This document shows, piece after piece, positions 1 through 64,000 of a DNA stretch of 64,000 nt (position 1 is its first letter; every line of letters starts with the position of its first letter). The translations under genes and the position numbers were made by a program. Under the pieces are notes generated by a model. It was given only the letters and a program-made list of their open reading frames with translations, made no database searches and was not told where the DNA came from. This stretch comes from Pedobacter sp. BS3 (lineage in GTDB: Bacteria; Bacteroidota; Bacteroidia; Sphingobacteriales; Sphingobacteriaceae). The DNA lies in the NCBI RefSeq assembly GCF_008274585.1, contig NZ_VTRT01000010.1, positions 1 to 64,000 on the forward strand, in the 5' to 3' direction.

Positions 1-402
1 TAAAGTTCTGAATTTCTTTAATCACAATAGGAATGACCTACATCTTTTTTTACTTACACAAAATTCAAGACACTACCGTTAGTTGTTTGGTAATCCCTAA
101 ACCTCCACCTTCCGGCCCTTTATCTTTCCTGACCCTCTTTAGCTCCAGACCATTGCTCATGAACTACATGCATATAGCTGTTAGCTGTCAGCCATTATCC
201 ATTATCCACTGTCCATTATCCACTGTCAACTCTCCACTGTCAACTCTCCACTGTCCACTCTCCACTGTCAACTATCCATTGTCAACTATCCATTGTCAAC
301 TACCCAACGCTACAATATTGCTAACAATAGCAACAAATATATTAGTGCAGGCTGGCCAGAGTTCGTTAATATTGTAACACAATAACCAATAATTCCTGTT
401 AA
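1..402. repeat. Intergenic array of TCCACTGTCAAC-type units
   Basis: No gene is supported here. From about 190 to 303 the sequence is a degenerate tandem array of 11-14 base units such as TCCACTGTCAACTC, TCCATTGTCAACTA and TCCACTGTCCACTC. Just before it (about 158-190) is a box resembling CATGAACTACATGC. The same two modules recur in other gaps of this window (27.3, 31.7, 33.1, 42.9, 54.9 kb). The repeat is open in one frame only because it lacks stops; the resulting Leu/Ser/Thr/Pro peptide is low-complexity and not a credible protein. Confidence 0.75.
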
Positions 403-2178
403 ATGAAATACTGCAAGATACTTTCTGCGTTAGCATTCCTTTTTATTATTGCTACAGCAAATGCCCAGCAAAAACGTCCTAATATTATTCTAATCCTTTC
501 GGATGATATGGGCTATTCGGATATCGGCTGTTACGGCAGCGAAATAGAAACCCCCAACCTGGATGCGCTGGCAAATGATGGTATACGTTTTACCCAGTTT
601 TATAACCAGGCACGTTGCTGTCCGTCAAGAGCATCGTTAATGACCGGTTTATATCCGCACCAAACCGGCATAGGCTGGATGGATGCCGTTAATCATAACC
701 TGCCGGGATATCAGGCGCAGCTGAATAAAAATTGTGTAACCATTGCACAGGTATTAAAAAGTGCTGGTTACAGCACCTATATGGCCGGTAAATGGCACCT
801 GCAATATGAAAAAGATACCCGCCAGGATAGTCCAAATTACGATTGGCCGATTCAACGCGGATTTGATAAGTTCTACGGCATCCTGAAAGGAGCCGGAAGC
901 TACTATGATCCTGGTACGTTATGCCGTAACAATACGCTCATTTCGCCTTTTAATGATCCTGAATACAAACCCAATAACTATTACTTTACCAATGCCATTA
1001 CCGATAATGCCATAAAATTTATTGAAGACGATAAAGGCAAACAGCCATTCTTTATGTACATGGCTTATACCGCGGCACACTGGCCGATGCAGGCGCCCGA
1101 AGAAGCCATCAATAAATATAAAGGACGTTATGATAAAGGTTGGGACGTTATCCGCAGACAGCGTCTGGATAAAATGAAACGATTGGGATTGATCGATTCA
1201 TCGGTGATACTGCCGCCATTAGATACCCATACCTGGGAAGACGAACCCGATAAAGCAGCCATGGCCCGTCGTATGGAAACCTACGCTGCTATGATAGATA
1301 TTATGGACCAGGGCATTGGCCGTATGGTTTCCGAGCTGAAAAAGAAAGGCATTTTTGAAAATACCGTCATCCTGTTTATGGAAGATAACGGCGGTAATGC
1401 CGAGGGACTTGGCTATGGCGGTGGTCCGGAAGGAAAGACACAGCCCATCGCCGGAAAAACCGAAGGATTAAAGGCATTGGGGAAAAATGAAACACAGTCA
1501 GAAGGCATTCCGCCTATAACCCGTGACGGCAAGCTGGTTATGGCTGGCAAAAAAGTAATGGCCGGTCCGGCAGACACCTATCTGGCTTATCTGAAACCCT
1601 GGGGACAGGTATCCAATACACCTTTCAGAGAATATAAACATTATGTTCATGAGGGAGGAATCGCCACGCCGTTAATTGCCCACTGGCCAGCAGGTATAAA
1701 AAGTAAGGGCGAGTTTCGTAACCAGATAGGTAACTTTATCGATATAATGCCAACTATTGTTGATCTCGCCGGAGCCAGATATCCTACAGAATTTAACGGT
1801 AATAAAATAACTCCGGTGGCTGGCGTAAGCCTGGTACCGGCATTTTACAATAAGCCTATAAACCGAAAAGCCATTTTCTGGGAGCACGAAATGAACCGGG
1901 CGGTACGCATGGGCGACTGGAAGCTGGTATCTACAGGACAGGTAATGGACGGCGGATATGGTTTATGGAAATACTATCAGAAAGGGCCGTGGGAGTTATA
2001 CAACATCAAAACCGACAGGGCCGAAACCCGTAACCTGGCAGGAGAATATCCTGATAGGGTGAAAGAGATGGCCGCCATGTGGGAGGAATGGACAAAAACA
2101 GTTCCCGTTTACCCAACACCATGGCAGGAGCTGAAAAAGCCGCTTCGAACAGAATATATTGATCCGATACAGAAATAG
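403..2178 (+). CDS. Secreted sulfatase (arylsulfatase-like, S1 family)
   Basis: A 591-residue sulfatase that would hydrolyse sulfate esters on a glycan or small molecule outside the cytoplasm. It has a Sec signal peptide (residues 1-21, ending ANA-QQ), the N-terminal metal site with D34-D35 (LSDDMGYSDIGCYG), and the modification motif C72-C-P-S-R76, in which C72 would become formylglycine. GKWHL near residue 125 and the C-terminal GDWKLV stretch are also typical. It is first in a run of eight same-strand genes that includes the activating enzyme at 4070. The third sulfatase (5064) is a clear paralogue with the same motif order (CCP[ST]RASL, YPHQ, GWM). The substrate cannot be read from sequence; sulfatase identity is secure. 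Confidence 0.95.
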   Translation: MKYCKILSALAFLFIIATANAQQKRPNIILILSDDMGYSDIGCYGSEIETPNLDALANDGIRFTQFYNQARCCPSRASLMTGLYPHQTGIGWMDAVNHNLPGYQAQLNKNCVTIAQVLKSAGYSTYMAGKWHLQYEKDTRQDSPNYDWPIQRGFDKFYGILKGAGSYYDPGTLCRNNTLISPFNDPEYKPNNYYFTNAITDNAIKFIEDDKGKQPFFMYMAYTAAHWPMQAPEEAINKYKGRYDKGWDVIRRQRLDKMKRLGLIDSSVILPPLDTHTWEDEPDKAAMARRMETYAAMIDIMDQGIGRMVSELKKKGIFENTVILFMEDNGGNAEGLGYGGGPEGKTQPIAGKTEGLKALGKNETQSEGIPPITRDGKLVMAGKKVMAGPADTYLAYLKPWGQVSNTPFREYKHYVHEGGIATPLIAHWPAGIKSKGEFRNQIGNFIDIMPTIVDLAGARYPTEFNGNKITPVAGVSLVPAFYNKPINRKAIFWEHEMNRAVRMGDWKLVSTGQVMDGGYGLWKYYQKGPWELYNIKTDRAETRNLAGEYPDRVKEMAAMWEEWTKTVPVYPTPWQELKKPLRTEYIDPIQK

Positions 2179-2224
2179 AGCCATCAGTAATGGATATTGG
2201 CAATTGCTGTACCATTCGGGATAC

Positions 2225-2271
2225 GGGACTCAACTTTTGAATTTTAACTTTTGAATTTTGACTTTTAAAAT
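2225..2271. repeat. A/T-rich CTTTTGA repeat upstream of a start codon
   Basis: The gap contains alternating units of the type AACTTTTGAATTTT/GACTTTTAAAAT that end directly at the start codon of the second sulfatase. An almost identical run precedes the third sulfatase (5028-5061), and related runs occur at about 24320, 25850, 43510, 44215 and 52375. Function unknown. Confidence 0.6.
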
Positions 2272-3948
2272 ATGCAGGAAAAAATAACACGCAAAAAAGC
2301 GCTGAAACAGATAGGTGGACTAATGCTCTCGGGCATGGTGCCCGCCATTGTAAAAGCAGATCTTCCTAAAGGATATGTGAATCCGCTGGGACAATCTACA
2401 CCCGCAAAAAATGCGCCTAATATCGTTCTGATCATAACCGACCAGATACGTGCCGATGCTTGCAAACGTGAAGGGTTTCCTTTAGATACCATGCCTTTTC
2501 TTGACAGCCTGGCTAAAGATGGAACCTGGTTGAACAAGGCGTATTGTGCGGCTCCGGCCTGTGTGCCCAGCCGAACGTCGATGATGACCGGTCGTTTTCC
2601 CAACGCTACACGGGTAAAATCAAACATGAATGTGCAGGATGCTACCTATACAGCCGATCTGATCGATGTAGTAAAATCAAAAGGTTACACTACGGCGCTT
2701 GTCGGTAAAAACCACAGCTACCTCAAGCCGGAACATTTTGATTACTGGAAAGGATATTTCCATTTAGGCGTTGATAAACCCGAAACCGATGAAGAAAAGG
2801 CATTTAATCAGTATTTGCAAAGTACTCATTATTACGTCAGCCTGAAACCGGCGCCTTTTCCTGCCGAAATGCAGCTGCCGTCACGAATTGCAAAAGATTC
2901 GGCCGACTGGATAAAAAATACAGCTCAAAAGCAGGATAAACCATTTTTCCTGTATATGTCCATTCCCGAGCCGCATAACCCGTACCAGGTATCAGAGCCT
3001 TACTATTCCATGTTTCCTCCCGAAACATTGCCGCCGGTAAAAGCAGGGGCAGAAGTTTTACCCAAGAAAGGGAATAAGTGGGTATTACAGAAAAAAATGA
3101 TGGAGATGGGCTACCCCCATTTTGAAAAGAATATTCCCCGCATACGTAGTAATTATTACGGTATGCTGCGCCTGATTGACGACCAGGTGAAAAAGTTCGT
3201 TGACTTCCTGAAAGCAGAAAACCTGTACGACAATACCATCCTCATTTTTGTAGGCGATCACGGCGATTTTACCGGTGAATACGGCCTGATTAAAAAAGGT
3301 GTGGAAGTGCCCGAATGTTTAACCCGTATTCCGATGATCTGGCACGGCCCCGGCATTGCAAAAAATGCGCAACCGCACACGGCGCATGTATCTAACGTAG
3401 ATATTATGCCCACTATTTGCGATATGTTAGGTGTACGGTTACCTGATGGTGTGCAGGGACGCAGCTTATGGCCCTTGCTTACCGGCGATAAATATCCAAA
3501 GGCCGAGTTTGAGAGTATTGTGGTACAGCAAGGCTTCGGCGGCTTGCACTTCACCAATTTGCGGGAATATGATCCCTATACACAGGATGGAACCATAACC
3601 AAAGGCAAGGAGGAGTTTGATGAATTGAATACCTGGAGCCAGAGCGGCATCATGCGCATGTTGCGTAAAGACAACTGGAAACTGGTTTACGATATGCAGG
3701 GAAGCGGCCAGTTATATAACCTGGCAGAAGATCCGGCAGAAATCAATAACCTTTACGGAAATAACAAGTATAAAGATAAGCAAACCGAGTTGTTGCAGGA
3801 TCTGCTGGCCTGGGAGCTGCGTACGCAGGATCCGCTGCCTTTGCCGAGGCCCAATAAAATGCGGAAGTATGGCTATAAACGCGATCCGAGAAATTACTGG
3901 GCTCCCTATCGTAACGAGCCGGAAGAAGAGTTGAAAAAGAATTTATAG
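2272..3948 (+). CDS. Exported sulfatase
   Basis: A 558-residue sulfatase. The modification motif is C97-V-P-S-R101 followed by TSMMTG. The metal site reads TDQIRAD (D57, Q58) instead of the DD seen in the other four, a variant known in several sulfatase subfamilies. The N-terminus (TRKKALKQIGG, then a hydrophobic stretch ending VKA) looks like a degenerate Tat signal or a Sec signal; the twin-arginine is R-K, so the route is uncertain. VGDHGDFTGEYGL around residues 325-338 matches the second metal-site region. It lies 93 bases after the first sulfatase and before the formylglycine-generating enzyme, so it is probably in the same operon. Substrate unknown. Confidence 0.94.
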   Translation: MQEKITRKKALKQIGGLMLSGMVPAIVKADLPKGYVNPLGQSTPAKNAPNIVLIITDQIRADACKREGFPLDTMPFLDSLAKDGTWLNKAYCAAPACVPSRTSMMTGRFPNATRVKSNMNVQDATYTADLIDVVKSKGYTTALVGKNHSYLKPEHFDYWKGYFHLGVDKPETDEEKAFNQYLQSTHYYVSLKPAPFPAEMQLPSRIAKDSADWIKNTAQKQDKPFFLYMSIPEPHNPYQVSEPYYSMFPPETLPPVKAGAEVLPKKGNKWVLQKKMMEMGYPHFEKNIPRIRSNYYGMLRLIDDQVKKFVDFLKAENLYDNTILIFVGDHGDFTGEYGLIKKGVEVPECLTRIPMIWHGPGIAKNAQPHTAHVSNVDIMPTICDMLGVRLPDGVQGRSLWPLLTGDKYPKAEFESIVVQQGFGGLHFTNLREYDPYTQDGTITKGKEEFDELNTWSQSGIMRMLRKDNWKLVYDMQGSGQLYNLAEDPAEINNLYGNNKYKDKQTELLQDLLAWELRTQDPLPLPRPNKMRKYGYKRDPRNYWAPYRNEPEEELKKNL

Positions 3949-3954
3949 CAGAAG

Positions 3955-4040
3955 CCTGGCTTGCGCTCGTTTTTAACGAGGTTAGCCTGCGCCCGTTTTT
4001 AACGGGTGCATACTTACCTGGCGTTTGTAACGCCGAAATC
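3955..4040. repeat. Three successive short stem-loops before the FGE gene
   Basis: The 121-base gap holds three consecutive mini-hairpins with similar loops: CTCG-TTTTTAA-CGAG, CCCG-TTTTTAA-CGGG and GGCG-TTTGTAA-CGCC. Each is preceded by a GCCTG/ACCTG-like word, giving a loose repeat of about 28 bases. Stem bases differ but pairing is kept in all three, which suggests that the structure matters. It could be an attenuator, an mRNA processing or stability element, or a small repeat family. Confidence 0.6.
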
Positions 4041-4069
4041 TGAGACGAAAACGATTGAAAGAAGAACCC

Positions 4070-5017
4070 ATGAATGCAGAATCAAAACCATGTTGCTCCG
4101 CCCAACGGCCTGCGTCGGTGTTAAACGTTTTAGGCGGGTTGCCACCGAACGTGAATAATACCGTGGAAGGTATGGTTTTGCTTCCCGGTGGCAGCTTTCT
4201 GATGGGCACAGAAAGCGATGAAGGTTTTTGGGCCGATGGTGAAGGCCCGGTGAGAGAAGTAACGGTAAATTCATTTTATATGGATGAAGCAGCGGTCACC
4301 AACTCGCAGTTCGCTGAATTTATACGGGCTACCGGTTACCAAACCGATGCCGAGCGATTTGGCTGGTCGTTTGTGTTTGACGGGTTGTTAGACCAGAAAA
4401 CGTTAACCGGTGATATCGAAGTAGTAGAGCAAACGCCCTGGTGGTGCATTGTTCCCGGTGCATGCTGGAATCATCCCGAAGGTTGGAACAGTTCGCTGAA
4501 AGACAGGATGGAACATCCGGTTGTACATATATCCTGGAATGATGCCGTGGCTTATGCCCGTTGGGCAGGCAAACGGCTGCCAACCGAAGCAGAATGGGAA
4601 TATGCCGCCCGCGGAGGTTTGGTGCAGAAAATGTTTCCCTGGGGAGATGAGCTGACGCCTGACGGAGAACATTATTGTAACATCTGGCAGGGCGTTTTTC
4701 CTGGAAAGAACACTTTAGAAGATGGTTACCTTGGAACAGCTCCGGCAAAGAGCTTCAAACCGAACGGCTACGGTCTGTATAATATGGCCGGAAATGTATG
4801 GGAATGGTGCTCCGATTGGTTCAGCGCCGATTTTCATTGCACAGCTTCGTTGCTTAACCCGCAGGGACCGCCTCAGGGACAGGCGAAAGTGATCAAAGGC
4901 GGTTCGTTTCTGTGCCATCAATCCTATTGCAACCGGTATCGTGTAGCTGCCCGTTCGTCAAGCACGCCCGGTAGTACAGCTTCTAATGTGGGATTTCGAT
5001 GTGTGAAAGCATGCTAA
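4070..5017 (+). CDS. Formylglycine-generating enzyme (SUMF1/FGE family)
   Basis: A 315-residue cytoplasmic enzyme that would oxidise the motif cysteine of the neighbouring sulfatases to formylglycine before export. It shows the FGE-sulfatase fold signatures: PGGSFLMGT near residue 44, RLPTEAEWEYAARGG, NMAGNVWEWCSDWF, and a C-terminal GGSFLCHQSYCNRYR. The last holds C282 and C287, matching the copper-binding active-site pair of aerobic FGEs, so it is predicted to be a true O2-dependent FGE and not one of the catalytically inert family members. I place the start at the ATG at 4070; an in-frame TTG 15 bases upstream is possible. No signal peptide is seen, as expected for action before translocation. 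All five nearby sulfatases are Cys-type, which fits. Confidence 0.95.
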   Translation: MNAESKPCCSAQRPASVLNVLGGLPPNVNNTVEGMVLLPGGSFLMGTESDEGFWADGEGPVREVTVNSFYMDEAAVTNSQFAEFIRATGYQTDAERFGWSFVFDGLLDQKTLTGDIEVVEQTPWWCIVPGACWNHPEGWNSSLKDRMEHPVVHISWNDAVAYARWAGKRLPTEAEWEYAARGGLVQKMFPWGDELTPDGEHYCNIWQGVFPGKNTLEDGYLGTAPAKSFKPNGYGLYNMAGNVWEWCSDWFSADFHCTASLLNPQGPPQGQAKVIKGGSFLCHQSYCNRYRVAARSSSTPGSTASNVGFRCVKAC

Positions 5018-5027
5018 GGTGGCTGCT

Positions 5028-5061
5028 TTTTGACTTTTAACTTTTGAATTTTGAATTTTAT
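5028..5061. repeat. A/T-rich CTTTTGA repeat upstream of a start codon
   Basis: A run of TTTTTGACTTTTAACTTTTG-type units fills most of the 46-base gap before the third sulfatase. It is nearly the same as the run at 2225-2271. Both end within a few bases of an ATG, so they form part of the leader of these genes. Confidence 0.55.
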
Positions 5062-5063
5062 AT

Positions 5064-7130
5064 ATGAAAATCATCCTGTCACTATTTATTTTAACTCTTG
5101 GCATTCAGGTTTTTGCCAATGATAATCCAGATACCGGTAAACGGCCTAATATTATTCTCATTCTTGCCGATGATATGGGCTTTTCAGATATCGGTTGCTA
5201 TGGCGGCGAAATACAAACGCCAAATATTGATCGCCTGGCATCAGAAGGCATTAAATACAAGCAATTTTATAATGCGGCACGCTGCTGTCCCACACGGGCA
5301 TCGCTCATTACAGGTTTATATCCGCATCAGGCCGGTATGGGTTGGATGGCTGCTGCCGATATGGGCAGGTCCGAATACCAGGGAAACCTGAATAACAACT
5401 CGGTAACTATCGCGGAGGTGTTGAAAAGCGCTGGGTATGACACTTATATGAGCGGTAAATGGCATTTAACGAATGAGCGTAAAATAGAAGGTATGGTTAC
5501 CGACAACTGGCCGCATCAGCGTGGATTTAACCGTTATTTCGGTATTATTCCCGGCGGTGCAAACTATTTTACCCCGGTAATTTACAGCGATAACAAACGT
5601 TATAAGGCTCCGGCTGATTTTTACCTTACCAATGCCATCAGCGATACCAGCGTAAAATTTATCGACGAACATTTTACCAAACACAAGGATAAGCCCATGT
5701 TCATGTATGTGGCCTATACCTCGCCGCACTGGCCCTTACAGGCATTGCAGCAGGATATCGACAAATACAAAGATGTGTACACCAAAGGCTGGGATGTTAT
5801 CCGTAAAGAGCGGTTTGAAAAACAGCGAAAACTCGGCTTATTTCCGGCAAATACCGTGATGTCACCGCGGGATGCCGAAGTGCCTGCATGGGAAAGCCTT
5901 AGTCCGGCAAAACAGAAAGACATGGCCATGCGTATGGCTATTTATGCCGCACAGATCGATATTATGGATCAGGGCATCGGGCGCATTATTGCCAAACTAA
6001 AGGCAGAAAACCAGTTAGATAATACCCTGATCTTTTTCCTGAGCGATAACGGCGCCTGTGCCGAATTTATCAGCAGCGGGAAACGTAAGGCCGTTGACGG
6101 AAAAGAAGATACCTTTGAAAGCTATCGTATAAACTGGGCCAACGTAAGCAGCACTCCGTTCAAAGAATATAAGCATTATACTTACGAAGGCGGCATTGCC
6201 ACGCCCTTAATTGTGCATTGGCCAAACGGCGTATCCAAAAACCTGGATAATAAATTCATAGACGATTACGGTCACATCACCGATATTATGGCTACCTGTG
6301 TGGATGTGGCGCATGCCACTTATCCGCTTACCTATAAGGGTAATAAAATCCATCCCATGCAGGGCAAAAGCCTGGCCCCCAATTTTACAGGCGGACATAA
6401 TAATCGCGGGCAGGTTTTCTGGGAGCATGAAGCCAATATCGCTTTACGCGATGGCGACTGGAAGCTGGTCGCAAAAACTCCCGAAAACGGGCAGTTGGAT
6501 ATGAAATCGCTCGATCTGTACAACATGAAGGAAGATCCTACCGAGATGAATAACCTGGCGGCCAAATATCCCGATAAGGTGAAAAAAATGTACGCCACCT
6601 GGGAAAACTGGGGGAAACAGATCGGTATTTTTCCCTTAGATACGCGGGGTTATGGAGAACGGAAGCAGGATTACCAGCGGATGATAAACGGCAATTTTGA
6701 TGATAACCTGGGCGGATGGAAGGTAAAGATAAATCCCGAAGTAAAAGGCGTTGTAAGCGTAGATACTACGGGGCGGCTTAGCGGAAAAAGATCTGCTGTA
6801 GTTGCCATGAATAAGCCCGGCGATAAACCGGCCGGTATAGCTATGAACTGGCCCTTCCCGGCAAAAAAAGGCGAAAAATTTACCATTTCTGTTAACTCGG
6901 TAGCCAACAAGGCAGCCACCTATTATCTGCGTATGGAAAAAGTGAGCCCGGGAGCGCCGAAGCTGCTTGACCAGAAAATTGAGGTTTCAGCCAGCCCTGC
7001 CAAAAATAGTTTTCAATCGGCAGAAGTTCCCGAAGACGGACGTTACCGTATTGCACTGTATTTTGGTACTCTCGCCTCCGGCGATAAGGTCTGGATAGAC
7101 GACGTAACGCTGACTCCAATGAAGCATTAA
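5064..7130 (+). CDS. Secreted sulfatase with C-terminal jelly-roll-like module
   Basis: A 688-residue sulfatase with a Sec signal (residues 1-18), metal site D36-D37 and modification motif C74-C-P-T-R78. The catalytic part (to about residue 540) is closely similar to the first sulfatase. An extra C-terminal region of about 150 residues begins INGNFDDNLGGWKV and ends VWIDDVTLTP. This start and end pattern is typical of CBM4/9-like beta-sandwich modules, so it may bind carbohydrate; that is inference from the edge motifs only. The first sulfatase lacks this module, so the pair differ by a gain or loss of a domain. Same operon as the FGE, 46 bases upstream. Confidence 0.94.
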   Translation: MKIILSLFILTLGIQVFANDNPDTGKRPNIILILADDMGFSDIGCYGGEIQTPNIDRLASEGIKYKQFYNAARCCPTRASLITGLYPHQAGMGWMAAADMGRSEYQGNLNNNSVTIAEVLKSAGYDTYMSGKWHLTNERKIEGMVTDNWPHQRGFNRYFGIIPGGANYFTPVIYSDNKRYKAPADFYLTNAISDTSVKFIDEHFTKHKDKPMFMYVAYTSPHWPLQALQQDIDKYKDVYTKGWDVIRKERFEKQRKLGLFPANTVMSPRDAEVPAWESLSPAKQKDMAMRMAIYAAQIDIMDQGIGRIIAKLKAENQLDNTLIFFLSDNGACAEFISSGKRKAVDGKEDTFESYRINWANVSSTPFKEYKHYTYEGGIATPLIVHWPNGVSKNLDNKFIDDYGHITDIMATCVDVAHATYPLTYKGNKIHPMQGKSLAPNFTGGHNNRGQVFWEHEANIALRDGDWKLVAKTPENGQLDMKSLDLYNMKEDPTEMNNLAAKYPDKVKKMYATWENWGKQIGIFPLDTRGYGERKQDYQRMINGNFDDNLGGWKVKINPEVKGVVSVDTTGRLSGKRSAVVAMNKPGDKPAGIAMNWPFPAKKGEKFTISVNSVANKAATYYLRMEKVSPGAPKLLDQKIEVSASPAKNSFQSAEVPEDGRYRIALYFGTLASGDKVWIDDVTLTPMKH

Positions 7131-7150
7131 CTTATAATGTAATAAACAGC

Positions 7151-7202
7151 AGACTTCCGAAGTTTTTCTACTGCTTGCCAATTAAACAAACTTCGGAAGT
7201 CT
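7151..7202. terminator. 15-bp inverted repeat after the third sulfatase
   Basis: AGACTTCCGAAGTTT (7151-7165) is exactly complementary to AAACTTCGGAAGTCT (7188-7202), separated by 22 bases. Only a short CTTT follows, so it is not a classical terminator; it may stabilise the upstream message or lower read-through into the phosphodiesterase gene. Confidence 0.5.
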
Positions 7203-7268
7203 TTAAAAAGTAAAGAATTGACGTAAAACCTATAACGTACAACTTACAACGTATAACTCACAACTCAC

Positions 7269-8603
7269 ATGAAGCGCATTATTTTCATTCTGGCACTTAC
7301 GGTAACAACCTGTGCCGCCGCTTATGCACAAAAAGTAAAGCACGTTATCCTGGTCAGTATTGACGGCCTGCGGCCGGATTTTTATAAAGACAAAAGCTGG
7401 CCAGCTCCTAATTTGCAGCGTTTAATGGCAGAAGGCGTATATGCCGATGAAGTGCACAGCGTATTTCCGTCAGTAACCTATCCGTCGCATACAACTATTG
7501 TAACAGGAGCATACCCGGCAAGGCACGGTATTTATTATAATGTTCCGTTTGGTGCAAAGAACGGGCACTGGTATTGGGAAGAAAGCTATATTAAAACCGG
7601 AACTTTGTGGGATGCCATTAAAAAAGCCGGCATGACCTCGGCAGCCGTGATGTGGCCGGTAACCGTGGGCGCACCCATTAATTATAATTTTCCTGTACGC
7701 CGGGCAGATGACGACGAAAAAACAGACCAACTCACGGTAACGCGACCCTACGTAACTCCTTCAACCCTGATTGATGATTACGGAAAAGCGTATGGAACGC
7801 TGAGTAAAGAAGATTTTGGCTCTGCTCACGATCGTTTCGACAAAACGGTAGGCAACCTGGCCAGCTATATCATCAGAACCTATAAGCCTAACCTTACGGC
7901 CATCCATTTTCTGGGTGCCGACCATGAACAGCACGCTCATGGACGCGATGCTGCCGAAGTAAAGAACGCGGTGGCGGTGATAGACAGCATGATTGGCACC
8001 GTAATTAAAACCGTTAACGATGCTGGCTTAAAAAGCAGTACAGCTATTATCATAACCGGCGATCACGGACATGTGGACACCAAAGCCTCGTTTGCACCCA
8101 ATGTTTACCTGGCACAGCACCAAATACTTACCGATGGTAAAAACTGGCGTGCGAAATTTCATCCGGCAGGCGGCTCGGCGTTTTTATACCTGAAAGATAA
8201 AAACGATACCAAAACACTGGAAGAAGTGAAGAAAATCCTGGCCGATCTGCCGGAAGATAAAAAGGCTTTATTCCGGGTGCTCGATCGTACAGCACTGGAC
8301 AAAATCGGAGCAAACCCCGAAGCTGCCTTAGGAATTGCAATGAAAAAAGGTATAACGGTATCAAACGCCTTTGCAGGCGAACCCTTAAGGAAAGTGAAGA
8401 AGCAAGGTTCCGCACACGGTTATTATCCCGATTTCCATGAGATAAACACCGGTTTCATCGCTATTGGTGCCGGCATTAACCAGAAAAAGGAAATTCCGGA
8501 AATGGGTATTAAAGATGTGGCGCCCTTGGTTTCGCAATTGTTGGGATTGAATTTTAAAGCTCCCGACGGCATTTTGATATCGGGGATTTTAAGTGGCAGA
8601 TAA
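7269..8603 (+). CDS. Nucleotide pyrophosphatase/phosphodiesterase family protein (alkaline phosphatase superfamily)
   Basis: A 444-residue exported enzyme of the type I phosphodiesterase/NPP family, which cleaves phosphodiester or pyrophosphate bonds in nucleotides or phospholipid-like substrates. It has a signal peptide (residues 1-21), the first metal ligand in SIDGLRPDF (D32), and the nucleophile region FPSVTYPSHTTIVTG with T70 as the likely nucleophile. GADHEQHAHG and TGDHGHVDT hold the later metal ligands. It shares its fold with the sulfatases but uses Thr, so it does not need FGE. Its stop overlaps the leader of the next gene (one base between stop and ATG), so the two are translationally linked. 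Exact substrate unknown. Confidence 0.9.
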   Translation: MKRIIFILALTVTTCAAAYAQKVKHVILVSIDGLRPDFYKDKSWPAPNLQRLMAEGVYADEVHSVFPSVTYPSHTTIVTGAYPARHGIYYNVPFGAKNGHWYWEESYIKTGTLWDAIKKAGMTSAAVMWPVTVGAPINYNFPVRRADDDEKTDQLTVTRPYVTPSTLIDDYGKAYGTLSKEDFGSAHDRFDKTVGNLASYIIRTYKPNLTAIHFLGADHEQHAHGRDAAEVKNAVAVIDSMIGTVIKTVNDAGLKSSTAIIITGDHGHVDTKASFAPNVYLAQHQILTDGKNWRAKFHPAGGSAFLYLKDKNDTKTLEEVKKILADLPEDKKALFRVLDRTALDKIGANPEAALGIAMKKGITVSNAFAGEPLRKVKKQGSAHGYYPDFHEINTGFIAIGAGINQKKEIPEMGIKDVAPLVSQLLGLNFKAPDGILISGILSGR

Positions 8604-8604
8604 T

Positions 8605-9855
8605 ATGGAAGAAACACTTGAACGGGAAGATACGGCACAGGCGGGGACATCGCTCAGTCGCAGAAAATTCATTACATCACTGGGGTTAGCCGGGGCCGCC
8701 GCCGGGATTAATCCGCTGGTTACGCTGGCAGACGAAGAGCCTTTAGCCTGGCAAACCGGCGAAATAATGAAATGCAAGCCCTATTTGCAGGCTGTTCAGC
8801 TAAACAGTGCGGTTGTTCGTTGGATTACCAATGTGCGTACCTACAGTTGGGTAGAATATGGCGAAAGTCCGGATATGCTGAACCAGAGAGCACAAACGGT
8901 AACAGACGGGTTGGTACAAGCCAATAATACCATTCATAATATTGTACTGAAAAATCTCCAGCCGGGCAAAACCTATTATTACAAGGCGGTATCTAAAAGA
9001 GTAGACCATTTTACCGCCGGTAAGATTGCGTATGCCGAAACTGCCGAAAGTAAGGTATACGCATTTAAAACGCCGGTATCACAAGCCGGTAAAGCGGAGT
9101 TCCTGGTGTTTAATGATGTACACGACCGGCCCGAAACATTTGGGCACATGATGCAATACGCAAGTGCAACCGGAAAAGATTTCGTCCTGCTTAACGGCGA
9201 TATTTTCAGCTCACTGAAAGATGGCGAAGACCAGATTGTAGCACACTTGTTGCAACCGGTTACCAATTTATTCGCGACACAAACACCGTTCATTTATTCG
9301 CGGGGAAACCACGAAGCCCGTGGTGAATATTGCAGGCAACTGCCGGATTATGTGAATGGACGTGAGCATAAATTCTATTATTCCTTTCAGTTGGGCCCAA
9401 TGTATGCCATTGTGCTTGATTCGGGCGAAGACAAAGAAGATAACCACCCGGCTTATGGCGGTATCCTTGATTTTGACGACTATCGCATGGAGCAAAAAGT
9501 ATGGCTGGAGCAGGAAGTGCGGAAACCGGCATTTCGTAAGGCAAAATATAAGGTGGTTTTTGTGCATATCCCACCGTATTATACCGCTAATAAAGATGCC
9601 CACGGTACTACAGCCTGTCGCGAACTGTGGGTTCCGGTATTAAATAAAGCCAACATAGATTTGATGATTTGCGGACATACGCATCGTTACAAAATACGCA
9701 CGGCTGTTACCGGTCAGCATAACTTTCCCATTGTAATTGGCGGTGGGCCAAAGGATGGCGAGCGCACGGTGATAGCTGTTAAAGCGGATAGCAATGCGCT
9801 AAACCTGACTATGCTGGATGACAGCGGAAAAACTGTAGGCACTTTAACCCTTTAA
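8605..9855 (+). CDS. Tat-exported metallophosphoesterase, purple acid phosphatase-like
   Basis: A protein of about 416 residues with an N-terminal Tat signal (SRRKFITSLGLAGAAAG), then a fibronectin-like region (residues about 45-150), then a calcineurin-like metallophosphoesterase core. The metal motifs are visible: FNDVHDR, LLNGDIFS, SRGNHEARG, FVHIPPYY and CGHTHRY. This is the architecture of purple acid phosphatases (N-terminal beta domain plus dimetal core). I prefer the ATG at 8605, one base after the previous stop; an in-frame GTG at 8593 would overlap the upstream gene by 11 bases. Probably a periplasmic phosphatase working with the sulfatases and phosphodiesterase on a charged polymer or metabolite; that role is inferred from context only. 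Confidence 0.88.
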   Translation: MEETLEREDTAQAGTSLSRRKFITSLGLAGAAAGINPLVTLADEEPLAWQTGEIMKCKPYLQAVQLNSAVVRWITNVRTYSWVEYGESPDMLNQRAQTVTDGLVQANNTIHNIVLKNLQPGKTYYYKAVSKRVDHFTAGKIAYAETAESKVYAFKTPVSQAGKAEFLVFNDVHDRPETFGHMMQYASATGKDFVLLNGDIFSSLKDGEDQIVAHLLQPVTNLFATQTPFIYSRGNHEARGEYCRQLPDYVNGREHKFYYSFQLGPMYAIVLDSGEDKEDNHPAYGGILDFDDYRMEQKVWLEQEVRKPAFRKAKYKVVFVHIPPYYTANKDAHGTTACRELWVPVLNKANIDLMICGHTHRYKIRTAVTGQHNFPIVIGGGPKDGERTVIAVKADSNALNLTMLDDSGKTVGTLTL

Positions 9856-9858
9856 TTT

Positions 9859-11262
9859 ATGAAAACAAACTTCAGTCCTTTTATTACATTCCTGGCAGCC
9901 GGTGTTATGCTGTGTTCATCCTTTATCGCACAGGCCGGTAAGCCATTGCCGGCTAAGAAACAGCCCAATATCATCATTATTATGGCTGATGATCTGGACT
10001 CGCGACAGCTAAGCTGTTACGGCGGTCAGAATCTCCGTACAACAAACATCGATGCATTGGCAGATCAGGGCCTGAAGTTTAACCAGATCTATGCGTCGGA
10101 GGCTATGTGTGTACCTACAAGGGCATCCCTGTTTACCGGCTTATATCCCGCAAGGCACGGTTCATACCAAAACCATAAGCACGTTTATGATAACCTGAAA
10201 AGCGTATGCCATTACATGAGAGATGCAGGCTACGAGGTTGCTCTTACGGGGAAAGATCATAGCACCACGCCCCGCACGGTATTCCCGTTTCGGATAATAA
10301 AAGGCTTTGAGCCGAATTGCGTTTCAAAAACCGATGACTATTTTCTGGATAGTGTGAAGCAGTTTATCACGCAGAAAGATAAACCGTATTGCCTGTTTAT
10401 CATGAGCATTAACCCGCATGCGCCCTGGACAAACGGCGACCCCTCCGAGTTTAATGCCGCTAAGCTGAAATTGCCGCCACACTGGGTAGACACCAGAGTA
10501 ACGCGTGATGCATTTTGTCATTACCTGGCCGAAGTACGCCGGCTGGATAACCAGGTAGGCGATGTTATGCACATGCTTAAAGAAACCGGGCAGGATGAAA
10601 ATACTATCGTTATATTCTTAGGTGAACAGGGACCGCAGTTCCCGGGTGGTAAATGGACCTGCTGGGATTATGGACAGAAAAGCTCCATGATTGTACGCTG
10701 GCCGGGGAAAGTAAAGCCTCATACCGAAACAGAGGCTATCGTTCAGTATGAAGATATTACACCAACCTTGATCGATATTGCCGGTGGTAAAGCTGTTAAA
10801 GGTCTTGACGGACGTAGTTTTTTACCGGTAATTGAAGGCAAGCAGCAAACGCATCGTGATTACGCCTATGGCATCCATAATAATTTCCCCGAAGGGAATC
10901 CATATCCGATGCGGAGTATCCGGGATACCCATTATAAATTGATACTCAATCTACTTTCAACGAAAGATTATTATATTAAGTACTCTATGAACCCGGCTAA
11001 AAAGAATAGTGTTTGGAGCACCTGGATGGCACGGGTAGATACAAATGAGCATGCCCGGTTTGCCACAAACCGTATTGTGCATCATCCCGCTGTGGAATTT
11101 TACGATATACAGAAAGACCCCTGGGAACTGAATAACCTTGCGGGAGATGTATCTTATAAAGAGTTGATCAATAAATTTACTGCTAAACTAAACGACTGGA
11201 TGAAACAACAAGGCGATAAAGGCGCTGCAATGGATGTACCTTTTGAGCGGGATAACAAATAA
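9859..11262 (+). CDS. Secreted sulfatase
   Basis: A 467-residue sulfatase with a signal peptide (to about residue 26, ending AQAG), metal site D44-D45 (MADDLDSRQLSCYGG) and modification motif C84-V-P-T-R88 followed by ASLFTGLYP. Later it has FLGEQGPQFPGGKW in place of the usual SDNG, placing it in a different subfamily from the neighbours (heparan N-sulfatase/sulfamidase-like by overall style, a tentative comparison). It starts three bases after the phosphatase stop, so it is co-transcribed and probably translationally coupled. Substrate unknown. Confidence 0.92.
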   Translation: MKTNFSPFITFLAAGVMLCSSFIAQAGKPLPAKKQPNIIIIMADDLDSRQLSCYGGQNLRTTNIDALADQGLKFNQIYASEAMCVPTRASLFTGLYPARHGSYQNHKHVYDNLKSVCHYMRDAGYEVALTGKDHSTTPRTVFPFRIIKGFEPNCVSKTDDYFLDSVKQFITQKDKPYCLFIMSINPHAPWTNGDPSEFNAAKLKLPPHWVDTRVTRDAFCHYLAEVRRLDNQVGDVMHMLKETGQDENTIVIFLGEQGPQFPGGKWTCWDYGQKSSMIVRWPGKVKPHTETEAIVQYEDITPTLIDIAGGKAVKGLDGRSFLPVIEGKQQTHRDYAYGIHNNFPEGNPYPMRSIRDTHYKLILNLLSTKDYYIKYSMNPAKKNSVWSTWMARVDTNEHARFATNRIVHHPAVEFYDIQKDPWELNNLAGDVSYKELINKFTAKLNDWMKQQGDKGAAMDVPFERDNK

Positions 11263-11275
11263 TATGAGGAGAGAT

Positions 11276-12727
11276 ATGATGAAAAAATTGTTAAATAACT
11301 GTCTGATAATGGCCGGGGTGCTCATGACCCTGCCGCACCTGACATCTGCCCAACCCGGGAAAGGTGAAAAAACTAATATAGTGTTCATTATGGCCGATGA
11401 CCTGGGCTGGGGTGAATTACAGGCATACGGGAACACCTTTAACGAAACACCTAATTTAAACAAGCTGGCGGCTGAAGGAACAAAATTTATGCAGGCTTAT
11501 GCCGCGGCGCCTATCTGTTCGCCTACGCGGGCAAGTATCATGACCGGGCAATATCCCGCACGGGTGCACATCACCGATTTCCTGCCCGGAAAAACAGACC
11601 GTTTTTTAGATCCGGATAAATATATTACCGTTAACGAAGCGCTGTCAAAAACAGGCTATCATACCGGCATAGTAGGTAAATGGCACCTGGATACCGATTT
11701 TCAAAACCATCGTGGCGGGCCTAAAGAGCACGGTTTTGACGAAGTTATCGGTTCAGAAACCAAGTACATTGCCGATGGCGATTATTTCTTCCCGTACGAC
11801 AAGATAAGCACCTTCACTACCGGCGCCGAAAACGAATATCTTACCGACCGGCAAAGCGCCGAAGCCTGTAAATTTATTGAACGCAATAAGCAAAAGCCGT
11901 TTTTCCTGTACCTGACGTTTTACAGTGTGCATACCAAACTTGATGCCCCCGAAGCACTGGTAAATAAATACAAAAAGAAATTCGATGCCAAATATGGCGC
12001 AGGTAAGGCAGAAGAACTGTTTGGCCCGGCCAATATCCGGCATGAAGCCGATCATAAAGACAATCCGTATCTGGCAGCAATGCTGGAGCGTATTGATGCC
12101 GGCGTTGGACAGGTTATGGAAACACTGAAAAAGAACGGTTTGGAGAAAAATACGCTGCTGATATTCTTCTCAGACAATGGCGGTGCCGGCAAAGTAGCTA
12201 ATAATGCGTTTTTGCGTGCCGGCAAATCCTGGCTGTATGAAGGCGGTATCCGTGAGCCGCTTATTGTACGCTGGCCCGGTAAAATAAAGGCTGGCGCTGT
12301 GAGCGATGTTCCGGTTTGCAGCATTGATTTTTATCCTACTTTCCTGGATGTAGCAGGCACTAAAAATCCATCAGGTAACATATTGGATGGTACAAGCATA
12401 CTGCCCTTGCTTGCAAAAGGGATCCAGCCGCAACGCGATACGTTCTTCTGGCATTATCCATCAGAAACCGGGCATTGGAAAAACCGGATGGCCAGCGCCA
12501 TACGTAAAGGTGATTATAAATTGCTGTATTTTTATGAAGACGACAGGCTGGAACTGTATGATCTGAAAAATGATCCATCCGAAAAAGAGAACCTGGCAGA
12601 CAAAATGCCGGATAAAACAGCAGAATTGAAAGCCATGCTCGATAAATGGAAAACTGAAGTAAATGCCGAAGCTCCGGATATGAATGCAGTGAATATGAAT
12701 AAAAATAAGAAAAAAGGTAAAAAATAG
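11276..12727 (+). CDS. Secreted sulfatase
   Basis: A 483-residue sulfatase with signal peptide (ending TSA-QP), metal site D41-D42 (MADDLGWGELQAYGN) and modification motif C81-S-P-T-R85 followed by ASIMTGQYPAR. VGKWHLD, FFSDNGGAG and EGGIREPLIVRWPG are typical of the family. Two adjacent ATGs (11276, 11279) follow an AGGAGAG purine run, unusually SD-like for this group of bacteria, which supports this start over in-frame codons further up. A lysine/asparagine-rich tail (NKNKKKGKK) ends the protein. Last gene of the sulfatase run; a strong inverted repeat follows. Confidence 0.93.
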   Translation: MMKKLLNNCLIMAGVLMTLPHLTSAQPGKGEKTNIVFIMADDLGWGELQAYGNTFNETPNLNKLAAEGTKFMQAYAAAPICSPTRASIMTGQYPARVHITDFLPGKTDRFLDPDKYITVNEALSKTGYHTGIVGKWHLDTDFQNHRGGPKEHGFDEVIGSETKYIADGDYFFPYDKISTFTTGAENEYLTDRQSAEACKFIERNKQKPFFLYLTFYSVHTKLDAPEALVNKYKKKFDAKYGAGKAEELFGPANIRHEADHKDNPYLAAMLERIDAGVGQVMETLKKNGLEKNTLLIFFSDNGGAGKVANNAFLRAGKSWLYEGGIREPLIVRWPGKIKAGAVSDVPVCSIDFYPTFLDVAGTKNPSGNILDGTSILPLLAKGIQPQRDTFFWHYPSETGHWKNRMASAIRKGDYKLLYFYEDDRLELYDLKNDPSEKENLADKMPDKTAELKAMLDKWKTEVNAEAPDMNAVNMNKNKKKGKK

Positions 12728-12739
12728 CACCTATTGCCA

Positions 12740-12788
12740 CTAAGGCTCTAAGGCACAAAGAAATAAACTCTGTGCCTTAGAGCCTTAG
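12740..12788. repeat. 18-bp perfect inverted repeat after the sulfatase run
   Basis: CTAAGGCTCTAAGGCACA (12740-12757) pairs exactly with TGTGCCTTAGAGCCTTAG (12771-12788) around a 13-base loop. No long T-run follows on the plus strand. A diverged third copy of the same words (CTTAGCGCCTTTGTGGCA, about 12821-12838) follows, so this may be a mobile palindromic repeat as well as a message end between the sulfatase run and the regulator gene. Confidence 0.65.
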
Positions 12789-12897
12789 TAGCATAAAAAG
12801 ATGAAAATATAGCCTCGTGTCTTAGCGCCTTTGTGGCATATCAGGGAAATGAGTAACTTGACTTTTAAATTTTGCAATTAGCGTCGTGAACATAAAA

Positions 12898-15800
12898 ATG
12901 CGCCTGTGTTTAAACATAATCCTGTTCGGATGGATGAATAATCTTTTCGGTCAGCAAATACTGTTTAAGAATTATTCTGTGGAAGATGGATTATGTTCAA
13001 ATACCGTTTGGTGCATAGCGCAGGATGATCAGGGTTATATGTGGTTTGGAACCAAAAACGGGCTGAGCAGGTTTGACGGCTACCGGTTCAAATCGTACCA
13101 GTTCAATAAGCAAAAACCCGGCTCATTAGGCGATAATTTTATTCACGATATCTGCCGTTACGATACAAAAAATCTGTGGGTGGCCACAGAAAGAGGCGTT
13201 TATATCCTTAATCTTGAAACGGATGAATTTACACATTTCGCCCCTTTAGCCGATAAGTTAACGTATGATATCCATCGCGATAAACGTGGAATAGTGTGGA
13301 TTGGCACACATAGTGCAGGCCTTTACCGCTATGATCCGCAAAACGGACAGATCAGGCAGTTTACTGCCAGCCATACGGATACTTCGCCTTCAGCCAATCA
13401 AATTCGTAAAATTACAGAAGATAAGAGCGGTAATATCTGGTTAGGAGCTTATGGAGGTGGAGTGGATATGCTTAATCCGCTAAGCCTGAAGTTTAAACAT
13501 TATACTGCAACAAACAGTAATCTTTCAAATAACAGTATTCTTACGCTATATGCTGATAACGAAGATAATATCTGGATAGGAACCGTACAGGGTGGATTAA
13601 ATGTCTGGCGTAAAGACAGTGGTACTATTAAAACCTATAAAAAATCGGGGCCGGGAACGATCAAAGATAATATTGTTCGTGCTATTTATCAGCCAGGCCC
13701 CGGTAAATTGTATGTGGGTACAGAGAAAGGACTGGGAGTACTCAACCTGGCTACAGATCAGTTTGTATCGTATGAAAAACAATCCAGTGATATTTTTAGT
13801 ATCAGCGATAATGCGGTATATTCCATTTGTCCGGATCGTGAAGGCAATGTTTGGGTGGGTACTTTCTTTGGTGGAGTTGATTATTTCCGGAATGACGGCT
13901 ATAGTTTTGAGCTTTATTACCCCAAGGCGCAGGCCAACTCTATTAGCGGTAGTGCGGTAAGCTGTTTTCTGGAGGATGAGCCTGGAAAATTCTGGATCGG
14001 AACTGAAGATGGCGGTCTGAATTATTTTAATACTGTCACCGGTAAGTTTAAGCATTACCCATTTTCGCCCGGTCAGGACGAATTATCTTACCATAATATC
14101 CATTCCCTGTTTAAGGACAATGCGGGTAATATCTGGATTGGTACATTTACCGGCGGATTAAATATCTATAACCCGAAAACAGGGAAGATAAAACGTTATA
14201 AAAATATATCGGGTGATTCTACTTCCTTAAGCAGTAATATTATTTATTCCATATACCAGGATAAGGATAATACGATTTGGGTAGGTACTGTATATGGGCT
14301 GAATATCTATAATCCCCAAACAGACTCATTTATCCGGATTAACGATATGGGGCTTGACAGTGGTTATATCTATGATATTTACGAAGACAATGTCCACAAT
14401 ATATGGTTTGCCACTTATAACTACGGGCTGTTTGTAAAAAATAAGCGTTCAGGCAAATGGAGGCACTATATGGCAGATGGTAAGACGCATTCTCTGAGTT
14501 CGGACAGGCTGACCTGTATGCTGGATGATCATGCCGGAAATTTGTGGATCGGGACAGATGGCGGCGGATTGAACCGCTTTAGCTTAAAAGACAGAACCGT
14601 AAAAGTCTACGGAAGTCAGGAGGGAATTGATGCCAACGTGATCTATGGTATTTTGCAGGATGATAACGGAAACTTATGGATATCAACTAATAATAGTATT
14701 TATAAGCTCGATCTTCGTACCGGTAAGGCAAAGCATTATAACGGCTGGAATTCTATTCAAAGCAAGCAGTTTAACTATACGGCCTATTATAAAGCTTCGG
14801 ACGGTAAGTTGTATTTTGGTGGAATAAAAGGTTTTAACGCGTTTTACCCGGATAGTATTGCGAATAACTATGGCAAAACACAGGTAACATTAACCAATTT
14901 TCAGCTGTTTAACCAGGATGTGAATGTGGACAGCATTGAAGGGCCGCTCACCAAGCCGATCAGCTTTGCTAAAAATATTGTACTGGCGTACGATCAGTCG
15001 GTAATCAGCTTTGAGTATGCGGCATTAAGCTACATCGCTCCGCAAAAAACACATTACGCCTATATGATGGAAGGTTTTGATAAAAACTGGAACTATGTAG
15101 GCAATCAGCGTAAGGCAACCTATACCAATTTACCTCCCGGAAGCTATACGTTCAAAGTAAAAGCAACGGGCGATAAAGATAACTGGAATGTACCCGAAAC
15201 AAGCATCCGGCTAACCGTAAAGCCGCCGTTTTACCGTACCGACCTGGCTTATATCATATACCTCTTGCTGATTATTGGCAGTGTTATCGGCTTACGGCGA
15301 TATATCATTAACCAGGCCCGTAAGAAGAACCAGATAAAACTTGAACGCCTGAAGAACAAGCGGGAGCAGGAGTTCTATACACAGAAAATAGAATTCTTTA
15401 CAGCCATGGCCCATGAAGTGCGCACACCATTATCGCTGATCATTGCCCCGCTTGAAAAGCTGCTAAATTCAAACAAATGGGAGCCCCAGGAACAAGAGCA
15501 ATTACGCATTATGGACGAAAATTCCAGCCGGTTACTGAACCTGGTCAATCAGTTGCTCGATTTCAGGCGCATTGAGAGCGATATTTATACCCTTCATACT
15601 GAGAATATCGAGCTGGTATCATTTGTGCATGCCATTTATTCGCGGTTTTCCGCCATCCCGTATCAGAAAGGATTAAAGTTTACATTAAGCACCAAGATCA
15701 GCCGCTTAATGGTGCAGGCCGATCCCGAAGCGCTCACTAAAATTCTGAATAACCTGCTCATAAATGCCTTTAAGTTTACACGAACCAAAGTAAGGATAAG

Positions 15801-16914
15801 CATCAATGAGCCGGAAAAAGATGAATCGGGACAAGTGTATTTTTCGGTGAGTATTGAAGATGACGGAATCGGCATACCCGCCTCCGAAATTGATAATATC
15901 TTTAAAAAGTTCTTTAAAGTATCCGAAGGAGAGCATCATTATACTAATCTTGGCGGAACAGGCATAGGCTTGTCGCTGGCAAAATCGCTGACCGAAAAGC
16001 ATAACGGCCGGCTTGAGGTAAGCAGCACAGAAGGTGTGAGCACCACATTCAACGTGCTGATCCCTTATACGGATGAAAATCAGCAGGAAAATGCCATTGT
16101 AGAGAGTATTGATAAGACCGGTGAATCACAAGTTGATGATGCTGACCGTACAACAGTATTGGTGGTAGAGGATGATGAATCATTGATCGATTTTATTTCA
16201 GGTACACTACGTAACGAAGGATACAACGTACTTAAAGCCGGTAATGGCCGGGAGGGGCTTTCCATGCTCGAAAATCATACGGTAGACCTGGTGATCTCGG
16301 ATGTGATGATGCCCGAAATGGATGGCCTGGAGTTCTGCAAGCAGGTAAAAACCAATATTAATTACAGCCACATTCCGTTGATATTGTTAACAGCCAAAGG
16401 TAATTCAGATGCCGAAATTGCGGGTATAGAAAATGGCGCCGATTCGTACATCATCAAGCCGTTTAAGTGGAAACACGTTTCGGCCGTGATGAAAAACCTG
16501 CTCGAATCCCGGACGTTATTGCGTGAAAAATTCGCACAGCATCCGTTTGAGACCGTGAACAGCCTGGGAACCAACAGCCGGGATAAAAAGTTCATGGAAA
16601 AAATTGTGGAAATTATCGAAGAGCGCATTACCGATCCGCAGCTTTCGGTAGAAGAGCTGAGCCGGGATGTAGGTATGAGCCGTTCGAGCTTACATAAAAA
16701 GCTCAAATCCCTTTCAGGCCATGTGCCCAATGAGTTCATCCGGCTGATACGCCTTAAACATGCAGCCCGTCTGTTGCTTTCTAACGAGTATACTATTTCG
16801 GAGATATGCTATATGGTCGGTTTTAACTCACATTCGTATTTTTCAAAATGTTTTTACCAGCAGTTTCAGCTAACGCCCAGCGAGTTTGTCGAGAAGCACC
16901 AGGTACCGCAATAG
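12898..16914 (+). CDS. Hybrid two-component system regulator (sensor, kinase, receiver and AraC HTH in one protein)
   Basis: A one-protein two-component system of about 1338 residues. Order: signal peptide; about 14 'two-component regulator propeller' repeats (recurring D..GN.W.GT..GGL.. units) forming the periplasmic sensor to about residue 700; a Y_Y_Y domain; a transmembrane segment near 785-805; HisKA with MAHEVRTPLSL (phospho-His near 840); an HATPase with DDGIGIP and GGTGIGLSLAKSL; a receiver with DVMMPEMDG (phospho-Asp near 1135) and IIKPF; and a C-terminal AraC-type HTH. Such proteins in Bacteroidetes bind a glycan fragment and switch on the adjacent utilisation genes, so it probably controls the sulfatase run. 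An in-frame GTG at 12886 is an alternative start. Confidence 0.95.
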   Translation: MRLCLNIILFGWMNNLFGQQILFKNYSVEDGLCSNTVWCIAQDDQGYMWFGTKNGLSRFDGYRFKSYQFNKQKPGSLGDNFIHDICRYDTKNLWVATERGVYILNLETDEFTHFAPLADKLTYDIHRDKRGIVWIGTHSAGLYRYDPQNGQIRQFTASHTDTSPSANQIRKITEDKSGNIWLGAYGGGVDMLNPLSLKFKHYTATNSNLSNNSILTLYADNEDNIWIGTVQGGLNVWRKDSGTIKTYKKSGPGTIKDNIVRAIYQPGPGKLYVGTEKGLGVLNLATDQFVSYEKQSSDIFSISDNAVYSICPDREGNVWVGTFFGGVDYFRNDGYSFELYYPKAQANSISGSAVSCFLEDEPGKFWIGTEDGGLNYFNTVTGKFKHYPFSPGQDELSYHNIHSLFKDNAGNIWIGTFTGGLNIYNPKTGKIKRYKNISGDSTSLSSNIIYSIYQDKDNTIWVGTVYGLNIYNPQTDSFIRINDMGLDSGYIYDIYEDNVHNIWFATYNYGLFVKNKRSGKWRHYMADGKTHSLSSDRLTCMLDDHAGNLWIGTDGGGLNRFSLKDRTVKVYGSQEGIDANVIYGILQDDNGNLWISTNNSIYKLDLRTGKAKHYNGWNSIQSKQFNYTAYYKASDGKLYFGGIKGFNAFYPDSIANNYGKTQVTLTNFQLFNQDVNVDSIEGPLTKPISFAKNIVLAYDQSVISFEYAALSYIAPQKTHYAYMMEGFDKNWNYVGNQRKATYTNLPPGSYTFKVKATGDKDNWNVPETSIRLTVKPPFYRTDLAYIIYLLLIIGSVIGLRRYIINQARKKNQIKLERLKNKREQEFYTQKIEFFTAMAHEVRTPLSLIIAPLEKLLNSNKWEPQEQEQLRIMDENSSRLLNLVNQLLDFRRIESDIYTLHTENIELVSFVHAIYSRFSAIPYQKGLKFTLSTKISRLMVQADPEALTKILNNLLINAFKFTRTKVRISINEPEKDESGQVYFSVSIEDDGIGIPASEIDNIFKKFFKVSEGEHHYTNLGGTGIGLSLAKSLTEKHNGRLEVSSTEGVSTTFNVLIPYTDENQQENAIVESIDKTGESQVDDADRTTVLVVEDDESLIDFISGTLRNEGYNVLKAGNGREGLSMLENHTVDLVISDVMMPEMDGLEFCKQVKTNINYSHIPLILLTAKGNSDAEIAGIENGADSYIIKPFKWKHVSAVMKNLLESRTLLREKFAQHPFETVNSLGTNSRDKKFMEKIVEIIEERITDPQLSVEELSRDVGMSRSSLHKKLKSLSGHVPNEFIRLIRLKHAARLLLSNEYTISEICYMVGFNSHSYFSKCFYQQFQLTPSEFVEKHQVPQ

Positions 16915-17566
16915 CAGATTCTCGTAAAATAAATATAAAAACCCACACGCTGGCGCACCGTACGCCGCGTATACGCTTGTAAATACAGGTATGAGCTGTA
17001 ATAACTGTCGTACCTTCTCGCAAGGATGCAAATAGGTACGTCATTGTCCCGAGACTTCGCATTAGTGTCAAGTTAATTTTATGAAATATTAATAATTGGC
17101 TGTAAATCAATCAATTGTTCAAAAAGCACAGACAGAGCTAAAAAGCCCGGAACCCCGTTACCCTGAACTTGATCCATCCCGAGATTTCGGGAGTAAAGCG
17201 GCGCTTATGCTGCTATTTAGGAGATTCCGGATCCCCCGAGTACTCGGGGCGGAAGGACGGCAGGGGCTTTTTAGCTTTTATCTTGACGCCTATACGAGAC
17301 TTCGGGAAAGGGTTGGAGTTGTGTGTTGGAATGAAGCAATCTGTTAATAATCAGAAACTTATAATTGAGCTCAGATTGTTTAGCCCTGCTTAAATGAGTT
17401 CAGAAACTCATCATCATTTACTAATCCGGAGTGACGCTTTCGCTAAACACTCCGGACAGTGGAGGAGGCCAACAATAAGAAAGCCAGTGTTGAAATCAAT
17501 TAGCTGGAAAAATCTGTCATTGGCAGGAGATCTGGTGAGACAGCCTTATGCAAATTTAACCATATG
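16915..17566. other. 650-base gene-free gap with nested inverted repeats
   Basis: No convincing gene. AGCTAAAAAGCCC (17136-17148) pairs with GGGCTTTTTAGCT (17264-17276), enclosing about 115 bases that hold further palindromes: CCCGAGATTTCGGG (about 17178-17191) and CCCCGAGTACTCGGGG (17234-17249). CGAGACTTCG words recur at about 17050 and 17296. The outer pair is followed by TTTTATC. This may be a large terminator-like or structured RNA element, or nested copies of a palindromic repeat (a related CCCCGATTACTCGGGAG is at about 52336). The open frames across it are G+C-rich repeat artefacts. Confidence 0.5.
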
Positions 17567-18766
17567 CTAACGTTCCTGTTCAGTTTGTTTTTTTAAATGA
17601 GATATGATTACTGTTCGTTTATCTATAGCATCTTGCTTTAACCCGTACAGGAGAATGTCTCCATTACCCGTAATCAGTGCTGGTCGGCTGTGCGGGTCAG
17701 TATTGTAATTAAATAAATAGGTGAATCTCCGGTTCCCCTTCTTATCTAACTCAAAAACAATATTCTGAACAGGGCCATTTTCAGAGAACTGGACATTCCC
17801 TGTAAAGAGATAATATCCGTCTTCGGTTTCAAGCGCATCTCCAGTGACCACGTCAATAGGGCCTTTAATGATTTTTTGCCATTGTATTTTCCCGTTTTTG
17901 TCGAACTTGATAATACGAAAATAGGGTTTTAATGGTGCTTCATAAGGAAACTTACAATCAATAGTATAAAATAGAAAGCCTCTGTCCTTTAATGCTATAA
18001 CCGGTCCGTCACATTGCGTATTAAGCTGTTTCTGCCAAATAATATCCCCTTTTGCGTTTGCTTTAAGTAGTTGTGTAATCGGCCTTTCGTTGCGTGATGT
18101 TGCCGCTGTGATTAAAAAATTGCCATCAGAAGTTCGTAATAATGATGTCGGATTACAATACTCTGGGGTTATGAAATCCTTTTCTGCAATAAGTCTTACT
18201 TCAGGCGAGAACCTGAACATGGATAATCCCATACCTTTATCATCTTTTCGCATGGGCTTCCTGTTATCAGATACTAAGAATAGTTCTCCGTTATGTGTAG
18301 TATCTATCAGGCTATTACCCCTGGGAAATTTGGAAACAGTTAACTCCTCGGAGTGGATAAGCTGCCACTGCAGATTGTATTTTTCCAGATAGTCGACGGT
18401 TGGCGAGTGAAGTGTGTTACGGTCGGTTGTGACCGCATAATAGCCATTCTTTACCTTGATGTAGTCTATAATATCATGATTAAACCGTACAGCTTTAGTC
18501 GTTAGCGTATCACCCAAAGGAGAAAAAGTGATAAATTTTGTTATTCCATATACTTGTTCAGTATTTAATCCCAGTAACGGATAAATACGAGCCAAAAATT
18601 CTACATTACCATCCTGTGTTTTTTTATGCCGGAATAATTGGATATCCCGGCCGAAAGATAATGGCTTTACTGTTGTAACGGAATATGTTGGTTCTACACT
18701 GGTGATATGTGTACTCTGGTGGCAAGCTATGGTTAGTGATAAGAGAAGTAAGAATAATGGTTTCAT
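17567..18766 (-). CDS. Putative lipoprotein, unknown function
   Basis: A 399-residue protein with a lipoprotein signal: hydrophobic residues 4-13, then LTIAC with the lipidated cysteine at 15. I do not recognise a named family. The body has repeated strand-rich segments with DG.Y/DG.FL motifs (DGNVEFLAR, DGNFLITA, EDGYYLFTGN, GNGDILLYG) spaced about 50-60 residues apart, which suggests a beta-propeller. It is probably anchored in a membrane facing the periplasm or cell surface. It lies downstream of the TonB receptor on the same strand, about 220 bases away, with a hairpin near its start. Function not assigned. Confidence 0.8.
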   Translation of the reverse strand: MKPLFLLLLSLTIACHQSTHITSVEPTYSVTTVKPLSFGRDIQLFRHKKTQDGNVEFLARIYPLLGLNTEQVYGITKFITFSPLGDTLTTKAVRFNHDIIDYIKVKNGYYAVTTDRNTLHSPTVDYLEKYNLQWQLIHSEELTVSKFPRGNSLIDTTHNGELFLVSDNRKPMRKDDKGMGLSMFRFSPEVRLIAEKDFITPEYCNPTSLLRTSDGNFLITAATSRNERPITQLLKANAKGDIIWQKQLNTQCDGPVIALKDRGFLFYTIDCKFPYEAPLKPYFRIIKFDKNGKIQWQKIIKGPIDVVTGDALETEDGYYLFTGNVQFSENGPVQNIVFELDKKGNRRFTYLFNYNTDPHSRPALITGNGDILLYGLKQDAIDKRTVIISHLKKQTEQER

Positions 18767-18782
18767 TGTATTTAAGTATAAA

Positions 18783-18818
18783 ATTCCTTAGTGCTTTTGG
18801 TATAAAACGCTAAGGAAT
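18783..18818. repeat. Hairpin just upstream of the lipoprotein gene
   Basis: ATTCCTTAG...CTAAGGAAT with further pairing of the inner GCTTTT/AAAAC (one bulge) gives a stem of about 15 bp and a 5-base loop. It sits 17 bases before the start codon on the minus strand and about 170 bases after the TonB receptor stop. It could be the receptor's message end or a 5' leader structure. Confidence 0.45.
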
Positions 18819-18989
18819 CATAATAAACTTGTATGTAAATATAATAATGTTTATAAAGGTTTACTTTTTCTGACTTGCGCTAAAATATAAGGATACATAT
18901 CGTTACGGATTGTACGTTTCAATACTTTTCAGCTATTGTTGTGACAGTGAAACGAGACAATAGATACAAATTATAATAATAAGAACATT

Positions 18990-21053
18990 CTATAAAAATG
19001 CAGCCCTTACGCCAAAATATACATTCCGGAGTGGCGCTGCATTATAATAACGGTTGCCTACAGCATTGAGGTCGTTGCCCAGGCTATACTGCATATTAAG
19101 CAGGTTGTCTATTCCACCATAAATTTCATAGCTCGTTTTGCGGTGAATGGCGCTTCGCCAGCCAGCCTTTAACTGTACCAGGTGGTAAGCGCTTGCAGTT
19201 GCTGTGTTGGCATCGTTAAGCGGGAGAGAGGAGGTATAGTTATGCTGTACAAACAGGTAAATACTCAATGGAAAATGGGTTTCTATACTATTTATTATGC
19301 GATTTTGAGGAACTCCGGTAAGCTTATTTCCTGAGTAGTTTGCTGTTCCGGCAATGTAGTCCCTGAACATGAAGTGGCTGAATGTATAGTCGTTACAAAG
19401 TTGTAAGCTGCGTATAAATCCTTTTTTTGCCGGGTGTTTGATCCAGGCAATAAGTTGCGATTCAATACCGGATTGATCAGTACCGCCGGCGTTGATATAG
19501 TAATCTTCCTCGTCAGCGTTTACCCGGCGAACAATGGCCTGATTTAAGCGGTAATAGAAGGTCGTAATATCCAGTCGTACAAAGTCCTTGTTGTCACTAA
19601 ACCGGATGCCAGCCTCATAATTCCAGCCGGTTTCGGCCTGCAATGCGGTATTGATAATGTTGTTTGTTCCCCGAACTTCGTCTGTAGTGGGCGAGCTATA
19701 TCCCCGGCTCACCGAGGCCCGAACGGCAAAGTTGGAAGTAGCCTGATATGAGGCTGCAAAACGGGGCATCCATTCAGCATCGAACGATTTTTTTTGCCAC
19801 GGAATGTCCTGCGGGTATAATCCACGGTATTTATAGCCAAAAAAATTCAGGCTTGTAGCCAGCTCGATCATCAGCTTTCTGCTGATATCGATGTTCAGGT
19901 GGGTAAATACAAAATCCTGCGAAGTACGGATCTTATCAAACTTCTGGGGAGCGGCTTTCCGGCCGGCATCATTATCGTAATTGTTGATATGGGATGAGGT
20001 TATCGATCCTTCAACGCCTGTATTCCATTGCCAGTGTACATGATTCCACTGATTTTTAAGCTCGAAAAAACTGCGTATGCCAATGGTATTCTCCTTCCGT
20101 TGCTCGTAATTGGTGATAAACGGATTGCTGAATGCGGTATTCATCCCGTAAAGGGACACTAAAAAGCGTGTATGTGTCGAAAGAATATTTTCGTTGGTAA
20201 TACCGCCAAAAAAAGACCGATTAACAATGCCGGCCTGTTGCTCAGCAGCACCTGGCAGACTACTGGTGGCAGGGCGGGCCATGCGGGGCGATGACAGGTA
20301 TTGCTCTTGGGTGAGTCCGCCCGGAGTTTGGTATGCCAGATCGGTATATAAAGCCAGCAAGCGTAACGTGCCTGATGGAGCATACCGGTATTGCTGGCTT
20401 GTGCTGATGGATTTCCGGTTCAGGGCGCTGTTCTGACGGTAACCATCTGCCCGCTGAAACGCTTCATTGATGCTAAACTGATAACGTTTGCCGGGTTGGT
20501 TATAGCCGGCATATTGCTGGAACAGGCCATACGAGCCTGCATTTATACCTGCTTTGATCCGGGATGAATCTTCGCCGGCAGGAAGCGTATGCACTAAAAC
20601 AACACCTTCTGAGTTGGCTCCGAACAAACCGGCTTGCGGACCTTTAAGTATCTCTGCCCGGTTTACCGATGAAGGATCGAAAAGATTCAGGTAGCTGTTT
20701 CCTCCGGCGTCCGTAAGCGGAAAATCGTCAACATAAATTTTTACATTCCTGATGCCGAACGGTGAGCGTAGTAAGCTACCCCGGATGGATAGCCGGTAGC
20801 TGCCCGGTGAACGCTCCTCCATGGATACGCCCGGAACAGTATTGAACGCATGTACCAATGATGTTGGTGGCTGGTTATTAAGCTGCTGCGCTGTTACCAG
20901 GCCAATAGTGCCGGTAGTGCGCATAACGGGTTGCTTGCTGAAATAAGCGTTTACAGTAACCGTATCCAGGTGGGCAATGGTATCGTTGAGTTGTTTTGCT
21001 ACGCTAAGATAAGTGGCTGTGCATATCAGAAAACCGGTAATGAATAAACGCAT
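18990..21053 (-). CDS. TonB-dependent outer-membrane receptor
   Basis: A 687-residue outer-membrane receptor. After a signal peptide (residues 1-19) comes a plug domain (about 30-150) with RTTGTIGLVTAQQL, VPGVSMEERSPG, SIRGS and the typical EILKGPQAGLFGANSEG. A C-terminal beta-barrel ends in a terminal aromatic/hydrophobic strand (NVYFGVRAAFL). It lacks the N-terminal carboxypeptidase-like extension and length (about 1000 residues) of SusC proteins, and no susD is adjacent, so it fits a siderophore/metal or small-ligand receptor better than a glycan porter. Ligand unknown. A terminator for the upstream ammonium transporter gene separates the two. Confidence 0.92.
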   Translation of the reverse strand: MRLFITGFLICTATYLSVAKQLNDTIAHLDTVTVNAYFSKQPVMRTTGTIGLVTAQQLNNQPPTSLVHAFNTVPGVSMEERSPGSYRLSIRGSLLRSPFGIRNVKIYVDDFPLTDAGGNSYLNLFDPSSVNRAEILKGPQAGLFGANSEGVVLVHTLPAGEDSSRIKAGINAGSYGLFQQYAGYNQPGKRYQFSINEAFQRADGYRQNSALNRKSISTSQQYRYAPSGTLRLLALYTDLAYQTPGGLTQEQYLSSPRMARPATSSLPGAAEQQAGIVNRSFFGGITNENILSTHTRFLVSLYGMNTAFSNPFITNYEQRKENTIGIRSFFELKNQWNHVHWQWNTGVEGSITSSHINNYDNDAGRKAAPQKFDKIRTSQDFVFTHLNIDISRKLMIELATSLNFFGYKYRGLYPQDIPWQKKSFDAEWMPRFAASYQATSNFAVRASVSRGYSSPTTDEVRGTNNIINTALQAETGWNYEAGIRFSDNKDFVRLDITTFYYRLNQAIVRRVNADEEDYYINAGGTDQSGIESQLIAWIKHPAKKGFIRSLQLCNDYTFSHFMFRDYIAGTANYSGNKLTGVPQNRIINSIETHFPLSIYLFVQHNYTSSLPLNDANTATASAYHLVQLKAGWRSAIHRKTSYEIYGGIDNLLNMQYSLGNDLNAVGNRYYNAAPLRNVYFGVRAAFL

Positions 21054-21099
21054 GGATTGTTAATCGGGTTGAAAACAAAGGTCGGTTATTCTGTAAAAT

Positions 21100-21128
21100 A
21101 AAAAAAGGATGACCAGGCGGCCATCCTT
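21100..21128 (-). terminator. Rho-independent terminator after the ammonium transporter
   Basis: On the minus strand AAGGATG...CATCCTT forms a 7-bp stem with a G+C-rich loop region, directly followed by a run of T residues. It lies 25 bases after the transporter stop and before the TonB receptor start. Confidence 0.75.
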
Positions 21129-21152
21129 CGGAGTTTTAAGATAGGGGTTGAT

Positions 21153-22457
21153 TTATAGTTCTTCGTCGTGTTGTGTAGTGTCCAGACCAAGCGTTTCCTC
21201 TTCCGGGGTAACACGCAACGGGCTGATCATATCGGTAACTTTTAATAGAATAAATGCACCTGCAAACGCAAATATGGAAACACCGATCAAGGCTGCAATG
21301 TGCACCAGGAACAGGTGCGATTCACCATAATATAAGCCGTTACCGCCGATAGCGCTGTTTACATTCTTGGTGGCAAAAAAGCCGGTTAACAACATACCTA
21401 CCATACCGCCAACGCCGTGGCAGGGGAATACGTCTAAGGTATCGTCTATATTAGTGCCTGCTCTCCAGGTAGCAACCAGGTTGCTGATCACAGCGGCGAT
21501 AACGCCTACGGCCAATGAATGTGGTACGGTAACAAAACCGGCAGCCGGAGTAATAGCTACCAGGCCAACTACAGCACCGATACAGGCGCCTAAAGCAGAT
21601 GGTTTTTTACCTCTTAGCATATCAAAAAATACCCAGGCCATTGCAGCAGCAGCAGATGCTGTTGTGGTAGTTGCAAGCGCTGTTGCGGCTAATGTTCCGG
21701 CACCACCGGCAGAACCGGCATTGAAACCGAACCAGCCGAACCATAATAAGCCGGTTCCTAAGATCACGTAGCTGATGCGGGCAGGCGCATGTCCTGGCTC
21801 ATTACGTTTTTTGAGGTAAATGGCAGAGGCGAGAGCAGCCCATCCTGCAGACATGTGTACAACGGTACCGCCTGCAAAGTCTAATACGCCGGCTTTAGCC
21901 ATTAACCCATCCGGATGCCAGGTGGCATGTGCCAGAGGTGCATAGATAAATATAAGGAACAGTGTGATGAAAATAAGATAGGAGTTAAAGCGGATACGTT
22001 CTGCAAATGCCCCGGTGATCAGTGCCGGTGTAATAACCGCGAACTTTAGCTGGAACATGGCAAAAAGTACAATGGGAACAGTAGGCATCAATGACCAGGT
22101 TGCATTGCCCAGCATGCCTTTCATCATAAAGAATGTGGATGGATTGCCGATAACGCCGCCAATGTCTTCACCAAAGGCCAGGCTGAAGCCAAATATTACC
22201 CAGATCACGGTAATGAGCCCCATACACACAAAGCTTTGCAACATGGTAGAGATAACGTTCTTTTTGCGAACCATACCCCCATAGAAGAAAGCCAGACCGG
22301 GGGTCATTAACAGAACCAGAGCTGTAGATACTAACAGCCATGCGGTGTCGCCGGTATCAATTGTTGAATCTTTTACTTCAACAAGATCTACCGAAGGAAA
22401 AACAAATGCCAGGATTACTGCTACAAATAAAAGCAGAAAAGGTAAGATTTTTTTCAT
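21153..22457 (-). CDS. amt: Ammonium transporter (Amt family)
   Basis: A 434-residue inner-membrane ammonium channel. An N-terminal signal-like helix (residues 1-22) is followed by the Amt core with 11 predicted membrane spans. Recognisable motifs are DTGDTAWLLVSTALVLLMTPGLAFFYGGMV, here cut for brevity to DTAWLLVSTALVLLMTPG, then FAGGTVVHMSAGWAALASA and HGVGGMVG, which contain the pore and twin-histidine regions. No adjacent glnB/PII gene is present. The approximately 315-base upstream gap is strongly A+T-rich and is presumably where its nitrogen-responsive promoter lies. Family assignment is secure. Confidence 0.97.
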   Translation of the reverse strand: MKKILPFLLLFVAVILAFVFPSVDLVEVKDSTIDTGDTAWLLVSTALVLLMTPGLAFFYGGMVRKKNVISTMLQSFVCMGLITVIWVIFGFSLAFGEDIGGVIGNPSTFFMMKGMLGNATWSLMPTVPIVLFAMFQLKFAVITPALITGAFAERIRFNSYLIFITLFLIFIYAPLAHATWHPDGLMAKAGVLDFAGGTVVHMSAGWAALASAIYLKKRNEPGHAPARISYVILGTGLLWFGWFGFNAGSAGGAGTLAATALATTTTASAAAAMAWVFFDMLRGKKPSALGACIGAVVGLVAITPAAGFVTVPHSLAVGVIAAVISNLVATWRAGTNIDDTLDVFPCHGVGGMVGMLLTGFFATKNVNSAIGGNGLYYGESHLFLVHIAALIGVSIFAFAGAFILLKVTDMISPLRVTPEEETLGLDTTQHDEEL

Positions 22458-22721
22458 TGTTAAGTTAAATTAAGGTTTGATGAAATAGATTTTTAGTGAA
22501 TGTTTGATTTTTTACTGTGATTTTTAATATTTCTGTTTCATTTTTTTAATTGTTTGTAGTTTTTGTTGATAAATTATATATAAATCGTTGTTTTTATTAT
22601 ATCTTCTGTAAAAATTGAATTTTAATATTTAAAAAACAAATTTTTTTGGTGTTTTATTTGAATTTTTATCAAAAATGTGAATTATTGTATGATTTTTTAG
22701 GAATATGTATGGGTTTTAAAC
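22458..22721. other. Strongly A+T-rich upstream gap
   Basis: This stretch upstream of the ammonium transporter is dominated by T/A runs (TTTTT, AAAAAAC, TTTAATTG). I see no gene, repeat or clear operator. It probably contains the transporter promoter, but no single box could be chosen. Confidence 0.4.
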
Positions 22722-22751
22722 AGAAAAAGCGACCAAGTGGTCGCTTTTTCT
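22722..22751. terminator. Strong terminator hairpin (minus-strand L,D-transpeptidase gene)
   Basis: AGAAAAAGCGACC and GGTCGCTTTTTCT form a perfect 13-bp stem with a 4-base loop; T-runs flank it in both directions. It lies 22 bases after the stop of the L,D-transpeptidase-family gene. Confidence 0.85.
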
Positions 22752-22772
22752 GTTGCTATATTGCAAATTTGT

Positions 22773-23558
22773 TTAAATTTTGGTGAGATATTCGGTGTTT
22801 GCTTTTACGAAACTGTTAACAGCAAAGTCTTCATCCAGAAATTTGGATGAATAAGTAGTGTCCGGGCCGTTGATATATAAGCATGAGCCTCCTTTTATGG
22901 TATTAATAATTGCAGCTGTAAACTCAAAAGGTAGGGCAGGACAACCAAAGCTGCGCCCTAAACGGCCATGCCGGTTAATAAATTGCTGGCTAACATAATC
23001 GGCTCCATGTACAACAATAGAACGGTTTCGGGCATTGCTGTTAATTCCCTGGTCCAGGCCATTTAAATGCAGCGACATGCCGTGCTTGCCGGTATATATA
23101 TCGTCTGTAATATAAAAGCCGAGGCTACTCTGGTGCGATTCTGCATTATTAGAGAAACGGGTAGCCATATTGTCGCCACTGCCTTGCCCGTGGGCTACTA
23201 ATGTATTGTATAGTACTTTCTGGTTAACCAGATCAATAACCCAGAGGCGTTTTACCGAGCTTGGCAACGAAAAGTCTATAACGGTTAAGATGTTTTTATT
23301 GCCAACCGGCTGCATATTGTAATAACCGGTCAATGCTTTTTTAAATACATTAAAGTTCAGCTTTCCTGATAATCCGGATGTGGTATATATGCTTTCTGCA
23401 TATTGTTCAAACCGGACTGCGTTGTTGTTAACCGAGGCTTTAGCGATGATGGGTTTTGTACTGATTTTGTTTTCGTTGGTAGCGGCTTTCCAGCTCAGGC
23501 TGCTAATGGTTAGTAAAAAAGCCAGGACAAATATGCCCTTCACTGAATTTTTTCTCAT
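22773..23558 (-). CDS. Murein L,D-transpeptidase catalytic-domain family protein (YkuD_2)
   Basis: A 261-residue exported protein with an N-terminal hydrophobic signal (residues 8-22). The middle has LWVIDLVNQKVLYNTLVAHG, shortened to its key part, and the C-terminal part has SIVVHGADYV and LGRSFGCPALP. The His in HGAD and the Cys in SFGC match the catalytic H and C of L,D-transpeptidases, in the variant typical of the YkuD_2 group common in Bacteroidetes. It would cross-link or edit peptidoglycan in the periplasm. It is transcribed alone and ends in a strong terminator. Confidence 0.9.
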   Translation of the reverse strand: MRKNSVKGIFVLAFLLTISSLSWKAATNENKISTKPIIAKASVNNNAVRFEQYAESIYTTSGLSGKLNFNVFKKALTGYYNMQPVGNKNILTVIDFSLPSSVKRLWVIDLVNQKVLYNTLVAHGQGSGDNMATRFSNNAESHQSSLGFYITDDIYTGKHGMSLHLNGLDQGINSNARNRSIVVHGADYVSQQFINRHGRLGRSFGCPALPFEFTAAIINTIKGGSCLYINGPDTTYSSKFLDEDFAVNSFVKANTEYLTKI

Positions 23559-23696
23559 AGTTTTTCTTCCCCCTCTTATCTTAAACGCTTTGTTGAAAAA
23601 ATAGTATGTTTTAGGAACTTCTACAAAGATACGTATAATTTTATTGAAAATATCTTATTTGTGTCATATTTAATTTAATAATATAAAATGTTTCTT

Positions 23697-24314
23697 TTAA
23701 AGACTTTCGAAAGAGTAATCCTGTGCAACCCAGAATTCCAGGGCTTTCGGCAGAGCATATTCTAAGCGTGGAAACGCTTTCAGGCTATCGTGAAAAACCA
23801 CGATGGAGCCGCTGGTTGTGTGGCGGGTTACGTTTTTGAGGCAGTTTTCAGGGAGCAAACTGGTATCAAAATCTCCACTCAATACATCCCACATGATGAT
23901 ATCTAAACCGGGTTTTAGAGCTTTCAGGGCTTTAACCTGGCTGCGTTTTATTCTTCCGTAAGGCGGCCTGAACAGATGAGAATGTATTAATTCATCGCAT
24001 TTAAGCATGTTTTCTGTATACACTTCATCCGGTGTATCCCATCCTTTTAAATGATTATAGGTATGATTGCCAATTGCATGACCATCGGCCTGCACGGCCT
24101 CAAAAATAGATGGATGTTTGCGGATATTATCGCCAATGCAAAAAAAAGTGGCCTTGGCATTGAATTTTTTTAATGTATTTAATACAAAAGGTGTAACATC
24201 CGGTATGGGGCCATCGTCAAATGTAAGATATATTTTTTTTTCAGTCCGGCTTTTGTGCCAGGTAAGTTTATTATAATACCATTTAAGCAGGGTTGGGGTT
24301 TTAACGAGATACAT
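23697..24314 (-). CDS. Polysaccharide deacetylase (NodB-type)
   Basis: A protein of about 205 residues with a compact NodB domain. TFDDGP carries D33-D34, HTYNH carries metal ligands H84 and H88, RPPYG follows, and VVFHDS near the C-terminus provides the catalytic His motif. Deacetylation of peptidoglycan or another N-acetylated glycan is the expected activity. I place the start at MYLVKTP (24314); the frame is open for 37 more codons, but that stretch is translated from the A/T-rich CTTTTGA repeat and is not protein-like. No signal peptide is evident from this start; a short N-terminal hydrophobic stretch may act as an anchor. Confidence 0.9.
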   Translation of the reverse strand: MYLVKTPTLLKWYYNKLTWHKSRTEKKIYLTFDDGPIPDVTPFVLNTLKKFNAKATFFCIGDNIRKHPSIFEAVQADGHAIGNHTYNHLKGWDTPDEVYTENMLKCDELIHSHLFRPPYGRIKRSQVKALKALKPGLDIIMWDVLSGDFDTSLLPENCLKNVTRHTTSGSIVVFHDSLKAFPRLEYALPKALEFWVAQDYSFESL

Positions 24315-24495
24315 GCCTTTAAAAGTAGAAAGTAAAAAGTTAAAGTCAAAAGTTGGGGAAAGGTGCAGTCCCAACCATTCGGGATTAAAAGTAAAAACTG
24401 GAGAATTTAAAAATGCGTATAGCATAGTTTTGTATGAGGAAAAAGCGTATAATGAAGCAGATTACTAATAATTGTTAATTTAGGGTACGTTAAAT
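24315..24495. repeat. Gap with GTAGAAAGTAAAAAG-type repeat
   Basis: From about 24319 to 24365 are units of the kind AAAGTAGAAAGTAAAAAG and TCAAAAGTTGGGG, the reverse-strand counterpart of the CTTTTGA runs seen before the sulfatase genes. The remainder is A+T-rich and holds the divergent promoters of the deacetylase and TolC genes; no specific box is assigned. Confidence 0.4.
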
Positions 24496-25845
24496 ATGAG
24501 GTCAAATCTTTTTTATTCACTAAGTGCTTTTGTTCCGGTTATTATATGCTGTTCCGGTTTGTATGCCCAGGAAAAGATCACTATTCAGCAGGCGGTGGAT
24601 ATTGCCCTGAAAAACAATTTGCAGGTAAAGCAAATTGCGCTGAACGAATCGTTATCTGATGTGAACGTAAAGCAGTCAAAGTTAGCGCTGTACCCTACGC
24701 TAAATGCAAACAGCAGCTTGAATTTTAACTTCGGTCGTAACGTTGATCCAACAACGTATCAATTTGTAAACCAAGCTATTACTACGGCGGCTGGCGGCTT
24801 GTCAAGCGATGTTACGCTGTTTCAGGGATTACAGAAAATGAATCAGATATCGCAAAATAAATACCAGTTAGAGGCCGATAAAAGTAGTACTAAAAAGGCA
24901 AAGAATGATCTGGTGCTGAACGTGGTAACCGTTTACCTGCAAATACTGAATAATCGCGATTTGCTACGGGCGGCACAGCAGCAACTGGATTTATCCAGGC
25001 AGCAGCTTGACCGTACGCAGAAGCTGTTTGATGTGGGAAATAATACACAGGCCGATTTATCGCAGGCAAAAGCGCAGGTTGCTTCGGCAGAATTAAACGT
25101 AACCAACACGCAAAACCAGTTTGATATTGCCATGCTGGATTTATCGCAGCTGATGGAACGTAATCCCGACGATAAGTTCGAGATTGTAGACCCGGTTATC
25201 GATGTGATCGGGCAACTGAATACCGGTTATGCCGCTTCACAGATTTATAATGAGTCGGTTGATAATTATCCGGATGTTAAGGTGGCGCAATATAACCGGC
25301 TGGTAGCGGCAAAAGGAGTTGATATTGCGAAAGGTGGTTTGTATCCTCGGCTAACATTGGGCGCCAATCTGCGAAGCCAGTATTCCAATAAAGCTATGTC
25401 GCCGCTGGGCCTGGATAAGTATCCGTTTAACGACCAGATCAGGGATAACTTTTATCAATCGGTTGGCTTTAACTTAGATATCCCGATTTTTAACGGCTGG
25501 TATTCACGGTTAAACGTTCGTAAAGCAAAAATATCTTTACAAAATGCCGAAATTGCCGAGCAGCTTGCAAAAAATAATTACAACAAGGTGATTAACCAGG
25601 CCGTACTTGACCTTCGTGCCGCCGAAAAGAAATATTATTCAACCGTTAGCGCCTATCAATCTACAAAAGAAGCATTTAACGTTATTGAAAAGCGCTATAA
25701 TGTAGGATTGGTAAATTCATTGGATTTCAATCAATCGCAAACAGATTTGAATACTGCTGAGTTTAATATGATACAGGCCAAATACGACCTCATCTTCCGC
25801 AGTAAAGTAATTGATTTTTATTTGGGTAAGCCCATTACGTTTTAA
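24496..25845 (+). CDS. TolC-family outer-membrane efflux protein
   Basis: A 449-residue outer-membrane channel protein with a signal peptide (ending YAQ-EK). It contains the twofold OEP repeat: ITIQQAVDIALKNNLQVKQ opens the first half and long coiled-coil helices (DLVLNVVTVYLQILNNRD; RTQKLFDVGNNTQADLSQA) follow, with the equivalent VGLVNSLDFNQSQTDLN in the second half. It would form the outer-membrane duct of a tripartite exporter with the membrane-fusion protein 115 bases downstream. No inner-membrane pump gene follows that protein in this window, so its partner must lie elsewhere or has been lost. Confidence 0.94.
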   Translation: MRSNLFYSLSAFVPVIICCSGLYAQEKITIQQAVDIALKNNLQVKQIALNESLSDVNVKQSKLALYPTLNANSSLNFNFGRNVDPTTYQFVNQAITTAAGGLSSDVTLFQGLQKMNQISQNKYQLEADKSSTKKAKNDLVLNVVTVYLQILNNRDLLRAAQQQLDLSRQQLDRTQKLFDVGNNTQADLSQAKAQVASAELNVTNTQNQFDIAMLDLSQLMERNPDDKFEIVDPVIDVIGQLNTGYAASQIYNESVDNYPDVKVAQYNRLVAAKGVDIAKGGLYPRLTLGANLRSQYSNKAMSPLGLDKYPFNDQIRDNFYQSVGFNLDIPIFNGWYSRLNVRKAKISLQNAEIAEQLAKNNYNKVINQAVLDLRAAEKKYYSTVSAYQSTKEAFNVIEKRYNVGLVNSLDFNQSQTDLNTAEFNMIQAKYDLIFRSKVIDFYLGKPITF

Positions 25846-25959
25846 GTTAAAAAGTTGAAAGTAGAAAGTTGGATGCAGGGAAACCCGATTGTTTGAGGGC
25901 AAAAGTTGAGCGAAGTACAATTTCGACCGTTCAGGATTAAACGTCAAAAACATATATAC

Positions 25960-27303
25960 ATGGCAAAGAAAAACAATACCTTAAAATATGTACTCATAAC
26001 CGCAGTAGTATTACTTATTATAGCTGTAGTAGGTAACAAACTAGGCTGGTTTGGTAATGGCAAAAAGGTGCAGGTAGCTACCGAGAAGGCCGAGACCCGT
26101 ACCATTATTGAAACCGTGTCGGCAAGCGGCAAAATAGAGCCCGAAGTAGAAGTGAAGCTAAGCTCTGAGGTGTCGGGCGAGATTGTTGAGCTGCTGGTTA
26201 AAGAAGGTGATGTGGTTAAAAAGGGACAGCTATTGTGTAAAATCCGTCCGGATGTATTACAGTCGGGTTATAATCGTGCAGAAGCATCGTTAAACAGTCA
26301 GAAGGCCGCACTGGCAAATTCAGAGCAATTGTTGAAACAAGCCGAAGCCAATTATAAAAATACGGAGGCCCATTACAAGCGTAGTACCGAATTATATAAG
26401 CAGAAGGTATTATCAGCATCTGAATTTGATGCGGCGCAAGCCGAATATCAGGCTGCCAAAGCGAACATTGAGGCGCTGCGGCAAAATGTTATCGGGTCAC
26501 GTTACGGCGTGGAGCAATCTGCTGCTGCTGTAAAAGAAGCCGGCGACAACCTGGCAAAAACCACCATATTTGCTCCTGTTGACGGTGTGATTTCGGCTCT
26601 GGAGGTTGAGCTCGGTGAGCGGGTGGTAGGTACGGCGCAGATGGCAGGTACCGAAATTATGCGTATTGCCAATATGAATACCATGCAGGCCAGTGTTGAT
26701 GTGAATGAAAGCGATATTAATCGCGTAAGCATTAACGATTCTGCCGAAATTGAGATTGACGCTTTTCGCAATAAAAAATTTAAAGGTATTGTTACCGAGA
26801 TTGCCAGCTCGGCCAGTGTAACCGGAACCAGCGCCGACCAGGTGACCAACTTCACGGTCAAGGTGCGTATTCTGCCCGAATCATACCAGGCGCTGGTTAA
26901 AAAGGATGCGACCAATCCATCGCCGTTCCGCCCGGGTTTATCGGCAACGGTAGATATTCAAACCAATAAGGTGACCGCTCTCTCCGTTCCCATTCAAGCT
27001 GTTACTACCCGTGATGAGCAGAAGAAAACAGATAAGCCTGACACTGGTCAGAAAGAAGAAGCCAAAAAGGAGCATACAGCGACGCGATTCGTGGTATTCG
27101 CATACCAGAAGGATGGCAAAGTAAAGCAGATCCCGGTAACTACCGGTATTCAGGATGATACGTATATCCAAGTCTTATCCGGGTTGAACGCTGGGGATGA
27201 AGTTGTAGCTCATCCGTTTACGGCGATTACTACTACGCTGAAAGATGGTATGGCTGTAGAAAAAGTAAGTAAAGACAAACTTTTTGCTGCGGATAAAAAA
27301 TAG
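25960..27303 (+). CDS. Efflux periplasmic adaptor (membrane-fusion protein, MacA/HlyD-like)
   Basis: A protein of about 447 residues with an N-terminal membrane anchor (residues 9-22), a biotinyl-lipoyl-like domain (SGKIEPEVEVKLSSEVSGEI and VKKGQLLCKI), a long alpha-hairpin rich in Ala/Gln (about 90-190), a second lipoyl half (TIFAPVDGVISALEV), and a beta-barrel with a C-terminal proximal domain. A charged Lys/Glu/Asp insert (about 360-385) interrupts the barrel region. I start at MAKKNNT; 18 more open codons upstream look untranslated. The usual third gene (MacB-type ABC permease/ATPase) is missing; the next sequence is repeat DNA and a truncated gene. Confidence 0.92.
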   Translation: MAKKNNTLKYVLITAVVLLIIAVVGNKLGWFGNGKKVQVATEKAETRTIIETVSASGKIEPEVEVKLSSEVSGEIVELLVKEGDVVKKGQLLCKIRPDVLQSGYNRAEASLNSQKAALANSEQLLKQAEANYKNTEAHYKRSTELYKQKVLSASEFDAAQAEYQAAKANIEALRQNVIGSRYGVEQSAAAVKEAGDNLAKTTIFAPVDGVISALEVELGERVVGTAQMAGTEIMRIANMNTMQASVDVNESDINRVSINDSAEIEIDAFRNKKFKGIVTEIASSASVTGTSADQVTNFTVKVRILPESYQALVKKDATNPSPFRPGLSATVDIQTNKVTALSVPIQAVTTRDEQKKTDKPDTGQKEEAKKEHTATRFVVFAYQKDGKVKQIPVTTGIQDDTYIQVLSGLNAGDEVVAHPFTAITTTLKDGMAVEKVSKDKLFAADKK

Positions 27304-27527
27304 CTGAAGGTGGCGGATGGTTCATGGTTCTTTAAAAATTGACAGTTGACAATGGAGAGTTGACAATGTCTGCATAGTTCATAGCCTTTTAGTCCACAAG
27401 TTGAGAAAATCCGAAAGCGTTTTAAGCAGAAAGCTACTACACAATACCCTACACTCAATACCAGAAAGAGTTGAAGTGCCGAATAACGAACAAATGTTTA
27501 GATTTGTGACGTATAGCGCATTTAACT
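27304..27527. repeat. Copy of the mosaic intergenic repeat (reverse orientation)
   Basis: The gap contains GGCGGATGGTTCATGGTTC, then AATTGACAGTTGACAATGG and AGAGTTGACAATGTCTGCAT, then AGTTCATAGCC. These are the reverse complements of the ATGAACCAT and TGTCAACTCTCCATTGTCAA modules found in other gaps. No gene seen. Confidence 0.6.
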
Positions 27528-27887
27528 ATGGCATTCAGGAAACCCGAAGCATACATTGTCGAGATAAAAACTATTCTGGCACAGGCAAGGCAGAAAGCGT
27601 ATCAGGCAGTGAACGCGGCTATGGTAGAAGCTTACTGGCTCATCGGTAAACGTATTGTAGAAGAAGAACAACACGGAAAAGAACGGGCCGGGCATGGTGA
27701 AGCCCTGTTAAAAAAGCTCTCTGTTGCCCTTACCGGGGAATTTGGCAAGGGATTTTCTTATGCTAACCTGCGTAATTTCAGGCAATTTTATCTTACTTAT
27801 CCTGATATCGGGATTTGCTACACACTGTGTAGCAAATTGAGTTGGACGTATCATCGTTTGATTTTGAAGCAGCTAAACAAGAGGTAA
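27528..27887 (+). pseudogene. DUF1016/YhcG-type nuclease gene, truncated to its N-terminal domain
   Basis: The 119-residue product matches the N-terminal DUF1016 domain: AYIVEIKTILAQARQKAYQA, VEAYWLIGKRIVEEEQHG, LLKKLSVALTGEFGKGFS and NLRNFRQFYLTYP, then LSWTYHRLIL. Full proteins of this family have about 340 residues and carry a PD-(D/E)XK nuclease domain after this point. Here a stop follows LKQLNKR, and gpsA starts 38 bases later, so the nuclease half has been deleted. It is either a dead remnant or a short stand-alone domain; I favour a remnant because it sits in repeat-rich, rearranged DNA. Confidence 0.75.
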
Positions 27888-27925
27888 GTGATCAAAACAC
27901 CAAACAAAAGAGTAACGTACACTTA

Positions 27926-28933
27926 ATGAAATTTTCAATCAATAAAATTGCTGTAATTGGGGGTGGAAGCTGGGCTACCGCGATTATCAAAATGCTGACG
28001 GACAATACGCAGCCTAAAGAAATATTCTGGTGGATACGTAACCGTGATACCGCAAACCACGTTCGCAGCTTTAAACATAATCCGCAGTATTTAAGTTCGA
28101 TAGAAATTAAAGTACCTGCCGAAAATATCGGTACAAACCTGAAATCGTTGGTAAAGCAGGCTGATACCATTTTGCTCAATGTGCCGGCGGCCTTTTTAAA
28201 AGAAGCATTAAAAAATGTTTCGGCTGAGGATTTCAAGGATAAAAAAATCATATCGGCAATAAAAGGCATTGTTCCCGATGAGAATATGATCATTGCCGAA
28301 TTTCTGAACCAGAAATACGATGTTCCGCTTACCGATATTGTGGTTATCAGTGGTCCCTGCCATGCTGAAGAAGTGGCGCTTGAAAAGTTATCATATCTCA
28401 CCATCGCTTCCGCGGATGTTCAGCTGGCTTCTGATTTTGCTTCGCTGATACAGACGCGGTATATTAAAACCAGCATTTCTGATGATATTTATGGAACCGA
28501 ATATGGAGCTGTTCTGAAAAATATCTATGCCATAGCCAGTGGTATTTGTCACGGGGTAGGTTACGGGGATAATTTTCAGGCCGTGCTTATCTCGAATGCC
28601 ATCCGTGAGATGGAACGTTTTGTGGCTGCTGTTCATCCTATAAACCGTGATATTAAGGAACCTGCATACCTCGGTGATTTACTGGTTACCGCGTACTCAC
28701 AATTCAGCCGTAACCGGACATTTGGAAATATGATAGGTAAAGGATATACGGTACGTTCGGCACAACTGGAAATGAATATGATTGCCGAGGGATATTATGC
28801 AGCTAATTGCCTGCAGCAAATTAATAAGGCATACCAGGTAGATATGCCGATATGCCAGGCCGTTTATGCTGTACTGTATGAAAAAAGATCGCCTTTGATA
28901 GAAATGAAACTACTGGCCGATAAGCTGAACTGA
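27926..28933 (+). CDS. gpsA: Glycerol-3-phosphate dehydrogenase [NAD(P)+]
   Basis: A 335-residue cytoplasmic enzyme that reduces dihydroxyacetone phosphate to sn-glycerol 3-phosphate for phospholipid synthesis. The Rossmann motif is IAVIGGGSWATAI at the N-terminus, followed by SAIKGI, VISGPCHAEEVA, YGAVLKNIYAIASGI (catalytic Lys) and a C-terminal helical domain with YLGDLLVTAYSQFSRNRTFG. I start at MKFSINK (27926); the open frame extends 28 codons upstream but that stretch is the shadow of the truncated DUF1016 gene. Probably transcribed with the small protein genes that follow (41-base gap). Confidence 0.95.
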   Translation: MKFSINKIAVIGGGSWATAIIKMLTDNTQPKEIFWWIRNRDTANHVRSFKHNPQYLSSIEIKVPAENIGTNLKSLVKQADTILLNVPAAFLKEALKNVSAEDFKDKKIISAIKGIVPDENMIIAEFLNQKYDVPLTDIVVISGPCHAEEVALEKLSYLTIASADVQLASDFASLIQTRYIKTSISDDIYGTEYGAVLKNIYAIASGICHGVGYGDNFQAVLISNAIREMERFVAAVHPINRDIKEPAYLGDLLVTAYSQFSRNRTFGNMIGKGYTVRSAQLEMNMIAEGYYAANCLQQINKAYQVDMPICQAVYAVLYEKRSPLIEMKLLADKLN

Positions 28934-28974
28934 TTTTACATTTTCAAAACCACTCACTTTTTACGGTGTTATTC

Positions 28975-29274
28975 ATGAAAACCAAAGACATTATGAAAAC
29001 ATCGTCATTACTAACCATAGCAGCTGGTGCTGCAGCGTTAGGCGCCGCCTGGTACTTCAATCGTAAAGAAACCATGCGTATGGGGCAAAAGCTTGCTGAT
29101 GAAGCACGCGACATGGGTAAGCGTACCGCCCGTTATGCCCGCCGGTTAAAAAATAAATTGCTGCATCATATTACAGGGCCTAACGGCGAAGCGGTTTATA
29201 CCGATATGTATGACCGCATGTTCTACGAAGATGAGGCCGGCAGAAGGATATATATGCAACCTGAATCTGTTTAA
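28975..29274 (+). CDS. Small membrane-anchored protein with GPxG-Y tail motif
   Basis: A 99-residue protein of unknown function. Residues about 7-22 (SSLLTIAAGAAALGAAWYF) form a single hydrophobic helix, then a basic amphipathic segment (MGQKLADEARDMGKRTARYA) resembling YtxH/general-stress proteins. The tail GPNGEAVYTDMYDRMFYEDE...GRRIYM matches the tail of the next gene (GPQGQTIYIDSHSKYYW...GEKVYV). A start at 28993 is possible. Both proteins seem to share a small C-terminal domain behind different N-terminal targeting segments. Confidence 0.75.
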   Translation: MKTKDIMKTSSLLTIAAGAAALGAAWYFNRKETMRMGQKLADEARDMGKRTARYARRLKNKLLHHITGPNGEAVYTDMYDRMFYEDEAGRRIYMQPESV

Positions 29275-29319
29275 ACTCAACTTGTGATTGCATCTTACCA
29301 TTAAAAAAACATAAGAACA

Positions 29320-29637
29320 ATGAAAGCGATATGGAAAATAGCTGCTATAGCTGTGTGTATGGCTGTAGCTACCGGAGCTTCGGCTCAGGATAAGAAAAAA
29401 GACACCGTTAAAATAGGCGAAGGAATTGACCGGGCCGCTAAAAAGGTTGGGCATAAAACGGCGGAGGTTGCCAGTAAGGGCGCCGCAAAGATTGTGGATA
29501 AAACGTATAAAGACAAGGTTGGTCCTCAGGGACAAACCATTTACATAGACAGTCACTCCAAATATTATTGGATTAATAAAAAAGGAGAGAAGGTGTATGT
29601 TACTAAAGCTCAACTGAAAGATGCGCCTAAAGAGTAA
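29320..29637 (+). CDS. Small exported protein sharing the GPxG-Y tail
   Basis: A 105-residue protein with a clear Sec signal peptide (residues 1-22, ending ASA-QD). The mature part is Lys-rich (DKKKDTVKIGEGIDRAAKKV), predicted helical and probably amphipathic, and ends with the GPQGQTIYIDSHSKYYWINK...GEKVYVTKAQL tail shared with the preceding gene. No family recognised. It lies 45 bases after that gene on the same strand, so the two are likely co-expressed. A strong bidirectional terminator follows. Confidence 0.8.
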   Translation: MKAIWKIAAIAVCMAVATGASAQDKKKDTVKIGEGIDRAAKKVGHKTAEVASKGAAKIVDKTYKDKVGPQGQTIYIDSHSKYYWINKKGEKVYVTKAQLKDAPKE

Positions 29638-29660
29638 ACATTAAATTACATATCTTATAT

Positions 29661-29700
29661 AAAGAGAAAAAGCTACCTAAAACGGGTAGCTTTTTCTTTA
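29661..29700. terminator. Bidirectional terminator between convergent genes
   Basis: AAAGAGAAAAAGCTACC and GGGTAGCTTTTTCTTT form a stem of about 15 bp (one mismatch) around a 6-base loop, with A/T runs on both sides. It separates the plus-strand small-protein gene from the minus-strand helicase gene. Confidence 0.85.
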
Positions 29701-29722
29701 TATAGAATTTGGGTAACCACTT

Positions 29723-31516
29723 TTACCACTTTTTTCTGCGGTCGCCGCCACGGTTACCTTCGTGCCGTTCATCGCGGCGCTTTCCTGAAAAATCGCGAAA
29801 ACCGCCAGTAGAGTTGCTGCGCCGTTCCCTGCGTTCGCGGAAAGAACCTCCGGTGCTGCGTTCCCTGCCACCACCACGGCTTTCGCCACGGTCGCCAGCC
29901 AGTTCGATACGTACATTTCGGCCCTGAAAGTCTACCGATTTAAAGCCTTGCTGAACCTGGTCGACTACATTATTCTCCACTTCAAAGAAGGTATACACAC
30001 CTTTCAGGTCTATTTTCCCAACGGCTTTTCCGCTAATGCGGGCGTTGCTGCAAATAAATCCGAGCATATCGCCACGGGTAAAATCATCTACAGAGCCCAG
30101 GTTAATGAACAGGCGGGTATAATTGCCCCGGGAAGAAGTACGGTCATACCGGTCGCCACGACCACGGTCGCTGCTGCGCTCTTCGTAAGCCGGAGCATTC
30201 AGGTCTGGCGCATCCTTATAATAATCCAGGAACCGGTTAAATTCCAACGATGCAAAGCGCTTGATCACATCTTCCTTGCTCAGGTCTTTAAACTCGTCCA
30301 TAATGCGGGGAATGTATTGCTCGATCTGATCTTCGTTAACCGTTACACTATGTACTTTGTGTATCAGGCCGAAAAGTTGTTTTTCGCACACATCAAAGCC
30401 GGTAGGGATCTCGGCCTTGGTAAACTGTTTGCCGATCACACGCTCTATCTGGCGTATTTTGCCTAACTCCTTTGAGTTAATAATGGCAATAGAAACACCG
30501 GTTTTACCCGCACGTGCGGTTCGTCCGCTGCGGTGCGTATAGTTTTCTATCTCATCGGGCAGCGAATAGTTGATTACGTGGGTAACATCGTTTACATCAA
30601 TACCACGTGCGGCAACATCGGTAGCAATTAACAGTTGCAGGCTTCTGTCGCGGTAACGCTTCATTACCTTGTCACGCTGCTGCTGCGATAAATCGCCATG
30701 CAAGGCATCAGCATTATAACCGTCTTTGATAAGCGCTTCGGCAATTTCTTGCGTTTCTATTTTGGTACGGCAAAATACGATACCAAAAATTTCGGGATTA
30801 AAATCAACGATCCGTTTAAACGCTGCATATTTATCGCGGGCACGCACCACATAATACTCATGGTCAATGTTGGCATTACCGGTATTTTTGGTGCCCATGG
30901 TCAGCTCATGCGGATCGGTCATGTATTTCTTGGCGATGCGACGAACTTCACTTGGCATGGTTGCCGAAAACAGCCATGTTTTTTTATCCTCCGGAGTGGT
31001 GGATAATATGCTGTCGATGTCTTCCTGGAAGCCCATATTGAGCATTTCGTCGGCTTCGTCGAGCACTACGTAACGTACTGCCGAAAAATCAATAGCCTTG
31101 CGGTTGATAATGTCCAGCATACGGCCGGGGGTTGCAACTACAATCTGCACGCCGCGTTTAATCTGGCGAAGCTGATCTGAGATGCTGGCGCCCCCGTAAA
31201 CGGCAACAATATGCACGTTACTGAGGTTTTTTGCGTAGTTTTTGATGTCGTTCGCGATTTGTAAGCACAATTCGCGGGTGGGGCACAAGACAAGTGCCTG
31301 GGGATGATTTTCTGAGAAATCAAGTAATTCTAACAAAGGAAGACCAAATGCTGCGGTTTTTCCTGTGCCGGTTTGAGCTAATCCGACAAAATCGTTGCTG
31401 CCTGAAAGTAATACCGGGATGGCTTGTTCCTGGATAGGCGTGGGATTCTCAAATCCCAGCTCGGTAATGGCATTAACAATATCATGACGGATACCCAACG
31501 TACTAAATGGGTTCAT
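29723..31516 (-). CDS. DEAD-box RNA helicase (DeaD/CsdA-like)
   Basis: A 597-residue ATP-dependent RNA helicase. N-terminal Q motif (GFENPTPIQEQAIP), Walker A (AQTGTGKTAAFG), VLDEADEML, SATMP and HRSGRTARAG give the full helicase core to about residue 370. A DbpA-type RNA-binding domain follows near 455-530 (RLFINLGSVDDFTRGDMLGF), then an Arg/Gly-rich tail (RGESRGGGRERSTGG). It would unwind structured RNA in ribosome assembly or cold adaptation. Start at MNPFSTLG (31516); the extra open codons upstream do not look coding. Confidence 0.95.
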   Translation of the reverse strand: MNPFSTLGIRHDIVNAITELGFENPTPIQEQAIPVLLSGSNDFVGLAQTGTGKTAAFGLPLLELLDFSENHPQALVLCPTRELCLQIANDIKNYAKNLSNVHIVAVYGGASISDQLRQIKRGVQIVVATPGRMLDIINRKAIDFSAVRYVVLDEADEMLNMGFQEDIDSILSTTPEDKKTWLFSATMPSEVRRIAKKYMTDPHELTMGTKNTGNANIDHEYYVVRARDKYAAFKRIVDFNPEIFGIVFCRTKIETQEIAEALIKDGYNADALHGDLSQQQRDKVMKRYRDRSLQLLIATDVAARGIDVNDVTHVINYSLPDEIENYTHRSGRTARAGKTGVSIAIINSKELGKIRQIERVIGKQFTKAEIPTGFDVCEKQLFGLIHKVHSVTVNEDQIEQYIPRIMDEFKDLSKEDVIKRFASLEFNRFLDYYKDAPDLNAPAYEERSSDRGRGDRYDRTSSRGNYTRLFINLGSVDDFTRGDMLGFICSNARISGKAVGKIDLKGVYTFFEVENNVVDQVQQGFKSVDFQGRNVRIELAGDRGESRGGGRERSTGGSFRERRERRSNSTGGFRDFSGKRRDERHEGNRGGDRRKKW

Positions 31517-31585
31517 GATAACATATAATGCTTTCGCGTCATTGCGAAAGCGCCGCAAAGATACGCTTTTTTTGCTGATGTGAAA

Positions 31586-31745
31586 GCCCACCCCAACCCT
31601 CCCAAAGGGAGGGGTAGGACAATACTCTTTGTTTTGTCTCTTGCTTCTACAGTCTTATCTCTGGAATGTCACTGCTTAAACTATGAACCATACAGGTATT
31701 GTTCACTATCAACTATCCATTGTCCACTATTAAAGTTACTTCTAC
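31586..31745. repeat. Copy of the mosaic intergenic repeat
   Basis: Modules in order: CCCACCCCAACCCTCCC-AAA-GGGAGGGG palindromic box (31590-31617), a TTTGTTTTGTCTCTTGCTTC segment, an ACTATGAACCATACAGG box (31679-31695), then TATCAACTATCCATTGTCC and an ACTATTAAAG end. The order is the same as in the copy at 32974. No gene seen. Confidence 0.65.
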
Positions 31746-31747
31746 CT

Positions 31748-32857
31748 TTATCTACTCACAAAACGGGCGCTGCTGTGCAATCCCGGGCCGGTTAATGTAG
31801 CAATGTAGATATTTTTAGAAAGTAAAGCAGGAACAGTTAACGTATTGTACCCTTTTGTTAAAGCTACCGAAGCGTTTGCAATGGCATGACCGCTTATATC
31901 TGTAATTTGTACCGTGGCCGGCCCTTCTGTATGGGCATACACAAACAGGTTTACCTTTTGCTGTGATGCATCGGCATATACGTTGAGGTGTTCGTCGGTC
32001 AGGCCCATATCAGCATACGCATCGGCAAGAATTTTTTCATTCCCGTTTTGGTCTACCTGTTTTAAACGGTAATAGTTTAACCCATTTTGCGGATTGAAAT
32101 CGGTGAATGTGTATGTTGAATATTCTGTTGTTGTGCCTTTACCTGTTACCCTGGCAATGCTGCTGAAATTGCTGCCATCCTGCGAACGTAAGATGTCAAA
32201 ATAAGCATTATCCTGCTCGGATGCGGTTTGCCAGTTTAGCAGAGCGGTTGTGCCTTGTTTTTTAGCGGTGAAGGATGTTAGGGTGACGGGGAGGGTGGAA
32301 GTTACTCCATTAATGGTAATATTATTAATACGGAAGTTCCCACCTGAAGATGATGCATTGTATCCCCATATTCTAAATGTTATAGTACCACTAATAGCTG
32401 TTGTTGGAAGATTAGTTAAGGTAAAAGTAGTTAAAGATGATGTGTTGTCGTTACTAAAATCTCCTGCCTCACTTGAAGTGGAAAAACCATTCTGGCTATA
32501 TTGAACTTTTAAAGCTGTCGGCCCTGCATTTGTTCGTCCAGCATCAAAAGTAACGGAAGATAATAGCATCTGTTTTCCTGAATTGGTAGTTATACTAAAT
32601 TCGCAATATTTGCTGGAACTGCTAAAAGTAGCACTTGTTGGCCATCCACTCGCATAAACAGATGATGGCGAGGATAAGTATGTGACATTGCCGGCACTGA
32701 AAATTAAACTACTATTTGTTACATCACCGGAAGATGTTGTAGCGGTAGTTGTTTCACTTGTGAAATTCCATTGACCTAATATGTCTGCTTTGGATACTGA
32801 AGCAGATAATACTTCCATAAGAAATAAAGATAATGCGAATAGTAAAGCTTTTTTCAT
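31748..32857 (-). CDS. Secreted protein with T9SS-type C-terminal region
   Basis: A 369-residue secreted protein with a signal peptide (residues 1-25, ending SKA-DI). The N-terminal part (about 28-190) is a Ser/Thr-rich beta-sandwich (ILGQWNFTSETTTATTS, then FRIWGYNASSSGGNFRINNI). After LPVTLTSFTAKKQGTTALLNWQTA comes a fibronectin-like segment, and the last ~75 residues resemble a type IX secretion sorting domain (LNVYADASQQKVNLFV, then an ARFVSR end). The canonical type A terminal motif is weak, so the sorting call is tentative; the LPV.LTSF.A linker is a common marker of such proteins. Likely exported to the surface or medium; function unknown. Confidence 0.75.
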   Translation of the reverse strand: MKKALLFALSLFLMEVLSASVSKADILGQWNFTSETTTATTSSGDVTNSSLIFSAGNVTYLSSPSSVYASGWPTSATFSSSSKYCEFSITTNSGKQMLLSSVTFDAGRTNAGPTALKVQYSQNGFSTSSEAGDFSNDNTSSLTTFTLTNLPTTAISGTITFRIWGYNASSSGGNFRINNITINGVTSTLPVTLTSFTAKKQGTTALLNWQTASEQDNAYFDILRSQDGSNFSSIARVTGKGTTTEYSTYTFTDFNPQNGLNYYRLKQVDQNGNEKILADAYADMGLTDEHLNVYADASQQKVNLFVYAHTEGPATVQITDISGHAIANASVALTKGYNTLTVPALLSKNIYIATLTGPGLHSSARFVSR

Positions 32858-33442
32858 AACGTTTTGATTTGATTGAAGTTAAAAGTAATGAAACGTATTG
32901 ATAAATAGCAATATTACTGTCTGGCTGTTGAAAAAAAGTGGTTCATGTTAGTTTTTTGCTGTTAGGGGAGTTTGGTATTGAGTATTGAAGCCCACCCCGA
33001 CCCTCCCTAAGGGAGGGAGTTTGGTAGTGCTCCTTGTCTTGTTTCTTCTGTTATAGTTTTTGGCTTTTAGCCTTTTGCTTTTGGCTCTCTTTCAACTCAT
33101 GAACCATACAGATATTGTCCATTGTCAACTGCCCATTATCAACTCTCACTTGTCCACTGTCCATTGTCCACTGTCAATTATTAAAGATTGTTTCCGGTCT
33201 TTTCTGACTTTCCCGACTTACGGACTACAAGCTATGAACTATAAGCCATTTTTAACATTTATTAACATTTCAACCCCTTCCGGATTTTAGTTGCATTTAT
33301 AAATTTGCGGTGTTCAAAACCATTACCGGAAAATTTAGAGGGGGGAAACGTACAGCAGTGATGAGTATCATTCGCGGTAATGTTTGTTAGGGTACCAGGA
33401 GCCATTTTAAGAATCTATAATTTATCTTAAATAGTTTTTTCA
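32858..33442. repeat. 585-base gap holding the longest copy of the mosaic repeat
   Basis: From 32974 to about 33250 lies the fullest copy: palindromic box CCCTCCCTAAGGGAGGG, TGCTCCTTGTCTTGTTTCTTC, TTTTTGGCTTTTAGCCTTTTG, CATGAACCATACAG, a run of TGTCAAC/TGTCCACT units, TCAATTATTAAAGA, then TTCCGGTCTTTTCTGACTTTC and an AGCTATGAACTAT box. Positions 32974-33165 are nearly identical to the reverse complement of 54892-55089. At 33300-33307 TAAATTTG matches the Bacteroidetes -7 box (TAnnTTTG), a possible start site for the NEW3/ABC operon; no clear -33 box was found. Confidence 0.65.
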
Positions 33443-34600
33443 ATGTCTATACGTACAAAACGCATCATGCAATGTATGGCTTTGCTGTTGATAACAGGGG
33501 CCATCGCAGTATTTTCTGCACAATCAGTCCGGGCTCAGGGACTTACCCTGTACACGCCGTACACTAAAATCTCGGTTCCGCCGGGCGAGTCGCTTGATTT
33601 TTCAATTGACGTCATTAACAACTCAAAAGCCGTTAAGCGGGCCGATATAGCCATTACAGGCTTGCCTAAAGGCTGGACGTACACCCTAAAATCCGGGGGC
33701 TGGACGGTAGAGCAGGTTTCGGTGCTGCCTAACGACAGGAAAAACCTGGCCTTGCAGGTGCAGGTTCCGTTTAAGGTGAATAAAGGCGCTTACCGCTTCT
33801 ATGTTACAGCCCGGGGTATGGGCACATTGCCGCTAACGGTCATCATCTCCCGGCAGGGAACCTATCAAACTGATCTGACCACTACTCAGGCCAATATGGA
33901 GGGCGCAGCAAGCTCCACGTTTACTTTCAATGCCACATTACAAAACCGTACCGCCGGCAACCAGGTGTATGCGTTAAGTGCGCTGGCCCCCGAAGGCTGG
34001 AATATTGCCTTTAAGGCTAATTACAAGCAGGTATCATCTGTTAATATAGAAGCCAATAAAACCCAGGAGCTAACGATTGAAATTAAGCCGTCAGACCAGA
34101 CAAAGGCCGGTACGTACAAAATTCCGGTACTGGCAAGCAGCGGCGGCACTTCGGCCCGGCTTGAGCTGGAAGTAACGGTTACCGGTTCTTACAGCATGGA
34201 GCTTACCACACCAAGCGGTTTACTAAGCACCGACGTCACTGCCGGCGATCATAAGCGGATAGAGCTCCAGGTGAAAAATACCGGCTCTGCCGATTTGAAG
34301 AATGTTGAATTAAAAGCTACCACTCCTGCAAACTGGGATGTGCAATTTGAGCCTGCAAAGGTCGAATCGATATCCGCCGGGCAATCGGCACAGGTATTTG
34401 CAACTATCAAAGCCGACAGGAAGGCTATTGCCGGCGATTATGTAACTGAAATGACCGCCTCCACACCCGAAACCTCGTCAAAGATTTCTGTAAGGGTCAC
34501 TGTGGAAACCTCGCTGATATGGGGCTGGCTGGGCATTTTGATCGTTCTGATAGCGGCAGGAAGCGTTTATTATTTGTTCAGAAGATACGGAAGGAGGTAG
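33443..34600 (+). CDS. NEW3-domain exported protein with C-terminal membrane anchor
   Basis: A 385-residue protein with a signal peptide (residues about 12-31, ending RAQ-G), three consecutive Ig-like NEW3 (alpha-galactosidase-associated) domains, and a C-terminal transmembrane helix (WGWLGILIVLIAAGSVYYLF) with a short basic tail. Repeated features such as VPPGESLDFSIDVINNS, LPKGWTY and PEGWNIAF, and LKNVELKATTPANWDVQFEP mark the domains. It lies four bases before the ABC ATPase gene, so it is very probably part of the transporter, presenting its Ig-like ectodomain outside the cytoplasmic membrane. Similar NEW3-ABC operons are known; the substrate is not known. Confidence 0.88.
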   Translation: MSIRTKRIMQCMALLLITGAIAVFSAQSVRAQGLTLYTPYTKISVPPGESLDFSIDVINNSKAVKRADIAITGLPKGWTYTLKSGGWTVEQVSVLPNDRKNLALQVQVPFKVNKGAYRFYVTARGMGTLPLTVIISRQGTYQTDLTTTQANMEGAASSTFTFNATLQNRTAGNQVYALSALAPEGWNIAFKANYKQVSSVNIEANKTQELTIEIKPSDQTKAGTYKIPVLASSGGTSARLELEVTVTGSYSMELTTPSGLLSTDVTAGDHKRIELQVKNTGSADLKNVELKATTPANWDVQFEPAKVESISAGQSAQVFATIKADRKAIAGDYVTEMTASTPETSSKISVRVTVETSLIWGWLGILIVLIAAGSVYYLFRRYGRR

Positions 34601-34603
34601 GCC

Positions 34604-35572
34604 GTGGGCGAATCTGTTATTGAGCTGGTAGGCCTTACGAAACAATATGATTCACTAACGGCTGTAAACCATCTTAACCTGAATATCCGTAAAGGCGAAG
34701 TGTTTGGCCTTCTTGGCCCCAATGGTGCCGGAAAATCCACTACCATTTTAATGATGCTTGGCTTAACAGAACCTACTTCAGGGACGGTAAGGGTATGCGG
34801 TATTGACCCGCTGAAGCATCCGCTTGAGGTGAAACGGAAAGTGGGTTATATGCCGGATGATATCGGGTTTTACGAAAATTATTCAGGGTTGGATAACCTG
34901 CTGTACACTGCCGGTTTGAACCGGATACCCGTACGCGAAGCCGAGGAAAGAGCCATGCAGTTGCTTGAGCGTGTCGGCTTACGCGATGTGGCACATAAGA
35001 AGGCCGGAAAGTACTCCCGCGGTATGCGGCAACGGCTGGGGCTGGCGGATGTGCTGATCAAAGATCCGGAAATTATTATACTGGATGAGCCAACTTTGGG
35101 TATTGACCCGCAGGGGATACGTGAATTCCTGGAGCTGATCATTCAGCTGAGCAGTAAAGAAGGAATTACGGTATTGTTATCATCGCACCATCTGCACCAC
35201 GTGCAGCAGGTATGCGATCGTGTAGGCATCTTTGTAGAAGGTAAGCTGCTTGCCGAAGGTGATGTTTCCAGCCTGTCGGCACAATTGTTTCCCGGCGAAC
35301 CTTATGTCATTGAGGCGGGTGCTGTGCCGGGTTCCGGCACGACAGGCAATTGGCAGGCCGCTCTGGCAGATGCCTTGCAGCAACTGGATGGTGTAAGTTC
35401 TGTGCGTTACGAAGAGGATAAATTCAGGATCAGCTGTACGCATGATCTGAGTGCGGCTATATCCCGCTTTATTGTTGAAAAAGGTTATGACCTGGTTCAC
35501 CTGAACCGCAAGACGTATGCGCTGGATGATATTTACCAGCGTTATTTTGAAGGAGGCAAAGCTCATGCATAA
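34604..35572 (+). CDS. ABC transporter ATP-binding protein
   Basis: A 322-residue ATPase starting at GTG. Walker A GPNGAGKST, Q-loop region GYMPDDIGFYENYSG, signature YSRGMRQRLGLA, Walker B IIILDEPTLGID and the H-loop SSHHLHH are all present, so it should hydrolyse ATP. A C-terminal domain of about 90 residues is typical of ABC-2-type exporter ATPases (NosF/CcmA-like). It is coupled to both neighbours: four bases after the NEW3 gene and overlapping the permease start by 8 bases. Confidence 0.96.
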   Translation: MGESVIELVGLTKQYDSLTAVNHLNLNIRKGEVFGLLGPNGAGKSTTILMMLGLTEPTSGTVRVCGIDPLKHPLEVKRKVGYMPDDIGFYENYSGLDNLLYTAGLNRIPVREAEERAMQLLERVGLRDVAHKKAGKYSRGMRQRLGLADVLIKDPEIIILDEPTLGIDPQGIREFLELIIQLSSKEGITVLLSSHHLHHVQQVCDRVGIFVEGKLLAEGDVSSLSAQLFPGEPYVIEAGAVPGSGTTGNWQAALADALQQLDGVSSVRYEEDKFRISCTHDLSAAISRFIVEKGYDLVHLNRKTYALDDIYQRYFEGGKAHA

Positions 35573-36599
35573 ATTAACACAGTATATCAGCGCCTGGGAT
35601 AGCATGGTGCAGCATATTAAGGATCGTTTGTTTCCTGGTAGTGTCAATGCTGTTCCATCCGCATTCCGGGTAATGGTAAGAAAAGAAGTCGCCGACCAGG
35701 TGCGCAGCTGGCGCTTCCTGGTATTGCTGTTCCTGATATTGCTAACCTGCTTTGGTTCATTATATACATCCATTACTAATTTACCGGAAGCATTAAAGCA
35801 GAACGATGCTGAAAAGGGGTTTCTTTTTCTGAAGCTGTTTACCGTATCCGACGGTACATTACCGCCCTTCCATGTATTTATCGGGTTTTTGGGCCCTCTG
35901 TTAGGTATAGCCATGGGATTTGATGCGGTTAACTCCGAGCAAAACCGGGGCACATTAAGCCGTATCATATCGCAGCCCATACACCGCGATTACCTGATCA
36001 ATGCCAAGTTTGTTTCGGCATTGATTGTGATCAGCGTGCTGTTCTTTTCGCTGGGCTTTATGGTAATGGGACTGGGATTATTCATTATCGGTATCCCGCC
36101 ATCAGCTTCAGAATTTTTAAGAATAATATGCTTTCTGTGCCTTAGTATATGCTACGTTGCATTCTGGCTTAATTTGTCTATCTTATTTTCCATCCGCTTT
36201 AAGCAGGCGGCAACATCAGCGCTTACTGCCATAGCCGTCTGGCTGTTCTTTACCATCTTTTACCAGATCATTATCAAGATGGTGGCCAGGGTAATGTTGC
36301 CCGATCCGGCTGCATCGCCCGAAGAAATTATGGGGTATCAGTCGTTCTTCATGAACCTGATGCGCCTGGTTCCGAGCCAGTTGTTTAGCGATGCTACCGT
36401 TACCTTGTTAATGCCATCGGTACGCAGCTTGGGGCCATTAACTATGGAACAGGTTTATGGCGCTATTCCAAGCCCGTTGCCGTTAGGGCAAAGTTTGCTT
36501 CTTGTGTGGCCTCAGCTTACCGGGCTTATTGCCGCTACTATTGCCTGCTTTGCCGGATCGTATTACTTGTTTATGCGGAGGGAGATCAGGGCAAGGTAA
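35565..36599 (+). CDS. ABC-2 type transporter permease
   Basis: A 344-residue inner-membrane protein with about six predicted spans (for example WRFLVLLFLILLTCFGSLY, FHVFIGFLGPLLGIAMGF, FVSALIVISVLFFSLGFM). The motif FDAVNSEQNRGTLSRIISQP is the standard cytosolic loop of ABC-2 permeases. The start ATG (35565) lies inside the end of the ATPase gene and is preceded by AAGGAGGC, a strong Shine-Dalgarno sequence that is rare in this group; it probably drives re-initiation. It forms an exporter with the two upstream genes. A hairpin terminator follows. Confidence 0.94.
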   Translation: MHKLTQYISAWDSMVQHIKDRLFPGSVNAVPSAFRVMVRKEVADQVRSWRFLVLLFLILLTCFGSLYTSITNLPEALKQNDAEKGFLFLKLFTVSDGTLPPFHVFIGFLGPLLGIAMGFDAVNSEQNRGTLSRIISQPIHRDYLINAKFVSALIVISVLFFSLGFMVMGLGLFIIGIPPSASEFLRIICFLCLSICYVAFWLNLSILFSIRFKQAATSALTAIAVWLFFTIFYQIIIKMVARVMLPDPAASPEEIMGYQSFFMNLMRLVPSQLFSDATVTLLMPSVRSLGPLTMEQVYGAIPSPLPLGQSLLLVWPQLTGLIAATIACFAGSYYLFMRREIRAR

Positions 36600-36644
36600 G
36601 ATAGGATTGGGATACTGTAAAATCTGAATCGGGGATATGAAATG

Positions 36645-36682
36645 AACCATTGAGTTAGTGCTAAACTCAATGGTTTTATTTT
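36645..36682 (+). terminator. Terminator of the NEW3/ABC operon
   Basis: AACCATTGAGTT pairs perfectly with AACTCAATGGTT (12 bp) around a short loop, followed by TTATTTTTG. It lies about 45 bases after the permease stop. Confidence 0.8.
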
Positions 36683-36760
36683 TGTGTAAGGGCAAAAGTG
36701 GTAAGTATTGTGTTTCTTAGGTAAAGTTTAGTGGTAACGGTTCTTTAATATATCCCATGA

Positions 36761-37120
36761 TTATGTGTTTTTAAAATATTTATCAATTAAAATGTTTGCT
36801 GGGGCTGTATTAATTACCATGAGTTGTCCGCTAAACAAAACAGCATTGAGCATTTTTGTGTAATGGTCAATTAGCTTTGTCTTTGCTGTAAATGAAACAT
36901 AGCCAGTGCTATTTTGCGTCTTTTCTCCACTACGTGAAGTTACAAAATTTATATCTCCCCCACAAAAAAGTTAGAATCCATTATTCTGAAAAAGAATTGA
37001 ACGCTGGTGAAAAAAATCGTTAAACTCATGCCAAAGTAAAATTCTTACAATCAGTATGATATATAACTCCTGAACTATTCCTTCCGGCCAGAAAAAGTTA
37101 CTTTTGGTTATATTATGCAT
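36761..37120 (-). pseudogene. Possible decayed small gene with one in-frame stop
   Basis: On the minus strand one frame from ATG 37120 reads 49 codons (MHNITKSNFFWPEGIV...) to a TAA at 36971-36973, then stays open for another 69 codons (including GEKTQNSTGYVSFTAKTK and LFSGQLMVINTAPANIL) to the next stop at 36761. The second part looks protein-like in composition, but I recognise no family. It may be a gene broken by one point mutation, or chance in A+T-rich DNA. The rest of this 565-base gap shows only the terminator and A+T-rich sequence. Confidence 0.25.
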
Positions 37121-37164
37121 TACCCCAAAAGGTAGTAGCATGATTACTATTTAAACCGGCTTTT

Positions 37165-37539
37165 ATGGAAGATAGAGACAAACCCATTGTTTATTCCTGC
37201 TCAGGATGTTCAAGCGCTGCCCAGTTGGCAAATTATGTTGCTGTTAAATTAGACCGTTCGGGCGAGGCAGAAATGTCGTGCATTGCCGGCGTTGGTGGAA
37301 ATGTGAAGAACCTGGTGCGGGTAGCTACCTCAGGCAGAAAGATCATAGCCATAGATGGTTGTCCGTTGGCCTGTGTTAAAGCCAGTCTGGCCATGCATGG
37401 CGTTACGGCCACAGTGCATGTGCAGCTTGCCGAGATGGGCGTTAAGAAAAAACAGCACGAAGATTTTGACCTGGATGAGGCCCGGGAGGTAATGGAAAAT
37501 ATCAGAACAAAAGTTGCAGAACTAAAAGCCCGGGATTAG
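37165..37539 (+). CDS. DGC-domain putative zinc-binding protein
   Basis: A 124-residue cytoplasmic protein. It has the cysteine motifs typical of the DGC family: YSCSGCSSAAQLANY near the N-terminus, EMSCIAGVGG, and the name-giving IDGCPLACVKASL. The cysteines probably bind zinc. The biochemical role of the family is not established; members are often found near redox or metal-related genes. Here it precedes the ketosynthase gene by 75 bases. Confidence 0.85.
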   Translation: MEDRDKPIVYSCSGCSSAAQLANYVAVKLDRSGEAEMSCIAGVGGNVKNLVRVATSGRKIIAIDGCPLACVKASLAMHGVTATVHVQLAEMGVKKKQHEDFDLDEAREVMENIRTKVAELKARD

Positions 37540-37614
37540 AGTGTGGTCTTAACGGTTTTAGCGGGATGCTATGGCGTATAAAGTTTAACATCCCGGTAAA
37601 TAATAACAGGTTAG

Positions 37615-38775
37615 ATGTCGGATAATAAAATTGCCATTACCGGTTGGGGGAGTATTTCGCCATTAGGCGATAATAGCGCCATTATCTGGGAGTGCTATTC
37701 AGACAACAGGAGCTATTTTTCAATCCGGGAATATTGCGGCACGGATACCTGGTGCGGTACTTTATCTGCTACAGATGCACTAAAAATTGATGCCCTGAGA
37801 TTAGAAAAACCGGCGTATAAAAATCTTGATCCAAGCGTATTATATGCCATGTATGCATCAAGGGTCGCCGTATTAGCTGCCGGATGGAACAGTGATACCG
37901 CATTTGGCATCAATTTAGGCTCATCCAGGGGGGCAACCTCCTCTTTTGAAGAATATCACAGCCAGTTTATTCATAGCGGCAATAGCCAGGTACATCCATT
38001 AACATCTCCTGCAACCACGCTGGGAAATATTGCCAGCTGGGTAGCTGCCGATTTAGCGGCAAACGGGCCTGTAATTTCACATTCTATCACCTGTTCCACG
38101 GCACTTCACGCCATTCTGAACGCTGTAGCCTGGCTAAGATCAGGTTTGTGCAGCCGTTTCCTGGCCGGCGGAAGTGAAGCTGCACTAACCGCGTTTACCG
38201 TCGCACAAATGCGGGCGTTAAAAATTTATTCGTCGCTTGAAGATCAATATCCATGCCGCTCGATGGAGTCGGATAAAAAGCAAAATTCGATGATTTTAGG
38301 TGAAGGCGCTGCCAGCTTCTGCCTGGAGCTGAATGCAGATACTGCCCTGGCGTATATTACAGGGGTGGGTTACAGTACGGAGATGATCAGTCACGGGGCA
38401 TCCATATCGGCAGAAGGGCTTTGTTTACAACGTGCTATGCAAATGGCCATAAAAAACCACGATCCGGATAGTGTTGATGTGCTTATTATGCATGCACCGG
38501 GCACGGTAAAAGGCGATGCATCAGAAATGAATGCAGTTGAGGCAGTTTTTGGTGCTAAAAAGCCATTATTAACATCCAATAAATGGAAGATCGGGCATAC
38601 GTTTGGGGCATCGGGCGCTTTAAGCCTGGAAATGGCTTTGCTGATGCTGGAACACGATCGCTTTATACAACCACCTTATCTTGAACCGCAGGAACAGCGC
38701 TCTCCTTTAAAAAAGATCCTGATCAATGCGGTGGGCTTTGGCGGAAATGCAGTTAGTATCCTGGTAGAAAAATAA
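37615..38775 (+). CDS. Lone beta-ketoacyl synthase (thiolase-fold KS)
   Basis: A 386-residue ketosynthase-family protein. Active-site Cys160 sits in SITCSTALHA; the two histidines are in MHAPGTVKGDASE and IGHTFGASGALSLEMA, so the Cys-His-His triad is complete and it should be a working condensing enzyme. Its sequence is divergent from FabF (about 410 residues) and closer to the auxiliary KS proteins of aryl-polyene/flexirubin clusters, a tentative comparison. No ACP, dehydratase or other chain-building gene is adjacent, so it is an orphan here. Confidence 0.85.
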   Translation: MSDNKIAITGWGSISPLGDNSAIIWECYSDNRSYFSIREYCGTDTWCGTLSATDALKIDALRLEKPAYKNLDPSVLYAMYASRVAVLAAGWNSDTAFGINLGSSRGATSSFEEYHSQFIHSGNSQVHPLTSPATTLGNIASWVAADLAANGPVISHSITCSTALHAILNAVAWLRSGLCSRFLAGGSEAALTAFTVAQMRALKIYSSLEDQYPCRSMESDKKQNSMILGEGAASFCLELNADTALAYITGVGYSTEMISHGASISAEGLCLQRAMQMAIKNHDPDSVDVLIMHAPGTVKGDASEMNAVEAVFGAKKPLLTSNKWKIGHTFGASGALSLEMALLMLEHDRFIQPPYLEPQEQRSPLKKILINAVGFGGNAVSILVEK

Positions 38776-38779
38776 ACTG

Positions 38780-41011
38780 TTATTGCATTCTTAAAGCATT
38801 AAAAATACTGCTGTACTCCGGGTTACCGGGATCGGTGTTTTTTAAAACCGAAGCATGTTCTAATGCTTGTAAAAGTTTGTTTTGCTTTAAGTATAAATAG
38901 GCTAATGCATAATGCAGGCTATTATCTTTGGGCCAAATATGCGCTCCCTTTTGTAAAATGGTTTCTGCTTTAATAATATCTGTTTGTAATAAAAGCAGGC
39001 CATAATTATAGTATAACCTGGGATTGTCAGATCCTGTCAGCATTGCTTTCTCAAAACAGGCCAGGGCATTGGGCCGGTCTCCCATTTCATTGTATAGAAG
39101 GGCCATGTTGAAATAGATCTGGCTATTTTTAGGCGTAATTTTAGCAGCAGTTTTTAATGTGCTCAATGCCAGTGCATTTTTTCCCTGCAGGTTGTATACC
39201 ACGGCAAGATTTAACCGGGCAAGGTTCATCAGGCTGTCCTTTTTTAATCCGCGTAAATAAAACTTTTCGGCATTTGTATTGTCTTGCAGGCGCATATAAT
39301 AATCGCCGAGCATTACATTCCCTGCGGCAAAATCGGCCTGGTTTCGCAGAAAGACCGATAGATCATTTTTGGCTGTTTTCAGGGCAGCATCATATCCTGG
39401 TGGGAGCTGATCGGGCGGAACGGTCAGGAACAGATCGGCTGCAGCAATACGTACGGCCCGTACCGGATCATTTAATAAAGGCGCTGCCGCATTTATCCAG
39501 TTCGGTGGCTCATAACTTGCCAGGCTTCTTAACGCCCTGTACCGTACCTGGGCGTCGCTGCTTTTTATGCAGGCAAGCAGGGCATTCAAACTCTTTTCTG
39601 AAGGAGTATTAGCCAGGTAAGATGCTGCCGTGGCTTTAATAATGGCAGGTATTGTTTTGCTATCTAACAGCTTTAATAAATGCGGTTCGGCATCAGGGCC
39701 CGGGTTACTTCCTGGAATAAGATCTTCTGAAAAATGGTATCTGCGGGTTTTGCCATACCACTTTTCTACTGTGCCGGCAGCCCATTGGCTGGATTTATCT
39801 GTATGGCAATTGTTGCATGAATTGGGCGTTCCGAATTTAACAGACAGATCGGGACGCGGTACCCGGAAACTATGGTCGTGCCTGTAATCATTACCCATAT
39901 AGTATTTGCCGGGCATGTGGCAATTGACACATTTGGCTCCGGCGGTAGAGGCAGCGTGAAAGGTATGCGATAGGTCATTGTATTTTTGCTGATGGCATTG
40001 CAGGCACAGCTTGTTATCAATGAATAAAACTTTTTGAGAATGAGGCTCGTGGCAATTGCTGCACTTTACACCGGCCTGGAACATTTTACTTTGCAGAAAA
40101 GAAGTGTAAATGAAATCCTCATCCTTGATTTGTCCATCGGCATAAAAATTTTCTGTCGACGGAATATCCGGGATATAATTATCCAGGAGCCCGGTGGAAG
40201 CAAGCGGGGTATTGCTTATTACCGTACGGCGTGCATGGCATGGGGCGCAGGTGTTTATTTGAGTTAGCTGTGAAGTGTTTCCGGGCATTTCCAGTGCACT
40301 TCCCTTAATTTTATTTCCTGCTTTATAATCGTTGTTTATATAGTCAATATGATTTTTCCCTGCACCGTGACAGGCTTCGCAGCTTACGTTAATAGCACTG
40401 TAGGTTGTTTTATAGGTATCGCTTTCTATATCGTAATTCTTTTTCACGTTAGTGCTGTGGCAATCGGCGCAGGTGGTGTTCCAGTTTTGAGCATTTCCTG
40501 TCCAGTGCAGCCAGTCGCCGGCAGGTATTTGCTGACCTTTATACTGATGAAACCACTTGTTTTGCCTCGCATCCCAGCTGGCCCGGGTCACCTGCATTCT
40601 GCCTCCCGGGAATTCTACAAGATATTGCTGTAAGGGGTAAAATCCGAAGGTATATTTGATCTCAAAATCGTGATATTTGCCATCCCCGCCCTGTGTATGG
40701 ATAAAAAAACGATCGCCTTTTTTAAAAAAACGCGAAGTAACACCATCGGCAGTGAGCACCGTATTGTTAAAGTTGCCCTTCACGGTAGAATCAGTTGCGG
40801 GCTGCATAGCCATAAAGTGATCAGAGCTTTGCCAGTGCTTGTATGCTATAGCATGGCATGATCTGCATGCTGCATCGCCTACAAACGCATTTTCTTCTTT
40901 AGAGGCTGTTGCTGATTGATCTGTATTGTGAGGTAAAAGAAACAAGTCGATCCCAATAGCCGCTAAGATGCAAAAGAAAGCAGCTATCACTAATTTATAA
41001 CTTGTTTTCAT
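38780..41011 (-). CDS. Octahaem c-type cytochrome fused to HEAT and TPR repeats
   Basis: A 743-residue exported protein: an N-terminal membrane helix (residues 7-26), then eight CXXCH haem-binding motifs (CRSCH, CADCH, CEACH, CAPCH, CSNCH, CLQCH, CVNCH, CNNCH) in the first ~410 residues, then HEAT-like repeats (about 440-530), then TPR repeats to the end (NSQIYFNMALLYNEMGD, NPRLYYNYGLLLLQT, NSLHYALAYLYLKQNK). The cytochrome part resembles cytochrome c554/nitrite-reductase-type multihaem proteins. It would shuttle electrons in the periplasm, with the repeats giving a protein-docking surface. Its stop lies five bases from that of the convergent ketosynthase gene. Electron partners unknown. Confidence 0.92.
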   Translation of the reverse strand: MKTSYKLVIAAFFCILAAIGIDLFLLPHNTDQSATASKEENAFVGDAACRSCHAIAYKHWQSSDHFMAMQPATDSTVKGNFNNTVLTADGVTSRFFKKGDRFFIHTQGGDGKYHDFEIKYTFGFYPLQQYLVEFPGGRMQVTRASWDARQNKWFHQYKGQQIPAGDWLHWTGNAQNWNTTCADCHSTNVKKNYDIESDTYKTTYSAINVSCEACHGAGKNHIDYINNDYKAGNKIKGSALEMPGNTSQLTQINTCAPCHARRTVISNTPLASTGLLDNYIPDIPSTENFYADGQIKDEDFIYTSFLQSKMFQAGVKCSNCHEPHSQKVLFIDNKLCLQCHQQKYNDLSHTFHAASTAGAKCVNCHMPGKYYMGNDYRHDHSFRVPRPDLSVKFGTPNSCNNCHTDKSSQWAAGTVEKWYGKTRRYHFSEDLIPGSNPGPDAEPHLLKLLDSKTIPAIIKATAASYLANTPSEKSLNALLACIKSSDAQVRYRALRSLASYEPPNWINAAAPLLNDPVRAVRIAAADLFLTVPPDQLPPGYDAALKTAKNDLSVFLRNQADFAAGNVMLGDYYMRLQDNTNAEKFYLRGLKKDSLMNLARLNLAVVYNLQGKNALALSTLKTAAKITPKNSQIYFNMALLYNEMGDRPNALACFEKAMLTGSDNPRLYYNYGLLLLQTDIIKAETILQKGAHIWPKDNSLHYALAYLYLKQNKLLQALEHASVLKNTDPGNPEYSSIFNALRMQ

Positions 41012-41038
41012 AAATAATGACCATTTGCATGTTTAGGC

Positions 41039-41395
41039 TCATTCGCCCTCATAAATTACACCTGCTGTTGGTGTTTCTTTAAGCTCAATTTTTACTAATG
41101 ACGGTAACCGGGGCTTGATCTTATTCCAGAGCCAGACAGAAAATAATTCTGTGGTTGGATTTTCTAATCCCGTGATATTATTTAAAAGGGTATGATCTAC
41201 GCATTCGATCACAGGCTTTACTGCTTTCTTAAGATCATTATAATCTAAGATCCAGCCTTCCTTTTGGCTTATTTTACCTTCGGCAAATACCGTTAAATAA
41301 TAAGTGTGCCCGTGTACAGATTTGCATTTATGTCCGTTGGGTACATAAGGTAAAAAATGAGCGGCATCAAAAGAAAACTGCTTGTATAAGAGCAT
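41039..41395 (-). CDS. queD: 6-carboxytetrahydropterin synthase (QueD)
   Basis: A 118-residue cytoplasmic enzyme of the 6-pyruvoyl-tetrahydropterin synthase fold, converting dihydroneopterin triphosphate to 6-carboxytetrahydropterin in queuosine synthesis. Zinc ligands H13 (DAAHFLP), H28 and H30 (SVHGHTY) and catalytic C24 are visible, as is the later DHTLLNN. I start at MLLYKQF (41395); 18 upstream open codons are not convincing. It follows an FMN split-barrel gene by 10 bases on the same strand. Other queuosine genes are not in the window. Confidence 0.92.
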   Translation of the reverse strand: MLLYKQFSFDAAHFLPYVPNGHKCKSVHGHTYYLTVFAEGKISQKEGWILDYNDLKKAVKPVIECVDHTLLNNITGLENPTTELFSVWLWNKIKPRLPSLVKIELKETPTAGVIYEGE

Positions 41396-41405
41396 AAAAA
41401 ATATG

Positions 41406-41837
41406 TTAACGATGATGTAATTGTCTTTGCCAATATGTTTTGCCACCAAATACCGGCGTGTTATCTGTCATTTTTACAGAGTCGAGCTGTACACACCAAA
41501 CCTTGCCCGCCCTGGCAACAGCAAGCGGATAAATTTTATGATAAAAACTATCGGGATGTACCGGTGGCAGAGAGCTACAGAGAATTGTGCCTGAGAACTG
41601 GAGTCCTTTAATTAAAGGCAATGAGATCTTTGCCGGCAGAATAGTTCCGGCTACCTTATGATTGTCTGCAAGTATTTTTGAGTGATAAGAATCGTCAGAA
41701 GATTTGAAGAATAATAAATGATGCTGCTCATCGAATGCGTAAAAGCAATTAAAGCAGTGAGGAACGGCATTATCGGCCACACAACAAAGCGTAGCTATTT
41801 TATTTGACCCGAAGAATTTTGTGATTGTTGGTTGCAC
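41406..41837 (-). CDS. Pyridoxamine 5'-phosphate oxidase-like FMN-binding protein (YhbP-like)
   Basis: A 143-residue protein with the short split-barrel fold: ATLCCVADNAVPHCFNCFYA, LLFFKSSDDSYHSKIL and VAGTILPAKI match the N-terminal FMN-binding part of UPF0306/YhbP-type proteins. It is too short to be a true PdxH. It may be a flavin or haem-binding reductase; the substrate is unknown. It is upstream of and probably co-transcribed with queD. Confidence 0.75.
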   Translation of the reverse strand: MQPTITKFFGSNKIATLCCVADNAVPHCFNCFYAFDEQHHLLFFKSSDDSYHSKILADNHKVAGTILPAKISLPLIKGLQFSGTILCSSLPPVHPDSFYHKIYPLAVARAGKVWCVQLDSVKMTDNTPVFGGKTYWQRQLHHR

Positions 41838-42030
41838 TTTTTTGGTGTAAAAGTCTGCCTGGCGGGTAATTTTTAAAATGATAACGATCAGATCAGGGCG
41901 TGATCTGTATCACTATTGAGGCAGAACATATATGATGATCACGGCATCCGGAGTTAAAATGACGTAAAATACTTCCCGGCCTTTGATTTAACTTTTTACC
42001 TTTGGATTTCTTACATTAAATACTTTTATC

Positions 42031-42744
42031 ATGCAACAATTAACAAATAAAGTAGCCCTCATTACCGGGGGAAGCAAGGGTATTGGCTATGGTGTTGCCG
42101 AAGCCTTGCTGAAAGAAAATATTAAAGTGGCCATTACCAGTCGCTCACAGCAGCATGCCGATGAGGCTGCCCGGCGTTTAAGCGTATTTGGCGAAGTGCT
42201 GGCTATTGGTGCCGACGTAAAAAACTGGGAATCGCAGCAACACGCGGTAAAACAAATTGTCGATAAATGGGGCCGGCTGGATTTTTTGATTGCTAATGCC
42301 GGGGTAGGGCATTTTGCTTCTATTGAAGAAATGGAGCCGGAAACCTGGCACGATACGATTGATACTAATCTTACCGGTGTGTTTTACAGCATTAAAGCGG
42401 CTTTAGCCGAGCTGAAAAAGAATAAAGGATATATTTTTACCATTTCGAGCCTGGCCGGTTGCAACTTTTTTGCCGGAGGGTCGGCGTACAATGCCAGTAA
42501 ATTTGGTTTAACCGGATTTACACAGGCCGTTATGCTGGATCTAAGGCAATACGGCGTTAGGGTTGCTACCATTATGCCCGGCTCGGTGTCAACTTATTTT
42601 AATGATCACGAACCGGATGCCCAGGCAGATGCCTGGAAAATTCAGCCGGAAGATATGGGCCAATTACTGGTTGATCTGTTAAAGATGCACCCGCGAACGC
42701 TGCCCAGCAAGATTGAGATCAGGCCGGCGAAGACGTCGAATTAA
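42031..42744 (+). CDS. Short-chain dehydrogenase/reductase (SDR family)
   Basis: A 237-residue classical SDR. TGGSKGIGYG is the cofactor-binding motif; NAGVG follows; the catalytic Ser is in ISSLAG and the YxxxK motif is YNASK. R38-type residues after the second strand (TSRSQQ) suggest NADP(H) preference. It resembles 3-oxoacyl-ACP reductase-like and 3-ketosphinganine-type SDRs, but SDR substrate cannot be told from sequence. A repeat-rich gap follows. Confidence 0.92.
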   Translation: MQQLTNKVALITGGSKGIGYGVAEALLKENIKVAITSRSQQHADEAARRLSVFGEVLAIGADVKNWESQQHAVKQIVDKWGRLDFLIANAGVGHFASIEEMEPETWHDTIDTNLTGVFYSIKAALAELKKNKGYIFTISSLAGCNFFAGGSAYNASKFGLTGFTQAVMLDLRQYGVRVATIMPGSVSTYFNDHEPDAQADAWKIQPEDMGQLLVDLLKMHPRTLPSKIEIRPAKTSN

Positions 42745-43034
42745 AGCCTCATCCCTAACTCCGCCAGTTGGCGGAAGAAGGGAATTGGTCTGTGCTATTC
42801 GTCTTGTTTCTTGCGTCTATATTCTTGCTTGGCCTCACCCCCAGCTCCGCCAACTGGCGGAAGAGGGGATGGAGACATTGTCAACTCTCCATTGTCCTCT
42901 GTCAATTATTAAAGATTACTTCCGGACTTTCCAACTTTCGGACTAAAAAGCTATGAACCATGCAGACATTGTCAACTATCCATTATCCACTGTCAATTAT
43001 TAAAGAGCCATTAACCATTCGTCACACCGTTCCA
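42745..43034. repeat. Composite copy of the mosaic repeat with two palindromic boxes
   Basis: Two direct copies of a box with a perfect 16-base palindrome are seen: TCCGCCAGTTGGCGGA (42760-42775) and TCCGCCAACTGGCGGA (42846-42861), each preceded by CCTCA-CCC and followed by AGAAGGG/AGAGGGG. They are followed by TGTCAACTCTCCATTGTCC, a TCAATTATTAAAGA end, a TTCCGGACTTTCC segment, CTATGAACCATGCAGAC and a second TGTCAACTATCC run. The module order agrees with the copies at 31586 and 32974. Confidence 0.7.
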
Positions 43035-43502
43035 TCATCTCAGCCTGTCGGCAGATTTTACCAGTTTTTCGTCGTGGCGGATTCCACGTATGGCGAGAAT
43101 AATGAATAAAATAGATAAAGAGGGTAAGATGACACCAATACCGTAGTTCTGTAACTGGAGTTGTAAGCCGTTTAAGTACGCTTTTGCGGTTTGAACCAGC
43201 CAGAAGCTATAGGCGAGGATCAGCACAATAGTGATGTAGCTTAAGGTTAGCTGCTTCTTCCGGTTGCGGAAACTACCAAGAATAACCAATGGAACCAGGG
43301 CGATAATCACGGTTACAATAGTTAAGGGAATAAATTCCTGTAGTTTAATGTCCTCTTGCCCGGTGTGCTGATAAAGACCTGTAATACGTACGGTTTTTGC
43401 CAGTCCGTCGATATCTACAAACTGGATAAAGGGAAATAAAAAAAGGCAGAATAAGCTTAGTGAAGCCAGAATAAGCCAGATGGATTGAATGCGTTGTATC
43501 AT
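43035..43502 (-). CDS. DUF4293 family membrane protein
   Basis: A 155-residue protein with four predicted membrane spans: SIWLILASLSLFCLFLF, IPLTIVTVIIALVPLVILG, SYITIVLILAYSFWLV, GVILPSLSILFIILAI. The MIQRIQSIWLILA start is diagnostic of DUF4293, a family essentially confined to Bacteroidetes. A short loop between the first two helices holds a small polar domain. Function not known. It is convergent with the SDR gene. Confidence 0.88.
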   Translation of the reverse strand: MIQRIQSIWLILASLSLFCLFLFPFIQFVDIDGLAKTVRITGLYQHTGQEDIKLQEFIPLTIVTVIIALVPLVILGSFRNRKKQLTLSYITIVLILAYSFWLVQTAKAYLNGLQLQLQNYGIGVILPSLSILFIILAIRGIRHDEKLVKSADRLR

Positions 43503-43635
43503 AACGAGGGCAAGTTAAAAGTTAAAAGCCGAAAGTCAAAAGTTTATATAGTCCGAAAGACAGAAAAGACTGAAAGTAATGAGTGGGTTGTGCATTATAA
43601 AAAAACGATTTAAGTTCAATTCCTGCGAGTCGATA

Positions 43636-43808
43636 GCGCCAAGCTCCGGCTTGGTGATGTTACCTAAAAAGCCTCCGGGCTTTGTTGGACATTATACCGT
43701 AAGCAGCGTTTTGAACATTTCGTGGTAGAAAGTTCTTAAAACTTTCCTGCTATGTTAAGGTTCAGGTTATTCCTGTGTTCAATCCTGTGCTGAAACTTAA
43801 GGCAGGTC
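43636..43808. repeat. Direct repeat, copy 1 (flanks the VOC gene)
   Basis: A segment of about 170 bases, matching the copy at 44372-44520 in the same orientation. Shared landmarks in order: GCGC-AAGCTCCGGC, CTCCGGGCTTT, GTAGAAAGTTCTTAAA, CTTTCCTGCTAT, GTTATTCCTG, CTGAAACTTAAG-CAGGT. The end contains an inverted pair (TTAAGTT / AACTTAA type), clearer in copy 2. This explains most of the 328-base gap downstream of the VOC gene. Confidence 0.65.
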
Positions 43809-43830
43809 AGGTTGCTTTTTAGCTGATTTG

Positions 43831-44199
43831 CTATTCAGTTAATGAAAGAACGTTTCCATCAGGGTCTTTGAACCAGGCAACCTTTGAGCCATTGGGTGAG
43901 ATCCAGATACCTAAGCTGTCCTGTTCAAAGAAGTCATAACGTTCGCAAAAGATGTTTTTGTCGTTGAGTTGCTTTATGACAGAAACAATGTTATTAACGT
44001 TCCAACCCAGGATGGTGAATGGATGTGGCTTGAACTCCCGGACAGTGGTAATACGCAGCAAAGTGCCGTTTGCATCAAATTCTAAAGCAAAATTGTCTTC
44101 CGACAATAATTTTAGCCCCAGAATATCTTTATAAAATAGTTTGGCTTCGTTTGGCTTTACCGTTGGTACAAACGCTTTAAGTTTTTGGTTGGCAAGCAT
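43831..44199 (-). CDS. VOC-family (glyoxalase-like) protein
   Basis: A 122-residue protein with the paired beta-alpha-beta-beta-beta modules of the vicinal oxygen chelate superfamily: KAFVPTVKPNEAKLFYKDIL, LGLKLLSEDNFALEF, then WISPNGSKVAWFKDPDGNVLSL, where the final FKDPDGNVLSL is the usual C-terminal signature. Single VOC domains of this size dimerise; the role may be glyoxalase, antibiotic binding or lyase. The metal ligands are not clearly complete. It is flanked on both sides by copies of a direct repeat. Confidence 0.85.
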   Translation of the reverse strand: MLANQKLKAFVPTVKPNEAKLFYKDILGLKLLSEDNFALEFDANGTLLRITTVREFKPHPFTILGWNVNNIVSVIKQLNDKNIFCERYDFFEQDSLGIWISPNGSKVAWFKDPDGNVLSLTE

Positions 44200-44679
44200 A
44201 ATTTAGTGTTAAGTAAAAAGTCAAAATCCAAAAGTTGAATGTAGTGAAAGCCTGACCTTTCGGGATAAAAATCGGTAATTCGTTTGAAATTAGGAATATA
44301 TATATAGATTTTGGGGTCAGTTTAGAATATTTATTTTAGTTTATTTTCTGTCAGTTCAGTTTTGTGTTGGGAGCGCTAAGGCTCCGGCTGAAACTCTCCG
44401 GGCTTTATACCACCGCGTTCTGAACACTTTGGGTATAGGAAATTCTTAAAGCTTCCCTGCTATTGTAAGGCTTAAGTTATTCCTGCGCTCAATTCCTCTG
44501 CTGAAACTTAAGCCAGGTGGGGGAGAAATTCGCTTTATTCGATTTAAAGTTGCTTTGGGAAGGCTTTAAACGGATAGAGGAAGAAAATTAAATTCATTGG
44601 TTTTGAGGACTGTCGTTTGGCAGTCCTTTTAAATTATCAAGCTGCCAAGTCAGAATGATCGCCCAGAAACGTGTCTTAT
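44200..44679. repeat. Gap with direct repeat copy 2 and a small hairpin
   Basis: Positions 44372-44520 are the second copy of the repeat at 43636-43808; here GGCTTAAGTT (44469-44478) pairs with AACTTAAGCC (44505-44514). At 44606-44627 AGGACTG/CAGTCCT forms a 7-bp hairpin followed by TTTTAAATT, a possible plus-strand terminator. GCTGCCAA at about 44641 may be the worn left edge of the adjoining cassette array. No gene seen. Confidence 0.6.
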
Positions 44680-45471
44680 TTATATTACAGCATAGCGGCA
44701 GCTTTTCATTTTATCCTTTAGCGAAACTCTATATTTAAGCTTTAGGATTTTAGCAATCTTCTTGTCTTGAAATGTCCTAATACTATTCATTCTGTTTTTA
44801 AGAAAGTAGTCATAATAATTTTTGTCTCTTATTGCTTTTGCAATTTGCTTAATAGACGGGTATATATTATCATCATTTGAGTTTAGCTTAATTGCATTAG
44901 ATGTTGCAACCAGGCAATCAAATTCCCTTAGCTGGTTCTTAAAAAGGTAATTTAGGTCAACGGTAAGTTGCCAATTATTATCAATTGATTTTAATTCATC
45001 TATTTCGCCAAATTTCTCAACGTCAGGTTGTCTTTGATTTCCAGTTAAATTGTCTTTTGTCGCTTTTACGAGATTATTCCATATCATAGCTATTTCATCC
45101 TTTGCGGTTTTGTTAATAAATGGATTGATTGAAATACAAACGGTTCCCCAACTTTTACAAATTCTGTCTTTAGAAATCCCCTCTGCTTGTGAAAGCAATC
45201 TCATTTGTCTAACAAATTCCTCTGTTGAGGTAATGTTTTGTTTGTAAGGAAGCACATATCCAAGCCCAAGACTTTCTTCCTTATTGATGCTATTGGAAAA
45301 AACCATTGAAAATGTTCCATTTCTGCTCTCCTCTGAAAGTCTGCCGTATCTTATTGGCAAAGGCACTTTTAATTTTTTGTCGAGCGCTAATTCTGATTGC
45401 CATTTCTTTCTAATTTCTGTCGGGTCCCAAAGCAAGGAACCAATTGTAATTGCTCCAACTTTTATATTCAT
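44680..45471 (-). CDS. Cargo protein of unknown function, gamma-glutamylcyclotransferase-like start
   Basis: A 263-residue cytoplasmic protein. The start AITIGSLLWDPTEIRKKW, followed by PIRYGRLSEESRNGTFSMVFS, is reminiscent of gamma-glutamylcyclotransferase-like proteins (GSL motif near the N-terminus), but no catalytic residue can be assigned. The rest is Asn/Lys-rich, A+T-rich and unlike the codon usage of genes outside the island. It is the left-most gene of the cassette-like array; an attC-like site begins about 30 bases upstream of its start codon. Confidence 0.7.
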   Translation of the reverse strand: MNIKVGAITIGSLLWDPTEIRKKWQSELALDKKLKVPLPIRYGRLSEESRNGTFSMVFSNSINKEESLGLGYVLPYKQNITSTEEFVRQMRLLSQAEGISKDRICKSWGTVCISINPFINKTAKDEIAMIWNNLVKATKDNLTGNQRQPDVEKFGEIDELKSIDNNWQLTVDLNYLFKNQLREFDCLVATSNAIKLNSNDDNIYPSIKQIAKAIRDKNYYDYFLKNRMNSIRTFQDKKIAKILKLKYRVSLKDKMKSCRYAVI

Positions 45472-45500
45472 ATTTATGCTATGATGTGTCTGGTGAAATT

Positions 45501-45636
45501 ACCGCTAACGAGCCGCGTATTGGCGATGGGCGGGATTTTTAGCACTAACCCTGATACGAAGAACGAAAGTCGAATTTTGCACTTTCGTTGATACGAAGCC
45601 GTTCAGCCCGCCTATTGCCAATACGATGTTGGCGGT
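45501..45636. repeat. attC-like site A (136 bp imperfect inverted repeat)
   Basis: Left arm 45501-45534 (ACCGCTAACGAGCCGCGTAT then TGGCGATGGGCGGG) pairs with right arm 45606-45636 (GCCCGCCTATTGCCAATAC then GATGTTGGCGGT) with small bulges, including a three-base bulge near the end. An inner 9-bp pair AACGAAAGT/ACTTTCGTT (45562-45570, 45581-45589) extends the fold, so the whole site can form one long hairpin. The ends GCTAAC and GTTGGC echo integron attC core sites. It lies between the unknown gene and the first DHFR-like gene. Confidence 0.75.
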
Positions 45637-45658
45637 TCGTTGTTTTTATCTTTTTGTT

Positions 45659-46249
45659 TCATTTTTTGTAGTGATTGACGATGATACCACACTTAAACGG
45701 TGTTGAGTTTACTGTTTTCAGGTTTGTCTGCTTTTGGAAAATAGGTAAACCTTGTCCTAATGCTACTGGGTTTGTTATCAAATGAAATTCGTCTATGAGG
45801 TCTGCGTTGATAAGCGAAGAAACAAGCGTTGCACCACCATAAACGATAATGTCTCCATTGTCTTGGTTTTTCAGTTTCGTGATTTCGTCAGCTAAATTGC
45901 CTTTTAGAATGGATACGTTTTCCCAACCGCCCGGGATTTCGGTTTCCGTTGTCAAAGTTCTGCTTGCTACAAACTTATTGGTGTTTACAATATGGTTGGC
46001 AAATTCAAATCTTGTGTCTGTCGGGTCTTGTGTTACTTGTTTCCAATGTGCGTTAAAACCTTCTTGTGCCATTTGACTGCTTATCAAAATGCTGTTAGCG
46101 GATTTGTTTAGATTTGTATGATAACTTTGCAGGTCTTTATCCCAATTCCAATTTGGTCCCCAATTCCAAATCATCCAATCTGTACCACCATTTTCGTCAG
46201 CGATATATCCGTCAATACTAATTTGTGTTTCAAGAATTAATTTGTTCAT
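45659..46249 (-). CDS. Dihydrofolate reductase-like (RibD C-terminal) protein 1
   Basis: A 196-residue protein of the DHFR/RibD-C superfamily. MNKLILETQISIDGYIADEN opens the fold; later GDIIVYGGATLVSSLINADL carries the cofactor GG motif, and LITNPVALGQGLPIF is the conserved C-terminal strand-loop. These stand-alone family members reduce pteridine-, flavin- or antibiotic-like substrates; true DHFR activity is unproven. I start at MNKLILE (46249). The 15-codon open extension upstream is the conserved leader of the cassette. Related to, but clearly diverged from, the next gene. Confidence 0.88.
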   Translation of the reverse strand: MNKLILETQISIDGYIADENGGTDWMIWNWGPNWNWDKDLQSYHTNLNKSANSILISSQMAQEGFNAHWKQVTQDPTDTRFEFANHIVNTNKFVASRTLTTETEIPGGWENVSILKGNLADEITKLKNQDNGDIIVYGGATLVSSLINADLIDEFHLITNPVALGQGLPIFQKQTNLKTVNSTPFKCGIIVNHYKK

Positions 46250-46261
46250 ATTGTTATCTTG

Positions 46262-46310
46262 TCTGTTACTGTCGTCCGTTACTATGACTGCCAATGATGT
46301 TGGTAGTTCG
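46262..46310. repeat. attC-like site B, collapsed form
   Basis: Between the two DHFR-like genes is only ACTGCCAA-TGATG-TTGGTAGT (46287-46307; one mismatch), preceded by GTCGTCCGTTACTATG and followed by TCGTTG. These flanks match those of the full-length sites, so it looks like a site in which the outer ends were joined and the 100-170 base centre lost. Confidence 0.65.
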
Positions 46311-46314
46311 TTGA

Positions 46315-46887
46315 TTATTGTCTGTCCACAATGTAATTCAGTTCTGTTACTCCGTTATTAAATTGTCGTGTATTTACTAAGTTTAGCGAAGTTTTGTCTT
46401 TTATATCCACAAACAATGGAATGCCTTGTCCGAGAATAATTGGATTGACAAATAGCCAATAGCCGTCAATTAAATTCTGTTGCATAAGCGAATGTGTGGC
46501 TGTCGGGCTACCAAAAAGCAAGATTTCTTTACCGTCCTGCTGTTTTATTTCATTTATTTGGTCTGCAAGATTGTCGTTAATGATTGTCGTGTTATGCAAT
46601 TTCGCTTCATTAAGTGTTTTTGACAAAACAACTTTGTGAGCTTTTTTATACCATTTTGAATGTTCAATGTCGTGTTTGGTTGCTGTTGGTTTGTCGCCTG
46701 CTGTCAGCCAATAACCTTGCATCATTTCATAAGTTTTTCGTCCGTATAATGCAGTTTCCGTTTTGCTTATACGATTGCCGACATAAGTAAAAATTTCTTC
46801 GTCTGCCTTTGCCCAATTGAGTTCTCCGCTTAGTCCTGCTACAAAACCGTCAAGCGATATGTGCATAAATGAAATTATTTTTCTCAT
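46315..46887 (-). CDS. Dihydrofolate reductase-like (RibD C-terminal) protein 2
   Basis: A 190-residue member of the same superfamily: MRKIISFMHISLDGFVAGL at the N-terminus, ALYGRKTYEMMQGYW, KEILLFGSPTATHSLMQQNL in the cofactor region and LFVNPIILGQGIPLF at the end. The pairing of GRKTYEMM and NPIILGQG is typical of dihydrofolate reductase family proteins of unknown substrate. Start codon at MRKIISF. It is adjacent to its paralogue, separated by a collapsed attC-like site, and preceded by the full site C. Confidence 0.88.
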   Translation of the reverse strand: MRKIISFMHISLDGFVAGLSGELNWAKADEEIFTYVGNRISKTETALYGRKTYEMMQGYWLTAGDKPTATKHDIEHSKWYKKAHKVVLSKTLNEAKLHNTTIINDNLADQINEIKQQDGKEILLFGSPTATHSLMQQNLIDGYWLFVNPIILGQGIPLFVDIKDKTSLNLVNTRQFNNGVTELNYIVDRQ

Positions 46888-46951
46888 ACTTTATATTTCT
46901 GTTTATAATGTGTCCTTTGTTAATTGTTTTGTTGTGTCGTCCGTTACAATG

Positions 46952-47157
46952 ACCGCCAACGTTTTGGGGCTTGGCGGTCGGTCGGGCATTTGAAAAACGT
47001 CAGATGACAACTGAAGCCAAATAAAGTTACAAAAGTTGAAGTTAAGAACTAAAAGTTGAACAGTGTTCCGTCAGCCGGAACAAAAGCTGATTAGCGAACT
47101 GAAGTTGAGGAGATATTCTTGTCCCCCCCGACTGCCGCCAAACCGTTTGTTGGCGGT
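46952..47157. repeat. attC-like site C (206 bp)
   Basis: Left arm 46952-46986 (ACCGCCAACGTTTTGGGGC, then TTGGCGGTCGGTCGGG) and right arm 47127-47157 (CCCGACTGCCGCCAAACCG, then TTTGTTGGCGGT) are imperfectly complementary. The centre contains AAAGTTACAAAA, TGTTCCGTCAGCCGGAAC and GCTGATTAGCGAAC, the last two shared with site D. The left flank GTCGTCCGTTACAATG and right flank TCGTTTTTG match the other sites. Confidence 0.78.
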
Positions 47158-47181
47158 TCGTTTTTGTTCTACTTGTCTATG

Positions 47182-48135
47182 TCAAATTTTAATAACAATG
47201 GTTTTGTTTAAATTCCAGGCATTGGATATTTCTGTTAAAGGAAAAATTTCTGTGTCTATGAAAAGTTTGCCCGAAGCTGCGTATTGAAAAATTTCGGGAA
47301 GTATGTTTTGCATATAGTCCGTTATTACCTGCTGCTTAAAACTTCCGATTCCTGAACCTAAAAGAACAATATCTCTACTTCGCAATGTGTCTGATGTCAA
47401 TGAAGAAATTGTGTGCCCTGCCATTTCGCCAACCGTAACAATTTTGGTTGTTGTTTGTGAGGTCTGTGTCAGCAAGGATTGCAAAAGCAATTCCATTGGT
47501 TTTCCCCACAAATAATCAATAACAATATCAAAAGGATAGGTAGCGTATGCTTTTTTAAAATCGTTGACAATATCATTTTCGGGTTGGTCTAATGAAATGG
47601 TTATGTCTGCACCAAGTTCTTTTAATTTTTCAAGAACTTTTGTATTGCGACCTGTTGCAATAATAGTTGCAGCGTTATGGTATTTTGCCATTTGAACCGC
47701 TATTGTTCCCGTTGAACCTGTTGCTCCGTTTATTAAAACTATATCGCCTTTTTTTATTTGTGCTTTGGTTCGCAAAGCAATGTCAGAGCCAACCAAAAAA
47801 TTAGGTAATGCTGCTGCTGTATTGTCATCAAGTCCTTCGGGAAGAATTATCCATCTGTTTTTTTGCACAATAGCCTTTTCTGCCATCATTCCCGTTACAC
47901 CCATTGCGTAAATTCTTTGTCCGTTTTCTAACATTGCAACACCGTCCATTCCCACAATAATGGGCAATGATGAATACTTTGTGTAGTGTTTTCCCGCTGC
48001 TTTCAGTAAATCTAATTGTTTAATAGATGATGCTTTTACACTCACTAAAACTTGTTGTTCATTTTCAACAACAGGTTCGGGAAAATCAACACAAACAGGT
48101 GTCGTCCCAATTTCTTTTAAGATTGCTGCTTTCAT
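47182..48135 (-). CDS. Zinc-independent alcohol dehydrogenase / quinone oxidoreductase family protein
   Basis: A 317-residue medium-chain dehydrogenase/reductase. N-terminal GroES-like part (ILKEIGTTPVCVDFPEP, IVGMDGVAML) and a Rossmann part (VLINGATGSTGTIAVQMAKY, IIATGRNTKVLEKLKELGAD). Zinc-binding cysteines are absent, as in quinone oxidoreductases. It would use NADPH to reduce a quinone or enone; substrate unknown. It lies 25 bases downstream of the AraC-type regulator gene on the same strand, so that protein probably regulates it; the two form a two-gene cassette. Confidence 0.88.
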   Translation of the reverse strand: MKAAILKEIGTTPVCVDFPEPVVENEQQVLVSVKASSIKQLDLLKAAGKHYTKYSSLPIIVGMDGVAMLENGQRIYAMGVTGMMAEKAIVQKNRWIILPEGLDDNTAAALPNFLVGSDIALRTKAQIKKGDIVLINGATGSTGTIAVQMAKYHNAATIIATGRNTKVLEKLKELGADITISLDQPENDIVNDFKKAYATYPFDIVIDYLWGKPMELLLQSLLTQTSQTTTKIVTVGEMAGHTISSLTSDTLRSRDIVLLGSGIGSFKQQVITDYMQNILPEIFQYAASGKLFIDTEIFPLTEISNAWNLNKTIVIKI

Positions 48136-48160
48136 TGCTATTGAAATTTATGCAGCAAAA

Positions 48161-48916
48161 TTATTTGGGGTCAAGCACTGAAAATTGTATAAATCGCTCG
48201 TTTTGATTTTGTTTAAGTTCCTTTGGTAAAGCACTTGAAAGTTTTTTCACTTCTTTGATGAAATGTGATTGGTCGGTAAAGTTTTGTTGTGGAAATAATT
48301 TACCTTCTTTGATATGCTGAAATGAAGCACGGAAGCGGATTATATTGCAATATGCTTTTAATGAAAGCCCGAATTGTTGATTGAAATAACGATTGATTTG
48401 TTGCCTGCTCCAAAACACTTTTTCAGAAAGTTCTTTTACGGAAATTGCTCCGTTTGTAGCATAAATCAACTCAAACAATTTTTGTTTTCGGTTGTCAATA
48501 TCTTTCGGTAAAAGCGACTGAATTTTTTGTGAAGCCTTTTCGCAAAACGCTTCAAAGTCATTCAAATCATCTGCGTAGAAATTCCAAAAATCATTTGGCA
48601 AAATTTTCTTGCTGTCCAATATATCGGCAATGGAATAGCGCAAAATATACTCTGTTGCAAGTGGTTTAAAACTAATTGCACACGATATAGAATTTGGATA
48701 AGAAGGATTTAGTTTTGGCTTTGTTTCCAAACCAATTAATGTGATATGGAATGGCTTTGTTTCAGGCTTAGACAAGACCAAATCAATTTTACCGTCAGGA
48801 ACAACAACTTTTTCTGCGTTGTCGTCCGATTGATGTTTCAGAAACCAAAAACTTTCTACGAAATCGGCAAGTGATTTGTCGGGTTCAATGATTTTGTATG
48901 TAAAGTCATTTTGCAT
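48161..48916 (-). CDS. AraC-family transcriptional regulator
   Basis: A 251-residue regulator. The N-terminal part (FTYKIIEPDKSLADFVESFW, VVPDGKIDLVLS) matches the DUF6597-type ligand-binding region seen in AraC proteins; the C-terminal part has two HTH motifs (SVKELSEKVFWSRQQINRYF and LSLKAYCNIIRFRASFQHI, ending NFTDQSHFIKEVK). Start at MQNDFTY (48916); the frame stays open through the attC-like site D but that stretch is not protein-like. It is followed at 25 bases by the dehydrogenase gene, its probable target. Confidence 0.88.
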   Translation of the reverse strand: MQNDFTYKIIEPDKSLADFVESFWFLKHQSDDNAEKVVVPDGKIDLVLSKPETKPFHITLIGLETKPKLNPSYPNSISCAISFKPLATEYILRYSIADILDSKKILPNDFWNFYADDLNDFEAFCEKASQKIQSLLPKDIDNRKQKLFELIYATNGAISVKELSEKVFWSRQQINRYFNQQFGLSLKAYCNIIRFRASFQHIKEGKLFPQQNFTDQSHFIKEVKKLSSALPKELKQNQNERFIQFSVLDPK

Positions 48917-48952
48917 TGTCGTCTGTCCATTTGCACGGTGTCGCTTAAAATG

Positions 48953-49154
48953 ACCGCCAACGTTAAAGCATTGGCGATGTGGCGGTATTCTGTGTTCCGT
49001 CTGCCGGAGCCGCTGCTGAATAAAGATACAAAGGCTCATTGTTTATTCCGTTGCTCGGTGTTATTCGTCGGCTGAAACCGAGTTTGATTAGCGAACAAAA
49101 AGCTGAGAATATGTTCATCTCCCCGCCATATTGCCAATGCACTGTTAGCAGGCG
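48953..49154. repeat. attC-like site D (202 bp)
   Basis: Left arm 48953-48985 (ACCGCCAACGTTAAAGCATT, then GGCGATGTGGCGG) pairs with right arm 49121-49154 (CCCCGCCATATTGCCAATGC, then ACTGTTAGCAGGC). Centre: TGTTCCGTCTGCCGGAG, AAAGATACAAAGG and GATTAGCGAAC, homologous to site C. Left flank CGGTGTCGCTTAAAATG. The right arm runs into the end of the next gene and supplies its stop codon. Confidence 0.78.
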
Positions 49155-49972
49155 TTGTTTTGTTTGAAGAAATCTGCTCTTTCTGTCAAACGCTCAACAT
49201 AAAGTTCGTTGTCCAATTTTAAATGATCAAACACAAGTATTTCAAGTACCTCATTAAGATACAATAATAAAAAAGGCAATCTTCTATACAAGTAATTCCA
49301 TTGCGTTAAAATGCTGTCTTTTGTGCTGAATACAAAATTGATGTTTTGTATTTCTGTCTTATTGTTTTTGTTTCTTGTCGTCGATGGATGAAGAGCTTTG
49401 TTTGACATATTTACTAAACTGTCTGACAAAGCTGGATTAAATATGAAATCATATACATCTGAAGCTTTTATTGATTTGCTTAAAAGAAGGTTTTCTGTAG
49501 CATTTAATAGCTCAATAATATCCTCTTGAGAAATTCCCGTTGTGTCAAAGCTGTCTTCTTTATTAAACTTTTCCAAAAAGTCGCTTGTAAGATACAACCT
49601 TAAAATAACTAGGAGATTGTAAACGAAAGGCTTTCTAATAAGAGAAAATGTCACCGTCAGTCGCTGTTGTAAAGAAGCAAAAAGTGCAATCTGTAAAAAC
49701 TGGCAAGAGTCAGCGATAACTGCATTTAGAATATGACTTGTAAGTATTTCATCATGTTTGTCAGATTTATCAGCTCTGAGTAAGTAGTCCAATATATGTT
49801 CGCCGTTGTTTAAATCTATTTCTTTGTCGAACTGAACTGTCTGGACTCTTAACCCTTTAAATGTTTCTGAAGTAACAAAATCTTCAATTTGATAAAGCAA
49901 AAACTCGCAACTTTTATGTTGTCGATGGAACTCCTTAGGGAGATGAAGAAAGTCATATCGTTCATTTCTCAT
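49145..49972 (-). CDS. Cargo protein of unknown function (mostly helical)
   Basis: A 275-residue protein, no family recognised. It is Leu/Asn/Lys-rich and predicted mostly alpha-helical, with LIRKPFVYNLLVILRLYLT and LPFLLLYLNEVLEILVF as hydrophobic stretches, but no signal peptide. Start at MRNERYD (49972); upstream open codons are the conserved leader. The last residues (FKQNNAC, then stop) are encoded by the outer end of site D: AACGCCTGCTAAC on the coding strand gives N-A-C-stop. This is the same arrangement as in integron cassettes, whose end site often completes the reading frame. Confidence 0.7.
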   Translation of the reverse strand: MRNERYDFLHLPKEFHRQHKSCEFLLYQIEDFVTSETFKGLRVQTVQFDKEIDLNNGEHILDYLLRADKSDKHDEILTSHILNAVIADSCQFLQIALFASLQQRLTVTFSLIRKPFVYNLLVILRLYLTSDFLEKFNKEDSFDTTGISQEDIIELLNATENLLLSKSIKASDVYDFIFNPALSDSLVNMSNKALHPSTTRNKNNKTEIQNINFVFSTKDSILTQWNYLYRRLPFLLLYLNEVLEILVFDHLKLDNELYVERLTERADFFKQNNAC

Positions 49973-50278
49973 AATGTTGGAAGGGTCGCACTTACAATGC
50001 CTGCTAACTCTCAAATATACGCCACTTTTTAATATTGATAAAAATATTTATCCGTAACATCTTTTTTCGAAAGGGACTGATACTGTTAGCTTTGGGGGAA
50101 GATTAATTTGTCGAATTCTGTATAAAAATTATTCAAAATAATTTAGTTTATTTGCGTGTTAATATACAAAATACGACATTTATATATGGCAACGGTTCGG
50201 GGCTTTGCGTTCGGGCGGGATTAAATGCACGAATGTTCAACCTTGCACCAAAGTTACAAAAAAGTACGAATGTTTAAT
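49973..50278. other. Cassette boundary gap with a lone half-site and the left arm of site E
   Basis: TGCCTGCTAAC (49998-50008) matches the outer end of site D's right arm, so it is the partner end of the unknown-protein cassette. About 180 bases of A+T-rich sequence follow before the left arm of site E starts at 50188. No gene seen; the 180 bases may be an insertion or a worn-out cassette. Confidence 0.5.
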
Positions 50279-50322
50279 TTAGCACGTCTGGCCGCCTGAC
50301 GCCAAACCCTTGTTACCTGCTG
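50188..50322. repeat. attC-like site E (135 bp)
   Basis: Left arm 50188-50219 (GGCAACGGTTCGGGGCTTTG, then CGTTCGGGCGGG) pairs with right arm 50290-50322 (GGCCGCCTGACGCCAAACCC, then TTGTTACCTGCTG). The centre has CCAAAGTTACAAAA, shared with site C, and two ACGAATGTT words (50230, 50267). The sigma-factor gene ends inside it: the last 14 codons and the stop lie in the centre and right arm. Confidence 0.75.
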
Positions 50323-51565
50323 TTTTTTTCTCGGTCAGTCGTTCGATTTCTTTTGTCAGCGTCTGTTTTTCTGTCTTGGATTTTGTCAGCCCGATTGCTT
50401 GTTTGTAATGGTAAATTGCTTTGTCAAGGTCTGTGTCAGCATACAAGTAACCTAACAATTCGTGATAATAATTGCTGTCTGTCAATTTTAGTTTTTCGGC
50501 TTCGGAAATTGCTTTGTCGTGTCCGTAAACTTTGGCAAACGCAAAAGTCCTGTTCAACGCTGTTATGGGCGAATATTCAATAAGAATAAGTTGGTTGTAA
50601 AGTTGTAAAATGTGTTGCCATTTGTTTTGGTCTGTCGGTGTGGTATGCCAATAAGCAATACCTGCTTCTAAATGATATTTTGAAACTTCGTTTCCATTAC
50701 AAGCATTTACCAAATAGTAATTCCCTTTTTCAATCAGTGTTTTGTCCCACAAACTTTTGTCTTGTTCGTCAAACAAAACGGCTTCGCCTTTGTCGTTTGT
50801 TCTCGCTTCAAGTCGTGAACTTTGAAAGCACATTAAAGCAAGTAATGCGTTTGTCTGCGGTGTGTTTGTATAGTCGTTGTCTGTTAAGATTAGCGTTAAT
50901 CTTACGGCTTCCGAACAAAAGTCTTTTCGGATTTGCTGATTGTTTGTTTTGGAAAAATAACCTTCGTTAAACAGCAAATACAATGTTTTCAAAACGGTGT
51001 CTAACCGTGATTTAATTTCCGTTTCGCTTAATGTTTTGATTTGAAAATTGTCGTTGCGAAGATTTGTTCTGGCTCGTAACAACCGCTTTTTTATCGTTTC
51101 TGTTTTTGTCAAAAAAGCATTGGCGATTTCTTCCACGCTGAAACCGCAGAGGATTTGAAGTGCCAAACAAATTTGACTTTCGGTCGAATTTGTCGGGTTA
51201 CAAACCGCAAAAATCATTGCTAACTGACTGTCCGAAATGGTTTGATTACTAAACTCAAAATTTTGCTCTGTTTCAAGTTCGGTTGGTTTTATCGCTTCTT
51301 TGATTTGCGTTTCAAAAACGGCAATGTGTTTAAAATAATCTTTTGTTTTGTTTTTGGCAACTGCATAAAGCCAAGCTGTCGGGTTTTCGGGTATTCCGTT
51401 AATTGCCCAATGTTCCGATGCTTTTAGAAATGTGTCGCTGGCAATGTCTTCGGCAATTTCAATATGCTTCAAGCCAAAATGACGGCATAAAACAGCCGTC
51501 ATTTTCGCATATTCCTGTCGGAATAGGTGAGGTAAAAGTTCTTTATGTGATTTTTTGCTAATCAC
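50279..51565 (-). CDS. ECF sigma factor with C-terminal TPR-like domain (ECF42-type)
   Basis: A 428-residue RNA polymerase sigma factor. Region 2 (FRQEYAKMTAVLCRHFGLKH, DIASDTFLKASEHW) and region 4 (QICLALQILCGFSVEEIANA, then RLLRARTNLR) occupy the first ~180 residues; the rest is a large TPR-like domain (NRTFAFAKVYGHDKAISEAE, ELLGYLYADTDLDKAIYHYK). This layout and the adjacent YCII gene match the ECF42 group, which in other bacteria partners DGPF/YCII proteins. There is no anti-sigma gene; the C-terminal extension is thought to regulate activity. The last residues (KKTAGNKGLASGGQTC) come from attC-like site E. Confidence 0.9.
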   Translation of the reverse strand: MISKKSHKELLPHLFRQEYAKMTAVLCRHFGLKHIEIAEDIASDTFLKASEHWAINGIPENPTAWLYAVAKNKTKDYFKHIAVFETQIKEAIKPTELETEQNFEFSNQTISDSQLAMIFAVCNPTNSTESQICLALQILCGFSVEEIANAFLTKTETIKKRLLRARTNLRNDNFQIKTLSETEIKSRLDTVLKTLYLLFNEGYFSKTNNQQIRKDFCSEAVRLTLILTDNDYTNTPQTNALLALMCFQSSRLEARTNDKGEAVLFDEQDKSLWDKTLIEKGNYYLVNACNGNEVSKYHLEAGIAYWHTTPTDQNKWQHILQLYNQLILIEYSPITALNRTFAFAKVYGHDKAISEAEKLKLTDSNYYHELLGYLYADTDLDKAIYHYKQAIGLTKSKTEKQTLTKEIERLTEKKTAGNKGLASGGQTC

Positions 51566-51902
51566 GTTTTAGAACTTCTCTCACTTCAATGTTTCCACCA
51601 ACTTGGTCAAATATCGGATTGCCTTTTGCCATTTCTACGGCTTCATCAATGGTGTCAGCTTGTACAACAATGTAACCGCTAATAAATTCTTTGATTTCGG
51701 TGTAAGGTCCGTCCGTTACTACATTGTTAGGCTTTACTGTTTTCGCACTTCCCGGAATTGGTAAAAGTGTGTTTCCTTTGTCCACCAACTTGTTTTGTGA
51801 AGCAATACCTGCTAACCAATTCATACGTTCCTGCATTTGTTCAGGCGATGGTTTGAAGTCAGCAATGTCTTTCAGTCTGAAAATTAACGCAAATTCTTTC
51901 AT
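51558..51902 (-). CDS. YCII-related (DGPF-type) protein
   Basis: A 114-residue alpha-beta protein of the YCII/DGPF family, small dimeric ferredoxin-like folds. Key stretches: MKEFALIFRLKDIADFKPSP, QERMNWLAGIASQNKLVD, VVTDGPYTEIKEFISGYIVV (the DGPF-type motif reads DGPYTE), and AVEMAKGNPIFDQVGGNIEV. It starts just upstream of the sigma-factor gene and overlaps its start by 8 bases, so the two are translationally coupled. Family function is unknown, though genes of this type are usual ECF42 targets. The gene is the 5' end of the last cassette. Confidence 0.9.
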   Translation of the reverse strand: MKEFALIFRLKDIADFKPSPEQMQERMNWLAGIASQNKLVDKGNTLLPIPGSAKTVKPNNVVTDGPYTEIKEFISGYIVVQADTIDEAVEMAKGNPIFDQVGGNIEVREVLKRD

Positions 51903-52523
51903 TTTTTTAAAATTTTAATTGTTCGACTTAATGACGATTGACTTTTCAAGTCGGGGACAAATTTCGTGATTTTTTTTGTCGGACGGTGTCGGTTTAAAAT
52001 AGCAGGTAACTCATTTATATGCCTAATTTTATCAGACATATCCACCATATTTGGTTGGCTTTGTCTGATAGAGCTGCCTTTTTAGTTGCCTAAATATAGG
52101 CAAAATACAAAGCTTAGAAAGCGTGTTTGGATTTGCGTCATTGCAGGTGTACTGCCCGAACCGAATTAAACCCGATTGAAATGGATACCGGCCTGTGTGT
52201 AAGGCTTGCAGGCGTATGAATGCAAAGCGGGGCTACCGGTACCGAAGCAATACCGGCACTGCTTTGCAAAAAATATATTATCCGGTTAAGAACTCGTACT
52301 GTGAGTAAACCCGGGTCGGCATTTTGACACCGAACCCCCGATTACTCGGGAGAATTTCGCTGTGCTCAACTTTATACTTTATACTTTTGACTTTTAACTT
52401 GATAAAGTGGTATTTAGATTTTTTCCAAACAAGAAATTGACTTGTTATTAACGTGCAGCATCTTTATTTTTTTGTAAATTCGCCGCAAAATATTCACGTA
52501 ACCAACATTTAAATAATAGTATC
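51903..52523. other. Right edge of the cassette island and a hairpin-rich gap
   Basis: CGGTGTCGGTTTAAAATAGC then AGGTAAC (about 51985-52010) is the right-hand half-site that pairs with site E's TTACCTGCTG end; it marks the island's right border. After it are two hairpins: ATCAGACA/TGTCTGAT (52031-52038, 52062-52069) and TGCAAAGC/GCTTTGCA (52221-52228, 52261-52268) with CCGGTA/TACCGG inside. CCCCGATTACTCGGGAG (about 52336) resembles the palindrome at 17234, and a CTTTTGACTTTTAACTTG run is at about 52380. No gene seen. Confidence 0.55.
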
Positions 52524-54794
52524 ATGGCGTTTGATATAGATATGATAAAAAAGGTTTACAGCAACCTTGAAAGTCGTGTTGAAGCTGCTCGTAAAGTTGT
52601 AAATAAGCCGCTAACCTTAACGGAGAAGATTTTATACAGTCATCTATGGCATGGTGAGGCACATGAAGCTTACGGGCGTGGCGTATCTTATGTTGATTTT
52701 GCCCCCGACCGTGTGGCGATGCAGGACGCGACAGCGCAAATGGCCCTGTTACAGTTTATGCAGGCCGGTCGCCCGAAAGTGGCCGTTCCGTCTACCGTGC
52801 ATTGCGACCACCTGATTCAGGCTAAGGTAGGCGCTGCCGAGGATCTGGCGACAGCCAACTCGACCAACAAGGAGGTTTATGATTTCCTTTCGTCTGTATC
52901 AAATAAATATGGTATCGGTTTCTGGAAGCCCGGGGCGGGTATTATTCACCAGGTGGTATTGGAAAATTATGCTTTCCCTGGTGGAATGATGATTGGAACC
53001 GACTCGCACACGCCTAATGCCGGTGGTTTAGGTATGATTGCTATTGGGGTGGGCGGTGCTGATGCCTGCGACGTGATGGCCGGTTTTGCCTGGGAGCTTA
53101 AATTCCCGAAACTGATTGGTATTAAGCTTACCGGTAAATTATCCGGATGGACTTCGGCCAAGGACGTTATACTGAAAGTTGCCGGTATCCTTACCGTAAA
53201 AGGTGGTACCGGATGTATTGTGGAATATTTTGGCGATGGCGCCCGCTCGTTATCGGCTACCGGAAAAGGTACTATCTGTAATATGGGCGCTGAGATTGGT
53301 GCAACCACCTCTATTTTTGGTTACGACGAAAAATCTGAAGAATATTTACGCGGAACCGAACGCGGCGAAATTGCCGACCTGGCCAACGCCATCAAACAGC
53401 ATTTAACCGGCGATGATGAGGTGTATGCTAATCCTGAGGCTTATTTTGACCAGGTGATAGAAATTAACCTTTCTGAGCTTGAACCGCACATTAACGGTCC
53501 GTTTACGCCAGACCTGGCATGGCCGATTTCTAAATTTGCCGATGCTGTTAAAGAGCATAACTGGCCTGCAAAACTGGAAGTTGGTTTGATTGGCTCGTGT
53601 ACTAATTCATCTTACGAAGATATTACCCGTGCTGCATCGCTGGCACAACAAGCTGTAGATAAGCACTTAGTAGCAAAATCAGAATACACTGTTACTCCCG
53701 GTTCTGAGCTGGTACGCTACACCGTTGAGCGGGATGGTTATTTAGATACGTTTGAAAAAATTGGCGGAACAGTGTTGGCTAACGCCTGTGGCCCTTGTAT
53801 TGGTCAATGGGCACGTCATGGCGCTGACATGCAGGAGAAAAATTCCATCATTACTTCGTTTAACCGGAACTTCGCTAAACGTAATGATGGTAACCCCAAT
53901 ACACATGCTTTTGTAGCGTCGCCGGAGATTGTTACAGCACTGGCTATTGCCGGAAGCTTAACATTCAACCCTCTTACTGATACCCTGGTAAATGAAGATG
54001 GTCAGGAGGTGAAGCTGGATGAGCCGCAAGGCTTGCAAATGCCGCTTAAAGGGTATGCGGTTGAAGATGCCGGATACCAGGCTCCTGCAGCAGACGGTAG
54101 CCAGGTGCAGGTAATTGTAAGTCCGACTTCAAGCCGTTTACAACTGCTTGAGCCATTCCCTGCATGGGAAGGAGCCGACCTTACCGGCTTAAAACTGTTA
54201 ATTAAAGCTAAAGGTAAATGTACCACCGACCATATTTCTATGGCCGGTCCGTGGTTGAAATTCCGCGGACATCTGGACAACATTTCCAATAACATGCTGA
54301 TTGGCGCTATTAACTATTTCAACGATACTGCCGACCATGTTAAAAACCAGCTAACCGGCGAATATGGCCCTGTACCGGCTACGCAGCGTGCTTATAAGGC
54401 TGCCGGTATCGGAACCGTTGTTGTGGGCGATGAAAACTATGGCGAAGGTTCATCTCGTGAACATGCGGCCATGGAGCCTCGGCATCTGGGAGTACGTGTA
54501 ATATTAGTTAAATCATTTGCCCGTATTCACGAAACCAACCTGAAAAAACAAGGTATGCTGGCAATAACATTTTCTGATTCTAACGATTACAATAAGGTTC
54601 AGGAAGATGATACTATTGACATTGTTGGATTAACTGATTTTGCCCCGGGCAAACAGCTAAAAGTGGTATTGCATCATGCCGATGGTTCGGAAGAATCATT
54701 CCTGGTAAACCATACCTATAATGAGCAGCAAATAGAGTGGTTTAAAGCTGGTGCGGCGCTTAATATTATCCGTATGAAGCAACAGCAAGCTTAA
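52524..54794 (+). CDS. acn: Aconitate hydratase
   Basis: A 756-residue cytoplasmic TCA-cycle enzyme interconverting citrate and isocitrate. The three [4Fe-4S] cysteines are visible: C359 (LIGSCTNSS), C422 and C425 ([10 protein letters not shown]). [24 protein letters not shown] and the swivel-domain [18 protein letters not shown] also match. Length and motif spacing agree with the mitochondrial-type aconitases found in Bacteroidetes and not with the longer AcnA (about 890). The island ends just upstream; a terminator follows. Confidence 0.97.
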
Positions 54795-54814
54795 TTTAGT
54801 TCTCCTTTTAAATA

Positions 54815-54852
54815 AAAGAACCCTGCTTTATCAAACAAAGGCGGGGTTCTTT
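54815..54852 (+). terminator. Terminator of the aconitase gene
   Basis: AAAGAACCCTGCTTT and AAAGGCGGGGTTCTTT form a long stem (one bulge) with a short loop, followed by TGTATTTTATT. It lies 20 bases after the aconitase stop. Confidence 0.8.
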
Positions 54853-54891
54853 GTATTTTATTATACGCTGGATGGCTGATGGTTCAAGCTA

Positions 54892-55089
54892 ATGGACAGT
54901 GGACAATGGACAAGTGAGAGTTGATAATGGGCAGTTGACAATGGACAATATCTGTATGGTTCATGAGTTGAAAGAGAGCCAAAAGCAAAAGGCTAAAAGC
55001 CAAAAACTATAACAGAAGAAACAAAACAAGAAGCACTGCCAAACTCCCTCCCTTAGGGAGGGTCGGGGTGGGCCTTAATACTCAATACC
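54892..55089. repeat. Copy of the mosaic repeat, reverse orientation, nearly identical to 32974-33165
   Basis: Read on the minus strand this copy has the same modules in the same order as the copy at 32974: GGTATTGAGTATT, CCCACCCCGACCCTCCC, AAGGGAGGGAGTTTGG, CTTGTTTTGTTTCTTCTG, TTATAGTTTTTGGCTTTTAG, TCATGAACCATACAGATATT, then the TGTCCATTGTCAACTGCCC run. Only a few substitutions separate the two. The repeat ends one base before the rlmH start codon. Confidence 0.85.
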
Positions 55090-55090
55090 A

Positions 55091-55564
55091 ATGAAAATAA
55101 GCCTGCTTGTTATCGGTAAGACAGAAGAACAATATTTACAAGACGGGATTGCAAAATATCAGAAACGTCTTAAACATTATATTAACTTTAAGCTGGTTGA
55201 AATAACGGAGTTAAAAAATACCAAAAGCCTGACCGAGGAGCAGCAGAAGGCAAAAGAGGCTGAACTTATTTTTAAACATATCAGCACAACCGACCAGTTG
55301 GTTTTGTTAGATGAAAAAGGTGCGGAATATTCGTCGATGCAGTTTTCAGGTTACCTGAACAAAAAAATGCTGGCCAGTGTACAGCACCTGGTGTTTGTAG
55401 TTGGCGGGCCGTATGGTTTTAGCCAGGAAGTGTATAACCGTGCTGCGGATAAGCTGTCGCTTTCTAAAATGACATTTTCGCACCAGATGGTACGGTTGTT
55501 TTTTATGGAGCAGGTGTACCGGGCATTTACCATACTCAAAGGAGAGCCTTATCATCATGAGTAA
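55091..55564 (+). CDS. rlmH: 23S rRNA (pseudouridine1915-N3)-methyltransferase RlmH
   Basis: A 157-residue SPOUT-class methyltransferase that uses S-adenosylmethionine to methylate pseudouridine 1915 in helix 69 of 23S rRNA. The start MKISLLVIGKTEEQYLQDGI and the knot region LVFVVGGPYGFSQEVYNRAA plus KLSLSKMTFSHQMVRLFFMEQ (cut here) and the final PYHHE are all conserved in the family. Length is exactly as usual. The start is ATG 55091 immediately after a repeat copy, so the promoter must lie inside or beyond that repeat. Confidence 0.97.
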   Translation: MKISLLVIGKTEEQYLQDGIAKYQKRLKHYINFKLVEITELKNTKSLTEEQQKAKEAELIFKHISTTDQLVLLDEKGAEYSSMQFSGYLNKKMLASVQHLVFVVGGPYGFSQEVYNRAADKLSLSKMTFSHQMVRLFFMEQVYRAFTILKGEPYHHE

Positions 55565-55620
55565 AAAGGTTCTCGGCTTTTAAAGTAGTATGAGTGGGTA
55601 TCTTATAAAGAAGTGTTACG

Positions 55621-55740
55621 ATGGATTTGAAACGCAATTATCGCTATAAAGGAATTAATCCGGATAAAGAACAGCGTAATTTCTGGATTTGGATCATTAT
55701 TGGAATAGCTATTGGCGCTATTTTATTGTATTTGTTATAA
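55621..55740 (+). CDS. 39-residue single-span membrane protein
   Basis: A small frame, too short for usual gene finding: MDLKRNYRYKGINPDKEQ, then RNFWIWIIIGIAIGAI and LLYLL to a TAA stop. The first half is basic and polar; the second is one membrane helix (residues about 20-38). It follows rlmH by 56 bases on the same strand and is followed directly by a perfect terminator hairpin, which supports it being the last gene of the unit. Small proteins of this type (KRNYRYKG...) recur in Bacteroidetes, but no function is known to me. Confidence 0.7.
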   Translation: MDLKRNYRYKGINPDKEQRNFWIWIIIGIAIGAILLYLL

Positions 55741-55771
55741 CGTTTGTCAACTTTCAAAAAGTTGACAAACG
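55741..55771. terminator. Bidirectional terminator hairpin
   Basis: CGTTTGTCAACTT pairs exactly with AAGTTGACAAACG (13 bp) around a 5-base loop, directly after the stop of the 39-residue gene and 19 bases before the end of the convergent DUF5606 gene. Confidence 0.85.
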
Positions 55772-55789
55772 TTCAATTACGTGAACTGC

Positions 55790-56314
55790 TTATTTTGATT
55801 TTTGCGACAATCGGGTAGCGCTTTTACCCGCTTTTGGTGTCGGTTTAGCTTTGGGTTCCGTTTGCTCCGGTTTCTTTTCGGCCGGTTGTTTGCTTTCTGT
55901 AACGGCTGCTGTTTGTACCGGTTCCGGAGCCTCTTCGGTAAACAGAGGTAAATCCTTTATGATTGAGAACCAGTTGATCACTTTTTTAATATCCGAAGCA
56001 TATACCCGTTCTTCATCATGATTGGGGGCAACTTCTCTGAAAAAGTTCCGTAGTGTAGCTCCGTCGGCTTTTTTGCTGTCGGGAATAGACGATGCATCTT
56101 TCATCCTGGCAAAAATATCCGATAGCTTCAGGTCTTCGTCCTCGCCGAATATCGTGATGTCTTCAAGCGATGCCAGCTTAGCGGTAGACATGTTAACCAC
56201 CAGCTTCAATTTTTGCGCATCAAGGCTTTCCAGGATAAAACCCGATTTGTTCTGTCCAAGTAATTTAAATAAGCCGGGTTTGCCCGATACGGCTACAAGT
56301 CCTCTTAAATTCAT
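55790..56314 (-). CDS. DUF5606 family protein
   Basis: A 174-residue cytoplasmic protein typical of Bacteroidetes. The conserved N-terminal domain MNLRGLVAVSGKPGLFKLLG (residues 1-135) is followed by a low-complexity Ala/Pro/Lys/Glu tail (AVTESKQPAEKKPEQTEPKA) that is probably disordered. Function unknown. It starts 31 bases after the end of the cyclophilin gene on the same strand, so it is probably co-transcribed with it. Confidence 0.88.
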   Translation of the reverse strand: MNLRGLVAVSGKPGLFKLLGQNKSGFILESLDAQKLKLVVNMSTAKLASLEDITIFGEDEDLKLSDIFARMKDASSIPDSKKADGATLRNFFREVAPNHDEERVYASDIKKVINWFSIIKDLPLFTEEAPEPVQTAAVTESKQPAEKKPEQTEPKAKPTPKAGKSATRLSQKSK

Positions 56315-56345
56315 AGTATGTTATTAATTCCGGGTCTGGTGAACG

Positions 56346-56783
56346 TTATTCTTCAATAATATCGATGCCTAAAATTTTGTCGCCAACACGAATGTCATCT
56401 ACCACATCCACGTTTTCAATCACCTTACCGAAGCAGGTATGATGCCTGTCCAGGTGGGCTGTATTCGTGCGGTTATGGCAAATAAAAAACTGAGAGCTTC
56501 CGGTATCCCGGCCGGCATGAGCCATAGATAACACGCCGCGGTCATGATATTGGTTGTCGCCGTCAAGCTCGCATTTAATGCGTGTACCCGAGCCTCCGGC
56601 ACCCGTACCGGTAGGGTCGCCACCCTGGATAACAAAATTAGGAATTACCCGGTGAAATGCCACACCATCGTAAAAGCCCTCTTTTGCCAGCTTTAAGAAA
56701 TTAGCTACAGTGTTAGGTGCGTCTTTGTCGTAAAATTCTACGGTCATGTCACCTTTCTCGGTTTTTATAATTGCCTTACTCAT
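56346..56783 (-). CDS. Peptidyl-prolyl cis-trans isomerase (cyclophilin type)
   Basis: A 145-residue cytoplasmic prolyl isomerase. FHRVIPNFVIQGGDPTGTG contains the catalytic Arg and the FxxQGG core; SMAHAGRDTGSSQFFICH follows, then LDRHHTCFGKVIE. No signal peptide is present from MSKAIIK (56783), so it acts in the cytoplasm; seven upstream codons are possible but lie in a weak region. It helps fold proteins by rotating X-Pro bonds. Confidence 0.94.
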   Translation of the reverse strand: MSKAIIKTEKGDMTVEFYDKDAPNTVANFLKLAKEGFYDGVAFHRVIPNFVIQGGDPTGTGAGGSGTRIKCELDGDNQYHDRGVLSMAHAGRDTGSSQFFICHNRTNTAHLDRHHTCFGKVIENVDVVDDIRVGDKILGIDIIEE

Positions 56784-56953
56784 AGTTTTTTTAACAGGCA
56801 GCAAAGGTAATTATTTTTAGTATACCCGGAGTTAAGTGTGTAAAAATAGAAGCCTGCGAATTATTCCCTGATAGGACGGTTTATCCAATGCCTATACCGT
56901 ATATTTAATGGTTATTTTATATACCTTTAGCTGGTTTTTACGTTTTAACCTGC

Positions 56954-58213
56954 ATGAGCATACGTTTTTTTATAACCATTATCTGCCTTTGCTTTACCGT
57001 AGCGGTTCGGGCTGCATCTATACTCATCCCAATGGACGAAGACCAGAAGAATCATCTTAAAGCCTACGGTATTACATATTGGGTGCTGAAAAACGGACAG
57101 GAGGCCGACTGGCTGCTGAATTATCGCGGAGGTAGCTTTTTGACCGCATACTCGCAGGCTGTAGAAAATGAATGTAAAATACGCGGTGTATCTTTCGAGG
57201 TAATTACCGATGCCCAGGTCAATACCATTCTTACACAAATATCCGACCCGCAGGTGAACATGGAAATGGTAAAATTAGAGAAGGCTCCTAAAATTGCCGT
57301 GTATACACCCAAAAGCAAATTACCCTGGGATGATGCTGTTACGCTGGTATTAACGTATGCGGAAATCCCCTACGATAAAATTTACGATGAAGAGGTTTTA
57401 AAAGGCGATTTGCCGAAATATGACTGGCTGCACCTGCATCACGAAGACTTTACCGGTCAGTACGGCAGATTCTGGGCCGCTTTCAGGAATGCCCCCTGGT
57501 ATATTGAAGACGTAAAATCACAGGAAGCGATGGCAAAAAAGTTAGGCTTTACCAAGGTTTCGCAAATGAAGCTGGCTGTGGCTAAACGCATACGCGATTT
57601 CTGCGCCGGAGGCGGTTTCCTGTTTGCCATGTGCTCCGGAACGGACAGCTTTGATATTGCCCTGGCGGCCGATGGCGTGGATATTTGTGCAAGTGTATTT
57701 GACGGGGATGCCGCCGACCCCAACGCCCAGTCTAAGCTTGATTTTAGCAAGACGTTTGCCTTTAAGGATTTCAAGCTGGATATGAATCCCGGTGATTATG
57801 AGTTTGCTGATATCGATGTAACACAAACCCGCCATGTTGACCGCACCGAGGATTTTTTTACCTTATTTGATTTTTCGGCGAAATGGGATATCGTACCCAC
57901 TATGCTAACCCAAAACCACGATAAGGTAATTAAAGGATTTATGGGACAAACTACCGCTTTCAGGAAAGACCTGATCAAGCCGGACGTATTGATCATGGGT
58001 GAAACCAAGACAGCCAACGAAGCCCGTTATATTCACGGTGATTTCGGTAAAGGTCAGTGGACGTTTTATGGCGGTCATGACCCTGAGGATTACCAGCATG
58101 TGGTTGGAGACCCGCCAACTGACCTGAACCTGCATCCCAACTCACCGGGATACCGGCTTATCTTGAATAATGTGTTATTCCCGGCGGCTAAAAAGAAGAA
58201 ATTGAAAACGTGA
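56954..58213 (+). CDS. Conserved exported Bacteroidetes protein (often labelled 'asparagine synthetase B')
   Basis: A 419-residue protein with a signal peptide (residues 1-20, ending RAA-SI). It starts ILIPMDEDQKNHLKAYGITY, holds PKIAVYTPKSKLPWDDAV and DWLHLHHEDFTGQYGRFW, and later FCAGGGFLFAMCSGTDSFDI, which resembles the nucleophile elbow of class I glutamine-amidotransferase-like (ThuA/DUF4159-type) folds. Close relatives are often annotated as asparagine synthetase B in databases, but it has neither the N-terminal Cys nor the synthetase domain of AsnB, so that name is doubtful. A periplasmic role is likely; it is transcribed alone. Confidence 0.75.
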   Translation: MSIRFFITIICLCFTVAVRAASILIPMDEDQKNHLKAYGITYWVLKNGQEADWLLNYRGGSFLTAYSQAVENECKIRGVSFEVITDAQVNTILTQISDPQVNMEMVKLEKAPKIAVYTPKSKLPWDDAVTLVLTYAEIPYDKIYDEEVLKGDLPKYDWLHLHHEDFTGQYGRFWAAFRNAPWYIEDVKSQEAMAKKLGFTKVSQMKLAVAKRIRDFCAGGGFLFAMCSGTDSFDIALAADGVDICASVFDGDAADPNAQSKLDFSKTFAFKDFKLDMNPGDYEFADIDVTQTRHVDRTEDFFTLFDFSAKWDIVPTMLTQNHDKVIKGFMGQTTAFRKDLIKPDVLIMGETKTANEARYIHGDFGKGQWTFYGGHDPEDYQHVVGDPPTDLNLHPNSPGYRLILNNVLFPAAKKKKLKT

Positions 58214-58406
58214 GGTAGCTGATGGCGGATGGTTCATAGCTCATAGTCCGGAAGTCGGGAAGTCAGAAAAGTCCGGAAGCGGGAAAAGGTAGAAGGCAGA
58301 GGGTTTAAGGCGTAAGGCAAACAACGAATAACGAACAACAATATAACAATTTAGCAATTACATCATCTCAATACGCAATGCTCATTACGCAATACTAGCC
58401 GGAGGC
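58214..58406. repeat. Fragment of the mosaic repeat (reverse orientation)
   Basis: GGCGGATGGTTCATAGCTC, ATAGTCCGGAAGTCGGGAAG and TCAGAAAAGTCCGGAAG (58222-58279) are the reverse complement of the ATGAAC and CCGGTCTTTTCTGACTTTCC modules at 33186-33240. A run of ACGAATAACGAACAAC follows. No gene seen. Confidence 0.6.
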
Positions 58407-60416
58407 TTAATCATAAAAATTCCACTGTACGCCAAAAGTCAGTAAGGCGTCCTGCATAGGATAACGGTTTACGGTATAATAGCCTTTGGCCGGGAATCCC
58501 TGATTGACATAATTGTATTTCAGGAATAAATTAGCCCGGCGGAGATTGGCCTTTAACCACACATCCACTAACGGATAGGTCTCATATTTAACCGGCGTTC
58601 CGTTATAAAACTGCATGATATCCAACGCGTACGATGATACCGGATAGGCGGTGTTGTAGCGGACATCAAAACCGATACTGGTATACAATACCTTAAAAAA
58701 GCGGTTAGAGAAATACAGGCTATTATAAGAATATAACTCCGGAACCCGTAGAACATCATTATTGTCAGTTTTTTGATACACAATGTAATTGTCCAGGTTG
58801 AACTTGCCAAATGTGAATTTTTTACCAACGGAAACTTTAAGCAGGTTGATATCAGTGCCTGACTGTACCGGAATAACCTGCTTCGGCAAAGCTCCGGATG
58901 CATAGTACAGGTATTTGCTTAGCAGGAAGTATTCGGCTTTGGCTGAAAACCTGAATTTAGGGTTTTCGTAAAAGAAAGAGAAGTTGGTTGTCTTAGGCCG
59001 GTCGAAATTGTTGAGCCAGGAATAATATTGGTAGTTAACCCGCTCAAACATCAGCTCCGGCGAACGGTTAAGCAGGTAAGCGCCCAGTACAATTCGCCCA
59101 ACCGAGTTGCTGAGCAGGAAATTGGTATTAGCTTCATATAAAAAATCGCCCGCGTTACGTCCCTGTGCAACCTGCTGCAGGTTGGCCTGGATATTTACAC
59201 GGTCGCTGAAACGGTATCCGGCGTTAGCCTTTAGCGTAATGTTCTGGAACGATAGCTTTGTGCCCATCTGCTCGTACCGGTATAAATCGTGCTGAAAGCC
59301 TAAATCCAGCTTCATCTCGTTCTTGATAAATTTTACCGATTTACCACGCAGGTAGAAACTGTAGAAGAACTCATTCCGCAAATCGGTAACCAGGGTAGAG
59401 TCGTTGGTTAGCGGGTCTGAAACGGCGGGTATCAGTTGGGGGAGAGCCCCGTATGTATCAGCCTCGTTTTTATAAAACTGGTATTTATTGGATGAATAAG
59501 AAATGCTGTGCGATATGCGCTGTGTAGGTAAAATGCTGGAATTACTGTCGGATGTAAGGCTGTCTATCCGGCCGATATAATAAAACTGCTTCAGGTAGAA
59601 CGTTTTGCTTTTCCAGATTTGCCGGGGTGTGTTGCCCTGGCTTCCGCTAAGGCTCACGGTTTGCGCATCATGACCGAGGGTTTGGCTGGTTGTAAATAAG
59701 CTGTCATTCACTACCGAACCGTTTTCGGCTGCCTTTAACGTGTTAAACAGCACATTGGCCAGTGCATTATAGCGTTTTCCCGGCGATTGATACCAGGTAA
59801 AAACCGCGATATTGGTATGGTCGGGATTTTGATTTTTATAAAAGCCATTGCCGCCTATACGGTTATAATTAGCTCCGAAATTCCAGTTAGGCTTGATGTT
59901 TTGTGTATGAATAACCTTAAATAGTTGCTGTGCTTGTCCGCCGTTAACGTAGTAAAGTTGGGTAAAGGGTGTTCGTGCCCGGTAGTATTTAATGGAATCT
60001 TCGGTTAATAAATAAGCATCTAAGGCATGAAAGCCGGCATCGAAGCCAATGTTTTTACGGGGTGTAAACAATAAATCGCGATACGGCAGGCCCATATTGC
60101 CCAGGTTTGCCGTTGGCGATTGAGGCTGAAACAGCGGATTGTAGTTTTCGTAATTATTGAGCGTGGTATCTAATGGCAATGTACGGGTACTGTCCTTTAA
60201 TAAGCCGATAGTGGTGTACCGTATGTATTTAGCTGTAAAAATAACCGTATCCTGCTGCTGTTCTTCACGCTTACGTAACGAGTCAATTTCCGAGCCGCTA
60301 TCCTTTGGCTGCTGTTGTGTATTGGGCGGCTCGGCAGGGCGTATTTGTGCTAAGGCTGCGCTGCAACTGCAACACCATAATATGAAAATTAAAATCCGGG
60401 TTAACGTGTTCCGCAT
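58407..60416 (-). CDS. Putative outer-membrane porin (Porin_10-like)
   Basis: A 669-residue protein with a signal peptide (ending ALAQI), a Gln/Pro/Asp-rich linker (residues 28-60), and a long beta-barrel with many alternating aromatic strands. It ends NRYPMQDALLTFGVQWNFYD, with a terminal aromatic strand typical of outer-membrane insertion. Bacteroidetes proteins with this start and length are called 'putative porin' (Porin_10). It may pass nutrients or glycans. Start at MRNTLTR, one base after the stop of the purine nucleoside phosphorylase gene, so it is the third gene of an lpxK-PNP-porin operon. Confidence 0.85.
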   Translation of the reverse strand: MRNTLTRILIFILWCCSCSAALAQIRPAEPPNTQQQPKDSGSEIDSLRKREEQQQDTVIFTAKYIRYTTIGLLKDSTRTLPLDTTLNNYENYNPLFQPQSPTANLGNMGLPYRDLLFTPRKNIGFDAGFHALDAYLLTEDSIKYYRARTPFTQLYYVNGGQAQQLFKVIHTQNIKPNWNFGANYNRIGGNGFYKNQNPDHTNIAVFTWYQSPGKRYNALANVLFNTLKAAENGSVVNDSLFTTSQTLGHDAQTVSLSGSQGNTPRQIWKSKTFYLKQFYYIGRIDSLTSDSNSSILPTQRISHSISYSSNKYQFYKNEADTYGALPQLIPAVSDPLTNDSTLVTDLRNEFFYSFYLRGKSVKFIKNEMKLDLGFQHDLYRYEQMGTKLSFQNITLKANAGYRFSDRVNIQANLQQVAQGRNAGDFLYEANTNFLLSNSVGRIVLGAYLLNRSPELMFERVNYQYYSWLNNFDRPKTTNFSFFYENPKFRFSAKAEYFLLSKYLYYASGALPKQVIPVQSGTDINLLKVSVGKKFTFGKFNLDNYIVYQKTDNNDVLRVPELYSYNSLYFSNRFFKVLYTSIGFDVRYNTAYPVSSYALDIMQFYNGTPVKYETYPLVDVWLKANLRRANLFLKYNYVNQGFPAKGYYTVNRYPMQDALLTFGVQWNFYD

Positions 60417-60417
60417 C

Positions 60418-61233
60418 TTATAACGTGGCAATAAGCTCTTTAAGAATCAGTGTCATTTTGGGTTCGGCTTTCATGGCCACTTCTATAATTTCCTCTACAG
60501 ATACAGGCTTTAACGTTTCCGGGAATCCTTCATCTGTTAAAACGGATATGGCGAAGACTGGCAAACTCATGTGGTTCGCTACGATAACTTCGGGTACCGT
60601 GCTCATGCCCACCGCATCGCCGCCAATAATCCGTAAAAAACGGTATTCTGCACGTGTTTCCAGATTCGGGCCTAAAACTGATACATAAACTCCTTTATGA
60701 CAGGTAATATTATGCCGGCTTGCGATTTCCAATCCTTTTGAAAGTAGTACCGGGTCATACGGCTGGCTCATATCCGGGAAACGGGGGCCTAACTCGTCGT
60801 AATTTCTTCCCCGTAAGGGATTGTTACCCTGAAGGTTAATGTGGTCGTCAATGATCATTAAATCGCCCTTGCGATAGCCGGGATTAAGTGCGCCGCTGGC
60901 ATTGGATACAAACAGTTGCCTGATGCCCAGCATTTTCATTACCCTGACGGGGAACGTGATCTGCTGCATGTTGTAGCCCTCATACAGGTGAAGGCGGCCC
61001 TGCATGGCGACAACGCGTTTACCGCTAAGCGTGCCGAAGATTAATTTCCCGGAATGGAATTCGAGCGTTGACACCGGGAAATCCGGGATATGGGCGTAGA
61101 GCAACTGGTGCTGTATCTCGATATCGTTGACCAACGCCCCCAGCCCTGTGCCTAAAATAATGCCTATTTCGGGATTAAAATCGCCTATACGTCGTTTTAT
61201 ATATTCAGTAGTTGTTTCTATACTTTCTAACAT
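60418..61233 (-). CDS. Purine nucleoside phosphorylase (trimeric type)
   Basis: A 271-residue cytoplasmic enzyme that splits inosine and guanosine with phosphate. Motifs: GIILGTGLGALVNDI (phosphate loop), GRLHLYEGYNMQQ, VSNASGALNPGYRKGDLMII (cut for brevity), GVYVSVLGPNLETRAEYRF, DAVGMSTVPEVIVANH (Met and Ser of the active site). Length equals the trimeric PNP-I family. It overlaps the end of lpxK by 29 bases and touches the porin start, so the three genes are tightly coupled. Confidence 0.94.
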   Translation of the reverse strand: MLESIETTTEYIKRRIGDFNPEIGIILGTGLGALVNDIEIQHQLLYAHIPDFPVSTLEFHSGKLIFGTLSGKRVVAMQGRLHLYEGYNMQQITFPVRVMKMLGIRQLFVSNASGALNPGYRKGDLMIIDDHINLQGNNPLRGRNYDELGPRFPDMSQPYDPVLLSKGLEIASRHNITCHKGVYVSVLGPNLETRAEYRFLRIIGGDAVGMSTVPEVIVANHMSLPVFAISVLTDEGFPETLKPVSVEEIIEVAMKAEPKMTLILKELIATL

Positions 61234-62266
61234 ATAGTTCTATGAGCTGATTAAACCTGTGTTCGTCGGGCTGGTGAATGCGTGCTTCAACAGGCAGATA
61301 GTAAACAGGCAAAGTATCTAAAAGTTGTTTAAACTCCGGCATGCGCAACCGCTGACTGTCCTTCTCGGTGGTAATAATCAGCTTTTCGGTATACGGCCAT
61401 GCGTTAAATATTTCTGCAAGTTTACTAATATTTTTTGTGGTGTAGGTATGATGGTCGGGGTAGCGGATGTGCCGGATATGACTGGTATAGCGTTGCAGTT
61501 CCTTAAGTAACGGCTCGGCATAGGCTATCCCGGTAAGCACAACAATTCCTGTTTGCGGAGCGATGCTTCCCAAGGCTTTATTATGTCCATCATGAAGCGA
61601 CAATAGGTTACCGTATTGCAGGTATGAAAAAAATAATTGTTGTTTGGGTAACGGCCGGATTTTTTTGCCAATCTCTTGCCGTTCATTATTATCCAGATTA
61701 GCTGGTGTTTTGGTCACGATAATAACATCCGCCCGGCTCTTACTGCTTCGCGGTTCGCGTAGATTTCCTGCCGGAAGCAGAAGCTGAGGTTCATGTAAGC
61801 GGTTATAATCAAATAACAGGATGGACAGGCCGGGCTTAACGGCCCGGTGCTGGTATGCATCGTCCAGCAGGATAACATCGTGATTCTGCTGAAGCTGCTG
61901 AATACCTTTTACCCGGTCTTCGCATACCGCTACGGTAATTGCCGGAAACTTTTGCTTGAACTGTACCGGCTCATCGCCGCCTTCGGTAGCGGGTGTTGTA
62001 GTGGTTACTTCCAAAAAACCTTTTGTCTGTCGTCCGTAGCCACGGCTTAAGGTGGCTATACGATACCGGCTGTTCAGCAAGCGGATAAGATATTCTGTTG
62101 CCGGGCTTTTACCTGAACCACCTACTGTGATATTACCTACCGATATAACCGGCAGGTCAAAGGTGTAACTTTTGAATATGCCGTGATTGTAAAAAAAATT
62201 ACGCAGATACACTACCAGCCCATAGAGCAGTGAGAACGGAAGTAACAACCATCTGAGCATTTGCAT
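61205..62266 (-). CDS. lpxK: Tetraacyldisaccharide 4'-kinase (LpxK)
   Basis: A 353-residue inner-membrane enzyme that phosphorylates the lipid A precursor at the 4' position. An N-terminal membrane-associated helix (residues about 4-25) precedes the Walker A motif VGNITVGGSGKSPATEYLIR; VILLDDAYQHRAV holds the catalytic Asp region, and DHHTY near 265 the family's His motif. It is the first gene of the unit with PNP and the putative porin. Confidence 0.95.
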   Translation of the reverse strand: MQMLRWLLLPFSLLYGLVVYLRNFFYNHGIFKSYTFDLPVISVGNITVGGSGKSPATEYLIRLLNSRYRIATLSRGYGRQTKGFLEVTTTTPATEGGDEPVQFKQKFPAITVAVCEDRVKGIQQLQQNHDVILLDDAYQHRAVKPGLSILLFDYNRLHEPQLLLPAGNLREPRSSKSRADVIIVTKTPANLDNNERQEIGKKIRPLPKQQLFFSYLQYGNLLSLHDGHNKALGSIAPQTGIVVLTGIAYAEPLLKELQRYTSHIRHIRYPDHHTYTTKNISKLAEIFNAWPYTEKLIITTEKDSQRLRMPEFKQLLDTLPVYYLPVEARIHQPDEHRFNQLIELYVRKYRNNY

Positions 62267-62281
62267 AACCGGTGTAAAAAT

Positions 62282-62313
62282 ATAAAAGGCCGGGCAATTA
62301 CCCGGCCTTTTAT
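62282..62313. terminator. Terminator hairpin between the T9SS gene and lpxK
   Basis: ATAAAAGGCCGGG and CCCGGCCTTTTAT form a 13-bp stem around a 6-base loop; on the minus strand it follows the T9SS protein gene by about 20 bases and leads into T-rich sequence before lpxK. Confidence 0.85.
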
Positions 62314-62333
62314 CGAGGCAATAGCCGATTTAT

Positions 62334-64000
62334 TTATTGCTTGATGATTTTTTGAACTTTAACGCCCACTGACGTAGTTACCTGCAGGGTGTAAATACCC
62401 GAAGCTAATGATGCCAGGTTAAGCTCATGTTTGCTGTTGCTTAATCCGGACTGGCTGATGACAGTGCGTCCGTACAAATCGAGCACTTTAAAGGTTACCT
62501 GCTCACTGCCTGGTGTTCCGGCTATTACATTTAATGATGACGGTGTTGGTACAGGGTAAGCGCTCAGTACAATATTGTTGCCGTTAAGGCCGGTTACTGC
62601 ACGAACTTTATCGGTATAAACGGTGCGTTTACCGTTTATGTCTACCTGAACCAGGCGGTAATAAGCAAGACCGCTAAGCGTTCCGTCAGTATAGGTATAA
62701 TTACCGGCGCCTTGTGCGGGTACAATACCTATCGTTGTGAAGTTTACGCCATCGCTGCTTTTCTCAATTTCAAAATGCAGGTTGTTGTTTTCGGATGCGG
62801 TAACCCAGGTTAACATGGCTCCCTGTGTTTTGGCAACAGCTTCAAAGCTGATGAGGTTAACCGGAAGAACATTGTCGGTTGAACCAAACGTAAACGGACT
62901 GAATGAAGATAAAGTTGTGGTAGAAGTTACTTTATAGGGTACTCCATCGACAATTGTGCCGCCATAGTTCTTCCATTCGCCACTTTCGTAGTGGGCAACA
63001 GTGTAACCTGTACTACCGGCAATATTACTGGCCGTTTTATCAAAGCTGTACAGTGTAACGGTTACTGCATTTGAAGCGCCGCTATGCGCTAAATTCCAAT
63101 ATTCATGACCACTTACACCGCCAGTTAAGCCGCTTTCTACACTGCTTACATCGCTGTAGGCAGTTTTAAAGTATTCGGCAGTGAAAATATCTGAACTAAC
63201 TGTACCGCTTACTTCAATAGGAGCAGAGGCGCCATTTTTACCTACAGGGAATATAATGGCATTGGTTCCATCGGCAGTTACCTTCATTGGACCGTCAACA
63301 TAGCCATTGGCGGTCGGGGTTGTAATCCCGGTTGGAGAGGATACGCTTAAAATATTGGTAGCATCTGTTTTAATTGCACCTGCAGTGGTCGTTAATGCAC
63401 CAACGGTTACTGGCTTGGCAAGAGTTAATGTTTTACCGGCGGCATTGATAGTAACGCCACTTAAGGATATTGTCGCATTTTCCGCATCTAATGTAATATC
63501 CCGGTCTGCCGAAATAGTAGCCGAAGAAAGGTCTGTTCCTGCTTTTACCAAAACAGTATAGTTGGCATCAGGCACAACAGCAAATGCGTTGATGGTTTCC
63601 GTAGCGGTGCTTACATAGGCCATTTGCGGTTTGATGGTTACAAAGCCGGTTGTTCCGTTGTCAATGCCGTGGCTGATCTTTGTTTCAAGGGCATATAAAT
63701 CGGCGTTAGTCATGGCTGAAGAAGATGAACCGCCAAATATATTGCCAGATGCGTCTACATCACCTTTATAGGCTGCGGTTGGTGATGCGGATAAGCTGCT
63801 TCCATAGTAAAATGAACTGGCATTAGTTGGGCTTTTAAACTCCGGATTCCAGGGGAAAATTGTTTTTGAATCGGCTACTTCCTGGTTGTCTAAATCGATG
63901 TAGGTAGCCAGGCTGGATGCGAATGTATTTTCTTCAGAACCGGTACCGCCTACTTTTATATTGGTAAACGGAATAACAGACGCTGTGCCCTGATGATTGG
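62334..64000 (-). CDS. T9SS-sorted secreted protein, 5' end outside the window
   Basis: The frame is open to the right edge of the window (at least 555 codons), so the true start and signal peptide are outside. Upstream of the first internal Met (63713) it continues through SGNIFGGSSSS and TIFPWNPEFKSP without a stop. The body is rich in Thr/Ser/Gly/Ala beta-strand repeats (SATISADRDITLDAENATIS), typical of surface beta-helix or sandwich domains. A NVLPVNLISFEAVAKTQGA linker leads to a fibronectin-like domain, and a type A T9SS sorting domain ends it: LSAYPVPTPSSLNVIAG, then SGIYTLQVTTSVGVKVQKII. Probably exported by T9SS and anchored to, or released from, the cell surface; no enzyme domain seen. 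Confidence 0.85.
   Translation of the reverse strand, partial: NHQGTASVIPFTNIKVGGTGSEENTFASSLATYIDLDNQEVADSKTIFPWNPEFKSPTNASSFYYGSSLSASPTAAYKGDVDASGNIFGGSSSSAMTNADLYALETKISHGIDNGTTGFVTIKPQMAYVSTATETINAFAVVPDANYTVLVKAGTDLSSATISADRDITLDAENATISLSGVTINAAGKTLTLAKPVTVGALTTTAGAIKTDATNILSVSSPTGITTPTANGYVDGPMKVTADGTNAIIFPVGKNGASAPIEVSGTVSSDIFTAEYFKTAYSDVSSVESGLTGGVSGHEYWNLAHSGASNAVTVTLYSFDKTASNIAGSTGYTVAHYESGEWKNYGGTIVDGVPYKVTSTTTLSSFSPFTFGSTDNVLPVNLISFEAVAKTQGAMLTWVTASENNNLHFEIEKSSDGVNFTTIGIVPAQGAGNYTYTDGTLSGLAYYRLVQVDINGKRTVYTDKVRAVTGLNGNNIVLSAYPVPTPSSLNVIAGTPGSEQVTFKVLDLYGRTVISQSGLSNSKHELNLASLASGIYTLQVTTSVGVKVQKIIKQ

Follow-up and report, generated by a model that had tools for sequence, protein, structure and literature searches.

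The closest described systems are the integrons, chromosomal and class 1 (IntI, attI, Pc, attC). Like them, the system described here has a tyrosine recombinase (TR) gene beside the insertion point and one-way gene arrays in which each gene is followed by a folded two-arm site. The breakpoint is G/TT (the slash marks its position), as is insertion at attI beside the recombinase gene; the ends are complementary within one cassette, the bottom strand folds better, and cassettes, here aadS and tet(X), are exchanged precisely between arrays. It differs from integrons in that its TR forms a separate clade without the IntI-specific insert, often has an extra N-terminal stretch and may face either way, that some cassettes carry several genes, and that the core of its sites reads CGTTR-NNN-G instead of the canonical GTTRRRY. 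The sites themselves are folded imperfect palindromes, mostly of 139-141 or about 200 nt, with a 4x4 island. CALINs, the attC clusters that lack an integrase, resemble the array studied here in having no adjoining integrase, although our sites are off the canonical attC core and an attI-like start is present. The IntegronFinder 2.0 survey names one complete integron in Bacteroidetes proper (PMC9024848); with current tools hardly any integrons are detected in Bacteroidota, yet the sites reported below occur in about 40% of the sampled genomes. An attC-like fold has been noted for a single site, the 140 bp 3' UTR of aph(3')-IVb in Riemerella anatipestifer, where natural transformation integrated 27 bp, aph(3')-IVb and 140 bp without homology (PMC13148043, 2026). 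That paper describes one site and names no family, attI, recombinase, or link to tet(X) or aadS; among open PMC papers it is the only earlier description found, and the suggestion of the original prediction that the system is undescribed cannot be proved.

We analysed a 64-kb stretch of the Pedobacter sp. BS3 genome, called the window below, in which a cassette would comprise one gene or a few and then a single imperfect-palindrome site (R''-L''-centre-L'-R'). A simple palindrome finder, which used only AAC...GTT and arm complementarity, was too noisy (11 palindromes in the window against 2-9 in shuffles), and its place was taken by motif anchoring and later by a covariance model, R1, built from 41 sequences with window sites A, C, D and E among them. 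The features of the array are as follows.

50193-52009, minus strand: cassette 1, with a YCII-domain gene (51558-51902) and an ECF-type sigma factor with DUF6596 (50279-51565); its terminal site is E
50184-50322, minus strand: site E, attC-like (R1 99.3 bits, E 6e-21)
50008-50192, minus strand: gene-less stretch of 185 bp that lies between site E and cassette 2 and has the attI-like junction as its end; read directly
50006-50022, minus strand: attI-like start GCGTATATTTGAGAG/TT, an exact match, with a TAnnTTTG promoter-type motif; junction at 50006-50008
48961-50007, minus strand: cassette 2, with a gene at 49145-49972 (275 aa); ends complementary at 9/9 positions
48952-49154, minus strand: site D, attC-like, long class (R1 67.1 bits, E 1e-13)
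46960-48960, minus strand: cassette 3, with an AraC-type regulator (48161-48919) and a zinc-type oxidoreductase (47182-48135); ends complementary at 9/9
46951-47159, minus strand: site C, attC-like, long class (R1 57.0 bits, E 3e-11)
46295-46959, minus strand: cassette 4, with a RibD_C / dihydrofolate-reductase-like gene (46315-46887, PF01872); ends complementary at 7/9
about 46286-46311, minus strand: site B, collapsed; read directly, missed by R1
45509-46294, minus strand: cassette 5, with a second RibD_C-like gene (45659-46249, PF01872); ends complementary at 8/9
45500-45638, minus strand: site A, attC-like (R1 102.1 bits, E 1e-21)
44680-45508, minus strand: cassette 6, incomplete, with a gene at 44680-45471 (263 aa) and its leading edge after site A

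The original prediction had described eight A+T-rich genes in six units, all on the minus strand, four full sites, one collapsed site and two half-sites. The genes and their grouping were confirmed on the window, as was their lower G+C (33-39% compared with 44%). Sites A, C, D and E are real (R1 E-values from 1e-21 to 3e-11), with coordinates slightly corrected by the covariance model, and site B is indeed a collapsed site, in which R'' and R' are separated by 4 nt and the hairpin is gone. The half-sites are cassette leading edges: that at 50006-50008 is the attI-like junction, and the first cassette starts with the other, at 52001-52010. The genes of cassette 1 match PF03795, PF20239 and PF04542 and those of cassette 3 match PF20240 and PF00107, while the 263 aa and 275 aa proteins have no family in Pfam, NCBIfam or PADLOC. 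R1 found no match downstream of cassette 6 that could be its terminal site. The own ends match in five of the six window units; in cassette 1 the leading edge GTTACCTGC and the R'' GCAGGTAAC are complementary at 9/9 positions.

R1 also matches many sites outside its building set. The family is present in 119 of 296 Bacteroidota genomes and in 68 of 140 genera, with 33 sites in Pedobacter sp. BS3, and searching Bacteroidota with a new covariance model, as had been proposed, placed the sites beside unrelated accessory genes in consistent orientation. At the sites, Rfam showed five matches below threshold and no family, and it gave no attC match in 44000-53000. The two-arm structure is conserved more than the sequence, and the R boxes pair with the other end of the same cassette. 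Across the 25 named pairs, 80.6% of cells show standard pairing, compared with 34-43% when the pairing is slid, and the arm covariation score is 0.372 compared with 0.07-0.11. Of 80 non-redundant sites, 64 fold more stably as the bottom strand (p 6e-8); judged on energy alone, neither strand of site E outperforms shuffled sequence, a point against the explanation as a cassette array. The predicted core GTTRGCR stood in part: over 114 distinct sites the core is CGTTR-NNN-G with NNN free, so that GTTR is fixed and the GCR part is not general. The canonical attC core is fitted by R' (GTTRRRY) in 7 of these 114 sites and by R'' (RYYYAAC) in 15.

The ends of the cassettes were compared over 73 arrayed cassettes. 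Complementarity between the two ends of the same cassette averaged 4.71 of 6 positions, compared with 2.38 within a site and 2.35 ± 0.13 when shuffled, and at least five of the six positions were complementary in 55 cassettes. The aadS cassette keeps the same DNA at its two ends, from G/TTGTACGAC to CGGCACG/TT, in Bacteroides, Myroides, Riemerella, Empedobacter and a further genome (G016), where its flanks differ; tet(X) cassettes likewise have G/TT ends in several settings. Site A of the window shares 91% identity with the aadS cassette's site on plasmids of Bacteroides and Myroides. In a relative of cassette 1 from another genome (G003:C10, L012), homology is confined to the part that runs from near the leading edge into the site, and another site precedes this relative. 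The site after aph(3')-IVb on plasmid pRCAD0416RA-1 is a member of the family (L218, 17355-17494, 96 bits), and the cassette predicted there has 28 + 139 bp around the gene where PMC13148043 gives 27 + 140 bp, both 167. Precise G/TT breakpoints, self-complementary ends, arm covariation, consistent orientation beside unrelated accessory genes and the absence of the GTTRRRY core all agree with the original reading of cassettes, and the comparison of sequences supports the view that the window units behave as mobile cassettes.

The attI-like segment runs GGTTGGTTAAGCG...AAACAGATG/TT. Three genomes have TR loci that are nearly identical up to AAACAGATG/TT and immediately afterwards continue into different first cassettes; overall there are two attI types, for which the sequence diverges directly past G/TT in three and four TR loci. 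The motif occurs with at most one mismatch at 12 places in 100 genomes, compared with 4 for the reversed control, and a recombinase of 357-362 aa adjoins five of the seven exact matches. A TTG-19-TAnnTTTG-type motif read at attI is putatively of promoter type. In the window, the gene-less stretch at 50008-50192 begins with TTGCC after the G of site E and has no adjoining recombinase gene. The window is an array start without an adjoining TR gene, and no integrase was seen in the original prediction because the window holds only the attI-like start. That statement is correct for the window itself, but a genome search, which had been suggested as a check, found a candidate TR elsewhere in the same genome, at C21:431994, flanking a long array to which it is divergent, and related TRs lie at dozens of loci in other genomes.

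In the array-flanking TRs, the catalytic residues R, K, H-R, H and Y are invariant. The IntI model TIGR02249 matches them in two pieces (about 2-179 and 238-315) and scores 192-223 bits, where the cut-off is 265; the TRs have no IntI-specific insert near patch III (HQRCLSNG...CDWQW in the IntI of G028) and group separately from IntI. By structure comparison the TR lies close to both XerA (Z 23.7) and IntI4 (Z 21.0), a result that alone does not tell the two apart. TR and sites co-occur across genomes with an odds ratio of 8.4 (p 2e-15, taking genomes as independent; shared ancestry may contribute). At 80 loci chosen by TR alone, sites were present at 40 and oriented away from the TR by 99 to 2; 3' of the TR their density was 0.22 per kb, compared with about 0.007 genome-wide. 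The other 40 loci had no site in reach (the contig ends within 1.6 kb of the TR in 29 of the 80), nor did the gut Bacteroidales TRs L207, L211 and L212, and for this reason part of the TR family may do something else. Conversely, no TR of this family above the cut-off was found in 50 of the 119 site-bearing genomes, so that action in trans, loss or a missed TR must be assumed.

Could the array be a remnant of an ordinary IntI integron, a CALIN with unusual attC sequences? The architecture, the G/TT breakpoint and the matched ends are the same, and a related genome (G028) carries IntI genes above the cut-off. However, the poor fit to GTTRRRY and RYYYAAC, the failure of R1 to find anything on a class 1 integron with dfrA12 and aadA2 cassettes, and TRs that lack the IntI insert and group apart from IntI make this very unlikely; IntI exceeds the cut-off in only one of 100 relatives, yet the sites are common. 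We consider it very unlikely that the genes are moved by ISWz1-like elements, pairs of an IS91 transposase and a tyrosine recombinase of which the palindromes would be ends or targets. These elements share resistance regions with the present system, carry a related recombinase, and lie in R'' of sites on Myroides plasmids and elsewhere. They interrupt R'' (GTCGTACAA/...TTTAGTT/CAAC) in the manner of passengers, though, their TR belongs to a clade of its own, matched cassette ends occur in their absence, and most sites and arrays have no IS91 nearby, the window included, where Pfam matches revealed no IS91 gene among the units. More generally, in IS91/ISCR mobile units a Y2 transposase and ori/ter ends adjoin the cargo, whereas here IS91 appears only as insertions in some sites.

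Shuffling of modules by host XerC/XerD or by general recombination, as in pdif modules, would agree with small modules, inverted ends and a window without a TR. It is nevertheless highly improbable, given the association with one TR family, the orientation of the sites, the attI-like junction beside the TR gene and conserved folded arms that XerCD does not need. In pdif modules XerC/XerD bind 28 bp dif-like sites; the sites seen here are folded palindromes of 139-200 nt. The notion of ordinary intergenic palindromes or terminators between unrelated genes draws on the centre of the long-class sites, which seems to contain a terminator-like hairpin. It is scarcely credible, and the matched ends and the precise breakpoints across species already contradict it; the length of the experimentally integrated unit in PMC13148043 also agrees with the cassette.

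The best explanation, to which we assign a probability of about 0.88, is that the array in the window belongs to an integron-like cassette system special to Bacteroidota. Judged from sequence, the comparison shows a site family, G/TT breakpoints, matched cassette ends, attI-like junctions, and an association and orientation of TR and sites. The TR, encoded beside the start site, would cut at G/TT and join a circular cassette, its site folded as a single strand, to the attI-like start or to another site; its substrate would be the folded bottom strand, and the promoter-type motif at attI would drive transcription. The window array may be served in trans by the TR of the 279-aa type elsewhere in the genome, or may be frozen. 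Such a system would work like an integron, but strictly it is not a canonical one, because its TR has no IntI-specific insert and R' so rarely fits GTTRRRY.

In a wider reading, which we regard as probable, this is a second, phylum-wide integron lineage of Bacteroidota, with an integrase that is without the IntI insert and in many cases carries an additional N-terminal domain. It would be an unrecognised platform that assembles resistance regions with tet(X), aadS, ere(D), estT and OXA-347, and it would have passed tet(X3) and its own integrase ('xerD') to Acinetobacter. In the xerD-tet(X3)-res-ISCR2 unit of Acinetobacter plasmids, 'XerD' resembles the TR family (48.7% identity over 82%) and tet(X3) shares the leading edge TTATGTGCC with the tet(X2) cassette, although tet(X3) is followed by a truncated site (16.6 bits). 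In bacteria from hospitals and farms the present system carries resistance genes, tet(X) and aadS among them. If the recombinase is confirmed, it accounts for the way in which tet(X) and other last-line resistance genes move in bacteria of the gut, the farm and the environment, and it would account for a natural-transformation result in Riemerella that had lacked an explanation. Because a related system seems to work without the IntI-specific insert, it offers a test of the purpose of that insert, and a single covariance model suffices for annotating such arrays in existing genomes.

Evidence against the proposed explanation comes from a prophage-like array in another contig, C12, whose cassettes are inverted relative to the genes. 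A 563 aa gene beside it, considered as a recombinase from its N terminus, reads by eye as a prophage SNF2/SMARCAL1-like helicase.

The window contains the predicted eight minus-strand genes in six units, spanning 44680-51902, and these genes are A+T-rich, with a G+C content of 33-39% in the array vs 44% in the flanks. The cassettes of this array, all on the minus strand, encode the following products:

a YCII protein and a sigma factor with DUF6596
a 275 aa protein without a family match
an AraC-type regulator and an oxidoreductase
two RibD_C/dihydrofolate-reductase-like proteins
a 263 aa protein without a family match

Between the units lie four full attC-like sites (A, C, D and E), one collapsed site (B) and two further junctions. 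Each full site has the layout R''-L''-centre-L'-R', and cassettes break at G|TT. Cassette 1 is placed after GAG|TT, with no recognisable tyrosine recombinase beside it. A 185 bp gene-less stretch 3' of site E ends in a 17-mer that is an attI-like start. Cassettes 2 to 6 come next, and cassette 6 lacks a terminal site. Just outside the array, 52164-52238 gives a sub-threshold match to the Flavo-1 sRNA (28.8 bits, gathering 42). Left of the array, two imperfect copies of an intergenic repeat of ~80 nt (43726-43807 and 44436-44518) flank a glyoxalase-like gene.

To characterize the sites as a family, a covariance model, R1, was built on an alignment of 41 sites from the window's genome, its relatives and plasmids. 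In gene direction the consensus reads NNNYAACA, 5 nt, TTGGC/TTTGC, a 4 nt island, an arm of ~6 nt and the centre; the second half continues with an arm, a 4 nt island, CGCC/CGC, AA, 8-10 nt and CGTTR NNN G. In this alignment 80.6% of cells are paired by the structure; sliding one side by 1-3 columns lowers this to 34-43%, and the covariation score from 0.372 to 0.07-0.11. Pairing reaches 93-99% of cells in the L arms, where most varying positions change on both sides, and only 67% within a site for the R boxes. R1 finds the four full window sites, all of them training rows, at E values of 1e-21 to 3e-11, and 33 sites in the window's own genome. Across Bacteroidota, with 8 candidates scored per genome, sites occur in at least 119 of 296 genomes and at least 68 of 140 genera. 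No site was found on a class 1 integron plasmid with dfrA12 and aadA2 cassettes. Site lengths fall mostly at 139-141 nt, with a second class at ~200 nt. This second class has an extra central insert (loci L040 6066-6266, L044 2425-2625 and L081 9446-9643) in which a terminator-like hairpin with T-run precedes a TAnnTTTG-like motif; the two may be a terminator and a promoter.

Canonical attC sites are recombined as the folded bottom strand, and the strand bias of the present sites points the same way. Of 80 non-redundant sites, 64 fold more stably on the strand opposite to the genes (p 6e-8). The gene strand pairs the 4x4 island only in part (2.0 of 4), and on the opposite strand G-T pairs allow it to close (3.4 of 4). 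Site E alone is not more stable than its shuffles.

An integron cassette has complementary ends, since the two come together when it is circular. Among 73 neighbouring site pairs, R'' agrees with the leading edge of its own cassette at an average of 4.71 of the 6 variable positions, and with the R' in its own site at 2.38 of 6; re-paired ends (2000 rounds) gave a mean of 2.35 ± 0.13 and a maximum of 2.90. The two ends match at 5 or 6 positions in 55 of the 73 cassettes, and the five complete cassettes of the window match at 9, 9, 9, 7 and 8 of 9. The aadS cassette, found on Bacteroides, Myroides, Riemerella and Empedobacter plasmids and in genome G016, has identical ends in all these settings, from G|TTGTACGACATAG to CGGCACG|TT, while the outer sequence differs; in Myroides its R'' is interrupted by an IS91 element. 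Likewise, the same leading edge, TTATGTGCCATTTTTGAATGACAAT, opens both tet(X2) and tet(X3), behind differing G-ending flanks. In Riemerella anatipestifer transformed with aph(3')-IVb, 27 bp, the gene and 140 bp that folds like attC integrated without homology (PMC13148043, 2026). The cassette we predict on plasmid pRCAD0416RA-1 comprises 28 bp, the gene and 139 bp (site score 96 bits); both units have 167 bp flanking the gene, with a one-base shift, and the experiment fits the prediction. The annotated APH(3') gene is taken to be aph(3')-IVb on the statement in PMC13148043 that RCAD0416 carries this gene on a plasmid. The recipient locus reported in that study is marked by relE and HTH genes, and a gene pair of this kind on pRCAD0416RA-1 is itself a cassette. 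From these comparisons and the Riemerella experiment we conclude that units of the window's type move as cassettes.

The start of such arrays is also recognizable. The recombinase locus of the window's own genome (on C21, below) and its near-identical counterparts in genomes G016 and G075 have the same DNA up to AAACAGATG|TT, after which the first cassettes differ (aadS in G016). ATTGCGTATATTTGAGAG|TT is common to four loci with a longer recombinase type (357-360 aa), and exact GCGTATATTTGAGAG|TT stands at 50006-50022 of the window, at the start of cassette 2. With at most 1 mismatch, the 17-mer has 12 copies in 100 related genomes, vs 4 for the reversed control. All copies diverge after G|TT and most run into a cassette with a site; 5 of the 7 exact copies adjoin the longer recombinase type. 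The 17-mer holds a TAnnTTTG element, with TTG ~19 nt upstream in recombinase-linked copies. Because this is the usual Bacteroidetes promoter form, the motif may act like Pc.

The original prediction that an integrase is lacking holds for the window; the same genome does encode a tyrosine recombinase:

C21:431994-432851, minus strand, tyrosine recombinase of the 279-aa type, divergent to plus-strand sites 434862 to 459508

This enzyme might act on the window's sites in trans, but is of another type than the one linked to the window's 17-mer. Our reading is that the window holds the start of an array, and that the recombinase gene belonging to it was lost or did not travel with it. With the recombinase sequence alone as selector, 80 loci were obtained, in genomes including Flavobacterium, Chryseobacterium, Pedobacter, Algoriphagus and Parapedobacter and in single Ignavibacteria and Spirochaetes MAGs. 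Sites are present at 40 of them, oriented away from the recombinase in 99 cases vs 2, and their density on its 3' side is 0.22 per kb vs ~0.007 genome-wide. In 296 genomes, recombinase and sites co-occur with an odds ratio of 8.4 (p 2e-15, shared ancestry ignored). The catalytic residues (R, K, HxxR, H and Y) do not vary in the family, whose C terminus is SPLDxL or near, as in IntI. Two members pass the cut-off of NF040815 ('tyrosine recombinase/integron integrase'); scores for TIGR02249 are below cut-off. A tree places IntI (100/99) and the Xer pair apart from the family, and the IS91-linked recombinases form their own clade; the predicted fold is nearest XerA, IntI4 and XerH. By association, this family is the candidate enzyme of the sites. 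In longer members (L079 10594-11667, L086 7697-8764), an N-terminal stretch with a weak DUF5710 match carries a W-S-...-W-x-x-P pattern resembling the start of a prophage helicase on contig C12.

The system works like an integron. It nevertheless lies outside the strict definition, since integrons have an IntI with an insert that is absent from this family, and a GTTRRRY core, which R' fits in just 7 of the 114 distinct sites. In the open PMC papers searched, the only earlier record is a single site of the family, behind one gene (PMC13148043); because the literature search was limited to such papers, the status 'undescribed' is provisional.

On a plasmid of Chryseobacterium sp. SNU WT5 (L219 8770-18756), a recombinase of the family and an array of four sites, containing an IS110 element and a group II intron, are a mobile form. 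Elements with an IS91-type transposase and a tyrosine recombinase are inserted in R'' (L041 3911-5847, L042, L081, L082) and are passengers targeting the site. On the Acinetobacter plasmids p80-1-2-tetX3 (L236 5028-7049) and pHH1107 (L237), the 'xerD' by tet(X3) resembles the recombinase family; the start of tet(X3) reads ...CACTTG|TTATGTGCC, which is the leading edge of tet(X) cassettes, and a truncated site follows the gene. tet(X3) seems to have exited Bacteroidota together with its recombinase. On C21, cassettes with defence-like genes (L077 11031-12872; L127 4480-9687 and 11203-17229; L129 10393-13108) include a PD-T4-6-like kinase and a large protein matching the PDC-S37 and MkoA models; one cassette of 6.6 kb carries a complete type I restriction-modification operon, and type II methyltransferases are encoded as well. 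Finally, a prophage-like region (L131 8932-12153; C12:96931-100152) has seven sites in 3 kb, oriented opposite to the genes (inverted cassettes), with cassette ends mostly matched.
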